Shown: positions 1 through 64,000 of the stretch, in pieces | Position numbering within the stretch: position 1 is the first letter of the stretch | Layout of the letters: each line of letters opens with the position of its first letter | DNA from: Fidelibacterota bacterium | Lineage (GTDB): Bacteria > Pseudomonadota > Alphaproteobacteria > Rhodospirillales > Rhodospirillaceae | Length of the DNA stretch: 64,000 bases | Assembly (NCBI GenBank): GCA_945903705.1 | Contig: CAMDOZ010000001.1 | Coordinates: forward strand, 1-64,000 | Direction of reading: 5' to 3' | The notes under the pieces: generated by a model | The model's database searches: none | What the model saw: only the letters and a program-made list of their open reading frames with translations | Told to the model about the DNA's origin: nothing | Translations under genes and position numbers: made by a program

Positions 1-797
1 AAGCCGTCGCGCAGCAACGTACGGTCTTCGCGGCGCGCAATCTGCGCCATGACACGGCGATCGAGCGTCTGGGTGAACCTTTGGAACAGCCACGGATTTA
101 TCGTGAGATCCGTACGCGGCATCAGCGTTTCGCGCAGGTCCGCGATCGAAACGAACACTTCGGTGAAAACGATTTCCGGTTTTCCGTCTTCGACGAACGC
201 ACACACCGGCTGGCGGCGCGTGAAGCTGGAAAGATCGACGCGTGCCAACGCGTCTTCGGCGCGGCCAAGTTCGGTCGGCGTCAGCGGCGTGCCGCGCTCG
301 GGGCTGTTGCGCATCAACTCGCGCGCGGCAACCAGTTCCGGCAGCGTCTTGCGCGGTGCCCCGCCGGTCGTGGCGGCCTGCCGCATGGCGAACGTCAGCA
401 ACTTGTCGTAATCCGTCTGCATGTCGAACCAGCTCGAGATCCGGTTCTTGCGCGCGTCGTTCTTGAACTTCTGCATGAGCGGGTCGCGCTCCCACAGCTT
501 CAAAAGCTTGATCACCGCGCGCTCGGCGGTGCCGGTTTCGCCGTTCTCGAACACGACCATGAGATCGGAGTTGCGTAAGCGATAAAGCCAGGCGGAACGG
601 GTGCGCGTCAGATCGTCGAACACCGTTTCGGCGTTACGCAGGTTTTCCTTGTCGCGGTTTTCCGGGGCAAGGCGCGACAGATGCAGGCGGATGACGCCTT
701 TGTCGCGGGCACTCGAGTCCAGAGACTTGAGATCGTCGAGGAAACGAGCTTCGTGGCTTGGCCCGAGAGGATTGGCGGCGGTGCCTTGTGCTTCCAT
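1..797 (-). CDS. EAL-like paralogue, 3' part outside window
   Basis: This minus-strand frame stays open from an ATG at 797 to the left edge, giving 265 residues with the stop off the window. The first ~110 residues resemble the N-terminus of the gene just upstream: both start with a short helix, then a hydrophobic strand pattern (VIRLHLSRLAPENR here, VVHLRLSQLLPPNR there), then a segment ending in a shared RDPL/GDPL pattern. The two genes therefore look like tandem duplicates. The upstream copy carries a degenerate EAL fold at its C-terminus; here that part lies outside the window, so an EAL fold is inference. The start is 8 bases after the upstream stop, so the pair is probably co-transcribed. 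No catalytic motif is visible and the function is unknown. Confidence 0.7.
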   Translation of the reverse strand, partial: MEAQGTAANPLGPSHEARFLDDLKSLDSSARDKGVIRLHLSRLAPENRDKENLRNAETVFDDLTRTRSAWLYRLRNSDLMVVFENGETGTAERAVIKLLKLWERDPLMQKFKNDARKNRISSWFDMQTDYDKLLTFAMRQAATTGGAPRKTLPELVAARELMRNSPERGTPLTPTELGRAEDALARVDLSSFTRRQPVCAFVEDGKPEIVFTEVFVSIADLRETLMPRTDLTINPWLFQRFTQTLDRRVMAQIARREDRTLLRDG

Positions 798-805
798 GAC
801 CGCTC

Positions 806-2002
806 CTACGCCCGGCGCCGCGATGCGGCCTTCTTGCGGTAGGCGTCCAGGAAATGACCCTGGAAAACGCGGATCCCGGTCTTGATGCCCCAGGCCAGCG
901 CACTGGCGGAATCGCAGCGGGACAGAATCATTTTTTCGGCACCGATGTTCTGCACGATGAATGCCGCGCTTTGATTCGTCGCCGGGTCCATCATGTCCAG
1001 AAGTTCCGGCGCCCAGACGATCTTGGCATAGTCGGGCTTCATCAACGCAACATCGAGCATGGCAAGAGCGGAGGTCGAGAGACCATCGATGAGAACCGCG
1101 TGGCCCATGCTGGAAAGGACACTCTGTGCGTCCAGGTACATACTGAAATTGGTGAGCACATCCACGGCCTGAACTTCGACAATGACCTTCTGCGGCTGTT
1201 CGACGCGCTCGAGGAAAGTCTGAAAGGCCGGCGTGAAGACGGTCTCAAGATTGAGATTGAGGCTGATCGCCGGAGCGCCGCGGGCTTGGGGCGCGCGCAA
1301 GACGATCTCGATCATGCGCTGGTCCATGGTGCGGGAGAGATCCTGGAACAGCGAGCGGTCGCCGAAGAGATTCCAGTTGGGCGCAATGGCCCGCTGAACA
1401 TCTCCCACGGACAGGAAGAATTCGTAGAACTCGATGGAGGCGTCGTTGTTCTGGGTATCGACGCGCAGTGCGACCTGATCGCGCACGAACGGCACGACGT
1501 TCAGGAAGGCGAGCTTTTTATGGATCTCGTCCAGCGCGGCCGGTGTAATCGTGGGGAACGCCTGTGCCGCCACCTTGGGCTGCACATGCTGGGCATCCTG
1601 GCGAAGCTGCTGGGCGGCGTGAATCGCCATCGCCGCGTCGAGGGTCAGGTCGTACCACAGGGCAAAACGGTCGTTGCCGCTTTCATCGTCGAGCGTCAGC
1701 GGGTCGCCTTCGAACAGTTTGCGGATACGGTGAATGATGTTGTTCACGTCGCGCTGGGCACCGGCGCCCACGATCATCGCGAGATCGTCGTTGGTCAGAC
1801 TGAAGATCTGGACCTGCCGTCCGCTTTCGAGCGTGCGGAACATGCGGGTGACGATCTTGACGCGGACTGGGGTGCGGTTCGGCGGAAGAAGCTGCGACAG
1901 GCGCAGGTGCACCACCTTGCGCCCTTCCGGATTGCGCCGAATCCGGTCGAGCGTGTCGACGAGCAAAGTCTCCTGATAGCCTCGTGCGCCCTGGTTCGAC
2001 AT
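806..2002 (-). CDS. Degenerate EAL-domain protein
   Basis: The product is 398 residues. The C-terminal ~150 residues follow the layout of an EAL (cyclic-di-GMP phosphodiesterase) barrel: a strand where the EAL signature should be (VIVEVQAVDVL), a G-H-x-V-L-I-D-G-L strand, a 'KIVWAPEL' segment, and a final GIRVFQGHFLDA resembling the terminal QG motif. The E-A-L triad and the DDFG metal loop are absent, so catalysis is unlikely and a binding or scaffold role is more plausible (inference). The N-terminal half is shared with the downstream paralogue and may be a degenerate GGDEF-like or unknown domain. ATG at 2002; divergent from hldE across about 290 bases. Confidence 0.75.
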   Translation of the reverse strand: MSNQGARGYQETLLVDTLDRIRRNPEGRKVVHLRLSQLLPPNRTPVRVKIVTRMFRTLESGRQVQIFSLTNDDLAMIVGAGAQRDVNNIIHRIRKLFEGDPLTLDDESGNDRFALWYDLTLDAAMAIHAAQQLRQDAQHVQPKVAAQAFPTITPAALDEIHKKLAFLNVVPFVRDQVALRVDTQNNDASIEFYEFFLSVGDVQRAIAPNWNLFGDRSLFQDLSRTMDQRMIEIVLRAPQARGAPAISLNLNLETVFTPAFQTFLERVEQPQKVIVEVQAVDVLTNFSMYLDAQSVLSSMGHAVLIDGLSTSALAMLDVALMKPDYAKIVWAPELLDMMDPATNQSAAFIVQNIGAEKMILSRCDSASALAWGIKTGIRVFQGHFLDAYRKKAASRRRA

Positions 2003-2294
2003 CTTCGGGGGTTATACAACCTTTACGCGCTATTTACCAAAGGGCCGGGGCCGCGAGAAGGCCTAAGGTACCGCGGCTCGTGAATCTGACACGACTCTAA
2101 GCCTATTTCAGCTCATCGTGAACGGTAACCATTTGGAAAAGATTAACAAATATTCTTTTTCTGGCCGGGTGTCATGAAGCGGCGCGCCCGGGGTCGCCAT
2201 CGTCTCCCATCGAGGCGTCCATTATCATAAGCCTGGTCCTGCGCGATAGGCGTGGGATCCACCTTTTTTGACCTCCGGTTACGATCGCAAGGAC
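2003..2294. promoter_or_regulatory. Divergent intergenic region, EAL-like pair / hldE
   Basis: About 290 bases separate the two divergent genes, so promoters for both should lie here. The part around 2120-2160 is clearly AT-richer than its surroundings (AACGGTAACCATTTGG, then GATTAACAAATATTC). I see no convincing paired -35/-10 boxes, no gene and no clear operator palindrome. Confidence 0.4.
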
Positions 2295-3797
2295 ATGACC
2301 ACGGCTTCCGATCCCGCCCTCGACGATCTCGCCGCCCTGACGGTGGTGCTTGGCAAGTTTCACGGCCGGCGAATCCTGTGCGTCGGCGACGTCATGGTCG
2401 ACCGGTCGATCTATGGGGAAGTGAAGCGAATTTCTCCCGAGGCGCCTGTTCCCGTTGTGCGGATCACCCGCGAAACCAGTGAGCTGGGCGGTGCGGGGAA
2501 TGTCGTGCGCAACCTCGCCGCCCTTGGCGCGTCCTGCGCCTTCGTCGCGGCGATCGGGGACGATCCTGCCGGGCGCGAGGTTTCAAACCTTCTCGCAAAG
2601 CTGCCCGTCGAGCCGTACTTGCGCGTGTCGCGCCAGCGGGAGACGACCATCAAGAACCGATTCTTCAGCTTGGACGGACACCACCTGCTCCGTGCCGATC
2701 GCGAAACACGTCTGCCGCTCGCCCCTGACGATGCGGCCGATGTCATGCGTGCGGTGACCTCCGAACTCCTGCGCGCCGAGGCGGTCATCCTGTCCGACTA
2801 CGGCAAGGGCGTCCTCTCCGGCGACATCGCGCAGGCCGTGATTGCCGCCGCCAAAGCGCAGCGCAAGCCGGTGATCGTCGATCCGAAGGGAGCAGATTAC
2901 GGCCGCTACGTCGGCGCGACGGTGCTTACGCCGAACCGTGCCGAATTGGCCGAAGCGACCGGCCTGCCCGTGGATACCAGCGAAAATCTGGTCACTGCCG
3001 CCCGCGGCCTCTGTCGCGACGTCGGCGTGGGCGCAGTTCTCGTGACTCGTTCGGGTGAAGGCATGACTCTGGTCACGGCGGACGGTACGGTTCACCACCA
3101 GCCCGCGCAGACGCGCGAGATCGCCGACGTTACCGGGGCGGGTGATACCGTTGCGGCCACGCTCACATTGGCCCTCGCGTGCAATGCGCCGCTGCCTGTT
3201 GCCATGCATATCGCAAATGCTGCGGCGGGCGTCGTGGTCGGGCGTCACGGCACCGCGGTTGCCAGTGTGCAGGACATCATCACGACCCTCCGCCAGACCG
3301 GCCTCGCCAGCGTCGACCAAAAGGTGGTCGACCGCTCCGAAGCCGTCGCGCGCGTCGTCGCCTGGCGCCGCGCCGGACTGAAAGTCGGCTTTACCAACGG
3401 CTGTTTCGACCTTCTCCATCCGGGTCATGTGTCGTTGCTGCGTCAAGCCCGCGCCGCCTGCGACCGGCTGGTCGTCGCCCTCAACAGCGACGCTTCCGTG
3501 AAACGCCTGAAGGGCGAAAGCCGTCCCGTGCAGACCGAAGCCGCCCGCGCCGCCGTCATGGCCTCGCTTGCCTCGGCCGATCTGGTCACGATCTTCAGCG
3601 AAGACACGCCTCTTGCCTTGATCGAAGCCTTGCGGCCTGATGTGCTCGTGAAGGGTGCGGACTATACTCGTGCGACCGTGGTCGGGGGCGATCTCGTGGA
3701 AGGGTACGGCGGCCGCATTGTCCTTGCGGAGCTGGTGCCGTCTTTCTCCACCACTGCCACCATCACGGCGCTGAAGGGAGCGCGATCAATCTCATGA
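2295..3797 (+). CDS. hldE: Bifunctional heptose 7-phosphate kinase / heptose 1-phosphate adenylyltransferase
   Basis: HldE makes ADP-heptose precursor for the lipopolysaccharide inner core. It phosphorylates D-glycero-beta-D-manno-heptose 7-phosphate at C1, then, after phosphatase action, adenylates heptose 1-phosphate. Residues ~15-330 are a PfkB/ribokinase-type kinase (substrate region GGAGNV, catalytic DVTGAGDT with the base Asp). Residues ~350-500 are a nucleotidyltransferase with NGCFDLLHPGH (HxGH motif) and a later VKGADY. About 500 residues is close to the usual ~480. The ATG at 2295 is preceded by AAGGA only one base away; an in-frame TTG at 2268 would add nine residues, so the exact start is open. 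The downstream lipoprotein gene overlaps or follows directly. Confidence 0.95.
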   Translation: MTTASDPALDDLAALTVVLGKFHGRRILCVGDVMVDRSIYGEVKRISPEAPVPVVRITRETSELGGAGNVVRNLAALGASCAFVAAIGDDPAGREVSNLLAKLPVEPYLRVSRQRETTIKNRFFSLDGHHLLRADRETRLPLAPDDAADVMRAVTSELLRAEAVILSDYGKGVLSGDIAQAVIAAAKAQRKPVIVDPKGADYGRYVGATVLTPNRAELAEATGLPVDTSENLVTAARGLCRDVGVGAVLVTRSGEGMTLVTADGTVHHQPAQTREIADVTGAGDTVAATLTLALACNAPLPVAMHIANAAAGVVVGRHGTAVASVQDIITTLRQTGLASVDQKVVDRSEAVARVVAWRRAGLKVGFTNGCFDLLHPGHVSLLRQARAACDRLVVALNSDASVKRLKGESRPVQTEAARAAVMASLASADLVTIFSEDTPLALIEALRPDVLVKGADYTRATVVGGDLVEGYGGRIVLAELVPSFSTTATITALKGARSIS

Positions 3798-3823
3798 TGT
3801 TCGCGATTCATGATGTCGGGGGC

Positions 3824-4213
3824 ATGATGCGGAACAACTATCGGCTTGCCGTCGCGGTGCTCGGCACCGCTTTTCTCGCGGGCTGCGCCCAAGGGCCCAC
3901 CCGCGGCTATCCTTATTTCAAGGAAAGCCTTGGCATCATCCGGCAAACGCCGCCCGCGGTGATCCGCCAGCCGGTGGTGCCCGAGATGCTCGTCCAATGC
4001 CGCGGTCATGTGCTTGTGCCCGCCCTCGGCATGGCTTTCGTGGCCAGAGGCCAGGAAAATCCCGCAAGCGGCCAGTACCTGCGTGAAGAAAACCTGACGC
4101 CGCCTTACCGGATTCTTCCGCCGCGCGCGATCGTGACGAAGGAGTTCAGCCCCGCGCGCCTCAACGTCGAACTCGACGATCAGAGGCGCATCATCGGGCT
4201 GTACTGCGGCTGA
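3824..4213 (+). CDS. I78-like protease-inhibitor lipoprotein
   Basis: This is a short exported protein. From the ATG at 3824 (GGGGG just upstream) it begins with a lipoprotein signal: MMRNN, a hydrophobic stretch, then the lipobox LAGC with Cys at residue 21. The C-terminus (ARLNVELDDQRRIIGLYCG) matches the end of peptidase-inhibitor I78 domains, which close with R-L-N-V...D...I...CG; 'RAIVTKEF' fits the reactive-loop side of that fold. Family knowledge suggests periplasmic inhibition of trypsin/elastase-like proteases; the target is unknown. The middle (~40 residues) is not recognised. An in-frame ATG at 3794 overlaps the hldE stop as ATGA but would give an awkward signal peptide. Probably co-transcribed with hldE. 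Confidence 0.7.
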   Translation: MMRNNYRLAVAVLGTAFLAGCAQGPTRGYPYFKESLGIIRQTPPAVIRQPVVPEMLVQCRGHVLVPALGMAFVARGQENPASGQYLREENLTPPYRILPPRAIVTKEFSPARLNVELDDQRRIIGLYCG

Positions 4214-4214
4214 A

Positions 4215-4233
4215 GCGTTTTCGAAGAAAACGC
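4215..4233. terminator. Hairpin between convergent hldE-lipoprotein and mmcB genes
   Basis: A perfect 8-bp inverted repeat (GCGTTTTC, loop GAA, GAAAACGC) lies directly after the lipoprotein stop and just beyond the mmcB stop. There is no U-run on either strand, so it is a candidate bidirectional 3'-end hairpin rather than a textbook intrinsic terminator. Confidence 0.45.
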
Positions 4234-4247
4234 GACAAACAAAGACC

Positions 4248-4781
4248 CTAGACTCTTGGATCCACCACGCTCGCAAGCCGCTTGCCGGCCGCGAGCGCAA
4301 ATCTCAACGTCAGCGCTTTTCGCCGTGACGCATGCAGCCGATGCTGCGGTGCCGGGCGCATGATGGCCGCGGTGTGCGCGTCGGCCATTACCACGCCGAC
4401 ATTCTCCGGAAGAATTTGCCACGGGAAGTGCGGCGGCACGGCGAAGGAGAAGGCGTCGCAGTAGGGCACATACTCCAGCCACTTGGCGTCGCCGCGGAAA
4501 TCCTCCGGCGTGCTCTTCACTTCGACCATCAGAATCGTGCCGGCCTCATTGAGGCCGACCACGTCGGCCCGCCGGCCGTTGCCCAGCTTGAATTCGATCA
4601 GGGTCGAGAATCCCATGTCCCCGAGCCAGCGGCAGACGCCGCGGGTGACCGCCGCCGTGACCACCTGGGGAGGCGGCCGCACCTGAGACCGCACAGGTCC
4701 TGTGGATCCGGGGCTGAGGTCAATCTCAGCTCCGCCAGTCGTGGTGGCACCAAAGAGTTCTGACAAGCCTGGGGTGTTCAT
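4248..4781 (-). CDS. mmcB: MmcB-family DNA repair protein
   Basis: This 177-residue protein matches the MmcB (DUF1052) family, described in Caulobacter as an SOS-induced protein protecting against mitomycin-C damage. The family has a PD-(D/E)xK nuclease-like core; visible motifs that fit are IEFKLGNGRRADVVGLN and ILMVEVKST (the E-x-K pair), followed by FRGDAKWLEYVPYCDAF. The ATG at 4781 is preferred because upstream sequence in this frame is not MmcB-like and because a LexA box lies exactly over it. Transcribed alone, divergent from panD across ~150 bases and convergent with the hldE unit. Biochemical activity in the family is not settled. Confidence 0.88.
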   Translation of the reverse strand: MNTPGLSELFGATTTGGAEIDLSPGSTGPVRSQVRPPPQVVTAAVTRGVCRWLGDMGFSTLIEFKLGNGRRADVVGLNEAGTILMVEVKSTPEDFRGDAKWLEYVPYCDAFSFAVPPHFPWQILPENVGVVMADAHTAAIMRPAPQHRLHASRRKALTLRFALAAGKRLASVVDPRV

Positions 4782-4790
4782 CGAATGTTC
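4776..4790 (-). promoter_or_regulatory. LexA box (SOS operator) over the mmcB start
   Basis: The plus strand reads GTTC-N7-GTTC (GTTCATCGAATGTTC), an exact match to the alphaproteobacterial LexA consensus; on the mmcB strand it is GAAC-N7-GAAC. It covers the presumed ATG at 4781. LexA here would block initiation or early elongation and give DNA-damage induction of mmcB. Exact consensus match plus the right gene make this strong, though binding is inferred. Confidence 0.8.
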
Positions 4791-4932
4791 CGCCCGGCAT
4801 TCGACTTTAAGCGGGCAGCTATGCTGAAGCAAGCGAGCACCCGCTTTCCCCCACCGGGCAGTATGCCTTCCGTTCCGCCGCGATTTCGCACCGCACACAT
4901 GAGGTGCAACCCACCCGGCGGCAGAGGTCCAA

Positions 4933-5382
4933 ATGATCAAAGTCATCCGCGCAAAGCTCCACGGCCTCCGGGTTACCGGGACCGACTTGCACTATCACGG
5001 CTCTATCACCCTCGACCCCGAACACGGCGTCCTCGCCGGCCTCTACCCCTGCGAGTTCGTCGAAATCTGGAACAAGAACTCCGGCGCACGACTCACGACC
5101 TATGTGATCTACGGCGAGCCCGGGTCCCGGTGCTGCATCTTGAACGGCGCGGCGGCGCGGACCTGCCAGGTCGGCGACGAACTCATCATCGCGGCATCAG
5201 CCGATGTGAAACCGTCAGAGTTCTACGACCTTCGGCCCAAGATCCTGACCTTCACGGCCGACAACGAAGTCGATCAGGTCCTTTATTACGACGTCTACAA
5301 GAGCGCCGCGCGCGACTTTGATTTCCGCATTGTCGACGAAACCGAAAGCCTTACCCCGGCGAAGCGGGTCCTCGCCCGCTAG
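4933..5382 (+). CDS. panD: Aspartate 1-decarboxylase precursor
   Basis: PanD decarboxylates L-aspartate to beta-alanine for pantothenate and coenzyme A. It is made as an inactive chain that cleaves itself at a Gly-Ser bond to form a pyruvoyl cofactor. The cleavage site is visible as HYHGS (Gly23-Ser24). Other family marks are KLH near residue 8, the ARLTTY segment with the active-site Tyr, EPGSR, and LNGAAAR followed by VGDELIIAA. The protein is 149 residues against about 126 usual; the extra length is at the C-terminus after the DNEV segment. ATG at 4933 with GCAGAGG upstream. Divergent from mmcB; followed by a GNAT gene. Confidence 0.95.
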
Positions 5383-5416
5383 CGGTCCAGCGAATTCGTG
5401 CTACGATTCGCGGGCC

Positions 5417-6001
5417 ATGGCCGCATCCATTCCATCTCTCTCGCTGCCGATCACCACGCGCCGGCTGCATATCCGCGACTATGTGGTGGGCGATGCGCCG
5501 ACGGTGTTCGGCTATGTGAACGATGCGGCCTACTGGCAGTTCCAGCGCGCAGAGCCGCCGACGGCCCAGCAGATCGACGCCCTCATCAAATGGGTCGTGA
5601 ACGAGCAGAACACTGCGCCGCGGCTTGCCTACTTTCTGGCGGTGACGCGCAAAGACACGGGTGAGATCGTGGGCGAGGCCGTGCTCAAGATACTCAACGC
5701 CGCCGAGCGCCAGGGTGAGCTCGGCTTCGGCGTTGCGCCGCGGTTCTGGAAACAGGGATACGGCACGGAAGCCACCGCGGCCATCATCGAGGCGGCCTTC
5801 TCGCAGCTGAAGCTGCATCGCCTCAGCGGACAGTGCAGCGCCGAGAATAAAGGCTCCATGCGCATCATGCAGAAAGTCGGCATGGCGCGCGAAGGACTCC
5901 TACGCGACGTGCATTTTGCCCGGGGCAAATGGTGGAGCACGGTGATCTACGGGGTGCTCGAGCATGAGTACGCCAAGATCAAGAGCGCGCTGAAAGCGTA
6001 G
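5417..6001 (+). CDS. RimJ/RimL-type GNAT acetyltransferase
   Basis: A 194-residue acetyl-CoA-dependent N-acetyltransferase of the RimJ/RimL branch. It starts with the typical PITTRRLHIRDY strand, has the acetyl-CoA loop in FWKQGYGTEA (Q/R-x-x-G-x-G/A), and ends with the family pattern N-x-x-S-x-R-I-M-x-K-V-G-M-x-x-E-G. The substrate could be a ribosomal protein N-terminus, an amino group on a small molecule or an antibiotic; sequence alone does not decide. ATG at 5417 was chosen because the family alignment begins a few residues later; a longer frame upstream overlaps panD and looks non-coding. Probably downstream in the panD transcript. Confidence 0.85.
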   Translation: MAASIPSLSLPITTRRLHIRDYVVGDAPTVFGYVNDAAYWQFQRAEPPTAQQIDALIKWVVNEQNTAPRLAYFLAVTRKDTGEIVGEAVLKILNAAERQGELGFGVAPRFWKQGYGTEATAAIIEAAFSQLKLHRLSGQCSAENKGSMRIMQKVGMAREGLLRDVHFARGKWWSTVIYGVLEHEYAKIKSALKA

Positions 6002-6040
6002 TCCGCCCCATCTGCCGCCTGAGCTCGATCAAGCCATTGA

Positions 6041-6110
6041 ATCGTCTCATATTTTGGACGTAGAAAAATTCTATTAGACGATAATTGATAAAATCTACGT
6101 CTTAGACGAT
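6041..6110. promoter_or_regulatory. Symmetrical operator-like repeats before the core-binding-domain gene
   Basis: In an AT-rich stretch, ATCGTCT (6041-6047) and GACGTAGA (6057-6064) are answered in inverse orientation by TCTACGTC (6094-6101) and AGACGAT (6104-6110). A further AGACGAT copy sits at 6076-6082, and TAGAA-AAA-TTCTA forms a small palindrome at 6061-6073. The nested symmetry just upstream of a gene suggests a multi-site operator or a recombinase-type binding region (inference). Function is unproven. Confidence 0.5.
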
Positions 6111-6134
6111 GTTGGCGGGACAAGGAGCATCACC

Positions 6135-6677
6135 ATGTCAGCCGGACGCACCCGTCAGCATTTCTACGATTTCCTCGATTATATGGCCGAAAAGGGCCTC
6201 ATGGCGGAAGCGACCGTCGCGGCACGGAAGGCGTCGGCGAGTCGCGTATTGGGCATCCTCAACGACGATGAAGCGGCCGATGTCACCACGCTCGATTTGG
6301 ACGACGTGATGAGGCGTTTTCAAAATCTCGAGGGTAGAAATTTCGCGCCGGGAAGCCTCAGGACTTATCTGAGTCGCACTAAGTCGGCAGTCGATGATTT
6401 CGAGAGGTACCTTAGCAACCCTCTCGGGTTTCGCCCGAGTGCTCAGTCACGTGAACCACGTGCAAAGCTGGAAACCAAGGTCGCGAATGGCGCAGCGCCG
6501 AGCGCTGAAAGAAAAACGCCGTCGATCCCGACAGCCGCTCCGATGGCAAGCAATATTCTACCGATTCCGATTAGGGCCGACACGATCGTGTTCGTCCAGG
6601 GTATCCCTTTCGATCTCACCGAGGCCGAAGCTGGAAAGATCGCCAATGTGATTCGAGCGATGGCGACGGTGAAGTAA
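6135..6677 (+). CDS. Recombinase-type core-binding (SAM-like) domain protein without catalytic domain
   Basis: The product is 180 residues. Residues ~8-95 resemble the N-terminal helical core-binding domain of tyrosine recombinases: HFYDFLDYMAEKGL, a helix with ARKASASRVLGIL, then LRTYLSRTKSAVDDFERYL. No catalytic R-H-R-Y domain follows. After a linker rich in Ala, Pro and Ser (~100-140) comes a short conserved-looking tail, 'IPIRADTIVFVQGIPFDLT' then EAEAGKIANVIRAMA. ATG at 6135 has a clear AAGGAG at 6122-6127. Composition is less GC-rich than neighbours, suggesting acquisition. It may be a DNA-binding accessory or regulatory protein, possibly acting on the repeats upstream; this is inference. 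Confidence 0.7.
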   Translation: MSAGRTRQHFYDFLDYMAEKGLMAEATVAARKASASRVLGILNDDEAADVTTLDLDDVMRRFQNLEGRNFAPGSLRTYLSRTKSAVDDFERYLSNPLGFRPSAQSREPRAKLETKVANGAAPSAERKTPSIPTAAPMASNILPIPIRADTIVFVQGIPFDLTEAEAGKIANVIRAMATVK

Positions 6678-6724
6678 CCGTCCATAGGCCTCCTTCCAAA
6701 AGAGGCGCACATCATCGGATTACC

Positions 6725-6776
6725 CGCCGCTGAGTCCGAAGGTCCAAACTTCGCACTCGGCGGCGTATCTTTTTTA
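6725..6776 (+). terminator. Intrinsic terminator after the core-binding-domain gene
   Basis: CGCCGCTGAGTCCGAAG (6725-6741) pairs with the inverse ending at 6765 with two mismatches, around a ~7-base loop, and is followed on the plus strand by TATCTTTTTT. It ends the plus-strand gene and overlaps the stop of the convergent flavin oxidoreductase. Confidence 0.8.
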
Positions 6777-8171
6777 CCAACCCGTAGAGATCCGCTCGAC
6801 GAGTTGCTTCACCGACGGCACGAAGCCGTTGTTGTACCAGGGGTCCTGGGCGAAGCGGTACGCGTTGTGGCCGGCGAACATAAGTTCGGAGTCCACCGTT
6901 CCATCGTGCGCAATGTTCTGCAGCGTCTTCTGAATGCAGAAGCTGCGCGGATCGGCTTTGCGGCCCGTGGTGCCTTCGTCGGTCTGCGACCAGTTGGAGA
7001 AGGAACACGCGGACAGACAGCCCATGCAGGCGATTTGATCGGCGCGGATTTCCTCGGCCCTCGTGGGTGTGACGAAAATCAACGTCGAGTCCGGCGTCTT
7101 CATGGTTTCGGTGAAACCGTGGTCCATCCACGCCTGGGCGCGCATCTTGTCCGGTCCGGTGACATAGACAGGCTTTTTGCGCAGGCCGATGCTGAGCGCG
7201 GTGTCGTGCATGCCCACCGGCTCGGGCGTGAACGGAATCTGGCGTTCGCTGCGATGCTCAAGTTCCTCAAGGAATTCGTTGTGCACGGCCGATGAATAAA
7301 AACCCGTTGGGCTGAAGCGATGCAAATGTACGTCGCCCGGCTCCAATGTTCCGAGCCGCTGCTTCCACTCGCTCGAGATAGGGCTTTCCTTGGTCAGCAG
7401 TGGACGCGTGCCGAACTGGAACGCAATCGGACCGATCTCGGGATTGTCGAGCCAGTGCTCCCACTCCGAAAGCCACCACACGCCGCCCGCCATGATGATA
7501 GGCGTGTTCTGCAAGCCGCACTCATTCATGACGGTGCGTAAGGCCGCGACGCGCTGGTAAGGCTCTTCGGGGCGCTTCGGGTCTTCCGAATTGGAAAGGC
7601 CATTGTGCCCGCCGGCCAGCCACGGATCTTCATAGACCACGCCGCCGAGCAGCTCCGCATGCTTGTGATAGGCGCGCTTCCACAACGCACGGAAGGCGCG
7701 GCCCGAAGAAATGATCGGGTAGTAGTAGATGCCGTAGTGCGTTGCGAGTTCGGCGAGCTTGTAAGGCATGCCGGCGCCGCAGGTGACGCCGTGAATCATG
7801 CCGCGGCACTTTTCCATCACGCCGGCCAGAACGCGTTCCGCGCCGCCCATTTCCCAAAGGATATTGATGTGCAGGCGGCCTTGATTGCCGCGCACCTCGT
7901 GAGCGATCCGAGCTTGGGCGATGCCGCCGTCGATCGCGTATTTGATCAGTTCTTCGTGGCGCTCCTTGCGGGTGCGGCCATGATAGATTTGCGGGATGAC
8001 TTTGCCGGCGGCGTCGAAGGAATCTGCGTTCACGCCGGAGAAAGTCCCGACACCGCCCGCGGCCGCCCAGGCGCCCGACGATTGGCCATTCGAGACGCTG
8101 ACGCCTTTGCCGCCTTCGATGATCGGCAGGATTTCCTGCCCGCCGATGACAATCGGATTAAGTGCTTTCAA
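6774..8171 (-). CDS. Nitronate-monooxygenase-like FMN oxidoreductase with C-terminal Cys cluster
   Basis: A 465-residue protein of the 2-nitropropane dioxygenase / NAD(P)H-dependent flavin oxidoreductase superfamily (FMN-binding TIM barrel). Family-like marks are the N-terminal IVIGGQEILPIIEGGKGV..., VTCGAGMP, IIMAGGVWWLSE and AFQFGTRPLLT. Beyond the barrel the C-terminal ~90 residues hold C382-M-G-C385-L-S-A-C389 and C412, a spacing (CX2CX3C then a distal C) that recalls the [4Fe-4S] site of dienoyl-CoA-reductase-type flavoenzymes; this suggests a bound cluster but is not proof. The start codon is TTG at 8171; no better start fits the conserved N-terminus. Substrate unknown. Confidence 0.8.
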   Translation of the reverse strand: MKALNPIVIGGQEILPIIEGGKGVSVSNGQSSGAWAAAGGVGTFSGVNADSFDAAGKVIPQIYHGRTRKERHEELIKYAIDGGIAQARIAHEVRGNQGRLHINILWEMGGAERVLAGVMEKCRGMIHGVTCGAGMPYKLAELATHYGIYYYPIISSGRAFRALWKRAYHKHAELLGGVVYEDPWLAGGHNGLSNSEDPKRPEEPYQRVAALRTVMNECGLQNTPIIMAGGVWWLSEWEHWLDNPEIGPIAFQFGTRPLLTKESPISSEWKQRLGTLEPGDVHLHRFSPTGFYSSAVHNEFLEELEHRSERQIPFTPEPVGMHDTALSIGLRKKPVYVTGPDKMRAQAWMDHGFTETMKTPDSTLIFVTPTRAEEIRADQIACMGCLSACSFSNWSQTDEGTTGRKADPRSFCIQKTLQNIAHDGTVDSELMFAGHNAYRFAQDPWYNNGFVPSVKQLVERISTGW

Positions 8172-8247
8172 CGCGAAATTCCCATTGTACCTAACCGTAC
8201 GCTCCCAACCGCAATATAGGACGCCCCGGCCGGTGGACCAAGATTAC

Positions 8248-8991
8248 TCATTGGAAGGCTCTCAGCATGTCTGCCGGGATATCGGTGAATATTGCGTCAA
8301 CGCCCCAGCTTTTCAGGTCCTTGGCCCTCTCCACGTCGTTCACGGTGTAGGCCATCACGCCGAAGCCCGCGTCCTGCATCGCCGCAATCTGAGCGGCGTC
8401 GAGATGCTTGTGATTCGCGCCGAAGGAAATCACTTCTAATTTGGCGCCCGCCTCTTTCCAGTCGTCCGTTACACGGTCGAACAGGAGATCGCGCGGCCAG
8501 CCTGGCTGAACTTCCTTTGCCGTCGCCACGGAGATCCGCGAGAAACTCGAGATCAGCGGCAGCGGCGCGCTCGCCGGCCAAGACTCGCGCGCGATGGCGA
8601 GCGCCACTTCCGCCGTTTCCACTTCGCGGCCGCGGTCCGGCTTGATTTCCATATTGAAGGAAAGGCCGAGCTCCCCGAAAAGATCGAGCGCCTCCTCCAG
8701 CGTCGGCACGGGTTCTCCGGCGAAGGCAGGGCCAAACCAACTCCCCGCATCCAAGTCCCGCACGGCGTCGAACGGCATCATGGCAAGCGGCCCTGTGCCG
8801 TCCGACGTGCGGTCGAGATCGTCGTCGTGAAAAATCACCGCGCGTCCGTCCGACGTCAGCGAGACATCGAACTCCACCCATGTCGCGCCGTCGCGGGCCG
8901 CCCGACGGAACGACGCCAGAGTATTCTCCGGCGCCGCCCGCGGCGAACCGCGATGGCCGATCACAAAAGGAAACGGCGGTTTGTTACGCAC
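8248..8991 (-). CDS. Glycerophosphodiester phosphodiesterase
   Basis: Hydrolyses glycerophosphodiesters from lipid turnover to glycerol 3-phosphate and an alcohol. The 247-residue cytoplasmic-type protein (no signal peptide) shows the GDPD signature in order: GHRG and ENTLASF near the start, WVEFDVSLTSDG with the metal-binding Glu/Asp, then HDDDLDRTSDGTG with the catalytic His, MEIKPD in the middle, and a final AYTVND and GVDAIFTDIP. I chose the GTG at 8991 (GGGG upstream), 17 bases after the pnp stop; a longer frame would read into pnp in another phase. It probably shares the pnp transcript by readthrough. Confidence 0.9.
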   Translation of the reverse strand: MRNKPPFPFVIGHRGSPRAAPENTLASFRRAARDGATWVEFDVSLTSDGRAVIFHDDDLDRTSDGTGPLAMMPFDAVRDLDAGSWFGPAFAGEPVPTLEEALDLFGELGLSFNMEIKPDRGREVETAEVALAIARESWPASAPLPLISSFSRISVATAKEVQPGWPRDLLFDRVTDDWKEAGAKLEVISFGANHKHLDAAQIAAMQDAGFGVMAYTVNDVERAKDLKSWGVDAIFTDIPADMLRAFQ

Positions 8992-9008
8992 GCGCCCCAG
9001 GTCGCTTG

Positions 9009-11150
9009 CTAGTTCGCCGGCGCGTCGCCACCGCCGTCCTTGCCGCCGTCGATCTCCAGACCCGTGGCCTGGTCGACACGCTTCATGGACAGCTTCACCT
9101 TGCCGCGGTCGTCGATGGCAAGGCACTTCACCTTCACCACGTCGCCTTCCTTGACGACATCGGCGACCTGCTGCACGCGCTTCGAAGCCAACTCCGAGAT
9201 GTGCACAAGGCCGTCGCGCTTGCCGAGGAAGTTCACGAAGGCGCCGAAGTCCATGATCTTGACCACGGTGCCGGTGTAGATCGCGCCCACTTCCGGCTCG
9301 GCGACAATTTCGCGAATGCGGCGAACCGCTTCGTTCATATTGTCGGCGTCGGCCGAGGCCACGCGCACAGTGCCGTCGTCTTCGATGTCGATCTTGGTTT
9401 GCGTGGTCTCCTGCAGCTCGCGGATCACCTTGCCACCGGTGCCGATGATCTCGCGGATCTTGTCCTTCGGAACCATGAGCGTGGTAATGCGCGGCGCCGT
9501 CGCGGCAACCGTATCGCGGGCGCCGGTGATGGCTTTCGCCATCTCGCCCAGGATGTGCAAGCGGCCGTCGCGCGCCTGACGGAGCGCGATTTCCATGATC
9601 TCGCGGGTGATGGACGTGATCTTGATGTCCATCTGCAGCGCCGTGACTCCGACTTCAGTGCCGGCAACTTTGAAGTCCATGTCGCCGAGATGATCTTCGT
9701 CGCCAAGGATGTCCGAAAGAACGGCGAAGTCGCTGCCTTCCTTGATGAGACCCATGGCGATGCCGGCCACAGGGCGCGCCAGGGGCACGCCGCCGTCCAT
9801 CATGGCCAGCGAGCTTCCGCACACCGTCGCCATCGACGACGAGCCGTTGGACTCGGTGATTTCGGAAACGAGACGCAGGGTGTACGGGAAGTTTTCCTTA
9901 CCCGGCAGCAACGGATGGATTGCACGCCACGCCAGCTTGCCGTGGCCGATTTCGCGGCGGCCCGGTGAGCCCATGCGGCCGGCTTCACCCACGGAGTACG
10001 GGGGGAAGTTGTAGTGCAGCATGAAGTTCTGGCGGAACTCGCCTTCCAGCGCGTCGATGATCTGCTCGTCCTGGCCGGTGCCGAGCGTGGCAACGACAAG
10101 GGCTTGCGTTTCACCGCGGGTGAACAAGGCCGAGCCGTGCGCGCGCGGCAGCACGCCCACGTCGATCTCGATAGGGCGGACGGTCTTGGTGTCACGGCCG
10201 TCGATACGCTTGCCGGTCTTCAAGATGTTGCCGCGAACGACGTCGGCTTCCATGTGTTTGAAGATCCCGGCTCCCACGGCTAGTTCGGCCGGCGTTTCCG
10301 CGAGCGTCGCAAGCGCCTTCTTCTTGATATCGCCGACCGCCGCGTAGCGTTCTTGTTTCACGGTCTTGGTGTAGGCGCCGCCGAGTTCGGGCATGAACGA
10401 CGCAAGCTTCGTCTTGACCAGCGCAACTTCGGGCGCTTCCGCGGCGATGTCGATCGGGTCCTTCGCGCAGGCTTCGGCGAGGCCGATGATCATATTGATC
10501 ACAGCATTCATCTGGTCGTGGCCGAAGTTGACCGCGCCGAGCATGATGTCTTCGGACAGTTCCTTCGCTTCGGATTCCACCATCAGCACGCCTTCGCGGG
10601 TGCCCGCGACGACGAGATCGAGGGACGAGTTCGGCAGTTGATCCATCGTCGGGTTGAGTACGTACTGGCCGTCGATGTAACCGACGCGCGCCGCGCCGAT
10701 CGGGCCCATGAACGGCAAGCCGGAAATCGTGAGGGCGGCGGAGGCGCCGATCATCGCCACGACGTCGGGGTCGTTCTTGAGGTCGTGCGAAAGCACGGTG
10801 CAGACGATCTGCGTCTCGTTGCGATAGCGTTCATGGAACAAGGGGCGGATCGGACGGTCGATCAGGCGCGAGGTGAGGACTTCCTTTTCCGTCGGGCGCC
10901 CTTCACGCTTGAAAAAGCCGCCCGGGATCTTGCCGGCGGCGAAAGTCTTTTCCTGGTAGTTGACGGTCAGCGGGAAAAAATCGATGCCGGGCTTCGGCGA
11001 CTTGGCGCCGACGGCGGTGCACAGAACGGTGGTTTCACCGTAGGTGGCCATGACCGAGCCATCGGCCTGGCGGGCTACTTTGCCGGTTTCGAGGATCAGC
11101 TTGCGGCCGCCCCAGTCGATCTCCTTACGTGTGACTTTGAACATAGACAT
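9009..11150 (-). CDS. pnp: Polyribonucleotide nucleotidyltransferase
   Basis: PNPase degrades RNA 3'-to-5' by phosphorolysis in the degradosome and can add nucleotides in reverse. The 713-residue protein has two RNase PH domains: the first includes [20 protein letters not shown] and [12 protein letters not shown], the second [14 protein letters not shown] and the phosphate-site [15 protein letters not shown] domain ([13 protein letters not shown]) and an S1 domain ([15 protein letters not shown]) follow. ATG at 11150 is preceded by GAAGGAAG; a second ATG at 11144 is also possible. It follows rpsO on the same strand after ~290 bases, the usual order. PNPase is often autoregulated through its leader. 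Confidence 0.97.
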
Positions 11151-11373
11151 AGTTTTTCTTCCTTCTTCCTCCTGGACCGGCACCGGATTGTGCGCTCGGC
11201 TCACCGTCAGGGGCCCACCCATGTGGGCTGTGAACGGTCAGAGGGGAGTGAGCCGAGATTTCGATCCCGCGTAGAAACGACTACGCGCCTTGAACACACT
11301 CGCGCGAAACTGCGCGCGGCAGCGCACTTAAAAACTTATCAGCCATAGATGCTGCTTAGGCGGAAACACGAAT

Positions 11374-11401
11374 GGCGCCGGCTTGCACATGCAAGGGCGC
11401 C
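11374..11401 (-). other. Stem-loop in the rpsO-pnp interval
   Basis: GGCGCC at both ends (11374-11379 and 11396-11401) and an inner CTTGCA/TGCAAG arm form a stem with a two-base bulge around a CA loop. It lies between rpsO and pnp, where E. coli carries terminator and RNase III hairpins controlling pnp. There is no U-run, so a processing or stability element is the better guess. The rest of 11151-11436 holds no gene. Confidence 0.45.
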
Positions 11402-11436
11402 TTATCCGCGTCCGCCACTATGGCTGGAACAAAGAT

Positions 11437-11706
11437 CTAGCGCCGCAGTCCGAGGCGGTTGATCAGAGTGTCGTAGCGGCCGGCGTCCGATGACTTGACG
11501 TAATCGAGCAAGCGGCGGCGTTGACCGACCATCACCAGAAGACCACGACGCGAGTGGTTGTCTTTGTTGTGGCCTTTGAGGTGATCGGTGAGATTCTTGA
11601 TCCGTTCGGTCAAGATCGCCACCTGAACTTCGGGCGAACCTGTGTCGCCGGACTTGATGGCATACTCAGTAATGAGCGCTTGTTTGCGCTCTGCGCTAAT
11701 CGACAT
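11437..11706 (-). CDS. rpsO: 30S ribosomal protein S15
   Basis: S15 binds the 16S rRNA central domain and nucleates platform assembly. The 89-residue length is exactly typical. Conserved motifs are [35 protein letters not shown] (rRNA-binding His/Asp/Ser/Arg loop) and RRRLLDYVK. It sits 17 bases after truB and upstream of pnp, the classic truB-rpsO-pnp order. ATG at 11706 with AGAAGGAG upstream. Confidence 0.98.
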
Positions 11707-11723
11707 CGGGGACTCCTTCTAGG

Positions 11724-12650
11724 TCAATGATTCAAAACGCGGACGGGACGGACCATGCCGTTCCCGACCTCGGCCACCGCAATCAGCCTCCCGCCGCACA
11801 ACGCTTGTACGGTTTGGCCTTCATCAAGGCCGGTGAGGGGCTTGCGCTTCACGACGGGCCAGAGAGCAATCGCTTGCCCCAGGCTCATGCGGCGGGCCTC
11901 TTCGTCCGTCAGGGCCAGAGCCGGGATGTCGTCCAGCACGGTCTTAACCGGAAGAAGGTAGTCAGAAGCGGCGGCTTTATGCCCCAGGGCCTCCAGGTTT
12001 TCCAGGGAAATCGCCCGATTTTCGCTGAAAGGACCGCATCTTGTGCGCCTTAAGGCCGAGATATGCCCCTCCGTCCCCAGGGCCAGGGCCAGATCGCGCA
12101 CCAAGGCCCGGATATAGGTCCCCTTGCCGCAATCCACCTCGAACCGGGCGTGATCCGTGTCAGACATGGAGGTAAGGGAAAACCGCCATACTTCCACCGT
12201 CCGGGCCGCCAGGTTCAGCGCCTCCTTCGCGCGGGCGAGGTCATACGCCCGCTGGCCGTCCACCTTGATGGCGGAGTAATCCGGCGGGACCTGTTCAATT
12301 CGGCCGGTGAAGCGGGGCAACATGGATTCGATTGCAGCTTTGTCCGGCCGGCGATTGGAGGAGCGAATCACCGCACCGTCGCTATCGTCCGTATCGGTGG
12401 CGGCGCCCCAGGTGACCTCAAATGTATATGTCTTGCGGGAATCCATGGCGAAAGCGGCCGTTTTTGTCGCTTCGCCCAGGGCAATGGGCAGAATTCCGGT
12501 CGCCAATGGGTCCAAAGTCCCGCCATGACCTGCTTTCGCAGCGTTGAGGGCGCGCTTCACCCGGGCGACGACCTTGGCCGCCGTGATTCCGCTGGGTTTG
12601 TCGATGGCCATCCAGCCATGGATGGGGACGCCTTGCGCCTTGCGCGCCAC
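11724..12650 (-). CDS. truB: tRNA pseudouridine-55 synthase
   Basis: TruB converts U55 to pseudouridine in the T-arm of elongator tRNAs. Motif I reads HGGTLDPLATG, with the catalytic Asp at residue 47. Other family motifs are DKPSGITA near the N-terminus, KTYTFEVTWG, QVPPDYSAIKVDGQRAYDLAR, and CGKGTYIRALVRDLA; a C-terminal PUA-like tail ends in 'RLIAVAEVGNGMVRPVRVL'. At 308 residues it is full length. It starts 2 bases after the rbfA stop, so translation is likely coupled within the infB-rbfA-truB-rpsO unit. Confidence 0.97.
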   Translation of the reverse strand: MARKAQGVPIHGWMAIDKPSGITAAKVVARVKRALNAAKAGHGGTLDPLATGILPIALGEATKTAAFAMDSRKTYTFEVTWGAATDTDDSDGAVIRSSNRRPDKAAIESMLPRFTGRIEQVPPDYSAIKVDGQRAYDLARAKEALNLAARTVEVWRFSLTSMSDTDHARFEVDCGKGTYIRALVRDLALALGTEGHISALRRTRCGPFSENRAISLENLEALGHKAAASDYLLPVKTVLDDIPALALTDEEARRMSLGQAIALWPVVKRKPLTGLDEGQTVQALCGGRLIAVAEVGNGMVRPVRVLNH

Positions 12651-12652
12651 GC

Positions 12653-13093
12653 CTACTCTTCCTCGCCGCGATTTTCATCGCTGGGGAGGCTCGCCAGCGG
12701 GGCGAACCCGGCCCCGAGATCGCGGGCGACCTCGGGCTTGTGGAGCAGGCGCGCGATGCGCTCGGCCTCGTCGAAGGTCGTGTCGGCGGCGAAGACGAGA
12801 TCGGGGATGAACTTCATTGTGAGACGGCTCGCGAGCTCCCGGCGCAGGAACGGCTTCACGCGGCGAAGCCCTTCCAGGATGGGTTTCGGATCGCCGCCGC
12901 CCAGCGGCACGATATAGACGCGCGCGTGGCGCAAGTCCGGACTCGGCCGCACTTCGGTCACAGTGACGCTGACCCCGGCGAGCGCCGGGTCGCGGAAGGT
13001 CTCGCGTTCTAAGATGCCGGCCAGCACATGTCGGATCTCTTCTCCGATGCGCAATTGCCGTTGGCCCGGCGCTTTTGGCCGCTGTCGTGCCAT
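12653..13093 (-). CDS. rbfA: 30S ribosome-binding factor A
   Basis: RbfA is a cold-shock-associated assembly factor that binds the 30S neck during 16S 5'-end maturation. The 146-residue protein has the KH-type core: RQLRIGEEIRHVLAGIL, the strand VSVTVTEVRPSPDLRHARVYI, then LRRELASRLTMKFIPDLVF. The ATG at 13093 has GAGGAA five bases upstream; a TTG six codons earlier would include the ribosome binding site and is rejected. Lies between infB and truB as in most bacteria. A GC-rich inverted repeat separates it from infB. Confidence 0.95.
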   Translation of the reverse strand: MARQRPKAPGQRQLRIGEEIRHVLAGILERETFRDPALAGVSVTVTEVRPSPDLRHARVYIVPLGGGDPKPILEGLRRVKPFLRRELASRLTMKFIPDLVFAADTTFDEAERIARLLHKPEVARDLGAGFAPLASLPSDENRGEEE

Positions 13094-13153
13094 GGGAATT
13101 TCCTCAAGCAATCGTCCGCCCGCCGCCCCGAAGGGCCCGCGGGCGGGTGGGTC

Positions 13154-15667
13154 TTACAAGGTCGAGGCGACCCGCTCCATTTCGAAACATTCGATCATGT
13201 CGCCGACCTGAATGTCCTGATAGTTCGCGAGTCCCATGCCGCACTCGTAACCTTCGCGAACTTCCTTCACGTCGTCCTTGAAGCGCTTGAGCTGCGACAG
13301 ATCACCTTCATGAATGACGGTGTTGTCGCGGAGCAGACGGACTTTGCAGCCGCGCTTGATGACGCCCTGCGTCACGCGGCAGCCGGCAACCTTACCCACT
13401 TTGGTGACGTTGAACACTTCGCGGATTTCGGCGTAGCCGATGAAGCTTTCCTTGAAGGTCGGGGCGAGCATGCCAGTCAAGACCTGCTTCATGTCGTCCG
13501 TGACTTCGTAAATGATCGAGTAGTAGCGGATGTCGACGTTGTCGCGCTTGGCGACTTCGCGGGCCTGGGCGTTGGCGCGTACGTTGAACCCGATGATCAC
13601 GGCGCCGTTGGTCTTTGCAAGCGTGACGTCGGACTCGTTGATCGGGCCGACGGCGCTGTGCAGCACTTTCACCCGTACTTTTTCAGTGCCGATCTTGGCC
13701 AGCGTGCCGTTCAGCGCTTCGGCCGATCCCTGCACGTCCGCCTTCACGATCACGGAAAGCTCGGTGGACTCGCCCGCTTTGATCTTGGCGAACATCTGCT
13801 CCATGGTCGAGCCGCCGACCGAGGCCACATGTTCCTTATCGCGGATCTTACGGCGGCGGAAATCAGCGACTTCGCGCGCTTTTGCTTCGTCGTTGACAAC
13901 CACGAAGTCGTCACCGGCCGCCGGCGTGCCGCCGAAGCCGACGACTTCCACGGGCGCGGACGGCATGGCGGACTTCACCTGCTTGCCGTGTTCGTTGATC
14001 AGCACGCGCACACGGCCCCACTCGGCGCCGGCGACGAAGATGTCGCCCACATGCAACGTCCCACGCTGCACGAGCACGGTGCCGACCGAGCCCACGCCTT
14101 TTTCCATCTTGGCTTCGATGATGGCGCCTTCGGCGGCGCGGTCGGGGTTCGCCTTCAGGTCGAGAAGTTCGGCCTGCAGCATGATGGCTTCCTCGAGCTT
14201 GTCGAGGTTGGTCTTCTGCGTCGCCGAAACTTCGATGGCCAGTACTTCGCCGCCCATGTCTTCCACCACGACCTCGTGGCTTAAGAGGTCGGTTTTCACC
14301 CGCTGAGGATTGGCGCCGGGTTTGTCCATCTTGTTGATGGCAACGATGATCGGCACATCGGCCGCTTTCGCGTGCTTAATGGCTTCCACCGTCTGCGGCA
14401 TGATGCCGTCGTCGGCGGCTACCACCAGGACGACAATGTCCGTGACCTTGGCGCCACGGGCGCGCATGGCGGTGAAGGCTTCGTGGCCCGGGGTGTCGAT
14501 AAACGTGATTTTCTGGCCCTTGCTCGTGCGAACCTGATAGGCGCCGATGTGCTGCGTGATGCCGCCCGCTTCGCCGGCGGCGACGTTTGCGGAGCGTAAG
14601 GAATCCAGGAGCGAGGTCTTGCCGTGGTCGACGTGACCCATAACCGTAACCACGGGCGGGCGCGTCTTCATTGCCGCTTCGTCGTCGTCGGTCGTCTTGA
14701 GCGCGTCTTCGACGGCGCTCTCGGTGATACGCTTGACCTTGTGACCGAATTCCTGCGCCACCAACTCGGCGGTATCGGCGTCGATAACTTCATTGATCGT
14801 CGCCATGATACCTAATTTCATAAGTGACTTGATGACGTTGCCCGAGCGTTCGGCTATGCGGTTCGACAGCTCTTGCACCGTGATGGTTTCCGGCAGCACG
14901 ACCTCGCGTACCACCTTGTCCGTGTTCATCGGCTGCTTAAGCTGGGCCTTGCGGCGCTCCTTCTCCACAGCACGTCGCATCGAAGCGATTGAGCGCGAAC
15001 GCTCGACGGCATCGTCGCCTTCGAGCGCAGTGGTGATGGACAGCTTGCCGGCGCGGCGGCGCGGCTCGGTACGTTTGACCGTGGGCGGCTTGTGGCCCGT
15101 CTTCGCCTTGCGGCGCGGGGCGTCTTCGTCTTCTTCTTCCTCGACGGCTTCGCGGCGCACAAGCGGCGCGACCGCGGCAACGTCGGTCTTGGCTTCAACG
15201 GCGGGAGTTGGTGCTTCGGCTGCGGCCGGAGCTTCGGCCCGCGGCGCCGCGGCGGGTTCCTGAGCCTTGCGGAGTTTCTCTTCGGCGCTGCGGTGAGCGT
15301 TTTCCTCCGCTTCGCGTTTCGCCTCTTCTTCTTCGATCTTGCTTTTTTCTTCGTCGGCCTTGAGAGCGTCTTGAAGCGCCTTCAGGCGATGGGCCTTCTC
15401 GTCGTCGGTCAACGTGCCATGCTGGAGCGAATCCTTCAGGAGCTCCTCGGCCCTGGCCTTCGCGGTCGTCGGCGCCGCTTTGACTTCTTGCACTTTGCCG
15501 TCGGCGCCGATCTCGAACTGGCGCTTCCGCTTGCGTTCGACCTGAACGACTTTCGAGCGCCCATGCGAGAAGCTCTGTCGGACCTGACCGGTCTCGACCG
15601 TCTTCTTCAGCTCGAGTTTGCCTTTACCGCCGAGGGTCAAGGGTGTCTTGGTCTTGGTATCGCTCAC
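13154..15667 (-). CDS. infB: Translation initiation factor IF-2
   Basis: IF-2 is the GTPase that places initiator tRNA on the 30S subunit and promotes 50S joining. The product is 837 residues. Residues 1-~60 form the proteobacterial IF2-associated motif, followed by a charged, Ala/Glu/Lys-rich linker to ~250 that includes an Arg-rich segment. The IF2-N domain then has [19 protein letters not shown]. The G domain shows [14 protein letters not shown] (G1), GITQHIGAY (G2), DTPGHEAF (G3) and NKMDKPGA (G4). C-terminal domains run to the end. GTG start at 15667. Part of the nusA-ylxR-infB-rbfA operon. Confidence 0.98.
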
Positions 15668-15702
15668 TCAATGCACCTTAATCAAAGAATCCAAACCGCC
15701 GC

Positions 15703-16344
15703 TTATTCGCCGCGAAATCCGCTAAAGCGGCCCGCGTCTTCTAAAATCATCTCCGTCAGGCGGCCACGCAAAAGCGCCACATGCACCGCCATGTCCTTGC
15801 CCAGCGCGTTCCCAAGCTCCGTGCTCGAAAACACATCAACGACGGGCACGCCGGGGGCGAGAGCGCCCATTTTTTGCCGCTCTGCGATCGAACCGTCCGA
15901 TGCCTCGATCAAGGCAGCCGTACGGCCAGTCGCAATCTGAGCGCGGACCTTTTCCGCACCCGAGGCGACAAGTCCGGCGCGCTGCGCCAGGCCAAGATGA
16001 TTAAGACAGCGGCGACGTAGTAGTTCGACGACGGTATCGGCCAAGTCCGGGGCAACACTGACGTTGGCCCGCGCGGCTTTGGCAAACAGCCGTTTTTGCG
16101 CCGCTGTTTCTATCATATCGCGCCGCGCCCTCAACCACAAACCCCGACCGGGCAGGCGTCCGCCCACGTCCGGAACGATCGCGTTATCAGGGCCCACCAC
16201 GAATCGGATGAGTTCGGCCACAGGGAGCGACTCGCCCGAGGCGATGCAGCGCCGGGTTGGACCCGAGTCCGGCTCGTCGCCCTGCTCGTCCGATGGCGAT
16301 CCATTGGGCGCCGGGTCGCCCGTAAGGTGTGTCTCTATGGTCAT
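15703..16344 (-). CDS. YlxR/YlxQ-type fused RNA-binding protein
   Basis: A ~213-residue protein of the nusA-infB interval. Residues ~30-100 are the YlxR (DUF448) domain with RRCIASGE, LIRFVVGPD and GGRLPGRGLWLRA. Residues ~105-210 look like an L7Ae/YlxQ ribosomal-protein-like domain (LGLAQRAGLVASG, then EASDGS). In many bacteria these are two genes; the fused form is usual in alphaproteobacteria. Both domains are thought to bind RNA; a precise role is not established, though YlxR has been linked to transcription and RNase P. ATG at 16344 preferred; a TTG at 16365 is possible. The nusA stop is ~37 bases upstream. Confidence 0.88.
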   Translation of the reverse strand: MTIETHLTGDPAPNGSPSDEQGDEPDSGPTRRCIASGESLPVAELIRFVVGPDNAIVPDVGGRLPGRGLWLRARRDMIETAAQKRLFAKAARANVSVAPDLADTVVELLRRRCLNHLGLAQRAGLVASGAEKVRAQIATGRTAALIEASDGSIAERQKMGALAPGVPVVDVFSSTELGNALGKDMAVHVALLRGRLTEMILEDAGRFSGFRGE

Positions 16345-16380
16345 TGCGTTTGCCCGGACCGCCAAAAAGATTAAGCGGGA

Positions 16381-17943
16381 CTACACGGTCTTGGTCTCGC
16401 CGGCGGCATCAGCGCCTTCCGGCGCGACACCTTCGGGGAACCAATGCGCGCGCGCCGCCATGATGATGGCGTTGGCGGGACCTTCCTTGATCACGTCGGC
16501 TCCAAGGAGCTCCACCAGCTCGTCGCCGGCGAGATCGGCAAGGTCGTCCAGGGTTTTGATGCCCTTTTCAGCCAGCGCGATGATCTTCTTGGCGTCGAGG
16601 CCTTCGATTTCCGCTTCGGCGAGATCCGCTGACACGCCGAGCTCTTCCATCCGGGCCGAGGTCTTCTTGTTCTCTTCTTCGATGTAGGCGGTCGCGCGGG
16701 CCCTAAGCTCGTTCGCGACGTCCTCGTCGAAGCCCTCGATATCGGTCAGTTCCTCTATCGGGACGAAGGCTACCTCTTCGACCGACGTGAAACCTTCGGT
16801 CACCAGCAGATGAGCCAGCACGTCGTCCACATCAAGGGCATCGATGAACATCTTCGAGCGCGTGTAGAACTCCTGCTGGCGGCGTTCGGATTCTTCGCCT
16901 TCGGTCAGGATGTCGATGGTCCAGCCGGTCAGCTGCGACGCAAGGCGCACGTTCTGGCCACGGCGTCCGATGGCCAGCGAAAGCTGATCGTCCGGCACAA
17001 CCACTTCAATACGGCCCGAGTCTTCATCGAGCACGACCTTCGTGACTTCGGCCGGCGCGAGCCCGTTGACCACGAACGTCGCCGGATCCTGGTTCCATTG
17101 GATGATGTCGATCTTCTCGCCTTGCAACTCGGCGACAACGGCTTGCACGCGGCTGCCGCGCATACCGACGCAGGCGCCGACCGGGTCGATCAAGGAGTCG
17201 TTGGAGATGACCGCGATCTTGGCACGGCTGCCCGGATCGCGGGCCACGGCCTTGATTTCGATGATGCCGTCGTAGATCTCGGGCACTTCCTGACCGAACA
17301 AGGCGGCCATGAAGTCGCCCGAAGTGCGCGACAGGAAAATCTGCGGGCCGCGCGGCTCTTCGCGCACGTCGACGATGAAGGCGCGCACGCGGTCGCCGTT
17401 CTTGAAATGCTCGCGCGGGATCAGTTCATCGCGGCGGAGCAAGCCTTCGGCGCGACCCAGGTCGACGATCACATTGCCGAATTCGACGCGCTTAACGAGG
17501 CCGTTGACGATTTCGCCCACGCGATCCTTGTATTCGGTGAACTGACGCGCACGCTCGGCGTCGCGCACTTTTTGCACGATCACCTGCTTCGCGGTCTGGG
17601 CCGCGATGCGGCCGAAATCGATCGGCGGCAGCGGATCGACGATGACGCCGCCGACATCGATGGCGGCGTCCTTGCGCTTGGCCTTCGCGAGGGTGATTTG
17701 CGTATTCTCGTCCTCGACCGTCTCGACCACGGTCAGGTAGCGCGCGAGGCGGATTTCGCCGTTCTTGCGGTCGATGGCGGCGCGGATGTCGTTCTCATGG
17801 CCGTACTTGGAGCGGCCGGCTTTCTGAATCGCCTGCTCCATCGCCTGGAACACTTCCTCGCGGTCGATACCCTTGTCGCGGGCGACCGTGTCGGCCACCT
17901 GCACCAATTCGGGCCGCGCCATGCCAATGCTTTCTCGTGCCAT
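16381..17943 (-). CDS. nusA: Transcription termination/antitermination factor NusA
   Basis: NusA binds RNA polymerase and nascent RNA to control pausing, termination and antitermination. The 520-residue protein has the N-terminal polymerase-binding domain (1-~130, with [15 protein letters not shown]), an S1 domain (~135-200), two KH domains ([19 protein letters not shown] and [18 protein letters not shown]), and two acidic C-terminal helix-hairpin repeats (~360-520). The ATG at 17943 has GGAGAA upstream. It follows rimP by 22 bases, as in the usual rimP-nusA-infB operon. The acidic extension ending in GETKTV is alphaproteobacterial in style. Confidence 0.98.
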
Positions 17944-17965
17944 CGTCGTTCTCCGACTCTCTTCG

Positions 17966-18490
17966 CTAATTCTGTTGTTTCAGTTCCGCCCTCTTGGCGG
18001 AAGCTTCGATCAATTCGTCCGTCATGATCAGCTTCGCAGTGCCGATCGCATTCATCGGGATCTCAACTTTCGCGCCGTCGATCGTCATGACGACGGCGTC
18101 GCCCGCAACTCCGCCGAGTTCACCGCGGAACCGCCTGCGGCCAGCCACCGGCAGCTTCGTTTCAACCTTCGCCTCGAAGCCTGCGTAAGCGGCGAAGTCT
18201 TTCGGCCGGGTGAGCGGTCGATCAATTCCAGCCGAACTCACTTCAAGGTCGTAAGCGCCCGGGATCGGATCCTCGACGTCGAAGATCGCCGACAGGGTGT
18301 GGCTGATCTGCGCGCAGTCATCCACCGAGATCTGGCTTCCGTCCTTGCGATCGGCCATCACCTGCAGGATGCGCCGCCCGACCGATCCGGTCAGGGCGAT
18401 GCGAACCACTTCGAAGCCCATGGCTTCGAGGGTTGGCGCAACACGGTCTTCGAGGGTCTGCAGTCGTTCCAATCCAAGCTCCGGGACCAC
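17966..18490 (-). CDS. rimP: Ribosome maturation factor RimP
   Basis: RimP is needed for 30S subunit maturation. Core motifs: EAMGFEVVRIAL, then ILQVMADRKDG, VDDCAQISHTLSAIFDVEDPI, and LEVSSAGIDRPLTRPKDF, followed by an SH3-like C-terminal half. The frame is open further upstream, but its first codons lie inside the strong terminator hairpin at 18520-18540, so the true start must be later. GTG at 18490 is used here; TTG at 18472, with GGAG six bases before it, is an equally good choice and fits the family N-terminus. First gene of the rimP-nusA-ylxR-infB-rbfA-truB-rpsO unit. Confidence 0.93.
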   Translation of the reverse strand: MVPELGLERLQTLEDRVAPTLEAMGFEVVRIALTGSVGRRILQVMADRKDGSQISVDDCAQISHTLSAIFDVEDPIPGAYDLEVSSAGIDRPLTRPKDFAAYAGFEAKVETKLPVAGRRRFRGELGGVAGDAVVMTIDGAKVEIPMNAIGTAKLIMTDELIEASAKRAELKQQN

Positions 18491-18511
18491 CCGGACGGCC
18501 TTGAATGGGGT

Positions 18512-18540
18512 AATAAAAAAAGTGGCCAAGAGGGCCACTT
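18512..18540 (-). terminator. Intrinsic terminator between trmB and rimP
   Basis: On the minus strand an 8-bp perfect stem (AAGTGGCC / GGCCACTT, five-base loop) is followed by TTTTTATTA. It lies 109 bases past the trmB stop and immediately before rimP, closing the metK-trmB unit. Placed ahead of nusA, it could also be a partial terminator sensed by NusA (inference). Confidence 0.88.
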
Positions 18541-18648
18541 CCTAGGTCGTCCAGGAATGTCGAAAGATGGCGTTCATATACGGGGCTTCCGCCCCAATTT
18601 CAAGGGTTTTCGCGTGATTTTTGAGCCCTTTCGGACCCGATTCCCGTC

Positions 18649-19353
18649 CTAGGAGGTCCGCCGCAGAAAATTCAAAAAAAACGGGGTCCGGCCCTGCTTG
18701 ACCGCCTTTTCCTCGTACCGAGTCGCAGTGGAATCGGCTGGGCGGGACCGCCAGCCCTCGGGCCCCCGGGCCGCCCATTCAAAGCCGGCGTGGGGAATAA
18801 GGTGCAAAAGCGCCCAATCGATATAGACCGGATGGTCGCTCGCGACCCGGAACTCGCCCCCCGGAACGATCAGGCGCTCCATCTCGCGCAAATTCTCGGG
18901 GCCGACGAACCGCCGCTTGGCGTGCCGGGCCTTCGGCCAAGGATCGGGAAACAGGAGCGAGATCCGCTCGAAGCTTGCATCGGGAAGATGCGGCAAGAGG
19001 AAGCGCACATCTTCATTGAAGATACGCACGTTCTTGAGGCCGAGCTCGTGGATGTGACGCAGGAGCGATGCGACGCCATTCAGGAAAACTTCCGCGCCGA
19101 TAAAACCGACGTCGGGATTGGCCAGAGCCTGCCGGGCCAGATGCTCACCCGCGCCGAAGCCGATCTCCATGCGCACCGCGGAAACCGGAAACGCAAAGAG
19201 CGTGCGCGGATCGAGTGTCTTTTCCGGAACCGCGATGCGCAGTTCCGGAAGAAGCTCTTCGATCAAGCCGAGGCGGCTGGCCTTAAGGGGTTTGCCTTTG
19301 CGGCGGCCGTAGAAGCGCGGTTCTTCTGAATTAGACGCCGAAGGCGGATTCAA
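18649..19353 (-). CDS. trmB: tRNA (guanine-N7)-methyltransferase
   Basis: TrmB methylates G46 in the variable loop of tRNAs using S-adenosylmethionine. Motifs include [12 protein letters not shown] (SAM-binding loop), [16 protein letters not shown], the family signature [20 protein letters not shown] and a C-terminal [10 protein letters not shown]. The likely start is TTG at 19353, with GGTGGA eight bases upstream; it overlaps the end of metK by 23 bases, and no ATG occurs before the essential SAM loop. That gives 234 residues, normal for the family. The overlap implies translational coupling with metK, which makes its cofactor. Confidence 0.93.
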
Positions 19354-20503
19354 GTTGATCCACCAAGTCGAGGCGTTCCCAGCTGAAGCCGCCGGAGCCG
19401 TCGGGGTCGCGGCCGAAGTGGCCATAAGCGGCCGTGCGCTCATAGATCGGACGATTGAGTTTCAGGTGCTCGCGGATGCCGCGGGGAGAAAGGTCCATCA
19501 GTTCCTGTAAGACCGCCGAGAGCTTGTCCTCGTCGACGTTACCGGTGCCGTAGGTGTCCACGTAAACCGAAAGCGGCTTGGACACACCAATGGCATAGGA
19601 GAGCTGAATCACGCATTTGGACGCGAGGCTCGCCGCCACCACGTTCTTCGCGAGATAACGCGCTGCATACGCAGCCGAACGGTCGACCTTGGTCGGGTCT
19701 TTACCCGAGAAAGCGCCGCCGCCATGGGGCGCCGCGCCGCCGTAGGTGTCGACGATGATCTTGCGGCCGGTGAGACCGCAGTCGCCGTCCGGACCGCCAA
19801 TGACAAAGCGGCCCGTAGGATTCACATAGAATTCGGCTTCGGGGCACATCCAGCCGTCCGGAATGACGTCCTTCACGTGTTTGCGCACGTATTCACGAAT
19901 GGTTTCCTGATCGACGGATTCGCCGTGTTGCGTCGACACGACTATCGACGTGGCGCCGACAGGTTTTCCACCGGCGTAGCGCAGCGAGAATTGGCTCTTC
20001 GCATCCGGCCCTAAGAAGTCGACGTCCTTGTCATGACGCGCTTCGGCCAGAGATTTCAGGATGGCGTGAGAGTAATAGAGCGGCGCCGGCATCAGCGTCG
20101 GCGTTTCGTTCACGGCGTAGCCGAACATGATGCCTTGGTCGCCCGCGCCTTCGTCCTTGTTGCCGGCGCTGTCAACGCCGACGGCGATGTCGGCGGACTG
20201 CGAATGCACGTGGCACTCGACCTTCGCGTTCTTCCAATGGAATCCGTCTTGCTCATAGCCGATCGCCTTCACGGCCTGGCGGGCGCTCTCGATCATGGCG
20301 TCGGCGGTCACCGACGCGGGACCACGCACTTCACCGGCGAGCACGATGCGGTTGGTGGTGCAAAGAGTCTCGAGGGCGACGCGCGAATATGGGTCGGCCT
20401 TCAAGAACAGATCGACGATGGAGTCAGAAATGCGATCGCTAACCTTGTCGGGATGACCTTCCGAGACGGATTCACTCGTGAACACATAGTCAGTCTTAGG
20501 CAA
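19331..20503 (-). CDS. metK: S-adenosylmethionine synthetase
   Basis: MetK forms S-adenosylmethionine from methionine and ATP. The 390-residue protein has all three signature regions: [18 protein letters not shown] (ATP site with the catalytic His), [12 protein letters not shown], and the P-loop-like [19 protein letters not shown]. The start codon is TTG at 20503 with AGGAG seven bases upstream; the preceding sequence is a non-coding leader. It heads a two-gene unit with trmB and is separated from the upstream regulator gene by a strong terminator, so it must have its own promoter in 20504-20650. Confidence 0.97.
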
Positions 20504-20650
20504 AGTCGTCTCCTAGCGAAGGTTGGCTTTGAGCGGAAGGGTGGGGGAATAGCTGGGCCCCCTTGAAAAAAGCTTAAGGGGGGTACCGGAACGCCTGAGA
20601 CTTTTCAAGGGCGAGTCGCCCTGGGGGAGGGTTACATCGCGCTTAGGCAA
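20504..20650 (-). promoter_or_regulatory. Structured metK leader / promoter region
   Basis: This interval lies between the terminator of the upstream gene and metK, so it must hold the metK promoter and 5' UTR. On the metK strand it can fold two clear hairpins: AGGGCGA-C-TCGCCCT (20608-20622), and a CCCCCTT/AAGGGGG stem (20558-20564 with 20576-20582) whose loop contains a T6 run. I could not match it to the SAM-II, SAM/SAH or glycine riboswitch patterns I know, so SAM control is only a possibility. Confidence 0.4.
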
Positions 20651-20680
20651 ACAAAAACGCCGCCCTCTCGGGCGGCGTTT
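20650..20680 (-). terminator. Intrinsic terminator after the XRE regulator gene
   Basis: An 11-bp perfect stem (AAACGCCGCCC / GGGCGGCGTTT, loop of four) is followed on the minus strand by a T-rich run (TTTTTGTTTG). It lies 27 bases beyond the stop of the regulator gene at 20707 and ends the long fur-to-lnt-regulator unit. Confidence 0.92.
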
Positions 20681-20706
20681 AAGCGAAATTAGTGCCGAAT
20701 TGGCGC

Positions 20707-21198
20707 TTAAGCTTCGACCGGCTCGTCAGTCGAGGCCAGCAACTTCGCCAGTTCATAGATACGACGGCGAACGTGGTAGTCGTTGATCCGGTAGTAGGCC
20801 CGGACGAGTTCAAGCGTCTCGCGCTTGGTCATCGGGTCGTTGTCGCGCGGCTCCAGGTCGCGGCTGTCGCCGGACAGGTTGCGCGGACTAGACTGGGCGG
20901 TTTCGTCGTCCATTTCCTCGAAGAAGAAGGACATGGGGCAGTCGAGCACGCGTGAAAGGTCCCACAGGCGGCTCGCGCCGATGCGGTTCGCACCACGCTC
21001 GTACTTCTGGACCTGCTGGAAGGTCAGCCCGATGGCTTCGCCCAACTTCTGCTGGCTCATGCCCAAAAGCGTCCGACGGAGCCGCACCCGTGCGCCGACA
21101 TGGACGTCGACGGGGTTTGGCTTGCCCGAAGGCATCCGACCACGCGTCGAACGCATTGGCGCCGTATCATCTTTTAGCTGCTCTTGCGGTAAACCCAT
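20707..21198 (-). CDS. XRE-family regulator (PraR/PhrR-like)
   Basis: A 163-residue DNA-binding protein. An N-terminal tail rich in basic residues (to ~30) is followed by a Cro/CI helix-turn-helix at ~32-90: VGARVRLRRTLLGMSQQKLGEAIGLTFQQVQKYERG, the recognition helix being TFQQVQKYE, split here only by the list. An acidic hinge (FFFEEMDDET) and a C-terminal helical segment (LVRAYYRINDYHVRRRIYEL) complete it. Position between lnt and metK matches the PraR/PhrR regulators of rhizobia, which act on attachment and stress genes; targets here are unknown. ATG at 21198; shorter ATG starts at 21156 and 21135 are possible. Confidence 0.87.
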   Translation of the reverse strand: MGLPQEQLKDDTAPMRSTRGRMPSGKPNPVDVHVGARVRLRRTLLGMSQQKLGEAIGLTFQQVQKYERGANRIGASRLWDLSRVLDCPMSFFFEEMDDETAQSSPRNLSGDSRDLEPRDNDPMTKRETLELVRAYYRINDYHVRRRIYELAKLLASTDEPVEA

Positions 21199-21334
21199 TT
21201 GAACCTGCCCGTTGTAAAACTGACTGCGCGACTCAACGATTACACGGCGCGCGTCATCTACCGACCGTTGAGCGGATGGTAGGCTAACACCACTCTTGGC
21301 ACAAGCTGGCCCATGAAAATGGGCTCATCTTGGC

Positions 21335-22978
21335 TCATCGAGCGCGTTTACCCTTATCGGGTAGTAAGCGCCGCAGACGCAGCATCGTATCGCCACGCCT
21401 GAAGAACAACGCTCCCGCACCCCCGCAAGTTGCGAGCAGAATTGATGTCAGATTTCCCAATAGCGCGAAGGGGGTAAGGGCCGATGCAGGTCTGGGTAGT
21501 GGAGCATCCAGCACACCTCGCGTGCCGAGCGCGAGAGACTCCGGAACCCGCCCATAGCCATCGATAACGGCCGAAATGCCGGTGTTGGCGGTGCGGACCA
21601 GGGGCAATCCTTCCTCGACCGCCCTGATCCGGGCTTGGGCGAAGTGCTGATGGGGCCCAAGGCTCAGGCCGAACCAGGCATCGTTGGTAAGATTCAGGAG
21701 CCAGGCCGGCCGAGGCTCGCCGCCGGCCGTCACGTTGCCGGAGAAGATGACCTCGTAGCAGATAAGCGGGCTGAACGGCGGAAGGCCCGGGACGGTAAGG
21801 GTCGCAAGGCTGCCGCCGGCCGTGAACCCGCCGCTCATACCGGTCAGCTCGTTGAAGGGTACGATCCCGCGGAGCGGCGTGTATTCGCCAAAGGGCACGA
21901 GATGAGTCTTGTCGTAGACGGCAGCGATGCTCGCATCGGGCCTTAGGACGTAGAGCGAGTTATAGACGGACTGGCGCCCGCTCTCATCGCGTAGGCCACG
22001 GTCCGCGCCCGTGATCAGCATGCCGCCCGGCGGCGCCGCCATGGCCGCGACGCGGCGCGCTTCGTCCTGGATGTTCAGGAAGAACGCAATGGCCGCCTCG
22101 CCCCAGACGACGTGCGTGATATCGGCCGGCCGATTCTCATTGCTCATGCGCACGTGTTCTTCGAGGTGCTTTACCCAGAAGCTCGGTCGACTGCGCTCGA
22201 CCTGTGAGAAGTTTGCCTGCACCAGGCGGAATTTCACGCCCGGAACCGTCTCGTCATGCGCGAGCAGGAGTCGCAGCGCGCCGCCGGCGCCGATGACGAT
22301 CATGAGCGCGAGAGGCGCGGCCGCCGTGATCCAGGCGCGCGTCAGACGCGGCGTGTATCCAAGAACCGTGGGCGCGGCGGAGAACAGCACCGTCAGGAAG
22401 CTGAGCCCGTAAGTGCCGATGAGTGCCGTGACTTGGATGACGGGAAGTCCGAACGGTGTGCGGGTCTCCGACCACACGAGGCCCAGCGGATTCCACGGCA
22501 ACCCTGTGAAAATCCAACTCCGGATCCATTCCACGAGCGTCCACACGGCGGCGAACAAGACAATGCGCCGCGCCGCCACCGCCGCGAGGTCATAGGACCT
22601 CTCATCCTCATGCGCCGGCGGGATGGCGTGCGTGAGCGCGCACACGATACCGATGAACAGGCCCATCGCAATTGAGAGCGAGCCCACGGCCGGGACGGCG
22701 AACATGCCGAAGGCTTCCGCGTCCACATAGAAGGCATTGGCCATCCAGTAGAGGCCGGTGATGAAATAGCCTGCGCCAAAGGCCCATCCGGTGAAAAAAG
22801 CGCCCTTCCACGTGCGGCATCCGTCCAGGAGCCAGAACAGCGCGGGAAGTGCGATCCAGAGCGCCGGCACAAGGGAAATGGGCTGAAACGCGACGATCGT
22901 CAGCGCGCCCGCAAGAAGGGCTGCGGCAAGCCGGCGCCATCCAGTAAGCGCGGCGAGCCGCTGGGCGATCCTGTCCAT
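21335..22978 (-). CDS. lnt: Apolipoprotein N-acyltransferase
   Basis: Lnt adds the third acyl chain to the N-terminal Cys of lipoproteins in the inner membrane. The 547-residue protein starts with six or so membrane helices (to ~225), then a periplasmic nitrilase-type domain with the catalytic triad visible: VVWGEAAIAFF (Glu), YDKTHLVPFGEYTPL (Lys) and PLICYEVIFSG (Cys). A last membrane helix (FALLGNLTSILLATCGGAGALFF region) precedes a basic tail. The ATG overlaps the corC stop by one base, implying coupling. Part of the phoH-ybeY-corC-lnt run conserved in proteobacteria. Confidence 0.96.
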   Translation of the reverse strand: MDRIAQRLAALTGWRRLAAALLAGALTIVAFQPISLVPALWIALPALFWLLDGCRTWKGAFFTGWAFGAGYFITGLYWMANAFYVDAEAFGMFAVPAVGSLSIAMGLFIGIVCALTHAIPPAHEDERSYDLAAVAARRIVLFAAVWTLVEWIRSWIFTGLPWNPLGLVWSETRTPFGLPVIQVTALIGTYGLSFLTVLFSAAPTVLGYTPRLTRAWITAAAPLALMIVIGAGGALRLLLAHDETVPGVKFRLVQANFSQVERSRPSFWVKHLEEHVRMSNENRPADITHVVWGEAAIAFFLNIQDEARRVAAMAAPPGGMLITGADRGLRDESGRQSVYNSLYVLRPDASIAAVYDKTHLVPFGEYTPLRGIVPFNELTGMSGGFTAGGSLATLTVPGLPPFSPLICYEVIFSGNVTAGGEPRPAWLLNLTNDAWFGLSLGPHQHFAQARIRAVEEGLPLVRTANTGISAVIDGYGRVPESLALGTRGVLDAPLPRPASALTPFALLGNLTSILLATCGGAGALFFRRGDTMLRLRRLLPDKGKRAR

Positions 22979-23913
22979 CAGTCTTCGGGCTTCGGCGGTG
23001 GAAGGTTGCGGATACGCAAGCGCCGCACCAGCCGCGGATCGCTGTCCGTGACTTCGAATTCGATGCCCGACGAATGCTTCACCAGTTCGCCGCGGGACGG
23101 CATACGTCCGGCGAGACTCGCGACCAGGCCGCCCAGCGTATCGTTGGCTTCGCGTTCTTCATGGCTGAAGACGTCACCAACGCGGGCTTCGAAGTCCGTA
23201 AGCGCCACGCGCCCGTCGCCGACGAGCGAGCCGTCGGTTTGTGGAAGCAATTCCGGAGTCTGGTCGGCATCGTGTTCGTCCTCGATCTCGCCGACGATTT
23301 GCTCGACGACATCTTCGATGGTCACGAGTCCGTCGATGCCGCCGTACTCGTCCACAACCATGGCCATATGCGCGCGTTTGAGGCGCATCTCGAGCAGAAG
23401 GTCGAGGACGCGCACGGCCGGCGAGACGAACAGAACCGGGCGAAGCAGATCGATGAGGATGTGCGAGCTCACACGCACGCCGTTCTCGCCGGTGATCTGA
23501 TCGGCTGCAAGGATCGCAAGGTCCTTGATGTGGATAAGGCCGGCCACATCGTCCAGAGTTTCCCGGTAGACCGGTAGGCGCGAGTGACCTTCCTTCACCA
23601 CAAGGGCGAGCGCATCGGCAACCGGGGTCGCCGCTTCGACGGCGATGATGTCCGCGCGCGGCACCATGATATCGGCAGCCGTCACGCTCCGGAGCTTGAG
23701 CACGTTGGACAGCAACAGTCGTTCGTTGGGATCGATCGCCCGTTCGCCCTCGGGGCGATCTTCGGCGCGCTCCTCGATCAGCTCCTCGATGACTTCGCGG
23801 ACGGCTTCAGCCTCACCGATTTCCGGGGCGAGCCAGCGCTTGAGTTTGGTGAGGAGACCTGGCCGGCCGTGCTCTTCGGCGTCCGGCGCAAGGGATCTTG
23901 CGGGCTCGCTCAT
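22978..23913 (-). CDS. corC: CorC/TlyC-type CBS-domain protein
   Basis: A 311-residue soluble CorC/HlyC-family protein, once called hemolysin and linked to Mg/Co efflux. After an acidic N-terminal segment it has a CBS pair (~70-200; VTAADIMVPRADIIAVEA, GHSRLPVYRETLDDVAGLIH, and MAMVVDEYGGIDGLVTIEDV), then the CorC_HlyC domain (~220-300) with DFEARVGD and TLGGLVASLAGRMP. There is no DUF21 membrane domain, so it is the cytoplasmic type. Its ATG overlaps the ybeY stop (ATGA) and its stop overlaps the lnt start, so three genes are translationally linked. Confidence 0.93.
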   Translation of the reverse strand: MSEPARSLAPDAEEHGRPGLLTKLKRWLAPEIGEAEAVREVIEELIEERAEDRPEGERAIDPNERLLLSNVLKLRSVTAADIMVPRADIIAVEAATPVADALALVVKEGHSRLPVYRETLDDVAGLIHIKDLAILAADQITGENGVRVSSHILIDLLRPVLFVSPAVRVLDLLLEMRLKRAHMAMVVDEYGGIDGLVTIEDVVEQIVGEIEDEHDADQTPELLPQTDGSLVGDGRVALTDFEARVGDVFSHEEREANDTLGGLVASLAGRMPSRGELVKHSSGIEFEVTDSDPRLVRRLRIRNLPPPKPED

Positions 23914-24488
23914 GTCTTGCGGCGCACTCCCCGCGGGCGAGCGGCCCTTGTGCGTGTGGCCTTTACGCGTGCGGGCTTTTCGCCGGTGTCGCTGTAAGGG
24001 TCGGGGACCCCCATCTTGGACAAGATCTTGGTTTCCAGGCTTTCCATGGTCTCGGCATCGGGCGCGGTCTCGTGATCATAGCCCAAAAGGTGCAGAACGC
24101 CATGCACCACCATATGAGAAAGGTGATTTTTCAATGACTTGCGTGCTTCACGGGCTTCCCGGACAACGGTCCCATAGGCAATGACCACATCACCTAGTAT
24201 GAGGCCCACGGACCCACCCAAGGCCGCCGCGTCGTCAGCCGGAAAGGAAAGCACATTGGTGGGCTTGTCCTTCTTGCGGTAGGCCGCGTTCAGCTTGCGA
24301 ATCGCCGCGTCGGTCGTGAGGGCAATGGACACTTCGGCCGCCGGCCCGTGACGTTTAACGGCTGCCGGCGCACCGCTCGCCCACGCCGCGCGCGCGGCTT
24401 TTCGGCAAACCGCCGCTACCGACGGCAGCGCCCGTGTCCACGCCGCCGCGGCGATCAGGACGTCGATCGTGGGCTGCGCCGGTTTCAT
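23910..24488 (-). CDS. ybeY: Endoribonuclease YbeY
   Basis: YbeY is a zinc-dependent RNase in 16S rRNA 3'-end maturation and ribosome quality control. The metal site HGVLHLLGYDH (H-x3-H-x5-H pattern) is present, as are the family strand TNVLSFPAD and LGDVVIAY. The ATG at 24488 gives 192 residues, slightly long because of a basic C-terminal tail (about 25 residues rich in Arg, Lys and Ala). Upstream extension of the frame overlaps phoH and is not YbeY-like. It lies 10 bases after phoH and overlaps corC. Confidence 0.95.
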   Translation of the reverse strand: MKPAQPTIDVLIAAAAWTRALPSVAAVCRKAARAAWASGAPAAVKRHGPAAEVSIALTTDAAIRKLNAAYRKKDKPTNVLSFPADDAAALGGSVGLILGDVVIAYGTVVREAREARKSLKNHLSHMVVHGVLHLLGYDHETAPDAETMESLETKILSKMGVPDPYSDTGEKPARVKATRTRAARPRGVRRKT

Positions 24489-24498
24489 TCTTCGCCCC

Positions 24499-25467
24499 CT
24501 ATTCTTCACGGGCGCTTTCTTTGCGCTTGGCGTCGCGCCGGTCGTAGGCCTCGACAATGCGCGTGACGAGATCATGGCGCACCACATCGCGTGCCGTGAA
24601 GCGAACCAGTCCGACACCTTTAACGTCGTCCAACGTCTCGAGCGCATCTTCGAGGCCTGACTTCACGCCGCGCGGTAAATCGATCTGGCTGAGATCGCCG
24701 GTCACGACCATGCGGGAATTCTCGCCGATGCGCGTCAGCGCCATCTTCATTTGCACGGGCGTCGTGTTCTGCGCCTCGTCGAGAATGATGAAGGAATTCG
24801 CGAGTGTGCGCCCGCGCATGAAGGCGAGCGGCGCAACTTCGATCTCGCCGGAGACCAGAAGCTTCGCGACCTGATCGCCCGGCAGCATGTCGTAAAGCGC
24901 GTCGTAGAGTGGGCGCAGATAGGGATCGACCTTCTCGCGCAAGTCGCCCGGCAGGAAGCCGAGCCGTTCGCCGGCTTCGACGGCCGGGCGCGAGAGGATG
25001 ATGCGATCGACGGCGCCGGCGAGCTTGAGCGCGACCGCCTTTGCCACCGCGATATAGGTCTTGCCCGTGCCCGCAGGCCCGAGCGCGAAGACGAGGTCAT
25101 AGTCGTTCAACGCTTTGAGGTAGGTCCCTTGACCCAGGGTCCGGGCGCTCACCTGACGTTTCCGCGTTCGAATGGCCAGCTCACTCGCGTTGTCGCCGTC
25201 GGGTTCGGCGAGGCGCACGGCGCCGTCAAGCTCGCCCGTGTCGAGTTCGTGGCCGGCCGCGAGGTGATCGTAGAGGCGATAGAGCGTGCGCTCGGCCAAG
25301 GCGGCCCGATCCGGCGTTCCTTCTATAGTTATGGTATTGCCGCGGTGATGCAGCACGACGTTCAACCGCTGTTCAAGCCGGTGAAGATTGCTGTTGTGGG
25401 GGCCGACCAGTTCTTGGAGGAGACTGTTATCGGAGAACTCGAGGCGAACTTGGCTCGCGTCGCTCAT
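24499..25467 (-). CDS. phoH: PhoH-family ATPase
   Basis: A 322-residue PhoH-like P-loop protein related to superfamily I helicase motors, usually encoded beside ybeY and thought to act in RNA metabolism. Visible motifs: Walker [12 protein letters not shown], a [19 protein letters not shown] family segment, Walker [12 protein letters not shown], and a GDLSQIDLP sensor. An N-terminal KH-like region (~10-75) binds nucleic acid in relatives. The ATG at 25467 overlaps the miaB stop (ATGA); an upstream start inside miaB is rejected. Confidence 0.94.
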
Positions 25468-26846
25468 GCCGTTTTTACCGCGTCCTTCGCGGCATCGGCC
25501 CATACGGCGCCGAGGCTATAGGGTTCGCAAGACACGACGGTCAAGCACGCAACCGTACCAATGTGCTTAGGATCGGCCATGACGTGCACGGCCTGCAAAT
25601 AAGGGCTGCGGCCCACCAGTTGGCCGGGATGGCGTCCGGGATGCGTGAGCAGAACATCGAACGAGCGCCCCACGCACGCGACGTTGAAGGCGCGCAGCTG
25701 CGCGTCGAGAATGGCTTGAAGCTCATAGAGGCGCGCATCTTTCACGTCTTCGGGAACTTGAGTCTTTAGCGCGGCTGCCGGCGTCCCGGGCCGCGGGCTG
25801 TACTTGAACGAATACGCCTGCACGAAACCGATCTCGCGCACGAGCGCGAGCGTATCTTCGAAATCGCGGTCGCTCTCGCCCGGATAGCCGACGATAAAAT
25901 CCGACGCGAGCGCCATGTCCGGGCGGTAGCGGCGCAGAGTTTCGATGATGCGGCGATAGTCGTCCGCCGTGTGACCGCGGTTCATCGCCTCGAGAATCTT
26001 GTCTGAGCCCGACTGCACCGGAAGATGCAGGAACGGCATCAACGCCACGACGTCGCGGTGCGCGGCCATCAGGTCGTCGTCCATGTCGCGCGGATGCGAG
26101 GTGGTGTAGCGGATGCGCACCAATCCTTCTATGTCTGCGAGCGCGCGCGCAAGGCGGCCAAGTCCCCAGGTCTCACCGTCTTCCCCGGCGCCATGATAGG
26201 CGTTGACGTTCTGGCCAAGCAGCGTGATCTCACGCACGCCGCCGGCGACAAGACCGCGGGCTTCGCGTAAGACGTCCGAGGGCGGGCGCGAATACTCCGC
26301 GCCGCGCGTATAAGGCACGACGCAGAAGGTGCAGAACTTGTCGCAGCCTTCCTGGATCGAGAGAAACGCGGCCGGTCCGTCGGCGCGCGGCGCCGGCAAG
26401 AAGTCGAACTTCGGCTCGGCCGGAAATTCGGTGTCGAGAATGCCCGATCCCTTTCCGTCGCGTGTACGTGCGGCGCGCGCCACCATCTCCGGCAGCCGGT
26501 GATAGGTCTGCGGTCCCAAGACGATATCGACGAACGGCGCGCGCGCCATGATCTCGGCGCCCTCGGCCTGCGCGACGCAACCGGCCACAGCGATGATCAT
26601 GTCCTTGCCGTGGGCGGCGCGCGCGGTCTTGAAGGCGCGCACACGGCCAAGGTCGGAGAACACCTTCTCCGAAGCCTTCTCGCGGATATGGCAGGTGTTG
26701 AGGATGACCATGTCGGCGTCCGCCGCGCTGGACGCGGGGGCGTAGCCGAGCGGCGCCAGCACGTCCGTCATCCGGGCGGAATCATAGACGTTCATCTGAC
26801 AGCCGTAGGTCTTGATGAACAGGCGTTTGGCCGGCTTCTCGGTCAT
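25464..26846 (-). CDS. miaB: tRNA-2-methylthio-N6-dimethylallyladenosine synthase
   Basis: MiaB is a radical-SAM methylthiotransferase that adds the ms2 group to i6A37 in tRNAs. The 460-residue protein has the N-terminal UPF0004 domain with its auxiliary-cluster cysteines ([23 protein letters not shown]), the radical-SAM motif [16 protein letters not shown], and a C-terminal TRAM domain (~385-450; [13 protein letters not shown]). Needs two [4Fe-4S] clusters. It precedes phoH with a 4-base overlap. The ~90 bases upstream, to the olsA stop, hold no gene. Confidence 0.97.
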
Positions 26847-26938
26847 CGTTCCTATTGAAAACGCTATAGTTAGAGCGGGTTTTTACCCCCTCGGCCGCGC
26901 AAAAGCAAAACCGTGATTTAGCCTATGCGCGAAGGGGC

Positions 26939-27868
26939 TTACGTCCCCTCGCGCCCAGCGAGCAGGCGGGCGAATCCGGCCCGGGTGACACCGTCGCAGT
27001 AGCGGGCGAGCTCCTTGCGGCTCGTGAACTGCGCAAGGGTAACCGGCGCGTGGAACGTCACCTCCGCCGTGAGCCTCCCAAGGCGTGTGATCTGCCACAG
27101 GTGCGATCCCATCTCCATGTCGCCGTACCAGGCGACGAAGGCGCGCCAGCCCACACCGATCGGCATGCCGTTGAGGCGTGTATAGGCCAGCGAGACCGGT
27201 TGCACGGTGACGGGACGCTCAACGCCGTCGGGGCCGCGGCCGTGACGCTCGGCGACGGTGAACAAGGCGCTCTTGAACGGCTTCATGGTGTTGCCGTCAC
27301 CGGAGGTCGCTTCGGGAAACATGATCAAGGTGTCGCCGGCGTCGAGGCGTTCTTGGATCTGATCGCGCGCCTCCGTTGTCGCCGTGCGGCGGCGGGAGAT
27401 GAAAATGGTCTGGCCGGCTTTGGCCATCCAGCCGAACCCGGGCCAGTCGGCGATGTCGGCTTTCGCGACGAAGTCGCCCGGCACAACCGATCCCAATACA
27501 ACGATGTCGTAGTAGGAGATGTGATTGGCGACGACCAAGCGCGGGACCGCCGTGCTTTGCTTTCCGCGCACGATCACTTCAATGCCGATCAGGCGGGCGA
27601 GCGTGCGGTAGTACCAGCCTCGGAAGGCGATGGAATCGCCCTTCACCGCGTTCAACGTCGCTGCGGTCAAGGTCGCGAGGAGAGCGGTAACGAGAAAGAC
27701 CGCAATGCGTACGATCGCCAGGAATGCGCCGCGCAGCGGCAGCGCGGGCTCAGCGTGCGCGGTATTAGGCGCTATTACGAGGCCTTCTTGAATGATGCGG
27801 ACTCTTGACCGATGTCGTAGTGGCGCGTGTAGCGTTCCGCGATCAAGTCGGTCTTGACGATGATGCAC
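26939..27868 (-). CDS. olsA: Lyso-ornithine-lipid / 1-acylglycerol-phosphate O-acyltransferase
   Basis: A PlsC-family acyltransferase. A membrane segment (FLAIVRIAVFLVTALLATL) is followed by the motifs VANHISYYDIVVLG (H-x4-D catalytic), FISRRRT and FPEATSGDG. Next to olsB, its best reading is OlsA, which esterifies the hydroxyl of lyso-ornithine lipid; phosphatidic-acid synthesis is the alternative. The start is a problem: between the olsB stop and the membrane helix the frame has no ATG, GTG or TTG. The nearest canonical start, GTG at 27868, overlaps olsB by ~90 bases with no ribosome site, while AAGAAGG sits seven bases before an ATA at 27775. Start therefore unresolved. Confidence 0.82.
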   Translation of the reverse strand: MHHRQDRLDRGTLHAPLRHRSRVRIIQEGLVIAPNTAHAEPALPLRGAFLAIVRIAVFLVTALLATLTAATLNAVKGDSIAFRGWYYRTLARLIGIEVIVRGKQSTAVPRLVVANHISYYDIVVLGSVVPGDFVAKADIADWPGFGWMAKAGQTIFISRRRTATTEARDQIQERLDAGDTLIMFPEATSGDGNTMKPFKSALFTVAERHGRGPDGVERPVTVQPVSLAYTRLNGMPIGVGWRAFVAWYGDMEMGSHLWQITRLGRLTAEVTFHAPVTLAQFTSRKELARYCDGVTRAGFARLLAGREGT

Positions 27869-28671
27869 ACGTCGGTGGTGTTGAATTGATGGTCGACCAC
27901 GGCGCCGTCGCCGATGAATCCGCCGACGCGCAAATAACCCTTGAGGAGCGGGGGCAAACTGGCCAGCGCGCGCTTCGGATCGATGGCGTCCTTCGGCAGA
28001 ATGTTCATATTCACTTTGAGATGCGGAAGCGCGGTCGCGCGCAACGCCTCGGGTGCAAGATGATAGTGGTAGAGATAGGAGAGCTGAACGGCGAGCTCCT
28101 CGGGGTTCGTGCCGTGGAGGCTCGCGCACCCGAACATGAGATCGATGCCGAAGGCGTTCACATACTCCGAAATGCCGCGCCACAGGAGCTGCATGGTCGC
28201 GCGATTGCGGTACTTCGCATCGACGCAGCTACGTCCCAGCTCCAGCACGGTGCCCGGGAAGTTCGCAAGCTTGCCGATGTCGTACTCGGAGGCGGAATAG
28301 AAACTGCCGGCGGCGCGGGCGTGTTCGCGGCGGATGAAGCGGTACGTGCCGACGACGGGATCCTCCGTGCGCTCGCGGTCGACCACCAAGAGGTGGTCGC
28401 AGATCCGGTCGAAGCGGTCGAAGTCGCGGCGCGTGGCCGCCATATCGGAGTCGGGCTTCGCACCCATCTCGTCATAGAACACCCGGTAGCGGAGCGCCTG
28501 CGCGGCGTCGAGTTCATCGGCCGAGGTGGCGAGCCGGATGACCTGGCTGCCGGCGGTCACCGGGACGAAGGTGCGGGTCGGGGTCGGGGCCGCAAGGGCG
28601 GCCGGCGCTGTGGTGTCGGAGGCGAAAGCGCCCGTGGGCGTGTTGGTGGAAGGCGGTAACAAGAGTGTCAT
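27775..28671 (-). CDS. olsB: L-ornithine N-alpha-acyltransferase
   Basis: OlsB transfers a 3-hydroxyacyl chain from ACP to ornithine, the first step of ornithine-lipid synthesis, making phosphorus-free membrane lipid. The protein has the family's GNAT-like fold: IRLATSADELDAAQALRYRVFYDEMG, then VVGTYRFIRRE, YDIGKLANFPGTVLELGRSCV, LLWRGISEYV, MFGCASLHGT and the C-terminal RVGGFIGDGAVVDHQFNTTDV region, with a final tail. ATG at 28671 gives 298 residues, matching known OlsB length; an upstream ATG at 28848 would add 59 residues. It is followed directly by olsA, the usual pairing. Confidence 0.88.
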   Translation of the reverse strand: MTLLLPPSTNTPTGAFASDTTAPAALAAPTPTRTFVPVTAGSQVIRLATSADELDAAQALRYRVFYDEMGAKPDSDMAATRRDFDRFDRICDHLLVVDRERTEDPVVGTYRFIRREHARAAGSFYSASEYDIGKLANFPGTVLELGRSCVDAKYRNRATMQLLWRGISEYVNAFGIDLMFGCASLHGTNPEELAVQLSYLYHYHLAPEALRATALPHLKVNMNILPKDAIDPKRALASLPPLLKGYLRVGGFIGDGAVVDHQFNTTDVCIIVKTDLIAERYTRHYDIGQESASFKKAS

Positions 28672-28930
28672 CGGTCTGTATCCCAACCGCGCATTCAGGC
28701 CATGCCGCTGCGTCAGAAACTTAAGCGTGAAGCGGAGCGTCGATTGAAATGCCGCGCCCGGTTTACGGGTCAACGAAACTGTCTTGGATTTCAACGATTC
28801 CGTTGCCCGGCCAAGGAGGGCCAAGGGTTTCCGAAGCGCACCGTCCATGCGGGGATACTCTTAACAGAAGGGGGGCTGTGTGACAGCCATAATCCCGCGA
28901 ATCTACCCCCAGGGTGTACCAGATGTCGTG

Positions 28931-29371
28931 TTATTCTTCTGTTGCTTTACCCGCATCTAGGGGCAGGACGTACAACTCCAGGCGATGCCCCACCAGTTTA
29001 TACCCGTGGGCCTGTGCGATCTCCTGCTGGATCCGCTCGATCTCCTCATTATGGAATTCGATGACCTTGCCGGAGCGCACGTCGATCAGATGGTCGTGGT
29101 GGGTGGCCGGAGTTTCCTCGTAGCGCGCACGCCCGTCGCCGAACTCATGGCGTTTGACGATGCCCGCTTCTTCGAACAGCCGCATGGTTCGGTAGACGGT
29201 CGCGATGGAGATGCGCGGATCCTCGGCGGCGGACCGGCGATGAACCTCTTCGACGTCGGGGTGATCGTGCGCTTCCGAAAGCACGTGCGCGATGATGCGC
29301 CGCTGCTCGGTCATCTTCATGCCCTTGTCGGCGCAGACTTGTTCAATGTGGGACATGGGCCGTGTTGCCAT
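28931..29371 (-). CDS. fur: Fur-family metalloregulator
   Basis: A 146-residue Fur-family repressor. The winged-helix DNA-binding half includes TEQRRIIAHVLSEAHDHPD, VEEVHRRS and SIATVYRTMRLFEEAGIV; the dimerisation half has THHDHLIDVRSGKVIEFHNEEIE with the His/Glu metal ligands, then the QQEIAQAHGYKLVGHRLELYV pattern, listed here for position rather than spacing. The second Cys-zinc site of some Fur proteins is missing, common in alphaproteobacterial Fur/Mur, so sensing of iron or manganese cannot be separated by sequence. ATG at 29371 has GAGGAA upstream. Divergent from tusA, with a palindrome between them. Confidence 0.93.
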   Translation of the reverse strand: MATRPMSHIEQVCADKGMKMTEQRRIIAHVLSEAHDHPDVEEVHRRSAAEDPRISIATVYRTMRLFEEAGIVKRHEFGDGRARYEETPATHHDHLIDVRSGKVIEFHNEEIERIQQEIAQAHGYKLVGHRLELYVLPLDAGKATEE

Positions 29372-29440
29372 ACTCAAATTCCTCGCCCGGCGGATGGTGG
29401 CTTATCATAGTGCGGGTGCCGGAGCCGTAAAGAGACCAGA

Positions 29441-29459
29441 CTTGCGACTCGCTCGCAAG
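29441..29459. promoter_or_regulatory. Palindrome between fur and tusA
   Basis: CTTGCGA (29441-29447) and TCGCAAG (29453-29459) form a perfect 7-bp inverted repeat around CTCGC. The inner 15 bases (TGCGACTCGCTCGCA) match the second Fur-like box before bfd at 12 of 15 positions, so it may be an autoregulatory Fur site (inference). Confidence 0.45.
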
Positions 29460-29500
29460 GCGCGCGCCGCGATCTGGCTGTGGGATGAGGCAGAGGATAT

Positions 29501-29764
29501 ATGTCATCCATGACCGCTGCGCCATTCTTCATCGATATCACGGGGGACGTATGCCCGCTCACCTTCGTGAAGACGAAGCTGCTCCTTGAAAAAATGCCGA
29601 CCGGCGCGATCGCAACGGTGCGGCTCAAGGGAGCGCAGCCCCTCGACAACGTCCCACGGTCCGTCACCGCCCACGGGCATGAGATCATCTCGCTCGCACG
29701 CGAAGACAAGGACCCGCAGCCGGACCCGCGGGTGCCGCATGTTCTAGTGGTGCGGCGTTGTTAG
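29501..29764 (+). CDS. TusA/SirA-type sulfurtransferase
   Basis: An 87-residue TusA-family protein. The family motif is C-P-x-x-x-x-K: here D-V-C18-P19-L-T-F-V-K, Cys18 being the persulfide carrier. The rest (LLLEKMPTGAIATVRL, then NVPRSVTAHGHEI) fits the two-layer fold. Such proteins relay sulfur for tRNA thiolation or cofactor synthesis; which one is not decided here. ATG at 29501 with GAGG upstream. Its last 21 bases overlap the end of the convergent rimI gene. Confidence 0.85.
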   Translation: MSSMTAAPFFIDITGDVCPLTFVKTKLLLEKMPTGAIATVRLKGAQPLDNVPRSVTAHGHEIISLAREDKDPQPDPRVPHVLVVRRC

Positions 29765-30220
29765 GCCGTGCGTCGCCACAAGGTCGAGGCTCATGATGAT
29801 CGCGTCGACCTTCGGCGCGGTGCCCCGGTCATAGTACCGGGCGCGGCGGCCGGTCATCGCAAAACCGTAAGATATATAGAGCGCCCTTGCCGCCCCATTG
29901 TCGGCGGCCACTTCCAGAAACAGCCGGTGCGTGCCGCCGGCACGCAGCATGCGGCAGGCTTCGTTCAAGAGGTCGGCGGCGATCCCCTGCCGCCGGTGCG
30001 CGGGCGCCACGGCAAGCGTCAGAATCTCGGCTTCGTCGGCGACCGCCCTTATCAGAATGAATCCCTTTGGCTCGGCCGCGTGCCACATCAGTCCCGCAAC
30101 ACCGGGCTGTTCCAGGAGCTTTGCGAACTCCTCGTCGCTCCAGGGCGCATCGAAGCTCAACCGGTGAAGCGCGCCGGCAACGCGCGCATGGGCGGGCTCG
30201 AGCCGGATGACGCCGGTCAT
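29744..30220 (-). CDS. rimI: Ribosomal protein S18 alanine N-acetyltransferase (RimI)
   Basis: A 158-residue GNAT enzyme assigned as RimI by fold and position after tsaB. It has the acetyl-CoA loop in VAPAHRRQGIAADLL (Q/R-R-x-G-I-A), preceded by EILTLAV, then FLEVAADNGAARALYISYGF and RRARYY, all standard RimI patterns. It acetylates the N-terminal Ala of S18 in E. coli. The ATG at 30220 overlaps the tsaB stop (ATGA), so the two are translated together. Confidence 0.9.
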   Translation of the reverse strand: MTGVIRLEPAHARVAGALHRLSFDAPWSDEEFAKLLEQPGVAGLMWHAAEPKGFILIRAVADEAEILTLAVAPAHRRQGIAADLLNEACRMLRAGGTHRLFLEVAADNGAARALYISYGFAMTGRRARYYDRGTAPKVDAIIMSLDLVATHGLTTPHH

Positions 30221-30891
30221 GGCCGGAGCCGCCCGCCATGTGGCGCGAGCGTGATCTTCGGTGGAAGGACGTAGAGCGGAAGCGGACCGGCGGCATCGAA
30301 GTCGCCGAGCGCCGCGATCTGAGCGAGGATCGCTGCGTCAGGGAACGGATCGGCTATCGATGCCGTTGCGCCCGTCAGGACTTTCGTCACTTCGGACGTT
30401 CCATCGCCAACCACCAAGGCGTTGCCGTCTCGGCTCCATTGCGCAAGCTCAGCAATAGGAATAGCCGCTGGCTCAGATTTCGGGGCACTGCTCTTGCTCT
30501 CGAAGCTTTGGACGTAGAGATCGCCCCGCTTGGTATCAATGGCCGCGAGAATCGTGCTATGGCGCTCGCGTTCCATCGTCGGAATCCCCGCCGCCAGCAC
30601 GGTGAGAGAACTCACGCCAATCACGGGTTTTCCCGCCGCAAGACCCAAGGCGCGCGCTGTCGATAGACCGACGCGCACGCCCGTGAAAGAACCCGGTCCG
30701 ATGGTGACGGCGATGCGATCAAGGTCGGAATAACCGACCCTTGCGTCGGCCATGGCCCGCTCGATCATCGGCATCAATGCTTCGGCTTGCCCTTGATCCA
30801 TGGCTTCACGCAGGCGCACGAGGGCCGCGCCGTCCTTAACGATCGCGACGGAGCAGGCGGGAGCGGTGGTGTCGAAAGCGAGGATGAGCAT
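30217..30891 (-). CDS. tsaB: tRNA threonylcarbamoyladenosine synthesis protein TsaB
   Basis: TsaB is the non-catalytic partner of TsaD in the complex that makes t6A37 in ANN-decoding tRNAs. The 224-residue ASKHA-fold protein has the expected N-terminal ILAFDTTAPACSVA, the segment IAVTIGPGSFTGVRVGLSTARALGLA and VIGVSSLTVLA. The C-terminal half is less conserved, as usual. It precedes rimI with ATGA overlap; its partner tsaD lies at 37.1 kb. Confidence 0.94.
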   Translation of the reverse strand: MLILAFDTTAPACSVAIVKDGAALVRLREAMDQGQAEALMPMIERAMADARVGYSDLDRIAVTIGPGSFTGVRVGLSTARALGLAAGKPVIGVSSLTVLAAGIPTMERERHSTILAAIDTKRGDLYVQSFESKSSAPKSEPAAIPIAELAQWSRDGNALVVGDGTSEVTKVLTGATASIADPFPDAAILAQIAALGDFDAAGPLPLYVLPPKITLAPHGGRLRP

Positions 30892-30977
30892 GGGTCGGGC
30901 GGGATCAGTCTGAAATCGGGAGACGTGCGCACAATATTCGCTATCATGACGAAGCTACACCTGCAAAATCTCGTGTC

Positions 30978-31541
30978 ATGAGCCTCGTTGAAATAGCGCC
31001 TCCCGCCTACGATGTCGCGATCGACATCGCTTATGCGACCTCCAACAACTTCACCGGGCAGCCGGTCTATGGGCGGCCGGCCTGTTACCTCAATCCCGAC
31101 GCGGCCGCCTGCCTCAAGGCCGCGATCGATCTGGCCGCGCCGCTCGGCCTCAGGTTCAAGATCTTCGATGCGTTTCGTCCCGCGGAAGCGCAGTGGGTGT
31201 TATGGAACCACACACCCGACCCCAACTTTCTCGCCGACCCAAAGCGCGGTTCACCCCATTCCATGGGCGCGGCCGTGGATCTCACCTTGATCGACGATGC
31301 AGGCCGCGAGCTCGACATGGGTACGGCTTTTGACGCCTTCACGCCGCTGTCCCATCACGGGCGCACGGACATTCCGGTCGAGGCGCAGCGCAACCGTGCC
31401 CTCCTCCTCGGCCTGATGACCGCGGCCGGCTGGGACTTCTATCGCAACGAGTGGTGGCACTATCAGTTGTTCAATGCGCGGGCAAAGTATCCCGTGCTGG
31501 GCGACGACGCCCTCACCCGGCCGATGATGCCAAAAGCATAG
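30978..31541 (+). CDS. D-alanyl-D-alanine dipeptidase (DdpX/VanX family)
   Basis: A 187-residue zinc peptidase of family M15D that cleaves free D-Ala-D-Ala, for peptidoglycan recycling or nutrition. The zinc and catalytic motifs are clear: SPHSMGAAVDLTL (S-x-H-x3-G-x-A-x-D) and the C-terminal NEWWHYQLF (E-x-x-H), plus FDAFRPAEAQ with the substrate Arg. No signal peptide, so it is cytoplasmic as DdpX. Divergent from tsaB and convergent with hemY (7 bases between stops). No VanA/VanH-like genes are nearby, so a glycopeptide-resistance role is not indicated. Confidence 0.9.
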   Translation: MSLVEIAPPAYDVAIDIAYATSNNFTGQPVYGRPACYLNPDAAACLKAAIDLAAPLGLRFKIFDAFRPAEAQWVLWNHTPDPNFLADPKRGSPHSMGAAVDLTLIDDAGRELDMGTAFDAFTPLSHHGRTDIPVEAQRNRALLLGLMTAAGWDFYRNEWWHYQLFNARAKYPVLGDDALTRPMMPKA

Positions 31542-31548
31542 TAAGGAT

Positions 31549-32790
31549 TTAGGCCTTCGCGAGTTCCGAGACGCTGCGGGGTGCGTGCTTGGCTTCCGGT
31601 TCGCGACGAACGTCGAGCGCGATCGCCAACCACTCGGCGGCCTTATCCGAATCCCCGCGTTCGCGCGCCTCCACTTCCGCCATGAGTCGCGCGGCGCGCG
31701 CGCGTACGTCGGGTTCGATGTCTTCCGCCGTCAGCGGCGCCAGGCGATTGCGCGCCTGACCCCAAAGCTCGGCATCGAGCGACGCCCGCGCCACCGCGAG
31801 ACGCGTCTCGGGATGATCGGCGTCGATGCGCGCAAGATTGTCCACACGGCGTGCCCAGTCGAGCGCGGATTCGCCGGGAATGAGGACACGGTAAGCCGCG
31901 GCCAGGTCCGCATGCGGCGTCTCGCCCCACGCTTTCTCGACAAGATGCGCGGCCTTGCGGCCCTTGCCCTGCGCCGCCATGGCACGGGCATAGGCGGCCG
32001 TAGCCGCGACGGGCGCTCCGCCAAGATCGATGGCTTGCTTCGCAAGCGACGAAGCATTTTGCGATTCGCCGTTCTTCACGTCGACTTGCGCCTGTTGAAG
32101 AAGCAGTCGCGTCTTGATGCGTATGAAATCGCTCTGCGCAAAGGTTTCCTTGGCGATTCTCGTATCCATTAAAGCAAGGGCGTCGCGCCATAGGCCGGAT
32201 GCGATCGCAAGGTCGAGCGCCATCTCGATGGCCCAGGCGGGAGCATCCTTGCGGGCCAGCGCGCGTTTCGCGTGATTGAGTGCGCCCACCGTATCGCCGT
32301 CGGCCGCCGCTTTGACGGCAAGCGAGCGCAAGCCGGAAAGCTCCGTCTGCGGCCGCGCGAGAAGCGCGGTCGCGGCTTCCTTCATTTCCTTCACGTCGCC
32401 GACCAGTTCCGCCGTTTCCTTGCGAAGCATCAGCACCGCAGGATTGGACTGGAGCAAGGAGGCCGCTTCTTTTGCAAACCGCCGCGCGGCATTGCTCTGA
32501 CCCGATTGCACGGCGGCAAACCCATCGGCGAGACTGGCGAGGCCACGGTTCAGGCGCCGCTCGCGCCGCGCGGCGGCAAGGGCTTGCATGGCGCCGCTAA
32601 TGACCGACACGCCGCGCAACACGAGCGCGGTCAACAGAACCGCGACGATCATCAACGCGACAAGAACGCTTGCGGACGTATCGACACGCCAGCCGCGCCA
32701 CTCGAGCGCCACCGACCCCGGTTCGTTGGCGAGCCATACGGCCCCCGTCACCAGAAGAGCAAGTCCGACCACATAGAGGAGGAGGCGCAT
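31549..32790 (-). CDS. hemY: HemY-family TPR membrane protein
   Basis: A 413-residue HemY-type protein of the heme locus (not the protoporphyrinogen oxidase of the same name in Bacillus). Two N-terminal membrane helices (LLYVVGLALLVTGAVWLA and VLVALMIVAVLLTALVL) are followed by the HemY_N region with RRERRLNRGLASLADGF, then helical TPR-like repeats to the end. The function is not established; it usually follows hemD or mic60. It starts 3 bases after the HemD-Mic60 fusion gene, so the two are surely co-transcribed. Confidence 0.92.
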   Translation of the reverse strand: MRLLLYVVGLALLVTGAVWLANEPGSVALEWRGWRVDTSASVLVALMIVAVLLTALVLRGVSVISGAMQALAAARRERRLNRGLASLADGFAAVQSGQSNAARRFAKEAASLLQSNPAVLMLRKETAELVGDVKEMKEAATALLARPQTELSGLRSLAVKAAADGDTVGALNHAKRALARKDAPAWAIEMALDLAIASGLWRDALALMDTRIAKETFAQSDFIRIKTRLLLQQAQVDVKNGESQNASSLAKQAIDLGGAPVAATAAYARAMAAQGKGRKAAHLVEKAWGETPHADLAAAYRVLIPGESALDWARRVDNLARIDADHPETRLAVARASLDAELWGQARNRLAPLTAEDIEPDVRARAARLMAEVEARERGDSDKAAEWLAIALDVRREPEAKHAPRSVSELAKA

Positions 32791-32793
32791 GCG

Positions 32794-35700
32794 CTACTCC
32801 GCCGGTGGCGGCGGCGCCGCCGGCGCGCTGGGCGGAGCGCCGAGCGCCGTCGTGCCGGCGATGACGGATTGCTGCGCTGTCTCTTCGGCCGCAGTGCGCG
32901 CTTCGGCGAGAGCGATCCAGTCGCCCGCGGCTGCCAGGGAAGCGCCCGTCAGTTTTTTCATTTCCGCGATGGCGCCGGGTAGGTTGTTCGCGTCTACGGC
33001 CCGCTCGGCCCGCACCAGCACCGCTTCGATATCATCGCCTGTATCGACGTCGGTGCGCCGGATGGTCACCACCGAGAACACCCGGTCCAGTACACGGCGC
33101 ACCCAGCCGGCTGTTTCGTTGGGCAAGTAACTTGCGCGAGTGGCCGCCGCTGCCGCGGCATCGAATCTTCGCTGCAGGTCAGCGAGCGTCGGAAGACCGG
33201 TGCTTGCGTACTTCGCAAAGATGGCGTCCGTTGCCGTGTTGCCCGTCAAAGCTTTCACCGTGTCCCACTCCTTTAGGAAGGGCCGGCCCATGACGACGGC
33301 CTCGCGCCATTGCGTGGCCGCGATGGTCAGGGCGACCGCGGCGGCCCGAACATCGGCCGCGCTCTGCGCACCGCGCTCGATGGCCGTGACGCGATCTGCG
33401 AGTGCAAGCACGCTGCTCGCGTCGACGCTCTTACCCTCGAGTGACTCCACGCGGCGATTGACCTCGGTAAGGCTCGCGGTGTTTCCCAGCGCGGCTTCGA
33501 GAGTGGCGACTCTCGCCATCAGGGCGGCGAGCGCCTGATTGGAGAGCGCGCTGTCCGCGCCTGCTGCGGGCTGCACGGTTTGCGGCGGCGCCGTAGGCAC
33601 GGGGGTCAGCACGGGCGCCGGAGCCGGAGCTGTGGGTGCTGCAACGGGAGGTGCCGGTTTGACTTGCGGCGCGGGCGCGCTTGCAACCGGCGTCGGCGCC
33701 TCGTTCGTCACCAGAGGCAGCCAGCGCTCCGATGTCATCATGAGAGCGGTGGCGATGGTGGCCAGCACAAAGAAAAGCGCGATGGTGCGACCTGGTCCGC
33801 GGCGGCGTGCCGGAGGCGCGGTCATCGTCTCGGGAACGGGTTCAGCGATTGGCTCAGGGTCGCGCGGCGGCGTTGACTCGGACGCGGATTCGCCCCGGCC
33901 CCAGTTCTTGAGACGGTCGCGGGCACGATCGTCCGCCGCGTCTTCCACCAGCATTCGCGCGGAACGTCCGCCGCCGCTGCGCGCCGCGGGCTTCGCATCG
34001 GCAAGGGACTCAGAGGGTTCAGAGAGTTCGTGAGGACGGTGCGCGGCGTTGTCGCGCTCCACGAGGTCATTCAGCTCGAGGAGTGCCAGCGGTATACGCG
34101 AGATCAGCGATTCGTCCCCCGCCTTAGGCGCAGGCGCGGCCGGCGGCTCCGGCGTTTCGTTGCTATCGCGGATCGGATCGGTCATTGGCCTATCATTCCA
34201 TGAGGACGGGGCGGAGGCTACCGCCGCCGACGTGGGAGGTGGGGGCTCGTCATGACTTACAACCATGGTCCAACGGGGATCGGCGGAGGATTCGCGCGCA
34301 GCGGCACTTGCTCCTCCGAACCATGACCCTAGACGCGAAGTCCAGCCGGGCGTGGGTGGCTGCTCCGCGCGGAGGCGGGCCTTCTCGGCTCTTGCGGCGG
34401 CCTTCTCTTCTTCGGCAAGGCGCTTACGTTCGGCCTTCGCCTTGGCAGCGCCCTCCTTTTCCTGCCGGCTCCGTTCCGCTTGCTCCTCTGCAAGACGCTC
34501 TTGCTCCGCGCGTTGCCGCGCCGCGTCTTCGCGCCGGGCCTGGTCCTCGCGCGCTTTTTGCGCCGCCGCTTCTTCGCGGGCGATCCGCTCGCGTTCGGCT
34601 TCCACAGCAGCTGCTTCCGCCTTGATGCGGTCGCGCTCCGCCTTCTCCTGAGCCTCGCGCTCTCTTTCTAAACGTACCGCTTCCGCACGGGTTTCATTTT
34701 CGATGCGCTCGGCCTTCGCCCGTTGTTCGCTCTCGATCCGCGCAGCTTCGGCGCGCTTTTCTCTTTCGAGACGTTGCGCTTCGGCCTCGATACGTTCAAC
34801 CTCCGCACGCTTTTCCTGTTCAATGCGACCCGCTTCGGCGCGCTCGCGGGCAATCCTGTCTCTCTCCGCCTGGAGGCGTTCGGATTCTTCCTGGGCGAGG
34901 CGCTCCTTCTCCAGGCGTTCCTTCTCGCGCTCCTGGAACAGGCGCTCCTTCTCGATGCGAACGCGCTCGGCTTCTTCACGGGCGACCCGCTCTCTCTCGA
35001 AGCGTTCTCTCTCGCGTTCCTTGAGCAGTCGTTCCTTCTCAGCGCGAACACGCTCCGCGTCTTCGCGGGCGATTCGCTCTTTCTCTTCCCGCTTCTTCTC
35101 CCACGCCTCGCGCTCGATTTTCTCCCGCGCGATCCGTTCCGCATCGAGCCGATCCCGCTCGGCTTTCTCGGCGGCCACGCGCACGCGTTCGGCTTCCATC
35201 CAGATCACTCGTTCGGCGGCCAAACGCTGACGTTCCGTTTCATCCCGCGCCGCTTTTTCCCGCGCGTGCTGTTCACGTTCGGCTTTCTCGAAGGCGGCGC
35301 GCTCGAGGGCGATGCGCTCTTTCTCGGCGCGGTCACGCGCATACTGTTCAGCGCGCAGGCGGTCCTGTTCCACCCGCTCCGCCAGCAGACGCTCTTCCTT
35401 CTCCTTGCGCAGGCGCTCATGCTCCGCGCGCTCCGCGGCGAGGCGTTCCTTCTCCAGTTTCTGGCGGGTCGCTTCTTCCGCTTTCGCGCGTTCCCGTTCT
35501 TCACGCTCCTGATTGGATCGTAACCGCTCGGCCTCCTCCTGCGCCGCACGCACCTCTCTTTCGACGCGCGCCGCCTCTGCGCGCTCGGCGGCAAGACGTT
35601 CCTTCTCCACTTTCGCGCGTGCGGCGTCCTCGGCCGCGACGCGTTCTCTTTCCGTGCGTTCTTTTTCACGCTGCTCGCGTTCAGCCTGCTCACGTGCTGC

Positions 35701-37062
35701 GCGCACCTCTTTTTCGACGCGCGCCGCTTCGGCGCGCTCGGCTGCAAGGCGCTCCTTCTCCGCTTTCGCGAGGGAGGCGTCCTCGGCCGCGACGCGTTCT
35801 CTTTCCGCGCGTTCTTTTTCACGCTGCTCGCGTTCAGCCTGCTCACGTGCTGCGCGCACCTCTTTTTCGACGCGCGCCGCTTCGGCGCGCTCGGCTGCAA
35901 GGCGCTCCTTCTCCGCTTTCGCGAGGGAAACCTCCTCGGCCTTGATGCGCTCTCGTTCCAGACGTTCTTTTTCGCGCTTTTCACGCTCCGCCTGCTCGCG
36001 GGCGGCGCGCTCGGCTTTGATCCGATCGCGCTCGGCGTTTTCCCGCGCCAGCTTTTCGGCGCGCTCGCGTTCGTCCTGTTCGCGTTTCTTGCGCGCCTCT
36101 TCCGCGCGAACGCGTTGCTCTTCCTCGCGGGCGATGCGTTCGAGCTCGGCTTGTTCCGCGGCGGCGCACGCCGCGGCCGCCCGTTCCGCTTCGATCCGCT
36201 CCCGTTCGTTGCGCTCGGCCTCCGCCTTCTCCCGCGCGAGGCGCTCGCGTTCCTCCTGCTCTTTGCGCCGTCGCTCCTCTTCGGCGCGGCGGCGATCCTC
36301 TTCTTCCTTCGCCTTGCGTTCGCGCTCTTTGCGTTCCTCTTCGACCTTGTCGATGAGATCGCCCTCAAGGGTCGCCCATACGCTGTCGGGATCGCTCGCT
36401 GCGGCAACGGTGATGCTGGCGCCTTTCAGCGCGCGCAAGGGTGCCGCGACGGCCGGCGTTGCGGTCACCGTCTTGAGTCCGGCGACGGGCGGCGCCGTTT
36501 CGTCCCGCTGGATCAGGGTTACGAAGGCGCGCGCTTCGTCGGGCGACATGAACAGCGCGACGTCGATCGCCTTGCCGGCCAGCTTTTCACGCAGTTCGCG
36601 CGGAATCTCGAGGACGCGTTTGATGCTGTAGAGGGGAAGCGCCCTCACGGCGAAGCCCATGTTCCCGAGCATCGCCGGCAGATTGACCGGTGCGGCGGTG
36701 CTGCAGGCGTAGATCAGCGCGCCGTTCGAAGGTTTCAGCGTGCGCTCCACAAGGCGCGCGAGGTCCTGGGACTCATCCTTCGCCGCCAGAACCTCCTTGA
36801 AGCCGACACGGCGCGCTTCGGCGGCCGTCAGATCGCTGTCCACGAAAATTGGAAAGGTACGCACACCCACATGCTCGGCCAGCGCTCGGACTCCTTCCGA
36901 ACTCGTGGCGAGAAAGGCTTGCGCGTTCGCGAGGTTGATCTGAGGCGCGGTTTCGCGCTCGACGGTGACCAAAGGAATCGTGATGGGTTCATGGCCGCGG
37001 GCCGAAAGCGCCCTCGCCGAGATCGCGGCTTCCGGTGCCGGCTGAGAGATCAGAACCCGCAT
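32794..37062 (-). CDS. HemD-like / charged helix / Mic60-like fusion protein
   Basis: A 1422-residue protein combining functions usually split in two. Residues 1-~238 follow uroporphyrinogen-III synthase (HemD): MRVLISQPAPEA, TSSEGVRALAE and DVALFMSPDEARAFV. Residues ~240-900 are almost only Glu, Arg, Lys and Ala in helix-compatible order with internal repeats. A Pro-rich linker and one membrane helix (GRTIALFFVLATIATALMM, ~1090-1112) lead to a periplasmic C-terminus with a heptad segment (VATLEAALGNTASL) and a Mic60/mitofilin-like helical end (WVRRVLDRVFSVVTIRR, then AERAVDANNLPGAIAEMKKL). Alphaproteobacterial mic60 normally sits as its own gene between hemD and hemY; here hemY follows by 3 bases. 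HemD activity is plausible but unproven. Confidence 0.85.
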   Translation of the reverse strand: MRVLISQPAPEAAISARALSARGHEPITIPLVTVERETAPQINLANAQAFLATSSEGVRALAEHVGVRTFPIFVDSDLTAAEARRVGFKEVLAAKDESQDLARLVERTLKPSNGALIYACSTAAPVNLPAMLGNMGFAVRALPLYSIKRVLEIPRELREKLAGKAIDVALFMSPDEARAFVTLIQRDETAPPVAGLKTVTATPAVAAPLRALKGASITVAAASDPDSVWATLEGDLIDKVEEERKERERKAKEEEDRRRAEEERRRKEQEERERLAREKAEAERNERERIEAERAAAACAAAEQAELERIAREEEQRVRAEEARKKREQDERERAEKLARENAERDRIKAERAAREQAEREKREKERLERERIKAEEVSLAKAEKERLAAERAEAARVEKEVRAAREQAEREQREKERAERERVAAEDASLAKAEKERLAAERAEAARVEKEVRAAREQAEREQREKERTERERVAAEDAARAKVEKERLAAERAEAARVEREVRAAQEEAERLRSNQEREERERAKAEEATRQKLEKERLAAERAEHERLRKEKEERLLAERVEQDRLRAEQYARDRAEKERIALERAAFEKAEREQHAREKAARDETERQRLAAERVIWMEAERVRVAAEKAERDRLDAERIAREKIEREAWEKKREEKERIAREDAERVRAEKERLLKERERERFERERVAREEAERVRIEKERLFQEREKERLEKERLAQEESERLQAERDRIARERAEAGRIEQEKRAEVERIEAEAQRLEREKRAEAARIESEQRAKAERIENETRAEAVRLEREREAQEKAERDRIKAEAAAVEAERERIAREEAAAQKAREDQARREDAARQRAEQERLAEEQAERSRQEKEGAAKAKAERKRLAEEEKAAARAEKARLRAEQPPTPGWTSRLGSWFGGASAAARESSADPRWTMVVSHDEPPPPTSAAVASAPSSWNDRPMTDPIRDSNETPEPPAAPAPKAGDESLISRIPLALLELNDLVERDNAAHRPHELSEPSESLADAKPAARSGGGRSARMLVEDAADDRARDRLKNWGRGESASESTPPRDPEPIAEPVPETMTAPPARRRGPGRTIALFFVLATIATALMMTSERWLPLVTNEAPTPVASAPAPQVKPAPPVAAPTAPAPAPVLTPVPTAPPQTVQPAAGADSALSNQALAALMARVATLEAALGNTASLTEVNRRVESLEGKSVDASSVLALADRVTAIERGAQSAADVRAAAVALTIAATQWREAVVMGRPFLKEWDTVKALTGNTATDAIFAKYASTGLPTLADLQRRFDAAAAAATRASYLPNETAGWVRRVLDRVFSVVTIRRTDVDTGDDIEAVLVRAERAVDANNLPGAIAEMKKLTGASLAAAGDWIALAEARTAAEETAQQSVIAGTTALGAPPSAPAAPPPPAE
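35435..36046 (-). repeat. 153-bp tandem repeat in the charged helix region
   Basis: Units start at 35435, 35588, 35741 and 35894, each 153 bases apart (51 codons), and so keep the reading frame. The units at 35588 and 35741 are nearly identical over most of their length; the outer two are diverged after about 35 bases. The encoded repeat includes AEKERLAAERAEAARVEKEV. This indicates recent in-frame duplication inside the helix. Confidence 0.85.
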
Positions 37063-37122
37063 GGCCGATTCCTGGCGTTCATACGGGAAAGGTTGTAGAG
37101 CCTACGTTATAGAGTGAAAAGC

Positions 37123-38178
37123 ATGATTGTCCTCGGGCTTGAAACCAGTTGCGACGAAACCGCCGCCGCCGTCGTGAACACGGACGGAAAGGTGCTCGCG
37201 CATGCGGTCTTGAGCCAGATCGAAGAGCACGCGGCCTTCGGCGGCATCGTACCCGAGGTGGCGGCCAGAGCTCATCTCGCTCATCTCGATCGCCTGATCG
37301 CCAAGGCCATGCAGGACGCCGGAATCGGCTTTGCCGGCCTCGCCGCGGTCGGCGCGACCGCCGGGCCCGGCCTCATCGGCGGCGTCCTTGTGGGTGTGAT
37401 GTCGGCCAAGGCCATCTCGGCCGTTCACAAGATTCCCTTCGTTGCCGTCAACCATCTCGAAGGCCACGCTTTGACCGCCCGCCTCACGAACAAAGTGGAG
37501 TTCCCGTTCCTGCTCCTCTTGGTCTCGGGCGGGCACTGTCAGTTGCTCGCCGTCGAAGGTGTGGGACGCTATCGCCGCCTCGGAACGACCGTGGACGATG
37601 CGGCCGGAGAAGCCTTCGACAAGGTCGCGAAGATGATCGGCCTCGGCTACCCGGGGGGACCGGCCATCGAGCGCGCCGCGCTCAAGGGTGATCCGGCGCG
37701 CTTTGCCTTCACGCGCCCCATGAAGGGAAAACCGGGTTGCGATTTTTCGTTCTCCGGACTCAAGACGAGCGTGCGCGTGGCCGCGGAAGCTTTGCCGCCG
37801 GGATCTCTCAGCGAAAAGGACGTGAACGATCTTGCCGCGTCGTTCCAGGCCGCGACCGTAGAGTCTATCGGCGACCGGGTGCGCCGCGCTCTCGAGACGT
37901 TTGCCGAGTCTTACGGCGGACGCACGCTGGTGGTCTCGGGCGGCGTTGCCGCCAACACCGCGCTTCGCGCCGAACTCCAATCGCGTGCGCGTGTGGCGGG
38001 TTTTGAATTCGTGGCGCCGCCTCTCGCACTCTGCACCGACAACGCGATCATGATCGCCTGGGCGGCGCTCGAGCGGCTGCAGCTCGGCCTCGTGGACAAT
38101 CTCGATTTCAAGGCGCGGCCGCGGTGGCCGTTGGATCCGACGGCGCCGCCCGCTAGAGGCGCCGGAGTGAAGGCCTAA
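37123..38178 (+). CDS. tsaD: tRNA N6-adenosine threonylcarbamoyltransferase TsaD
   Basis: TsaD transfers the threonylcarbamoyl group from its AMP ester to A37 of ANN-decoding tRNAs, with TsaB and TsaE. The 351-residue protein shows [16 protein letters not shown] at the start, the metal-binding [12 protein letters not shown] (two His), [32 protein letters not shown] and the late [13 protein letters not shown]. The ATG at 37123 is chosen over a GTG at 37114 because the conserved strand begins at once. Divergent from the HemD-Mic60 gene across 60 bases; its stop overlaps the convergent epimerase by 4 bases. Confidence 0.97.
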
Positions 38179-39185
38179 GCTTTATAGTAGTCGCGGAACC
38201 AGGCGACGGTCTTACTGAGGCCTTCGTCGAGAGAGACCTTCGGCTGATAGCCGACGGCCCGGCCCAACGCACTCACGTCGCACCAGGTTCCTTCCACGTC
38301 ACCGGGCTGCATGGGCATCATATTGAGCACGGCCTTCTTGCCGATGTGTTTTTCCAGCGTCGCGATGAAGTCCATGAGATCCACAGGCGCGCCGCGGCCG
38401 ATGTTGAACAAGCGGTACGGCGCAACGCCCGATCCGTCCGGTGTCGGCGCCATAGGGTCCCAGGCCCCGTCTGGGACCGGAACGTGATCCGTCACGCGCA
38501 CGACACCTTCGACGATATCGTCGATGAAGGTGAAGTCGCGCATCATCTTGCCGCTGTTGTAAACGTCGATCGGATCGCCCGCAAAAATACGCGTGGTAAA
38601 TTTGTGCGGCGCCATGTCCGGACGGCCCCACGGACCGTACACCGTGAAGAAACGAAGGCCCGTCGTCGGAATCTCGAACAGGTGGGCATAGGAATGCGCC
38701 ATCAGTTCGTTCGCCCGTTTGGTCGCGGCGTAAAGACTGACCGGATGCGAGGCGCTGTGGTGTTCGGCGAAGGGCATCGCCTTGTTGGCGCCGTAGACCG
38801 AACTGGTCGAGGCGTAGACGAGATGTTTGACCTTCAGGGCGCGCGCCGCTTCCAGAATATTAAGGAAGCCCGTGAGATTGGCTTGGGCATAGGCGTGCGG
38901 ATTTTCGAGGCCGTAGCGCACGCCGGCCTGCGCCGCGAGGTGCACGATATGTGTCGGTTTCACCTCGTCGCAGAGCGCAAGAACGGCGTCCTTGTCGGCG
39001 ATTTCCAACCGCCGGCCCGTGAACCCGGCCGTCTTCTCCAAAAGCGCCCAGCGCGCCTCCTTGAGACGCACATCATAATAAGGATTGAAATTGTCGATGC
39101 CGACGACCGGGCGTCCGGCCGCCAGAAAGCGCCGGGTCACGTGGAAGCCGATGAAGCCCGCGGCGCCCGTCAGAAGAATGGTCAT
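38175..39185 (-). CDS. UDP-glucuronate 4-epimerase-like NAD epimerase
   Basis: A 336-residue extended short-chain dehydrogenase. The NAD-binding motif is [11 protein letters not shown], the catalytic signature STSSVYG...(Y)xxxK appears as [16 protein letters not shown] and [18 protein letters not shown] (Y-A-A-T-K). [21 protein letters not shown] is the family substrate region of UDP-glucuronate/galacturonate epimerases. The product would feed capsule or LPS sugars. Start ATG at 39185; earlier codons are not family-like. It lies between tsaD and gpsA on the opposite strand, interrupting the common tsaD-gpsA pairing. Confidence 0.88.
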
Positions 39186-39306
39186 GAAGTCATCTAAACG
39201 CGAAAGGTCCGGCAAGCAACGCCCATCCGGGCACCATGTTCCGTCTTATGGACAGAGCCATTCCCCTCGTGCCAAGACTTTGGCCAAGCAATAGAATAAG
39301 GCCCGT

Positions 39307-40317
39307 ATGCAAAAGCTTGGAGTCATCGGCGCCGGCGCCTGGGGCACGGCCCTCGCAGTGGTGGGCCGCCACGCGGGACGGGACGTGCGTCTTTGGGCCC
39401 TCGAGCCCGAAGTCGTTTCCGAAATCAACCAAACGCATCGCAATACCCCGTTCCTACCCGGGATTGCTCTCGACCCCGGCATCGTGGCGACCGGCGATCT
39501 TGCCGTGGCTGCGGATGCGGACGTCGTTCTTCTGGTCAATCCGGCCCAGCATCTGCGCGCCACCTGTGAAAAGTTGAAAGGCCTTCTCAAGCGAGGCGTG
39601 CCCGTCGTCATCTGCGCCAAGGGCATCGAGCGCGGCACGTCGGCGCTCATGACCGACGTCGTCGCCGAGTGCTTGCCGGGCGTGCCGCTCATGATCCTCT
39701 CGGGCCCCACCTTCGCCAAGGAAGTGGCCGCAGGCCTTCCGACCGCCATTACGCTGGGCGCCACCGATCCAGACCTCGCGCGCAAAGTCGCCGCGGCCAT
39801 CGGCTCGCCGGCCTTCCGGCCTTACGTGTCCACGGACATCGTCGGCGCGGAAGTCGGCGGCGCGGTGAAAAACGTGCTCGCCATTGGCTGTGGCATCGTG
39901 GACGGAAAAGGATTGGGCGCCAACGGCCGGGCGGCCCTCCTCGCCCGCGGCCTTGCGGAAATCGTGCGCCTCGCGGTGGCGCGCGGCGGACGGCCCGAAA
40001 CCCTCATGGGGCTTTCGGGCCTCGGCGATCTCGTGCTCACGGCGACTTCCACCCAGTCCCGCAACTATTCTTTGGGGGTTGCGTTGGGCAAAGGTCAGAC
40101 GCTGGAGGAGGTTTTGGGGTCCCGCCGCTCGGTGACGGAGGGTGTCACCACCGCCGAGGCGGTCGTGACCCTGGCGGCCAAGCTCGGCGTCGATATGCCC
40201 ATCTGCGCCGCCATCGACCAGGTCCTCAATCACGGCGCCGCCATCGATGACATGCTGAAAAGCCTGCTCGATCGTCCGTTGCGCGATGAAGTGGATGCGG
40301 GCCCCAAAGGCCAATAA
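39307..40317 (+). CDS. gpsA: NAD(P)-dependent glycerol-3-phosphate dehydrogenase
   Basis: GpsA reduces dihydroxyacetone phosphate to sn-glycerol 3-phosphate, the backbone of phospholipids. The 336-residue protein has the N-terminal GAGAWGTALA nucleotide loop, NTPFLPGI, KGIERGTSALM, LSGPTFAKEVA and the catalytic-Lys segment AVKNVLAIGCGI, then MGLSGLGDLVLTATS and SRNYSLGVALGKG. Start ATG at 39307. Divergent from the epimerase gene; followed after ~40 bases by the manC-type gene, which may share the transcript. Confidence 0.97.
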   Translation: MQKLGVIGAGAWGTALAVVGRHAGRDVRLWALEPEVVSEINQTHRNTPFLPGIALDPGIVATGDLAVAADADVVLLVNPAQHLRATCEKLKGLLKRGVPVVICAKGIERGTSALMTDVVAECLPGVPLMILSGPTFAKEVAAGLPTAITLGATDPDLARKVAAAIGSPAFRPYVSTDIVGAEVGGAVKNVLAIGCGIVDGKGLGANGRAALLARGLAEIVRLAVARGGRPETLMGLSGLGDLVLTATSTQSRNYSLGVALGKGQTLEEVLGSRRSVTEGVTTAEAVVTLAAKLGVDMPICAAIDQVLNHGAAIDDMLKSLLDRPLRDEVDAGPKGQ

Positions 40318-40356
40318 ACTGACGCCAACAACCTCACCGAGATAGAGGGGCTATCC

Positions 40357-42075
40357 TTGAGCAGAACGGCGCGACTTTTTCCTGTGATTCTTTCGGGCGG
40401 CAGCGGCTCGCGGCTGTGGCCGCTCTCGCGCGAAGAGTTTCCCAAGCAGCTGCAGCCCCTCACCTCCGACAAGAGCCTCTTGCAGGAAACCGCGGCTCGC
40501 CTCGGCTCCGCCAAGGGCCTCGAGGTGCAGCCGCCAATCGTTGTGTGCAATGAAGCGCATCGGTTCATCGTTGCCGAGCAGCTGCGTGCTCTTGGCATCG
40601 AACCCAAAGCCGTCGTGATCGAGCCGCAAGGACGCAACACGGCGCCCGCGGCTTGCGTCGCCGCACTGCTCTTGGAAGGCGAGCCCGGCGATCTCATGCT
40701 GATCATGCCGTCGGATCATTCGGTCCGTGACCCCGAGGCATTCCGTGACGCCGTCGCCGCCGCGGCGGAGGTCGCTCAGAACGGCCACCTCGTAACCTTC
40801 GGTATTCGCCCCAACGCGCCCGCCACCGCCTACGGATATATCAAGCGCGGTGCGAAGCTGGGCAGCCGCGCCTTTGCGGTTGAGAAATTCGTCGAGAAGC
40901 CCGACGCCGCTACCGCCGCGCGATTCCTCCAAGAGGGCGGTTACGACTGGAACGGCGGCATCTTCCTCTGTCCTGTGGGGCTTTACCTGTCCGAGCTCGA
41001 GCGGAATGAACCAGAGATCGTTCCCGCCTGCCGGCGCGCGCTCAAGGACGGAAAGAACGATCTCTTCTTTTTCCGTCTCGACGCTGCCGAATTCGCGAAA
41101 GTCCCGAGCCAATCCATCGACTACGGCGTGATGGAGCGTACCGACAAAGCCGCCGTGGTTCCGGTCGATATGGGCTGGTCCGACGTAGGTTCCTGGAGCG
41201 CCTTGCATCAGGAGACCGAACATGACGCCGCGGGCAATACATTCCTCGGCGATGTGCTGGCCCTCGATACGGCGAATAGCTACGTGCGCACGGAAAGGCA
41301 GCTCACGGCGGTCATCGGCCTCAAAGATATCATCGTCGTCGTCACGCCCGATGCCGTGCTGGTGGCCGACAAGGGGCACGACCAGGCCGTGAAGAAAATC
41401 GTCGAGCAGTTGAAGGCCAAGGGCCGGACCGAGGCGACGGCGCAAAGTCGTACATACCGGCCGTGGGGTTGGTTCCAGAACATCGACGAAGGTCCCCGCT
41501 TCAAGGTGAAGCGCATCTGCGTGAAGTCGGGTGCGCAGCTTTCGTTGCAGAAGCACTGGCACCGCAGCGAGCATTGGGTGGTCGTGACCGGCACCGCCAT
41601 CGTCACCCGTGGCGAGGAAGAGTTTCAGCTGCGCGAGAATGAATCCACCTTCCTTCCGGCGGGCACCATTCACCGTCTTAGCAATCCGGGCCAGGTGGAA
41701 TTGCACATGATCGAAGTGCAGTCCGGCGAATATGTGGGCGAAGACGATATCGTGCGCATCGCCGACAACTATGGTCGCTCCGGGGAAGGCGATGCGCAGC
41801 CGCGCAAGATCGCCAAGCCCGCGAAGGTCAAAAATTCTGTCAAGGTGAAGACGGCCGTGAAGAAGTCGAGGCGGAAGCTGCGCCGCAAGGCTGACCCCTC
41901 CGCCGCCGCCCGCCGCCGCGTGCGTCGCCGCGTTGTGCGTCCGCCGGCGCCGCTGGCCGGCCGGCGCAAGGTTTCGCCCAAAATGCCGCCGGACAAGACG
42001 CCGCCCAAGAAACCATTGGGTCCACGGAAGGGGCCTTCGACGGCGCGTCGGACGAAAACTCGCAAACGCAAATGA
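40357..42075 (+). CDS. manC: Mannose-1-phosphate guanylyltransferase / mannose-6-phosphate isomerase with basic tail
   Basis: A bifunctional type II enzyme making GDP-mannose for polysaccharides. Residues ~5-330 are the guanylyltransferase: ILSGGSGSRLWPLSREEFPKQ (with the GGxGxRLxPLS loop), MPSDHSV, YGYIKRG and FVEKPDA. Residues ~365-475 are a cupin isomerase with FKVKRICVKSGAQLSLQKHWHR, HWVVVTGTAIV and ENESTFLPAGTIHRL, broken up here to show motif order. The last ~90 residues, from KIAKPAKVKNS on, are very rich in Lys, Arg and Pro (several RRK/RRR runs) and are not part of the family. TTG start at 40357, GAGGGG upstream. The gene abuts the Rieske gene. Confidence 0.92.
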   Translation: MSRTARLFPVILSGGSGSRLWPLSREEFPKQLQPLTSDKSLLQETAARLGSAKGLEVQPPIVVCNEAHRFIVAEQLRALGIEPKAVVIEPQGRNTAPAACVAALLLEGEPGDLMLIMPSDHSVRDPEAFRDAVAAAAEVAQNGHLVTFGIRPNAPATAYGYIKRGAKLGSRAFAVEKFVEKPDAATAARFLQEGGYDWNGGIFLCPVGLYLSELERNEPEIVPACRRALKDGKNDLFFFRLDAAEFAKVPSQSIDYGVMERTDKAAVVPVDMGWSDVGSWSALHQETEHDAAGNTFLGDVLALDTANSYVRTERQLTAVIGLKDIIVVVTPDAVLVADKGHDQAVKKIVEQLKAKGRTEATAQSRTYRPWGWFQNIDEGPRFKVKRICVKSGAQLSLQKHWHRSEHWVVVTGTAIVTRGEEEFQLRENESTFLPAGTIHRLSNPGQVELHMIEVQSGEYVGEDDIVRIADNYGRSGEGDAQPRKIAKPAKVKNSVKVKTAVKKSRRKLRRKADPSAAARRRVRRRVVRPPAPLAGRRKVSPKMPPDKTPPKKPLGPRKGPSTARRTKTRKRK

Positions 42076-42076
42076 G

Positions 42077-42421
42077 ATGACCGTCCTCTGTCGCCTTGCC
42101 GATCTCGAGGCCACGGGCGCGAAGGAAGGCGTCGTCCATGACGGAGGGATCCGACATCCTATATTTGTCGTGAAGCATGCGGGCGGCGTGAGTGCCTATT
42201 TCAATGCCTGCCCCCATGCCCGCCTGCCGCTTAATGCGGAACCTGATGCGTTTTTCGATTTCAGCCGCAGCTTTCTCGTGTGCGGCAATCACGGCGCACA
42301 CTTCGATGCTGCTACAGGCCGCTGCATCCGGGGACCTTGCAAAGGCGAGAGCCTGCGGCGCCTCGCCGTTCATCTCGACGGCGATCGCGTTCTGTGTGCG
42401 GATTCTGACTACACCGTCTAG
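42077..42421 (+). CDS. Rieske [2Fe-2S] protein
   Basis: A 114-residue single-domain Rieske ferredoxin. The cluster ligands are visible: C45-P-H47 and C69-G-N-H72, in the order C-x-H ... C-x2-H, with the usual G-A-H-F-D-A-A-T-G strand after the second pair. No signal or membrane segment, so it is a soluble electron-transfer protein or a subunit for an oxygenase or reductase; no partner is encoded next to it. ATG at 42077, one base after the manC stop, so translation is probably coupled to manC for reasons not clear. Acs follows 57 bases later. Confidence 0.88.
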   Translation: MTVLCRLADLEATGAKEGVVHDGGIRHPIFVVKHAGGVSAYFNACPHARLPLNAEPDAFFDFSRSFLVCGNHGAHFDAATGRCIRGPCKGESLRRLAVHLDGDRVLCADSDYTV

Positions 42422-42478
42422 GGGTGACTTACGGCGTACGGCTTGGCTATCATCCCCCCGCTTTTCGAGGAGGGTTAT

Positions 42479-44419
42479 ATGTCAGACGAAGTCGTCATCG
42501 ATGTGCCGCCGGCTTTTGCCAAGAACGCCATCATCGATGAGCGCCGCTACAAGGAATTGCGCGCGGAGTCGACCCGCGATCCTCTGACCTTCTGGCGCGA
42601 CGCCGGCAAGCGCATCGACTGGATCACGCCGTACGGCCGCCTCAAGGACGTCTCCTTCGACGCCGACGATCTGCACATCCGCTGGTATTATGACGGCACC
42701 TTGAACGCGAGCTACAACTGCCTCGACCGGCACCTTGCCCAACGCGGCAATCAGCTTGCCATCGTCTGGGAAGGCGACGATCCCAAGGATTCGAAGAACA
42801 TCACCTACAGCGAACTGCATGAGGCGGTCTCTCGCCTCGGCAACGTACTCAAGTCCTTGGGCGTGGCGAAAGGCGACCGCGTCTGCATCTACATGCCGAT
42901 GATCATCGAGGCGGCGGTGGCGATGCTCGCCTGCGCGCGCATCGGCGCCATTCACTCTGTGGTCTTTGGCGGCTTCTCACCGAAATCCCTGTCCGAGCGT
43001 ATCAACGACTGCGGCGCGAAATTGGTCATCACCGCCGACGAAGGCCGCCGCGGCGGAAAACTTGTGCCGTTGAAATTGAATGTGGACGAGGCGCTGAAGA
43101 CAGCTCCGTCCGTGCGCCATGTGGTGGTGGTGAAGCATACCGGCAATCACGTGCCCATGAGCCCGCCGCGGGACGTTTGGTACCACGCGATGACCGAACG
43201 TGCGCGCCCGCGCTGCGACGTGGTCGAGATGAACGCCGAGGATCCGCTGTTCATTCTCTATACGTCCGGTTCGACGGGGAAGCCCAAGGGCGTTCTGCAC
43301 ACCACCGGCGGATACCTCGTCCACGTCTCGATAACCTTCGAGTACATCTTCGACTACAAGCCCGGCGACGTCTACTGGTGCACCGCCGATGTGGGCTGGG
43401 TCACCGGCCACAGCTATATCGTCTACGGTCCCCTCGCCAATGGCGCGACCACGGTGATGTTCGAGGGCGTGCCCAACTATCCCGACACCTCGCGCTTCTG
43501 GCAGGTGATCGACAAACACGGCGTGAATATCTTCTACACCGCACCGACGGCGCTGCGGGCACTCATGAAGGATGGCGACGGGCCGGTGAAGCGCACCTCG
43601 CGCGCGACGTTGCGTCTCCTGGGCTCGGTGGGCGAGCCGATCAATCCGGAGGCCTGGCTCTGGTATCACCGCGTGGTCGGCGACGGCCGCTGCCCTATCA
43701 TCGACACCTGGTGGCAGACGGAGACCGGCGGCCTTCTCATCGCACCCTTCCCCGGCGCCACGAAATTGAAGCCCGGCTCGGGCACCGTGCCGTTCTTCGG
43801 CATCGAACCGTGCCTGATGGATGCTAACGGTAACGAGATCGAGGGCGCGGGCGTGGGCAATCTCTGTCTCAAGAGCTCGTGGCCGGGACAGATGCGCACG
43901 GTCTATGGCGACCATCAGCGCTTCATCGATACGTACTTCAAAACGTATCCGGGCAAATATTTCACCGGCGACGGGTGCCGCCGCGACAAGGACGGCTACT
44001 ATTGGATCACGGGCCGCGTCGACGACGTCATCAACGTCTCCGGGCATCGTTTGGGTACGGCGGAAGTGGAAAGCGCCCTTGTCGGCCACAAGGCTGTTGC
44101 CGAGGCCGCCGTCGTTGGCTTCCCGCACGACATCAAAGGGCAAGGCATCTACGCCTATGTCACCTTGAAGGCCGGCATCGAGCCGAGCGACGCGCTCAAG
44201 AAAGAACTCGTCGATTGGGTTGCCAAGGATATCAGCCCCATCGCCAAGCCCGACGTGCTGCAGTGGGCGCCGGGTTTGCCGAAGACACGCTCTGGCAAAA
44301 TCATGCGGCGTATTCTTCGAAAGATCGCCGAGAACGAAACAGGCAATCTCGGCGACACATCGACCCTCGCCGATCCAGCGGTCGTAGATGATCTGGTGAA
44401 GAATCGTGTTTCGATTTAG
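42479..44419 (+). CDS. acs: Acetyl-CoA synthetase
   Basis: Acs activates acetate to acetyl-CoA through acetyl-AMP. The 646-residue protein has the AMP-forming signature [20 protein letters not shown], the active-site [29 protein letters not shown] and the C-terminal [17 protein letters not shown] with the catalytic Lys that is acetylated for control in other bacteria. The N-terminal 30 residues are typical of the family. ATG at 42479 with GAGGAGGG upstream. It overlaps the convergent lysR stop by 4 bases. Confidence 0.97.
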
Positions 44420-45360
44420 CTGCGGCGCTTTTTCGGCGGCACCGCGTCGCCGCGGTATTGGTCCGGGCAGGCTGCGGCCTTTGGTTTCATATCGTCCACC
44501 AGCCAGCGCCCCGCGCGCCCGGGCGGATGCCTCGTGAGGTACGCGACGGAAATGGGCAGCGACAGGGTGTCGTAGTCCTTGAGGTGGAGCCGTGTGAGCC
44601 GCCCCGCTTCGATGTGGCCTTCCACCAGGTGCAGCGGCATGTTGCACCAGCCGAAGCCCGCGAGCAGATAATCGAGCCGCGTCGCGAGATCGGCGAATCG
44701 CCATACGCGATGGCTGATGACGCCGCCCGAGAATCCGGCGGTGATCTGCGTGCGGTCCGTGAGCACGAGCTGCACTTGCTCTTCCAGCACCTCGCGCGGG
44801 ATCGGACCTTTGGTGCCGGCGAGCGGGTGATCGCGCGCAACCACAGGAACAAGCGTGATCGGCGGTAAGATCTCGATGGTGAAGCCGGCAATGGTCGGCG
44901 TCTGCGACGTGAAAATTCCGAGACGCGCGGCGCCGTCCCGCAAGCGCTGTTCCGCGCCGCCCAACCCCTCGGTGAACACGGTCACCGGAAGATTCGGAAA
45001 CATCCCGGCCAGCGCCTTGAGACTCTCGCGCACGAGCTCGCCCGGAAACATGGGATCGACCGCCAGCGTCAATTCCGGCTCGACGTCGTCGGCGATCTGT
45101 TCGGCGCGCGCCCGCAAGGCTTCGGCCCCGCTCACCAGGCGCCGTGCATCTTCGAGAATCACCTTGCCCGCGTCGGTCAGCGCCGGCGTTTTCCCGTCGC
45201 GCTCGAACAATGCGATTCCCAAGGTTCGCTCGAGCGCCTGGATGGTCTGGCTGATCGCCGATTGAACCCGCGTGAGCTTGCGTCCGGCCGCGGAGAAGCT
45301 GCCGGTTTCGGCTACGGCGATCAGGGTGCGGAGCTGGTCGAGAGTCAGGCGGTCAAGCAT
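44416..45360 (-). CDS. LysR-family regulator, probable azoR regulator
   Basis: A 314-residue LysR-type regulator. The winged helix-turn-helix is at 1-60 ([23 protein letters not shown] and [16 protein letters not shown], separated by T-R-V). A substrate-binding fold follows (~90-300; [17 protein letters not shown]). Divergent from an azoR-like quinone reductase with a 15-bp palindrome between, the usual layout of an effector-responsive activator or repressor next to its target. The effector, perhaps a quinone or electrophile, is inference. Convergent with acs (4-base overlap of stops). Confidence 0.88.
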
Positions 45361-45370
45361 GGACCATCAT

Positions 45371-45385
45371 AATATATGATATATT
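45371..45385. promoter_or_regulatory. Palindromic LysR-type operator
   Basis: AATATAT-G-ATATATT is a perfect palindrome with a single centre base, in the only AT-rich patch of the lysR/azoR interval, 10 bases from the LysR start. Position and symmetry fit the recognition site of the divergent LysR regulator, which binds T-N11-A-type sites. Confidence 0.65.
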
Positions 45386-45477
45386 CTATCACAAGTTGGC
45401 CGATTTTAATGATGGATGGGAGGGCGCAAGGTTTCTCCGACGCGCAAGCGCGCATTTCGCCACTTTCGGAGGGTCAC

Positions 45478-46119
45478 ATGACCACCTCATCGAACCTGCT
45501 CTTTGTCAGCTCCAGTCTTTTCAACGGCCAGTCCAAATCCCGCGAGATCGCCGGCGAATATATTTCCGGCTGGCGCCGCGCGAACCCAAGCGGCCGTGTC
45601 ATCGAACGCGCCCTTTCGCCGGAAAACATTCCGCACCTATCCGGGGCGACTCTCGCAGCTTTGGGAAAGGCGGCCGACGCCCGTACGGACGATGAAGCCA
45701 AGGCCGTCGCCTTCGCCGATTCGCTAATCGAAGAAGCGGAAGCGGCCGATACGATCGTACTCGCAGCACCCATGTATAACTTCGCGATTCCGACGACGCT
45801 CAAGGCCTGGATCGATCACATCGCGCGCGCGGGCCGCACCTTCCGCTACACGGCACAAGGCCCGGAAGGTCTCTTGAAGGGCAAGAAGGTCGTGGTCGTC
45901 GTAAGCCGCGGCGGATTTTACACGACGGGCAATGCGGCGGCGGCGTCCATGAATCACCAGGAGCCGTACCTGCGTACGGTCCTCGCATTCCTCGGACTGA
46001 CGGACGTGACGTTCATCGAAGTGGAGGGCCAGGCCATCGGCCCGGATGTTGCGGCCAAAGGGCTTGAAGCCGCCCGCGCCGCCGCGCTCTCGCTCGTCGC
46101 GTTGCCGGTCGCCGCTTAA
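45478..46119 (+). CDS. azoR: FMN-dependent NADH:quinone oxidoreductase (AzoR-like)
   Basis: A 213-residue flavodoxin-fold enzyme reducing quinones and azo dyes with NADH, protecting against thiol and quinone stress. It begins with the FMN phosphate strand LLFVSSSLFNGQSKSREIA, has the isoalloxazine-contact motif APMYNFAIPTTLKAWIDHIARAG, TFRYTAQGPEGLLKGKK and a VVVVSRGGFY strand, and a last AFLGLTDVTFIEVEG. Start ATG at 45478 with CGGAGGG. Divergent from and probably controlled by the LysR gene. Confidence 0.92.
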   Translation: MTTSSNLLFVSSSLFNGQSKSREIAGEYISGWRRANPSGRVIERALSPENIPHLSGATLAALGKAADARTDDEAKAVAFADSLIEEAEAADTIVLAAPMYNFAIPTTLKAWIDHIARAGRTFRYTAQGPEGLLKGKKVVVVVSRGGFYTTGNAAAASMNHQEPYLRTVLAFLGLTDVTFIEVEGQAIGPDVAAKGLEAARAAALSLVALPVAA

Positions 46120-46143
46120 CAAGAGACGAGGTGTGGCGCGACT

Positions 46144-47535
46144 TTACGTGCGATACGCCGCCAAGAGCGTCAGCACATGACCGCGCTGCATCTCGACGAC
46201 CTTCGCGCTGCTTTCAAGGTCGAGCTCGGTGAACACCTGCACCGCCTGGTCGAAAGCTTCGAGAGCCTGCTGCAGGTAAACCGCGTCTTTCGCCGCGGCA
46301 CCCTTTTCCTTCAAGGCCGCGCCGATGTTGGCCAGCGTGGCCGCCCACACGGCCGGCGCTTGGGCGCGGCTGCGAGACTGGGCAATTTTGGTGAAGACCG
46401 CAACGGCCTTGTCGAACAAGGGCGGTTGTTGCGTCAGCCGACCCATGGTGATGAGCAGGCTGCCCAAGGAATTCTGGATATCGGCCCAGCGCTCCGGCGC
46501 TTCGGTAATGGTCCAGATATTGGTCGCGGCCGTGAACGCATCCGCGGCTTCCTTGAGGTGAATGGTCTCACCCGAGGCTTGCGCGCGCGCATGCAAGGCA
46601 AGGCCTAAGCGTGTGTGCAGCCCGGCGAACTCATCGGCGAACACTTCCTTGCGCACCATGCCGAGGGCGGCGCGGTAGTATTCCACGGTCTTTTCCGAGA
46701 AGCGGACTTGCGCGGTGAAGTCGGAGATCAGCGACATCGCATCGGCGATGTGACTGCCCACCATCGCGCGTTCGTGCATGGGGAAGGCGTCTTCGCCCAG
46801 GATCAGCGCGCCCTGGTACACCGCCACCGCCCGCTGCAGCATGCGTTCGTCGCCGGTCCTCGCCCCCTCCAACAGAAGGAGCGCTGCGTAACACGCCTGC
46901 GCCGTCGCACACTCGGCGACGGTGCCCGTCATGTCGCCTTCGGCAAAGCGGGTCGCCGCCTTTAAGACCGGACGGAACAGGGCGGCACGGGCGCGAAGTC
47001 CGTCGGCGCTCTCGACGCTCACGGCGGCAAGGGCCGCGCCGAACACCAGGTTGCCGGTGGCATCGTCGAACAGCGCCGGAACTTCCAGGCGCTCGAGCGC
47101 CGAGAAGCTCGCACTTTGCGGATGAATGGGCGTGGAAAGGGAAAGAAAGCGCAAGCGCCACGAAGCGCGCGTGGGCCCCGTGGAATGCCGCGCAGCGACG
47201 CACTCACCCCAGATGAGAAGATCGGCACGCTCGCGTTTCAGCCAGCGCCTTCCAAGATCCACCGCCATGGAAACGAAGAGGGGTTCGCCGTGATCGGCGC
47301 CCGGCGCAGTCAGCGGCCGGTCGGCCACCGAGATCACGACGCCCGTATGCCCCGAAAGCCGGTCGCGGATATGCCGCGCGGCCAAGCCTTGGAGATCGCC
47401 GGCGAGCGGACTTACAAGAATGCGAAGAGGTTCGATGCCAAGGGCGACTTCGATGTCGTCGCGCGTGAAGGTCTCGCGCTCCGCCTCCGGCTGCGGCCGC
47501 CGCCGAAACAAATCAAGAAGGCCCCCGAACGGCAC
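46144..47535 (-). CDS. TPR-repeat protein of unknown function
   Basis: A 463-residue protein not recognised beyond its repeats. Residues ~1-30 are basic and polar. Residues ~30-160 contain a strand/helix domain with 'IEPLRILVSPLAGDLQG' and ADLLIWGECV, reminiscent of small adenosine- or nucleotide-binding modules, though I would not assign one. From ~205 on, helical TPR-like pairs follow (YYRAALGMVRKEVFADEF, LHTRLGLALHARAQASG, IQNSLGSLLITMG, LANIGAALKEKG), typical of scaffold proteins. GTG start at 47535. It stands alone between azoR and the SDHAF4-like gene. No signal peptide, so it is probably cytoplasmic. Confidence 0.7.
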   Translation of the reverse strand: MPFGGLLDLFRRRPQPEAERETFTRDDIEVALGIEPLRILVSPLAGDLQGLAARHIRDRLSGHTGVVISVADRPLTAPGADHGEPLFVSMAVDLGRRWLKRERADLLIWGECVAARHSTGPTRASWRLRFLSLSTPIHPQSASFSALERLEVPALFDDATGNLVFGAALAAVSVESADGLRARAALFRPVLKAATRFAEGDMTGTVAECATAQACYAALLLLEGARTGDERMLQRAVAVYQGALILGEDAFPMHERAMVGSHIADAMSLISDFTAQVRFSEKTVEYYRAALGMVRKEVFADEFAGLHTRLGLALHARAQASGETIHLKEAADAFTAATNIWTITEAPERWADIQNSLGSLLITMGRLTQQPPLFDKAVAVFTKIAQSRSRAQAPAVWAATLANIGAALKEKGAAAKDAVYLQQALEAFDQAVQVFTELDLESSAKVVEMQRGHVLTLLAAYRT

Positions 47536-47666
47536 TCAAAATCCCCCATCACCCCGACCCGATCCTACATGCGCGGAAGGAGCCAAGCCGGAATCAACCA
47601 GTTAGCAATCCGGGCTTAAGAATACATTGAGGGACTCGGGGTCCGCGTTGCGGCGGATCAATTTTT

Positions 47667-47864
47667 TTAGAAGTCTGAGCAGCGGCCTTTGCGTTCCCAA
47701 TCTCCGTAGCGCGTGGGCTCGGGGCTTTTTGGGCCGCCTTTTTCCGGAGGCATCGCGACATCGACCGCCTTCACGCCCGGTTTCTCCACAGCCTTGGGTT
47801 TCAAGGCGGCGGCTTCCGGCGACAGGCCAAGCGGCGCAGTTACAGTAATATCCTTAGAGCTCAT
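47667..47864 (-). CDS. DUF1674 / SDHAF4-like succinate dehydrogenase assembly factor
   Basis: A 65-residue protein. The C-terminal half carries the DUF1674 signature: GGPKSPEPTRYGDWERKG followed by RCSDF. The eukaryotic homologue SDHAF4 binds flavinylated SDHA and aids assembly, protecting from autoxidation; the bacterial role is presumed similar but is inference. The N-terminal half is Pro/Ala/Lys-rich and probably disordered. ATG at 47864 with AAGGTG upstream. Divergent from htpX across 98 bases, and a small gene easily missed. Confidence 0.85.
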   Translation of the reverse strand: MSSKDITVTAPLGLSPEAAALKPKAVEKPGVKAVDVAMPPEKGGPKSPEPTRYGDWERKGRCSDF

Positions 47865-47962
47865 GGCCGCACCTTATAGAAATTCCTCGCCATTTCCACG
47901 TCTTGCAACCGGGCCTCACGGTACATACCTCAGGTGGAAGGCTACTTTAGGAGACAGACACG

Positions 47963-48892
47963 ATGAACACGATGCGGGCCGGACTTCTTCTTGCCGCCCT
48001 CACCGGACTTTTCCTGGCCGCCGGCTATCTCATCGGCGCCCAGCAGGGAATGATTATTGCCTTTGTGCTGGCGCTGGGCATGAACGCCTTCGCCTATTGG
48101 AACTCCGACAAGATGGTCCTTCGCATGTACGGCGCCAAACAGGTGGACCGTGCGGGCGCGCCGCGTTTCTACGCGCTGGTGGAGGATCTCGCGCGCCGGG
48201 CGAATATGCCCATGCCCAAGGTCTATATTATGGAGAATTCCCAGCCCAACGCCTTTGCCACGGGCCGCAACCCCGAGAACGCGGCGGTGGCGGCAACCAC
48301 GGGGCTTCTCAACATCCTCGATGAGCGTGAGATCCGCGGCGTCATGGCGCACGAGCTCGCCCATGTGCAACATCGCGACACCCTGGTGATGACCATCACC
48401 GCGACACTCGCGGGCGCCATCGGCATGCTCGCGAACTTCGCCTTTCTGTTCCGCGGCGGCCATGGCGACAACCGCAGTCCTCTAGGGGGCATCGGCATGA
48501 TCGCCGTCATGATCCTGGCTCCCCTCACCGCGATGATGGTGCAGTTCGCGATCTCCCGTTCGCGCGAATACGGCGCAGACGCCGGGGGTGCTGCGCTCAC
48601 GGGCGATCCCCTCGCCCTTGCCTCGGCTCTGGCAAAACTCGAGCGCGGCGCGCGGCAGATTCCCAACAACGACGCCGAGGCCAATCCGGCGACGGCGCAT
48701 CTCTTCATCATCAACCCCTTGAGCGGACGCGGCGCGGACAATTTGTTCTCGACGCACCCTTCGACCGCGAACCGCGTCAAGAAGCTACAGGAAATGGCAG
48801 GCCAGAGCGGTACCGAAAGCGGCGGCTGGGATCCGGCTGCTCAGGTGAGGACCGCGCAGCCCGCGTCTCGCCGCCCGGGCCCGTGGGGCTAA
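47963..48892 (+). CDS. htpX: Membrane zinc protease HtpX
   Basis: HtpX is a heat-shock membrane metalloprotease for misfolded inner-membrane proteins, overlapping FtsH. The 309-residue protein has two N-terminal helices ([36 protein letters not shown]), the zinc site H130-E-L-A-H134, the later [11 protein letters not shown] (third ligand Glu) and two more helices between. The tail after ~285 is polar. ATG at 47963 with AGGAGA upstream. An alphaproteobacterial-type HtpX, followed by rsmB after 61 bases. Confidence 0.95.
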
Positions 48893-48953
48893 CAATCTTG
48901 GGGGCTAACGCCTCACATTGACTTTGCCCCGCCGCTAGTCCCCTAACTGAGGC

Positions 48954-50261
48954 ATGAACCAACCTTCCTCCGATGTCGGCGCGCGCAAGGCAGCCCTTGC
49001 CCTGCTCGACGGCGTTCTGCGCAAGCACCGCAGCGTCGACGATGCGTTTGACGGACTGACCGCGCGCCTCGAGGGGCGCGACCGGGCGTTCGTGCGCCTT
49101 TTGGTGGCGACCACCTTGCGGCGCTTCGGCCAAATCGACGGCGTTCTCAAGGAATTTATCACCAAGAAGCCCGCCGATCCGGTCATGGATATTCTCCGGC
49201 TCGGGGCCGCGCAGCTTCTGTTTCTCGGCACGCCGCCCCATGCGGCGGTTGCGACCAGTGTCACTTTGGCAAAGCAAGGCTACGGCGCCGCTTCCGGTTT
49301 TGTGAACGCGATTCTGCGGCGCGTGGCTGAGAAGGGTGCGGCGATCATCGCAAGCCAGGATGCAGCACGGCTAAATACGCCGACATTCTTTTGGATGAGC
49401 TGGGCGAAGGCCTTCGGCGAGGATCGGGCGCGTGCGATCGCGGGCGCGCATCTCCAGGAGGCGCCGCTCGATCTCTCCCTGAAGGATCCGGCGGCGGCGG
49501 CGCAATTGGCCACGGACTTGAAAGCCGATCTCCTGCCGACCGGCAGCTTGCGTGTTGCGCAAGGCGGCCGTGTCCAGGAGCTCAAAGGATTCGAAGAGGG
49601 TGCATGGTGGGTCCAGGACGCGGCCGCGGCACTGCCGGCGAAAATACTTATGCGCGCGCTCTTGCACGCCGCGGGTGACGGCGCCCAAAACGTCATCGAT
49701 CTTTGCGCGGCGCCCGGCGGAAAAACCGCACAGCTCGCAAGTGCCGGCCACCGCGTCACTGCCGTGGACATCGCGCCGGCGCGTCTCTCGGTGTTGAAGG
49801 AAAATCTCGCGCGTCTCAAACTAACGGCGGACGTCGTTGAAGCCGATGCGCTCTCGTGGCGTCCGGCGCAACTTGCCGACGCCGTGCTGCTCGACGCGCC
49901 CTGCTCGGCGACCGGCACTATCCGGCGCCATCCGGATCTCCCGATCCTGAAGACCGCCATCAACCTCAAGGCCTTTGCGGAGGCGCAGGCGAAGCTCGCC
50001 GCCGCCGCGGCGTCCATGGTCCGGCCTAGCGGGTACATCTTCTATAGTGTGTGTTCGCTTCAGCCCGAGGAGCGGCGCGCCGTGGTGGACGCTGTGCTGG
50101 CCGCCGATGCCACGCTCGCTCATGTCCCGATTCCGAAGGATGCGGTCGGGGACCTTCAGCTCGTCGATTCGGCTGGCGACCTCGGGACGTTCCCGTCCCA
50201 CTGGCCCGACCGGGGCGGCCTAGATGGGTTCTATGGGGCGCTTTTGCGCAAATCGCTCTAA
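48954..50261 (+). CDS. rsmB: 16S rRNA (cytosine-967-C5)-methyltransferase
   Basis: RsmB (Sun/Fmu) methylates C967 of 16S rRNA. The N-terminal ~140 residues are a NusB-like RNA-binding fold (ARKAALALLDGVLRKHRSVDDA). The Rossmann methyltransferase follows, with VIDLCAAPGGKTAQLAS (SAM loop), the strand VTAVDIAPARLSVLKENL, the active-site motif LLDAPCSATGTIRRHPD and the catalytic Cys in VCSLQPEE. Length 435 is usual. In some genomes rsmB lies after htpX, as here. ATG at 48954 with GAGG. Confidence 0.95.
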   Translation: MNQPSSDVGARKAALALLDGVLRKHRSVDDAFDGLTARLEGRDRAFVRLLVATTLRRFGQIDGVLKEFITKKPADPVMDILRLGAAQLLFLGTPPHAAVATSVTLAKQGYGAASGFVNAILRRVAEKGAAIIASQDAARLNTPTFFWMSWAKAFGEDRARAIAGAHLQEAPLDLSLKDPAAAAQLATDLKADLLPTGSLRVAQGGRVQELKGFEEGAWWVQDAAAALPAKILMRALLHAAGDGAQNVIDLCAAPGGKTAQLASAGHRVTAVDIAPARLSVLKENLARLKLTADVVEADALSWRPAQLADAVLLDAPCSATGTIRRHPDLPILKTAINLKAFAEAQAKLAAAAASMVRPSGYIFYSVCSLQPEERRAVVDAVLAADATLAHVPIPKDAVGDLQLVDSAGDLGTFPSHWPDRGGLDGFYGALLRKSL

Positions 50262-50293
50262 AGACAGAACAAATTCAGCCCTCAGAGCGCGCT

Positions 50294-50308
50294 TGCAAAT
50301 CATTCGCA
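50294..50308. promoter_or_regulatory. Fur-box-like site 1 upstream of bfd
   Basis: TGCAAAT-C-ATTCGCA is a 7-1-7 inverted repeat with one mismatch, the layout of a Fur box, overlapping a candidate -35 (TTGCAA, 50293). A TACATT at 50317 could be the -10 with an 18-base spacer. Confidence 0.6.
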
Positions 50309-50326
50309 GTGGCCGTACATTCTTTC

Positions 50327-50341
50327 TGCGACTGATTCGCA
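50327..50341. promoter_or_regulatory. Fur-box-like site 2 upstream of bfd
   Basis: TGCGACT-G-ATTCGCA is a second 7-1-7 repeat, 33 bases centre to centre from the first (about three helical turns), with 12 of 15 bases shared between the two. It would cover the transcription start, so the pair could repress bfd when iron is plentiful. Confidence 0.6.
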
Positions 50342-50370
50342 GTCCCAGTTCGGAGCCAGCGGTCCTACGT

Positions 50371-50559
50371 ATGTACGTTTGTATCTGTAACGCCTTGACC
50401 GACCAGCAGATTTTGACGGCAGCCGAACAGGGCGCCCGCACGGTCGCGGACGCCTATCGTGTTTTGGGCGTGGAAATCAACTGCGGCCATTGCACCTGCA
50501 TGGCCATGGAGCTGATCGACGATGTCGCCCGGCCACGCCTTCTTCAGGCCGCCGAGTAA
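50371..50559 (+). CDS. bfd: Bacterioferritin-associated ferredoxin
   Basis: A 62-residue BFD-type [2Fe-2S] protein that docks on bacterioferritin and passes electrons to release stored iron. Ligands are C4-x-C6 and C38-x2-C41, with the family's C-I-C-N-A-L-T at the start and a helix between. ATG at 50371; the longer frame upstream is not BFD-like and overlaps rsmB. The gene is convergent with bfr (21 bases apart). Two Fur-like boxes upstream suggest low-iron induction, which fits its role in mobilisation. Confidence 0.93.
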   Translation: MYVCICNALTDQQILTAAEQGARTVADAYRVLGVEINCGHCTCMAMELIDDVARPRLLQAAE

Positions 50560-50580
50560 CTGCTCACCAGAGCGTCTTCC

Positions 50581-51066
50581 TCAGTCTTCTTTTTCTTCCG
50601 GCGCGCACTGGAGCTGAACGTAGTTCTGCATGCCCATGCGCTCGACCATGTCGAGCTGCGTCTCCAGCCAGTCCACGTGCTCTTCTTCCGACTCGAGGAT
50701 CTTTTCGAACAGTTCGCGGCTGATGTAGTCGGCCACCTTCTCGCAGTGCGCGATGCCTTCCTTGAGGATCGGGATCGCGGCGTTCTCGAGGCCGAGATCG
50801 GCCGTGAGAATTTCCTTCACATCCTGACCGATCATCAGCTTGCCGAGGTCCTGCATGTTCGGCAGGCCTTCCAGGAACAAGATGCGCTGCGTCAGCGCAT
50901 CGGCATGCTTCATCTCGTCGATGGATTCTTTGTATTCCGCGGCTGCAAGGCGGTTCATGCCCCACTGCTTCAGAATGCGCGAGTGCAGGAAGTATTGATT
51001 GATGGACGTCAGCTCATTCTTGAGAACCGAGTTCAAGAACGCGATGACCTGTTTGTCGCCTTTCAT
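50581..51066 (-). CDS. bfr: Bacterioferritin
   Basis: Bfr is the 24-mer heme-containing iron store. The 161-residue protein has all ferroxidase ligands at canonical positions: Glu18, Glu51, His54, Glu94, Glu127 and His130, and the heme-binding Met52. The segment LKNELTSINQYFLHSRI and the tail ending in 'EEKED' are usual. ATG at 51066; the frame upstream is not Bfr-like. The convergent bfd codes for its reductase partner. The 127 bases upstream hold GC-rich imperfect repeats (TGCGAG, CTCGCA, CGCGAG) with no clear box. Confidence 0.96.
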   Translation of the reverse strand: MKGDKQVIAFLNSVLKNELTSINQYFLHSRILKQWGMNRLAAAEYKESIDEMKHADALTQRILFLEGLPNMQDLGKLMIGQDVKEILTADLGLENAAIPILKEGIAHCEKVADYISRELFEKILESEEEHVDWLETQLDMVERMGMQNYVQLQCAPEEKED

Positions 51067-51193
51067 GATGTACCTCTCGTGCAATCCGCCGCGCCTGTTA
51101 TCTGCGAAAGAATGCACTGAGGTCAACGCATCGCGTGCATTTTTGTGCGAGATGGGAGTGCCTCGCATATGCATCGCGAGTGCGTCGCAAGCG

Positions 51194-51706
51194 CTATTTC
51201 AAGTCCTGCCCGTAAACATGAATCGGCTTGCCGTTCCACGCCCATTCGCCCTCGCGCTTCGAACCTAAGCGCTCTGCTACCGCAATCGAGCGCAGATTTG
51301 CAGGGTCAATCACGTGTATAACCCGCGGCCATTTCAACGTATCGCGCGCGTAAATAAGGGCCTTGCGCGCCGCCTCGCTTGCGTAGCCCTTTCCCCAAAA
51401 ATCGCGCCCCACTGTCCAGCCGATTTCCTGGCCGGGCCAGGTCTCCGGAAAATTCGGGCCCGCGTAGCCGACAAGACGCCCAGTCGCCTTTTCTTCCAGC
51501 GCCCACATGCCAAATCCCCGCAGCGTCCAGTGCCCTGTGAGATTGGTCATAACGCGCCATGCGAACTCCCGGTCCTGCGGCTGGCCGTTTGGCGTGATGA
51601 AACGCGGCACGTCTTCGTCGGCAAAGATCGTCGCCATGGCGTCAATGTCGCTTTCGCGAAACTCGCGCAGCCGAAGGCGCTCGGTTTCGAGGCGTGGGAT
51701 GATCAT
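51194..51706 (-). CDS. RimJ/RimL-type GNAT acetyltransferase
   Basis: A 170-residue GNAT of the RimJ/RimL branch: PRLETERLRLREFRESDID at the start, the acetyl-CoA loop in RDFWGKGYASEAARKAL and the late N-L-R-S-I-A-V-A-E-R-L-G pattern. The substrate is unknown. Its ATG overlaps the stop of the methyltransferase gene (ATGA), so the two and the GT4 gene before them are one operon; a surface-sugar N-acetylation role is possible but not shown. Confidence 0.85.
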   Translation of the reverse strand: MIIPRLETERLRLREFRESDIDAMATIFADEDVPRFITPNGQPQDREFAWRVMTNLTGHWTLRGFGMWALEEKATGRLVGYAGPNFPETWPGQEIGWTVGRDFWGKGYASEAARKALIYARDTLKWPRVIHVIDPANLRSIAVAERLGSKREGEWAWNGKPIHVYGQDLK

Positions 51707-52431
51707 GACGCCTTGCGGCCGCGCACGAACAGATAGTCACCGCGCGTGTGGCTGTTGAGCAGGAACAGCGCATAGAGTCCGTGACACATCAGCTTGCGTA
51801 TCAATCCGAACTTGCCGGTCGTGCCGCGGTTGCCGATCCCCTGCAAGAAATCCCGGTAAAGCGGAGAATAGAAGGGAAAGCCCCAAGCGATCACGCGGTC
51901 GACGGAAAGGCCGGCGATCCGCATCTTTTCCTCGAGTTCACCTGGAATGTAGTTGCGCACATGGCCCACGTCTCTTTCGAAGGGACGCATGCGGCCCTGG
52001 AGCGTGGCAATCACGACATGGCCGCCCGGGTTCGTCATGGCCGCCATATTGTTGAGGGCGCTCTGATCATCCTCGATATGCTCGACCACGTCGGAGCAAA
52101 CAATGAGATCGAAGGACTGGGGTAGCCTGTCTTTGACCACGTCCAACACAGCGAACTCGGCCTGCGGCATCAACTTGCGTGCGAGCTCAACGGCGGTGGC
52201 GGCCAGATCGGTGCCCACAACGCGCGCCTTCGGGTGTACGGCGCTGAGCGCCTGCAGAAGCGAGCCTTCCCCGCCGCCGACATCGAGAATGGAGCGCGGG
52301 CCGAGATCGTCGGTCATGCGCCGCATGAGGCGCCACGAATGGCGGGCCATGGGGCCGTAACGGCGCATGTCGTCCCAAACGCCGGTCCAGATGGCGTTGT
52401 AGTCGACGTCGGGCGAAGCCGCGCTGCTCAT
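51703..52431 (-). CDS. Class I SAM methyltransferase, probably glycan/lipid modifying
   Basis: A 242-residue SAM methyltransferase: motif I ILDVGGGEGSLLQAL, acidic strand VVGTDLAATAVELA, and DLIVCSDVVEHIEDD, the FDLIVCSDVVEH pattern typical of methyltransferases acting on lipid-linked or small substrates. A late hydrophobic stretch (LMCHGLYALFLLNSH) may touch membrane. It overlaps both neighbours by 4 bases (GT4 upstream, GNAT downstream), suggesting action on the same glycan. No exact substrate can be given. Confidence 0.85.
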   Translation of the reverse strand: MSSAASPDVDYNAIWTGVWDDMRRYGPMARHSWRLMRRMTDDLGPRSILDVGGGEGSLLQALSAVHPKARVVGTDLAATAVELARKLMPQAEFAVLDVVKDRLPQSFDLIVCSDVVEHIEDDQSALNNMAAMTNPGGHVVIATLQGRMRPFERDVGHVRNYIPGELEEKMRIAGLSVDRVIAWGFPFYSPLYRDFLQGIGNRGTTGKFGLIRKLMCHGLYALFLLNSHTRGDYLFVRGRKAS

Positions 52432-53600
52432 GGCCGGTGTTTATGGATGATGCGCTCGATAACGTCGAGCCACTGATCGGTGACCACCGGTATGCTGTAA
52501 GTGCTCTCCGCGCGCGCCCGTGCCGCCCGCCCCATGCGTTCGCGGGCGCCGGGATCGCCGATCAAAGTTTCGAGGGCGCGGGCGAGGACAGGGGTATCCT
52601 CCGGCGGAACGAGCAGCCCCGTCTCGCCTTCGACAACTACTTCGTCGCTGCCGGCGATGCGCGTCGCAACTGCAGGCAGGCCTGCACACATCGCTTCCAT
52701 GAGTACGTTGGCCATCCCTTCATCCCGCGAGGGCAGAAGGAAGATGTCGGCGCTCCGGAAAATGTCCGGAATGGCCTCGCGCGGCGCCCAGCCCTTGAAA
52801 GAAACTCGATCCGTAAGACCGAGCTGCACCGCTTGCGCTTTGAGCGGCTCCCGTTCCGGTCCGTCGCCGACAATGGAAAGTCGCCACCGCGGTCCGGATG
52901 CGCACTTGGCCAGCGCCGCCAGCAGCACGTCGAGGCCTTTATGTTTGGTGAGGCGGCCCACGGTCAGAAGCTCCACATCGCGGTCCGCACCGGTGCTGGC
53001 ACTATAGGCGCTCTTCGGCGCTATGCCCGCGGTATCGGCTCCGGTCGCGACGATCCCGAGCGATTGTTTTGGATCATGGGCGTGCGCGAGATCGGCGAGG
53101 CCACGCGAGTTGGCGATGACCGCATCGGCGTCATGCCACAGATACTTTATCAACCCGCCCGTGAGGGCATGATAGGTTTTCATGGTCAGCGGATCGAACC
53201 CCGGCACATCGGCGCCGCCGAGCGCAATCGCGTAGGGAAGCTTGTTCGTGCGCTTCAACAGCCACGCTGCCGGGCCGCAGGGGAGGGTGAAGAAAGCGAA
53301 CACCGCCTCGGCGCGCCACTGCCGCGCATGGCCCGGCGCGGCCAGCATCGAGGCGATCATGAATGCGATCACTTCGGGAATGGTGCTGCGGTCGACCCGC
53401 CGTCGCAGGCTCGGGATGCGGCGCACCGTCACGCCATCCGTAATTTCCAGCGCAGGTAAATTGCCTTGGGCGGCCGTCAAGACGAGCGGCGCATGACCGC
53501 GCTTGGCAATTTCTCGGACGAGGTGGCGCATGGCGGAACTGCCGCCGCCGCCAACCGGAGGGTATTCATAGTTGATGAACAGGATGCGGCGCGCGGGCAC
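52428..53600 (-). CDS. GT4-family glycosyltransferase
   Basis: A 390-residue GT-B enzyme of family 4. The N-terminal acceptor lobe has INYEYPPVGGGGSSAMRHL, and the C-terminal lobe has LLTVGRLTKHKGLDVLLAAL, the sugar-nucleotide motif PSRDEGMANVLMEAMCAGLPAVAT (E-x7-E) and GETGLLVPPED, each shown in part. Such enzymes use UDP- or GDP-sugars on lipid or polysaccharide acceptors at the inner membrane. GTG at 53600 is taken because the conserved strand starts within six codons; the frame is open further but not family-like, and the region before it is divergent from the membrane-protein gene. Confidence 0.9.
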   Translation of the reverse strand: MPARRILFINYEYPPVGGGGSSAMRHLVREIAKRGHAPLVLTAAQGNLPALEITDGVTVRRIPSLRRRVDRSTIPEVIAFMIASMLAAPGHARQWRAEAVFAFFTLPCGPAAWLLKRTNKLPYAIALGGADVPGFDPLTMKTYHALTGGLIKYLWHDADAVIANSRGLADLAHAHDPKQSLGIVATGADTAGIAPKSAYSASTGADRDVELLTVGRLTKHKGLDVLLAALAKCASGPRWRLSIVGDGPEREPLKAQAVQLGLTDRVSFKGWAPREAIPDIFRSADIFLLPSRDEGMANVLMEAMCAGLPAVATRIAGSDEVVVEGETGLLVPPEDTPVLARALETLIGDPGARERMGRAARARAESTYSIPVVTDQWLDVIERIIHKHRP

Positions 53601-53690
53601 GGAAGCTCGAGAGAAGCGGAGATGGTGCGATGGCGCACAACCTAATACAGTGAGAAGTCGACCCACAAGCCGCATTTCCCCGAAGCCCGC

Positions 53691-54587
53691 ATGCGCGCCG
53701 CTCTCCTCTTTGCACTGAAGGCCGTCGTCGGCGGCGGCCTCTTGTGGTTCCTCACCACGCGCATTCTTTTGGACGACGCGCTGTCCATCGCCGGCAGCCT
53801 CCATCCCATCATCATCGCCATCGCGATCCTCTTCTATCTCCTCGCCCATGCCGTCAACGCCGCAAAGCTCCAGCTTTTCCTGTCGGGCCTTTCGTACTGG
53901 CAGGCCTGGCGATACACCATGATCGGCGTGTTCTACGGAACCGTGCTTCCCGGCCAGCTCGCAGGCGACGCGGTGAAGGCGGTGCGCCTCGCACGCGCAC
54001 AAGGAAGCGGCGATGAGGGCGCCGCAATCGCGGCCGTGACCGTGGACAAGATCGTCGGCCTCTTCGCGCTGTTCCTGGTTGTTGCCCTCGCGATCGCGCT
54101 TGATGCGCATACCTTTGGGCAGGCGGCTGTGCTCACGGTGACGCTGGCGACGGCGGGGGCGATTGCGGTCCTCGCGGCCGTGATCCTTTTGCCGGTTCCG
54201 GCGTGGTTCGGGCGGTTCGGCGCGTCCATTGCCGCCTGGCGCACCGTCTCCATGCGCCCCGCGACTCTCTCTACGGCGCTGGCACTCGGGATCGTTTTTC
54301 AGGTGCTCTGCGTCGCGATTTGCATGGTGCTGGGGGAAAACCTCAACATCGATCTCTCGATCGGCGCCTGGACGGTGGTGATGGGTTTCAGCTCCATCGT
54401 CCTCCTGGTTCCGATTTCCATCGCCGGCATCGGCGTGCGCGACGCCTCGCTCATCGGCGCCATCGGCTACCTCGGCGGCAGCGAGGTTGGGGCCTTCGCC
54501 ATGTCGCTGGTGCTGCTCGCGGTGAATTTATCGGGAGCGGTGGTGGGACTCGTGGTCGATCTCGCAGGAAGAGACCGCGCTAGTTGA
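53691..54587 (+). CDS. LPG-synthase-type (UPF0104) membrane protein
   Basis: A 298-residue polytopic protein of the lysylphosphatidylglycerol-synthase membrane-domain family (UPF0104), with about eight helices: for example LKAVVGGGLLWFLTTRILL, IIIAIAILFYLLAHAV, and SSIVLLVPISIAGIGVRDASL with the conserved P-x-x-x-x-G-x-G-x-R-E/D pattern. Relatives without the catalytic domain include putative flippases for lipid-linked sugars, fitting its place beside glycosyltransferases (inference). ATG at 53691. Its end overlaps asnB by 8 bases, convergently. Confidence 0.85.
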   Translation: MRAALLFALKAVVGGGLLWFLTTRILLDDALSIAGSLHPIIIAIAILFYLLAHAVNAAKLQLFLSGLSYWQAWRYTMIGVFYGTVLPGQLAGDAVKAVRLARAQGSGDEGAAIAAVTVDKIVGLFALFLVVALAIALDAHTFGQAAVLTVTLATAGAIAVLAAVILLPVPAWFGRFGASIAAWRTVSMRPATLSTALALGIVFQVLCVAICMVLGENLNIDLSIGAWTVVMGFSSIVLLVPISIAGIGVRDASLIGAIGYLGGSEVGAFAMSLVLLAVNLSGAVVGLVVDLAGRDRAS

Positions 54588-56436
54588 GGCCGTAGGCCAG
54601 CGCCAGCCAACACCACAGCGCGCGGCGGTCGTCGCGGGCCCGGCTCTTGTGCATCTCCCACCGCGCGCGCAGCGCGATGTCGTTGATGAACGGCACATGC
54701 TTCTCCGGCGGCGTCCAATGCCGGAGCCAGGCGGACAGGGGAATGCCGAAGCCTTGCTTCTTGCGTGCGAGGATCTCCGCCGGCAGACGCCGCGCGAGGG
54801 CGCGCTTCAGGATCCACTTGGTCGTATAACCGGTCGCGACATTGCCGCGCAGCTTCGCGGTCCACGGTAGGCGGCGGACATAGTCCACGAGATCGTTGTC
54901 CAGGAACGGCGCCCGCGCTTCGAGCGACACGCGCATGCTCGCGCGGTCGGTTTTCACCAGGATGCCGTCGGTCAAGTAGAAGCGTGTGTAGAACTCCATG
55001 GCGCGATCGACGGGATGTTGGGAGCGCGCTGAATCCCATGCCCCGATGGCCTCGCCATAAAGCTCTTCCTCGCCCACAGGTGTGTGAAACAGATCGGCGA
55101 TTTCATCGGGCTGCAGGGGTGCCAGCCACGTGGGATGGCGCAAGGCCGGCCGGCGCTTCAGGCCCGCGAGCCCGCGGTTGGCAATGAAGTCGAGGCTCAT
55201 ATGGGTATCCGAAAGCGGCAGCCGCGCCGCCATCATCCGCACCGCCTCATGGATCGGTCGCGGCATCAAGCGGTCGTAGAGGTCGGCGCGCGCGATCATC
55301 TTGAAGGGATCGTAACCGGCGAAGAGTTCGTCGCCGCCGTCGCCGGAAAGGGCCACGGTCACATGCCGACGGGCGAAGGCGCAGAGCAGCGAAGTAGGCA
55401 GAAGCGAGGGGTCGCCCAGCGGTTCGTCCATGCGCGAAAGCAACGACGGCAGCATGCTCTGCGCCGCGTCGAGGTCGCAAATCTCAAGGCGATGCTTGCT
55501 GCCCACATGCTCCGCGACCCGCGCCGCGTAGGCGGACTCGTCGTAGCTCTTCTCGCGAAACCCGATGGAGAACGTCTCGATGCTCGCGGACGGCCGAGCA
55601 TCACTCGCGAAGCTGAGGACAGCGCTGGAGTCGATGCCGCCGGAGAGAAAGATGCCCAGTGGCACGTCGCTTTCGAGCCTCGAAGCGACGGCCTGACGCA
55701 GGCGCTGCTCCAGCTCCACCGTCCAATCCCGCACGCTGCCCGACGGTGTGTTGGGGTCGATCTGGAAGGTCCAGTAGCTCTTGATCGTGCGCGCGCCGGT
55801 GGCGGCGTTCACAATCATCATGTGCCCGGCCGGCAGCTTTGCGACGTGCTCATAAGGCGTCGTCTCACCCGGGAAGAATCCATGGGCGAAGAATTTCATC
55901 AGGCTGAGTTTGGCCGGCGAGGCCGCGCGATAGACCGGATGCTTGCGCAGGGCCGTGATCTCGGAGGCAAAGGCGAGGGTGCCGGTCTTCGTGCCGTAGA
56001 ACAGCGGTTTCTCGCCGAAGCGGTCGCGCGCGAGGACAAGGGTCTTGCGATGACGATCGTAGATCGCGAGCCCGAACATCCCGTTCAGTTTCACGAATAG
56101 GCCTTCGCCCCAGGCCTTATAACCGTAAATCAGAACTTCGGTGTCCGAGTGATCGGTCAGGAACTTGTGGCCGAGAGCTTCCAGTTCCTTACGCAAGGCC
56201 CGGTGATTGTAGATCTCGCCGTTGAACACCACGCAGACATCGCCGGCGCCATCCCACATGGGTTGTCCGCCGCCGGGAAGGTCCACAACTGCAAGACGCC
56301 GGCTCGCCAGAAACACGGGCAAATGCTGGTCGGCGAAGAAGCCTTCGCCGTCGGGGCCGCGGTGGATGATGGCGTCGGCCATGGCCTTGAGATCGGCCGC
56401 AGTTCCCGCGCCTACGAACCCTGCGATACCGCACAT
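54580..56436 (-). CDS. asnB: Asparagine synthase (glutamine-hydrolysing)
   Basis: AsnB-type amidotransferase making asparagine, or an amidated sugar or peptide in specialised relatives. The N-terminal nucleophile domain starts MCGIAGFVG (Cys2), with RGPDGEG and VFNGEIYNHRALRKEL; the synthetase domain has LGIFLSGGIDSSAVLSFAS (PP-loop), then GFREKSYDESAYA and LSGDGGDELFAGYDPF. At 618 residues it is normal. Start ATG 3 bases after the GT2 stop, so it is in one unit with that glycosyltransferase; this placement favours a role in glycan amidation over housekeeping, but that is inference. Confidence 0.93.
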   Translation of the reverse strand: MCGIAGFVGAGTAADLKAMADAIIHRGPDGEGFFADQHLPVFLASRRLAVVDLPGGGQPMWDGAGDVCVVFNGEIYNHRALRKELEALGHKFLTDHSDTEVLIYGYKAWGEGLFVKLNGMFGLAIYDRHRKTLVLARDRFGEKPLFYGTKTGTLAFASEITALRKHPVYRAASPAKLSLMKFFAHGFFPGETTPYEHVAKLPAGHMMIVNAATGARTIKSYWTFQIDPNTPSGSVRDWTVELEQRLRQAVASRLESDVPLGIFLSGGIDSSAVLSFASDARPSASIETFSIGFREKSYDESAYAARVAEHVGSKHRLEICDLDAAQSMLPSLLSRMDEPLGDPSLLPTSLLCAFARRHVTVALSGDGGDELFAGYDPFKMIARADLYDRLMPRPIHEAVRMMAARLPLSDTHMSLDFIANRGLAGLKRRPALRHPTWLAPLQPDEIADLFHTPVGEEELYGEAIGAWDSARSQHPVDRAMEFYTRFYLTDGILVKTDRASMRVSLEARAPFLDNDLVDYVRRLPWTAKLRGNVATGYTTKWILKRALARRLPAEILARKKQGFGIPLSAWLRHWTPPEKHVPFINDIALRARWEMHKSRARDDRRALWCWLALAYGLN

Positions 56437-56439
56437 GAC

Positions 56440-57447
56440 CTAAGAAACGCGGCGAATGTCGGAAGACGGCGGCGCAAATCCGATGGCCCGGTCGTCGACG
56501 TTGGTCCGATCCTTCACCGTGTAGGGCGTCTTGTTCTGCGCTTCGAAGTAGATGCGCACCAGCACCTCGGCGAGCAAGCCCATGAGGAGACACATCACGC
56601 CGGTGATGAAACCCAAGGTGAAGAGGAGCGGAAGGGGTGTTTCGATGAAAGACGTCGCGCGGAAGAATTTGAGGTAGAGCGCGCCCACGCCTGCGATGGC
56701 CGAAATGAAGAAGAAGAAGATGCCGACGGCGCCGAAGATATAGATGGGCTTAGTCTCATACTGGGTGAGGAACTTCACCACCAGGAGATCGAGCATCACC
56801 TTGAAGATGCGTCCCAGGCCATACTTCGACGTGCCCTTGGTTCGCGGATGGTGCTTCACCGGGAGCTCGGTGATGCGGGCCCCTTGCCACTTTGCGTAGA
56901 TGGGCACGAAGCGGTGCATCTCACCGTAGAGCCTGAAGCCCTCAAGCACCTCGCGCCGGTAGGCCTTCAAAGTGCAGCCGTAATCTTTCAGCTTCACGCC
57001 GGAGAACCAGCTGATCAGGGCATTGGCCAGGCGGCTGGGCAGCACGCGGGTGAGGAAGGCGTCCTTGCGGTCGCGGCGCCAGCCCGAGACGACGCCGTAA
57101 CCTTCGTCGAGCTTCGCGAGCAACGGGCCGATGTCGGCGGGATCGTTCTGGAGATCGCCGTCCATGGGCACGATCACGGCGCCCTTCGCATGATCGATGC
57201 CGGCCATCATGGCGGCGGTCTGGCCGAAGTTGCGCTTGAAGGTAATGACTTTGATCTGCGGATTGGCGCCCGCGGCCGCGGCAAGGACCTCGCCGGTGCC
57301 GTCGGTGGAGCCATCGTCGATGAAGATCACTTCGTAGGGTCGGTTGAGCGCGCCAAGGGCCGGAATCAGCGCGGCCACCAGCGGGCCGACATTCTCGGCC
57401 TCGTCGAAGATCGGTATGACGACGGAAACCAGATCCCGCTCGCTCAC
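56440..57447 (-). CDS. GT2-family polyprenyl-phosphate glycosyltransferase
   Basis: A 335-residue GT2 enzyme of the dolichyl-phosphate-mannose-synthase/ArnC type. It has VSVVIPIFDEAENVGPL, IFIDDGSTDGTGEVL (acidic motif), MDGDLQNDPADI (DxD-like) and VSGWRRDRKD, then two C-terminal membrane helices (IYIFGAVGIFFFFISAIAGV and LLFTLGFITGVMCLLMGLL), the second pair of the usual two-helix module. It loads a sugar on undecaprenyl phosphate. GTG start at 57447. Upstream of and co-transcribed with asnB. Divergent from the peptide ABC operon. Confidence 0.9.
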   Translation of the reverse strand: MSERDLVSVVIPIFDEAENVGPLVAALIPALGALNRPYEVIFIDDGSTDGTGEVLAAAAGANPQIKVITFKRNFGQTAAMMAGIDHAKGAVIVPMDGDLQNDPADIGPLLAKLDEGYGVVSGWRRDRKDAFLTRVLPSRLANALISWFSGVKLKDYGCTLKAYRREVLEGFRLYGEMHRFVPIYAKWQGARITELPVKHHPRTKGTSKYGLGRIFKVMLDLLVVKFLTQYETKPIYIFGAVGIFFFFISAIAGVGALYLKFFRATSFIETPLPLLFTLGFITGVMCLLMGLLAEVLVRIYFEAQNKTPYTVKDRTNVDDRAIGFAPPSSDIRRVS

Positions 57448-57565
57448 GCTTCTCGTCCTTGGATGAAATACTGCCTCAGTTGTACAGGGGATATTGTAAC
57501 CTGCTCAAGGGGATAGAGCGCACGGCGGCGCCCGTGATACAAGCTTTTGGCACAATAAAAGAAGA

Positions 57566-59149
57566 ATGGTGAGGGACATGAGAACGTTCATCAGCGTGGC
57601 GGCGGCGGTCATGATGCTCGCAGGCCCTGTCCAGGCGCAAAACACGCTGCGCTGGGCCAGCCAGGGCGACGGCTTCACCCTCGATCCTCATGCCCAGAAC
57701 GAAGGCCAGACCCACGCCATCAATCGTCAGATGATGGAGCCCTTGATCGAGCGCCGCCCGGACCTCACCAAGATCCCCGCGCTGGCGCTTTCCTGGACAC
57801 TCATCAATCCGACCACTTGGGAGTTCAAACTCCGCCCGAAGGTGAAGTTTCACGACGGCCGCGCCTTCTCCGCCGACGATGTGGTGTTCAGCTACAAGCG
57901 CGCCATGATGCCGACCTCCGATATGAAAGACATCATCAGCACCCTGAAAGACGTCACAAAGGTCGACGATCTCACGGTGCATTTCATCACCACGGGACCG
58001 GACCCGGTCTTCCCCGACGTGGCGACCAATATCTTCATCATGTCCAAGAGCTGGGCCGAGGAACACAAAGTCACCGCACCCCAGGACATCGTCGCGAAGC
58101 AGGAGACCTATGCGGTCCGGAACGCCATCGGCACAGGTCCCTTCAAACTCCAACTGCGCGAGCCCGACGTGCGCACGGTCATGGTGAAGAATACCGAGTG
58201 GTGGGGTTACGCTGATCCCGCCTACAAAGATCACAACGTCGACCGCGTGGTCTTCACGCCCGTCGCCAACGCCGCGACGCGCGTCGCTGCGCTGCTTTCG
58301 GGCGAACTCGATTTCCTCCTCGATCCTCCGGTTCAGGATGTCGCGCGCATCGAGAGCTCCGGCCAGTTCACGCTCCAGCGCGTTCCCGAGGTGCGCTCCA
58401 TCTTCCTCGGCATGAAGACGAATACAAAGGAGCTCGCGAGCTCCTCGGTGAAAGGGAAAAACCCGTTCTCCGATATCCGCGTGCGCCGGGCCATGAACAT
58501 GGCGGTAGATGTGAACGCCATCACCAAGCGCACCATGCGCGGGCAGGCGCAGCCGGCGGGTTATGTCCTGCCGCCGGGTGTGCACGGCTATCACGCGGAC
58601 CTCGATCAGCATCTTCCCTTCGACGTTGAAGGCGCGAAAAAGCTCCTGACGGAAGCAGGTTATCCCAACGGATTCGATGTGCGGCTCGATTGCCCCAACG
58701 ACCGTTATCTGAACGACGAGGAGATCTGTCAGGCGGTCACGGGCATGCTTGCGCGCGTCGGCGTGAAGGTGACGCTCGATCTGAAGCCGCGCACCTTGCA
58801 CTTTCCCAAGATTCAGAACGATACGAGCGACTTCTATATGCTCGGCTGGGGCACGCTCACCACCGATGCTTATTATCATCTTTCGTTCATGGTGCTCACC
58901 TCCAGCACCTGGAACCGCACCGGCTATCTCGACCAGAAGATGGAAGACCTGGTCAACGCTCTCGGCGTTGAAACCGACATCGCCAAACGCGACGCCATGA
59001 TTCGCGAAGCCTCCGTTCGCTCGCGTGACGGCTACGCGACGATCCCGTTGCACACGCAGTTCCTCACCTGGGCGACGCGCAAGAACGTGACAGTGCCGAT
59101 CACCGCGGACAATCTTCCGGCCTTCCGCTACGCGCGTTTCGCGAAGTAA
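57566..59149 (+). CDS. Peptide ABC transporter substrate-binding protein
   Basis: A 527-residue family 5 (DppA/OppA) periplasmic binding protein. The signal peptide is MRTFISVAAAVMMLAGPVQAQ; the mature part has the family start NTLRWASQGDGFTLDPHA and WEFKLRPKVKFHDGRAFSADDVVFSYKR, split here by wording, then the second-lobe DVRTVMVKNTEWWG and LGWGTLTTDAYY. Ligands may be peptides or other oligomers. ATG at 57566, or 57578 with GAGGG only 2 bases away. First gene of a three-gene unit with two permeases. Confidence 0.93.
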   Translation: MVRDMRTFISVAAAVMMLAGPVQAQNTLRWASQGDGFTLDPHAQNEGQTHAINRQMMEPLIERRPDLTKIPALALSWTLINPTTWEFKLRPKVKFHDGRAFSADDVVFSYKRAMMPTSDMKDIISTLKDVTKVDDLTVHFITTGPDPVFPDVATNIFIMSKSWAEEHKVTAPQDIVAKQETYAVRNAIGTGPFKLQLREPDVRTVMVKNTEWWGYADPAYKDHNVDRVVFTPVANAATRVAALLSGELDFLLDPPVQDVARIESSGQFTLQRVPEVRSIFLGMKTNTKELASSSVKGKNPFSDIRVRRAMNMAVDVNAITKRTMRGQAQPAGYVLPPGVHGYHADLDQHLPFDVEGAKKLLTEAGYPNGFDVRLDCPNDRYLNDEEICQAVTGMLARVGVKVTLDLKPRTLHFPKIQNDTSDFYMLGWGTLTTDAYYHLSFMVLTSSTWNRTGYLDQKMEDLVNALGVETDIAKRDAMIREASVRSRDGYATIPLHTQFLTWATRKNVTVPITADNLPAFRYARFAK

Positions 59150-59161
59150 GCGCCCTCGCGC

Positions 59162-60136
59162 ATGGTCAGGTTTTTCTTACGCCGTCTTTTCCAAGCGACG
59201 CTGGTGATGCTGGCGGCGACCTTGCTCGCGTTCGTGCTGTTCAACTATGTGGGCGATCCCGTCAACAATATGGTGGGCCAGGAAGTCTCGGCCGAAGAAC
59301 GCGTCGCGATGCGCGACCGTCTTGGGCTCAACGACCCCTTCATCCTCCAGTTCGGCCGGTTCATCGTGAGCGCGGTGCAGGGCGACTTCGGTATCTCCTA
59401 CCGCACGCAACGGCCGGTTTCTGAACTCATCGCCGAGCGGCTTCCCGCGACACTCGAACTGGTGCTGATCGCGGCTTTGATCTCCGTTGCAGCCGGTGTG
59501 GGTCTCGGGATCTATACGGCGATCCGCCGCGAGTCCTGGATCAGCCGCGCGATCCTCACCCTCTCGCTCCTCGGTTCGTCGCTGCCGACCTTCGTTATCG
59601 GCATCGGGCTCATTTACCTGTTCTCCGTGACCCTCGGCTGGCTGCCCTCCTTCGGCCGCGGCGACGTGACGGATCTCGGCGGCTGGAGTACGGGACTCCT
59701 CACGCTCGCAGGATGGAAGTCCTTGATCTTGCCGGCGTTGACGCTTTCCTTCTTCCAGCTCGCGTATTTTCTCCGCCTCGCCCGCGCCGAGATGCTCGAA
59801 GTGCTGCACAGCGATTATATCCGCACCGCCCGCGCCATGGGCCTGCGCGACGGAACGATCCACTACAAGTATGCGCTGCGCAACGCGGCCCTCCCGGTGA
59901 TCACCATCATCGGCTTGAAGCTCGGCGATCTCATCGCCTTCGCCATCATCACCGAGACCGTCTTCCAGTGGCCGGGCATGGGGTTGCTGTTTGTGCAGGC
60001 TGTGGCTTTTGCAGATGTACCGGTGATGGCGGCTTACCTTTGCATGGTCGCGTTCATCTTTGTGGCCATCAATCTTGTGGTCGACGCGCTCTACCTTGTC
60101 CTCGATCCGCGCCTCAGGGTGGCGGCGAAGTCATGA
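59162..60136 (+). CDS. Peptide ABC transporter permease (DppB type)
   Basis: A 324-residue permease with six helices: RLFQATLVMLAATLLAFVLF at the start, and the EAA-loop region ARAMGLRDGTIHYKYALRNAALP near 225. The N-terminal periplasmic segment with DPVNNMVGQEVSAEERVAMR is typical of DppB/OppB, each part shown in part. It starts 12 bases after the binding-protein gene and overlaps the second permease by 4 bases (ATGA). Confidence 0.93.
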   Translation: MVRFFLRRLFQATLVMLAATLLAFVLFNYVGDPVNNMVGQEVSAEERVAMRDRLGLNDPFILQFGRFIVSAVQGDFGISYRTQRPVSELIAERLPATLELVLIAALISVAAGVGLGIYTAIRRESWISRAILTLSLLGSSLPTFVIGIGLIYLFSVTLGWLPSFGRGDVTDLGGWSTGLLTLAGWKSLILPALTLSFFQLAYFLRLARAEMLEVLHSDYIRTARAMGLRDGTIHYKYALRNAALPVITIIGLKLGDLIAFAIITETVFQWPGMGLLFVQAVAFADVPVMAAYLCMVAFIFVAINLVVDALYLVLDPRLRVAAKS

Positions 60137-61053
60137 GTGACGTGGCCCTTCCGATCCCTGAGCGCTCCGCCCTGTGGCGGAGTTTCAAGCGCCATCCGTC
60201 GGCGGTGGTAGCCGCCGGGATCGTGGCCCTCATTGCCGCGGGCGCCGTGCTGGCACCTCTGCTCGCATCCCAGAATCCCTTCGATCCAGCATCCCTCGAG
60301 CTTGCCAACAGCCTGCTTCCGCCGGTCTGGATCGACGGCGGCGAGGCGCGCTTTCTCTTAGGCTCGGACGATCAAGGCCGCGATATGTTCTCGGCCCTGC
60401 TGTATGGCAGCCGCATCTCGCTCATTGTCGGCCTCGCGGCTGTGGCCTTCTCGGCGCTTCTCGGTGTCGCGGTCGGTCTTCTCGCCGGTTATGCCGGCGG
60501 CTGGCTCGACGCCGTCTTGATGCGCCTCGCCGACGTGCAGCTCACCTTTCCGGCGATCCTGATCGCCCTGATGGTGGACGGTTTCGTCCGCGCCGCATTG
60601 CCCGCTGCGGTACACGAGGGCATCGCCCTCTACGTGCTGATCTTCTCCATCGGGATCGCGGACTGGCCGCAGTATGCGCGCGTCGTCCGCGCCGGAACCG
60701 CCGTGCAAAAGACTCTGGGCTATGTGGCGGCGGCGCGCGTGATGGGCGTAGGTCCGTCACGCATCGTTCTCCGCCACATCTTACCCAACGTCCTCTCGGC
60801 CGTTTTCGTCCTGGCGACACTTGGGTTCACCAGCGCCATCATCGCTGAAGCCACTTTAAGTTTTCTCGGCGTCGGCATGCCGCCGACCTCGCCGTCCCTC
60901 GGCACCCTCATCCGCATCGGCAACGACTTTCTGTTTTCTGGCGAATGGTGGATCACCTTGTTCCCCTCGCTGACCCTTGTGGGATTGGCCTTAGGCGTCA
61001 ACGTGCTCGGCGACTGGCTGCGGGATGCCTTGAACCCCCGTCTTCGGACATAG
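60133..61053 (+). CDS. Peptide ABC transporter permease (DppC type)
   Basis: A 306-residue DppC/OppC permease: the N-terminal helix follows RSFKRHPSAVVAAGIVALIA, then the family loop LGSDDQGRDMFSALLYGSRI and the EAA region AARVMGVGPSRIVLRHILPN. ATG at 60133 overlaps the DppB stop. No ATP-binding protein genes follow in the window, so the importer must borrow ATPases encoded elsewhere. The stop is 77 bases before an MFS gene. Confidence 0.93.
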   Translation: MSDVALPIPERSALWRSFKRHPSAVVAAGIVALIAAGAVLAPLLASQNPFDPASLELANSLLPPVWIDGGEARFLLGSDDQGRDMFSALLYGSRISLIVGLAAVAFSALLGVAVGLLAGYAGGWLDAVLMRLADVQLTFPAILIALMVDGFVRAALPAAVHEGIALYVLIFSIGIADWPQYARVVRAGTAVQKTLGYVAAARVMGVGPSRIVLRHILPNVLSAVFVLATLGFTSAIIAEATLSFLGVGMPPTSPSLGTLIRIGNDFLFSGEWWITLFPSLTLVGLALGVNVLGDWLRDALNPRLRT

Positions 61054-61130
61054 CTCGTCTGCAGGAATTGCTTGGCCGCCCGCGCGCCGAAATCGGCTAA
61101 CGTCACCCGCTCAACGGGAAAGCGCCTCGC

Positions 61131-62351
61131 ATGAGCCAACCCTCGCATTCGCCTCACCTGTCCGCGTGGCCATGGGCGGCCGGCGCCGCCGCCGCGATGC
61201 TCCTGATCACCATCGGCGTACGTCAGACCACGGGCCTCTTCGTCGCGCCCATCGACATGACGACTGGCCTCGGCATCGCGTCCATCAGCTTCGCCCTCGC
61301 CATCGGCCAGTTCAGCTGGGGCGCGATCCAGCCCATCGCGGGCGCTTTGGCCGACCGCTACGGCCCCGGCCGGGTGATGGCCATTGGATTGATCGCAGTG
61401 TCGGCGGGCTCGGCGCTGACCTCCTTCATGGATTCGACCTTCGGTCTCATCTTTAGTCTCGGAATTCTGACGGCCGCCGGCTCGGGCGCGGCTGGTTTTT
61501 CTGTTCTCATGGGTGCACTGGCGCATCGCGTGCCGGCGGAAAAGCGCGGGCTTGCTGCTGGCATTTCCAACGCCGGCGGGTCTTTCGGTCAGTTCGTCTT
61601 CGCGCCCATTCTCCAGGCCATCATCGGCGCCGCTGGCTGGATGAGCGCCATGTGGTTCTCGGCCGGGGCCGCTCTCCTCGCCCTGCCGTTCGCGTGGATG
61701 CTGCGCAAGCCGGCCAATGCGCCGGTGCCGTCCACGCAAGGCCCCTCCAATCTCAAAGGCGCGATCACGGAGGCCTTTGGGGACCGCAGCTATCTCCTGG
61801 TGCACGCGGGCTTCTTCACCTGCGGCTTCCACATTGCCTTCCTGGTCACCCATTTGCCCGGCGAGATCGCGCTCTGCGGCATGTCACCGACGGTGGCGAG
61901 CTGGTCCTTGGCCATCATCGGCCTCGCGAACGTGGTGGGTAGCCTTATCGCCGGCTGGGCGACCGGCCACTACCGCAGCAAGCATGTGCTCTTCATCATG
62001 TATGCGTCGCGGACGACGCTCATCGGGCTCTATCTGATCGCGCCGAAAACGCCCGAGACCTTCTACCTCTTCGCCGCCGGCCTCGGGTTCACCTGGCTCG
62101 CGACCGTCGCGCCCACCGCGACCATCGTCAGCAAGCTGTTCGGCACGCGCTTTCTCTCGACGCTCTTCGGCCTCACGCTCCTGTCGCACCAGATCGGCGC
62201 CTTCTTCGGCGCCTGGCTCGGCGGGCTCACCTTCGTCGCGACGGGAAATTATCAGTGGATGTGGTACATGGACGCGATCCTCGCCGCCGCAGCGGCCATC
62301 ACCAATCTCCCGATCAAGGAAGCCCCGGTCTTAAAACCGCAGGCGGCGTAA
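61131..62351 (+). CDS. MFS transporter
   Basis: A 406-residue 12-helix major-facilitator transporter. It has the loop 2-3 motif GALADRYGPGRVM (G-x-x-x-D-R-x-G-x-R), GLAAGISNAGGSFGQFVFAP (motif C-like, helix 5), and a second-half repeat with GSLIAGWATGHYRSKHVLF. It resembles monocarboxylate/oxalate-formate type MFS proteins, so an organic-anion substrate is likely but not defined. ATG at 61131. Transcribed in the same direction as the peptide importer, maybe with its own promoter in the 77-base gap. Confidence 0.87.
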   Translation: MSQPSHSPHLSAWPWAAGAAAAMLLITIGVRQTTGLFVAPIDMTTGLGIASISFALAIGQFSWGAIQPIAGALADRYGPGRVMAIGLIAVSAGSALTSFMDSTFGLIFSLGILTAAGSGAAGFSVLMGALAHRVPAEKRGLAAGISNAGGSFGQFVFAPILQAIIGAAGWMSAMWFSAGAALLALPFAWMLRKPANAPVPSTQGPSNLKGAITEAFGDRSYLLVHAGFFTCGFHIAFLVTHLPGEIALCGMSPTVASWSLAIIGLANVVGSLIAGWATGHYRSKHVLFIMYASRTTLIGLYLIAPKTPETFYLFAAGLGFTWLATVAPTATIVSKLFGTRFLSTLFGLTLLSHQIGAFFGAWLGGLTFVATGNYQWMWYMDAILAAAAAITNLPIKEAPVLKPQAA

Positions 62352-62457
62352 TGCACAGGAGCTGAGCGGGCCCGCGCGCGAAGCGCGCAAACGAATAGAC
62401 TCGATCCCGCAAAGCAGCGGGTTCAGGTCGACGTGGGAAATACTGGATTACCGTTGA
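62352..62457. other. MFS 3' region with short hairpins
   Basis: No gene is visible between the MFS stop and the tRNA. Two small inverted repeats occur: GCGCGC-GAA-GCGCGC (62374-62388) and CCCGC-AAAGCA-GCGGG (62406-62421). Neither has a U-run; they may act as 3' ends for the convergent MFS and tRNA transcripts. Confidence 0.35.
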
Positions 62458-62533
<76 letters not shown>

Positions 62534-62601
62534 GCATCAACGTGTATGGATGTTTCGGACCACCCGCGCGGGGATCGCCGCCCGGGCCGAAAACGGGCCG
62601 G

Positions 62602-62630
62602 AGAATGGTGCCAAAGCCTTGAGAAGTCAA
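62602..62630 (-). promoter_or_regulatory. Candidate tRNA-Ala promoter
   Basis: On the minus strand TTGACT (62630-62625) and CATTCT (62607-62602) are spaced by 17 bases, about 70 bases before the tRNA. The -35 matches the consensus at five of six positions; the -10 is weak. The remaining interval to yggT (62631-62781) shows no gene. Confidence 0.4.
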
Positions 62631-62781
62631 GACAAGGGGAACGCCCATTCCGCGGGCGAAAGTCCGGCTCCCTTGCACCCTTGGGCCTGCCTGATTAGGG
62701 TATCGCCGACCGGTTTTCCCGCCTTTGCGTGTAAGGCTTTAGCGGTTTCCCGCCGCCACCGTCGGAGCGAACGCCCGCCTA

Positions 62782-63084
62782 ATGAATACGATTCTCATTC
62801 CGCTTCTGCAGGTCATCCACGTCGCTCTCGATATCTACAAGTGGATCGTCATCATTTCGGTGATCATGAGCTGGTTGGTCGCTTTCAACGTCATCAATCC
62901 TCACAATCAATTCATCCGCATGGTGGGCGGCGCTCTCCATCAGATGGTGGAGCCCGTGCTCCGGCGCATCCGCAGGGTGGTGCCGGCGTTCGGCAATGTC
63001 GACATCTCGCCCATCATCCTGTTCCTTTTGATCCTCTTCATTCAGCTGGTGATCGGCCGGGTGATTGGCAGCATCGCCTCGTGA
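62782..63084 (+). CDS. YggT-family membrane protein
   Basis: A 100-residue YggT protein with two membrane segments: an N-terminal one ending in 'YKWIVIISVIMSWLVAF' and a C-terminal one (SPIILFLLILFIQLVIG). The conserved family core N-P-x-N-x-x-I is here INPHNQFIRMVGG, with LRRIRRVVPAFGNVDISPI after it. The family is implicated in cell division, chloroplast nucleoid and osmotic phenotypes; function uncertain. ATG at 62782. First of the yggT-yggU-folD unit. Confidence 0.9.
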   Translation: MNTILIPLLQVIHVALDIYKWIVIISVIMSWLVAFNVINPHNQFIRMVGGALHQMVEPVLRRIRRVVPAFGNVDISPIILFLLILFIQLVIGRVIGSIAS

Positions 63085-63087
63085 TCA

Positions 63088-63396
63088 TTGTCGTTCTTCC
63101 GCCCGGTCAGTGACGGTCTCATGCTCTCGGTGCGTGTCACTCCGAAGGCCTCGCGCAATGCCGTTCAGGGCACGATGGCCACTCCTGACGGCCTCGCTCT
63201 GAAAATCGCGGTGACCGCGCCCGCGGACAAGGGCAAGGCCAATGCGGCCGTAACCGCGCTCCTGGCCGAAACCTTTGGGGTCGCGAAGAGCCACATCACG
63301 CTGACCGCGGGCGAAACCGACCGCCGCAAGGTCTTCCGCATCAGCGGTGACCCCGCCGCCCTCTCCGCCACCGCTCAAACCTGGATGACATCATGA
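63088..63396 (+). CDS. DUF167 (YggU) protein
   Basis: A 102-residue DUF167 protein: [37 protein letters not shown], then [25 protein letters not shown] in pieces, and a last short tail. Its function is unknown; it commonly follows yggT. A TTG at 63088, three bases after the yggT stop, gives the usual N-terminus; an ATG at 63121 would drop 11 residues. The stop overlaps the folD start (ATGA). Confidence 0.88.
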
Positions 63397-64000
63397 CCTC
63401 GCCCATCATCATCGACGGCAAGGAAGCTTCGGCCCGGCTCAAGGACGGGATCGCCAAGGCCGTCGTCGATCTCAAGAAGCGCCACGGGGTGACGCCCGGC
63501 CTCGCGACGGTCCTCGTGGGCGACGATCCGGCCAGCCATGTCTATGTGGCCAGCAAGCAGAAAACCGCCATCGAACTCGGCATGGCGTCCTTCCAGCATG
63601 ACCTCAAGGCGGACACATCGCAGGCCGACCTGCTGACCCTGATCAAGAAGCTCAACGCCGATCCGGCGGTGAACGGCATCCTGGTGCAGATGCCGCTGCC
63701 CAAGCATCTCGATCAGGTGAAAGTCATCTCCACCATCGATCCGGCCAAGGACGTGGACGGCCTGCATCCGGAAAGTGTCGGACGCCTAGTCGGCGGCGGG
63801 GACACACTCGTGTCCTGCACGCCGCTCGGCTGCATCATGCTCCTGAAGGATGTGCTCGGCGATCTCGCCGGCAAGAACGCCGTTGTCATCGGCCGCTCAA
63901 TCCTGGTGGGCAAGCCCGTGGCACTCCTGCTCCTCAACGAGAACTGCACCGTCACCGTCGCGCACTCGCGCACCAAGGATCTCGCAAGCGTGTGCCGTAC
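63393..64000 (+). CDS. folD: Methylene-THF dehydrogenase/cyclohydrolase FolD (3' end outside window)
   Basis: FolD interconverts 5,10-methylene-THF and 10-formyl-THF in one-carbon metabolism. The first 202 residues are present: [16 protein letters not shown], the catalytic region [18 protein letters not shown] (with the Tyr-x3-Lys motif), [10 protein letters not shown], then [10 protein letters not shown] and the NADP-loop [17 protein letters not shown]. About a third of the protein lies beyond the right edge. ATG at 63393 overlaps the YggU stop. Confidence 0.96.

Follow-up and report, generated by a model that had tools for sequence, protein, structure and literature searches.

A Mic60-like protein with a HemD-fold head on a long charged arm in a clade of Rhodospirillaceae

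One gene of the window, as we call the 64,000-nucleotide stretch of DNA analysed here (contig CAMDOZ010000001.1, positions 1 to 64,000), encodes a HemD-like domain and a Mic60-like region in the same frame, with a long charged arm and a membrane helix between them. Judged from its sequence, the product has about an even chance of being a Mic60 variant that carries a pseudoenzyme head of the UROS (HemD) fold on a rigid cytoplasmic strut. The head seems no longer to serve heme synthesis, or not mainly, and the arm would thus more likely be a structural addition to Mic60 than an anchor for heme synthesis.

Layout and spread of the fusion

The fusion occupies positions 32794 to 37062 on the minus strand and reads from ATG to stop as 1,422 amino acids without interruption. 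The first-pass annotation of this DNA had described such a frame, with a HemD-like start, about 660 residues of E, R, K and A, one membrane helix near residues 1090 to 1112, a Mic60-like end, and hemY 3 bases further on, and each of these features was confirmed. The parts of the gene and its neighbors are as follows.

37114..38178, plus strand: tsaD, divergent, the neighbor on the head side
36358..37062, minus strand: HemD/UROS-fold head, residues 1-235 (Pfam HEM4, AF2, Foldseek)
34348..36357, minus strand: E/R/A/K arm, residues 236-905, 670 aa, probably a single alpha-helix
35549..36010, minus strand: tandem 153-bp (51-aa) repeats within the arm, 3.0 copies, 89% match
33787..34347, minus strand: Pro/Ala/Ser-rich spacer of 187 residues, residues 906-1092 (composition)
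34183..34185, minus strand: ATG960, a relic or an actual internal Mic60 start (Met conservation)
33898..33978, minus strand: clade motif GGRSARMLVEDAADDRARDRLKNW, within residues 1029-1055 (profile search)
33730..33786, minus strand: membrane helix, residues 1093-1111 (hydropathy; AF2 helix over 1090-1119)
32884..33537, minus strand: mitofilin (Mic60 C-terminal) region, residues 1176-1393 (Pfam Mitofilin, phmmer)
31549..32790, minus strand: hemY, TPR membrane protein (Pfam HemY_N, E 1.5e-15)

The hemY start lies 3 bases downstream of the fusion stop, and 52 bases separate the listed start of tsaD from the fusion ATG. Both ends of the protein matched Pfam above the curated cut-offs, HEM4 over residues 16-228 (E 8.9e-22) and Mitofilin over residues 1176-1393 (E 9.7e-18; 64.8 bits versus a cut-off of 27.4); by phmmer, the Mic60 end also matched the solved MIC60-MIC19 structure 7pv1 (E 5.1e-5). 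The AF2 model of that end was mediocre (pLDDT 73.4, pTM 0.52), and Foldseek with this model returned no PDB match at an E value of ≤0.001. Pfam matched nothing in either half of the arm or in the spacer, and we think that the opposite-strand open reading frames over the charged region are products of composition.

When hydropathy was computed in 19-residue windows over the whole protein, only one reached at least 1.6, that starting at residue 1093 (1.98); the next value was 1.24. Under the positive-inside rule, the RRRGPGR just before this helix would place the mitofilin region on the periplasmic side and the charged part, as the first-pass annotation had proposed, in the cytoplasm. A Pro/Ala-rich piece lies between the membrane helix and the mitofilin domain, the region that in known Mic60 proteins oligomerises and bends the membrane. 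Mic60 usually has a short cytoplasmic N-terminus; the part before the membrane helix here comprises 1,092 residues.

According to the passages of PMC7641849 on this locus, tsaD lies opposite a hemC-hemD-IMMP-hemY operon in Alphaproteobacteria, and IMMP counts as a diverged homologue of both HemX and mitofilin. The window's gene resembles the Mic60 (IMMP) of this operon in its mitofilin domain, its one membrane helix, its place before hemY and its position opposite tsaD; in the operon described there, however, Mic60 is a gene of its own, whereas in the window a charged arm of 670 aa joins it to a diverged HemD, and hemC is absent from the locus. In the outgroup, tsaD, hemC, and hemD could all be located in 27 genomes (the other 6 of the 33 were unreadable), and all 27 have hemC between the other two; the same passages report hemC missing from the locus in Rhodobacteraceae too. 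A HemD/HemX fusion (NCBIfam PRK06975) likewise has a HemD followed by a membrane protein, but the partner in the window is mitofilin and not HemX; the head alone gave E 0.39 and 9 bits against a cut-off of 414, and the full protein had no listed match. We know of no long arm in fused HemD/HemX.

The head was searched against 60 relatives (61 genomes with the window's own), and 59 matched. Among the 19 genomes of the genus, the window's included, HemD and mitofilin share one whole frame in 13; in the others, a contig ends inside the gene (G010, G013, and G018) or the frame is interrupted, in the arm (G009 and G017) or inside HemD (G011). Further genera of the family, g2, g3, g5, g7, g9, and g18, also belong to the clade; HemD loci were fetched for part of the listed genomes, a set that excludes G037, G092, and G093. 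A pattern search of the named collection gave 42 matches, 26 of which encode relatives, all of them from MAG or uncultured-bacterium assemblies. The records of the relatives are labelled Rhodospirillaceae, Candidatus Marinimicrobia, and others. The source of the window's sequence is itself a draft, MAG-like assembly, the arm is repetitive and three contigs end in the gene, as might be expected if an assembly error or frameshift had joined neighboring genes. Such an artefact is refuted for the architecture by the many genomes that share the fusion, 13 of the genus as well as others from further genera; conserved synteny and constraint in frame also speak against it, and its chances are negligible.

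The outgroup comprised 33 genomes at the locus, 11 of the family and 22 of the order, and short HemD-Mic60 frames of 552 to 938 aa were present in 14 of them (8 of 11 and 6 of 22, respectively); G057, G058, and G059, in which no Mic60 frame was found by profile, were counted as not fused. HemD-Mic60 fusion as such is common in the order, and the window's gene is not unique. The fusion put forward in the first-pass annotation is real, and its long-arm form is common to the genus and its neighbors, but the fusion itself is not particular to them. The portions of the literature covered by our search held no text on a HemD-Mic60 fusion, by which we do not claim its absence from print.

The charged arm and the spacer

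Residues 236 to 905 consist of 28% E, 22% R, 20% A, and 8% K, together 78%, compared with 33 to 41% in the flanks, HemY, and TsaD. Opposite charges are paired at i,i+4 207 times and like charges 27 times, where shuffles give about 120 of each, and Pro or Gly occurs only at residues 745, 871, 902, 903, and 905. A conventional coiled coil was rejected because the heptad a/d positions showed no enrichment (occupancy of 0.241 versus 0.235 in shuffles); hendecad occupancy (ILVMFWY) was slightly above that of shuffles (0.227 versus 0.209). The arm is probably a rigid single alpha-helix. ER/K single alpha-helix spacers, which occur in myosin VI and X, share its dense i,i+4 opposite charges, few hydrophobic residues and lack of heptads; the window's arm differs in its 670 residues and in its place on a bacterial membrane-shaping protein. 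Its contour length is 100.5 nm, and with the persistence length of ER/K single helices, about 15 nm, the computed root mean square reach is about 51 nm. The earlier figure of near 100 nm thus stands as a contour length but not as a reach, which averages about 51 nm. Our impression is that such a strut, if real, would rank with the longest single helices put forward for bacteria.

Arms of this kind vary within the clade, where 51 to 876 aa of differing types separate HemD from the membrane helix. In the measured genomes of g1, g3, and g9, the arms are of the E/R/K/A type and the distance is 560 to 876 aa. Other arms are (EP)n (G091 and G096) or Pro/Glu-rich (G024 and G067), and the type changes even within a genus, as that of G024 also includes G066, whose arm is of the E/R/K/A type. 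The head persists with short arms of 51 to 128 aa in G022, G094, and G095, so that its retention does not require a long one. This wide variation, together with the tandem repeats in the arm, is what would be expected if the gene were mostly non-adaptive, with an arm grown by slippage, a HemD remnant in slow decay and a short Mic60 from an internal start as the working product. We rate that origin as somewhat improbable. The charge pattern lies far from that of shuffles, and the arm has a dN/dS of 0.15 to 0.16 in two pairs of the window with a relative (the third pair was synonymously saturated), indicating that the charged part is translated and constrained. Arm indels of at least 5 residues in five pairs of relatives measured 7, 8, 10, 11, 18, 22, 51, 62, or 80 residues; most of these lengths come close to a whole number of helix turns, and the indels thus tend to keep the helix phase, although the phase test treats as independent indels that are not. 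The frame breaks in G009, G011, and G017 fit passive decay, whereas the 13 whole frames among the 19 genomes of the genus do not.

Ahead of the membrane helix, 27 of the 29 Mic60 frames of the clade, all but those of G022 and G094, have a stretch with the motif EDAAD (E value of at most 6.1e-7; 24 of these 27 had gone into the profile). None of 31 other Mic60 frames has it (best E value, 0.34). In addition, 11 of the 17 genes of g1 and g9, which hold the closest genomes, have a strong Shine-Dalgarno core with an in-frame ATG, GTG, or TTG 70 to 125 codons before the membrane helix. Synonymous shuffles expect 3.2 (maximum, 7; 0 of 300 reach 11), and other windows gave 9 of 208. The usual form is AAGGAA, 3 to 9 bases, and then GTG (once ATG); the start in G012, one of the 11, lies elsewhere, and at the usual site G026 carries a weaker CAGGAA ahead of its GTG. 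No such excess was seen in the other groups (2 of 11 and 4 of 14). These starts, a further point for the non-adaptive origin, indicate that a short Mic60 is probably also made in those relatives, in which a single product is unlikely. Met960 is kept in G000, G002, G005, and G012, and the window shares its ATG with its three near relatives; no Shine-Dalgarno-like stretch is recognisable before the ATG of the window, which counts against a short working product there.

The HemD-fold head and heme synthesis

The AF2 model of residues 1 to 240 had a UROS fold (pLDDT 89.1, pTM 0.82), and Foldseek placed it with solved UROS structures, the best being 4es6 (TM 0.82), in agreement with the HemD-like start proposed earlier; phmmer of the head alone against the PDB gave no match. 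The head thus resembles UROS (HemD) enzymes such as 4es6 and 3re1 in fold (TM up to 0.82) and in the HEM4 profile. It differs from them in that R7, V75-G76, R175, and S202 are changed, in being fused and in that a second HemD is present. The NCBIfam equivalog (cut-off, 223 bits) scored the window head at 93.8 and the second HemD at 37.9; this cut-off was dropped as a pseudoenzyme test, as five ordinary HemD controls (125 to 142) also fell below it. Because Pfam HEM4 gives the fused head a higher score than the second HemD (82.4 versus 71.6 bits), that the second HemD is the enzyme is something that we infer.

A tree of 92 rows was built, from which HemD matches of <180 aa (fragments of G011, G035, G064, and G066) were removed and in which the bootstrap was not fully settled. 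The 32 rows of fused HemDs were monophyletic (100/100; stem, 0.94) and nested in ordinary alphaproteobacterial HemD. The second HemDs fell outside the fused clade, 22 of 23 rows together and G088 apart on a long branch. Residues were then compared among 34 ordinary, 22 second, and 32 fused HemD rows, with three D3 rows and the L174 row of G088 left out. Ordinary and second HemDs have 18 conserved columns in common. The ordinary HemDs kept 13 to 18 of these (median, 18) and the second HemDs 15 to 18 (median, 17), values that are high by construction because the columns were chosen on those two groups; the fused HemDs kept 4 to 12 (median, 9). D or E stands at positions 75 (V75) and 175 (R175) in 32 of 32 fused HemDs. 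In the window head, R7, V75, G76, D127, R175, S202, and P223 are all changed, and 11 of the 18 columns are retained, among them Y145, S54, and S173, so that residual activity is possible. Eight positions were also chosen without the second HemDs, as invariant in ordinary HemD and present in 4es6 and 3mw8 (R7, P8, S54, V75, G76, Y145, S173, and S202). The second HemDs kept these at frequencies of 0.82 to 1.00, whereas only Y145 was kept at ≥0.9 in fused HemDs; in the window, these positions are occupied by Q, P, S, D, S, Y, S, and T, respectively. A preferential loss of catalytic columns was rejected, since the majority residue of the fused HemDs is a different one at 9 of the 18 shared columns and at 12 of 31 columns conserved in ordinary HemD only, with no clear enrichment. 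Other residues, e.g., H24, F50, and R178, are near-invariant in the fused HemDs only. With a dN/dS of 0.08 to 0.11 between the window and near relatives in the HemD part, which argues against slow decay, the fused HemD appears to have diverged and come under new constraint.

The second HemD of the window genome overlaps hemB on contig 92, with hemC on contig 9, and in G019 and G022 the second HemD lies within a hemC-hemD-hemB cluster. At least two HEM4 matches were found in 33 of 38 clade genomes, fragments counted. If the head were an active UROS, tethered at Mic60 membrane sites so as to localise heme synthesis or to channel it, the second HemD would be a spare or serve another tetrapyrrole branch. 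This is unlikely. The intact UROS fold, the HEM4 score above the cut-off and above that of the second HemD, and the retained Y145, S54, and S173 are in its favor, as are the 14 short-fusion outgroup genomes, none of which has a HEM4 above the cut-off other than the fused HemD, which is thus very likely the enzyme there. Tethering of a sole HemD may well be true for these short fusions elsewhere in the order. Against it for the window stand the seven changed residues, the acidic residues at 75 and 175 throughout the fused HemDs, the loss of hemC from the locus and a second HemD that overlaps hemB, second HemDs as a group keeping nearly all of the 18 columns (chosen partly on them). The proposal that the window's gene tethers a heme-pathway enzyme was therefore not upheld, and G024 weighs against it further.

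In G024 (99% complete), no match was found to hemB, hemC (E 1e-10), hemE (1e-5), hemH (1e-8), or a second HEM4. Its fusion is nevertheless a single frame of 1,281 aa in which HemD shows a dN/dS of 0.09 to 0.13 versus siblings and has diverged no more than the siblings have among themselves; the sequence says that the head is intact there and would be kept, under purifying selection, without heme synthesis. In G064 (98% complete), hemB, hemC, hemH, and a second HEM4 were likewise not detected (the hemE search covered eight genomes, G064 being outside that set). Here the HemD part has decayed into three frames (two frame changes) and contains a TAA, but Mic60 and HemY remain whole and the EDAAD motif is still present, which indicates that the head is dispensable in this genome and that Mic60 can live without it; this decay also suits the non-adaptive origin. 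Since absences are patchy in the clade (hemE and hemH in G022; hemC, hemE, and hemH in G035; hemH in G065), single missing genes may be assembly gaps, but such gaps explain less easily how several scattered genes are all missing from two genomes.

Proposed role and meaning

The tree and the synteny suggest a history in which an ordinary HemD-Mic60 fusion would have come first and a second HemD near hemB would have taken over heme synthesis. The first HemD, tied to Mic60 by the fusion, would have diverged and come under new constraint, and the linker would have grown into a strut. Reuse of the fold has a possible precedent in PDB 9i49, matched by the HemD profile (E 1.8e-5), which we take to be a B12-dependent mutase/UROS-domain protein; it has a UROS-like domain inside an unrelated fusion, with no Mic60 and no arm. 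Another possible precedent would be photocobilin with uroporphyrinogen III synthase, for which our literature search gave no match. Photosynthetic membranes were rejected as the reason for the fusion, reaction-centre matches being present in 11 of 73 family genomes and in 0 of 38 of the clade.

The protein would then consist of a UROS-fold head, an E/R/K/A helix, a spacer with the EDAAD motif, a membrane helix, and a periplasmic mitofilin region. Bacterial Mic60 is discussed in passages of PMC12136173 and PMC9764997, and a passage of PMC12631773 has known Mic60 proposed as tetramers that bridge tubulated membrane. With Mic60 at curved membrane and its N-terminus expected to face the cytoplasm, the arm would radiate outwards from the neck, its strut pointing into the cytoplasm, where the head or the EDAAD motif may bind a partner or keep a distance. 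In most of the closest genomes, long and short Mic60 forms could mix in one oligomer. A strut for spacing or partner binding seems to us the most likely role; heme tethering by the window copy is less likely, and passive growth is a serious rival. More tentatively, and with considerable doubt, we picture a captured heme enzyme fold, replaced metabolically, that is now the head of a 50-to-100-nm strut, a Mic60 spoke that would set spacing or bind a cytoplasmic structure and whose density would be set by the long and short forms. In some relatives, (EP)n or Pro/Glu arms may lead to the same outcome.

To our knowledge, why mic60 travels with heme genes is an open question, and this association bears on the origin of cristae. 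The clade offers natural experiments on it, namely the fusion, a probable replacement of HemD, undetected heme genes with Mic60 and HemY kept, and decay of HemD with Mic60 retained. From these, the Mic60-HemY pair would seem to be independent of heme synthesis. The strut, if genuine, would be an addition on the cytoplasmic side that is new to the Mic60 family.

Arm exchange and segments preceding the membrane helix

The arm linking the HemD head of the fusion to its membrane helix was compared among relatives, and two segments between the arm and that helix were located.

L180:1839-4370 (locus from genome G091), arm formed by a long Glu-Pro repeat run
L187:3-3632 (locus from genome G066), E/R/K/A arm
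Window 34300-34350, Trp/aromatic stretch PGWTSRLGSWFGG of amphipathic appearance, at approximately residues 905-920, directly past the arm
Window 33898-33978, clade-specific motif GGR[AS]AR[LM]xxEDAAD, preceding the membrane helix

The TonB spacer resembles the Glu-Pro-repeat arm of G091. Since G066 carries an E/R/K/A arm whereas its congeners G024 and G067 have Pro/Glu-rich arms, the arm type is swapped fast. The motif was retained even where arms differed. Several relatives also possessed Trp-containing stretches resembling PGWTSRLGSWFGG, which could contact the membrane.

Additional HEM4 proteins and genomes without a hemE match

A high-scoring third HEM4 protein (117 to 129 bits) was found in six genomes, on contigs G001:C23, G006:C146, G009:C48, G011:C5, G017:C54, and G088:C326. 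Three of these (G006, G011, and G088) were included in the HemD tree and were distant from both remaining HemD types. Searches of G019, G022, G024, and G035 gave no match to URO-D (hemE), yet G019 possesses hemB, hemC, and hemH.

HemY and Mic60 without detectable hemB, hemC, and hemH

L186:2926-3674 (G064), broken HemD part of the fusion, in three frames, with TAA
L186:5440-6690 (G064), intact HemY
L055:1223-2473 (G024), intact HemY

Mic60 of G064 was intact despite the disrupted HemD part. Because HemY and Mic60 were both retained in G064 and G024, while hemB, hemC, and hemH were undetectable in either genome, the role of HemY in these genomes is probably other than heme synthesis.
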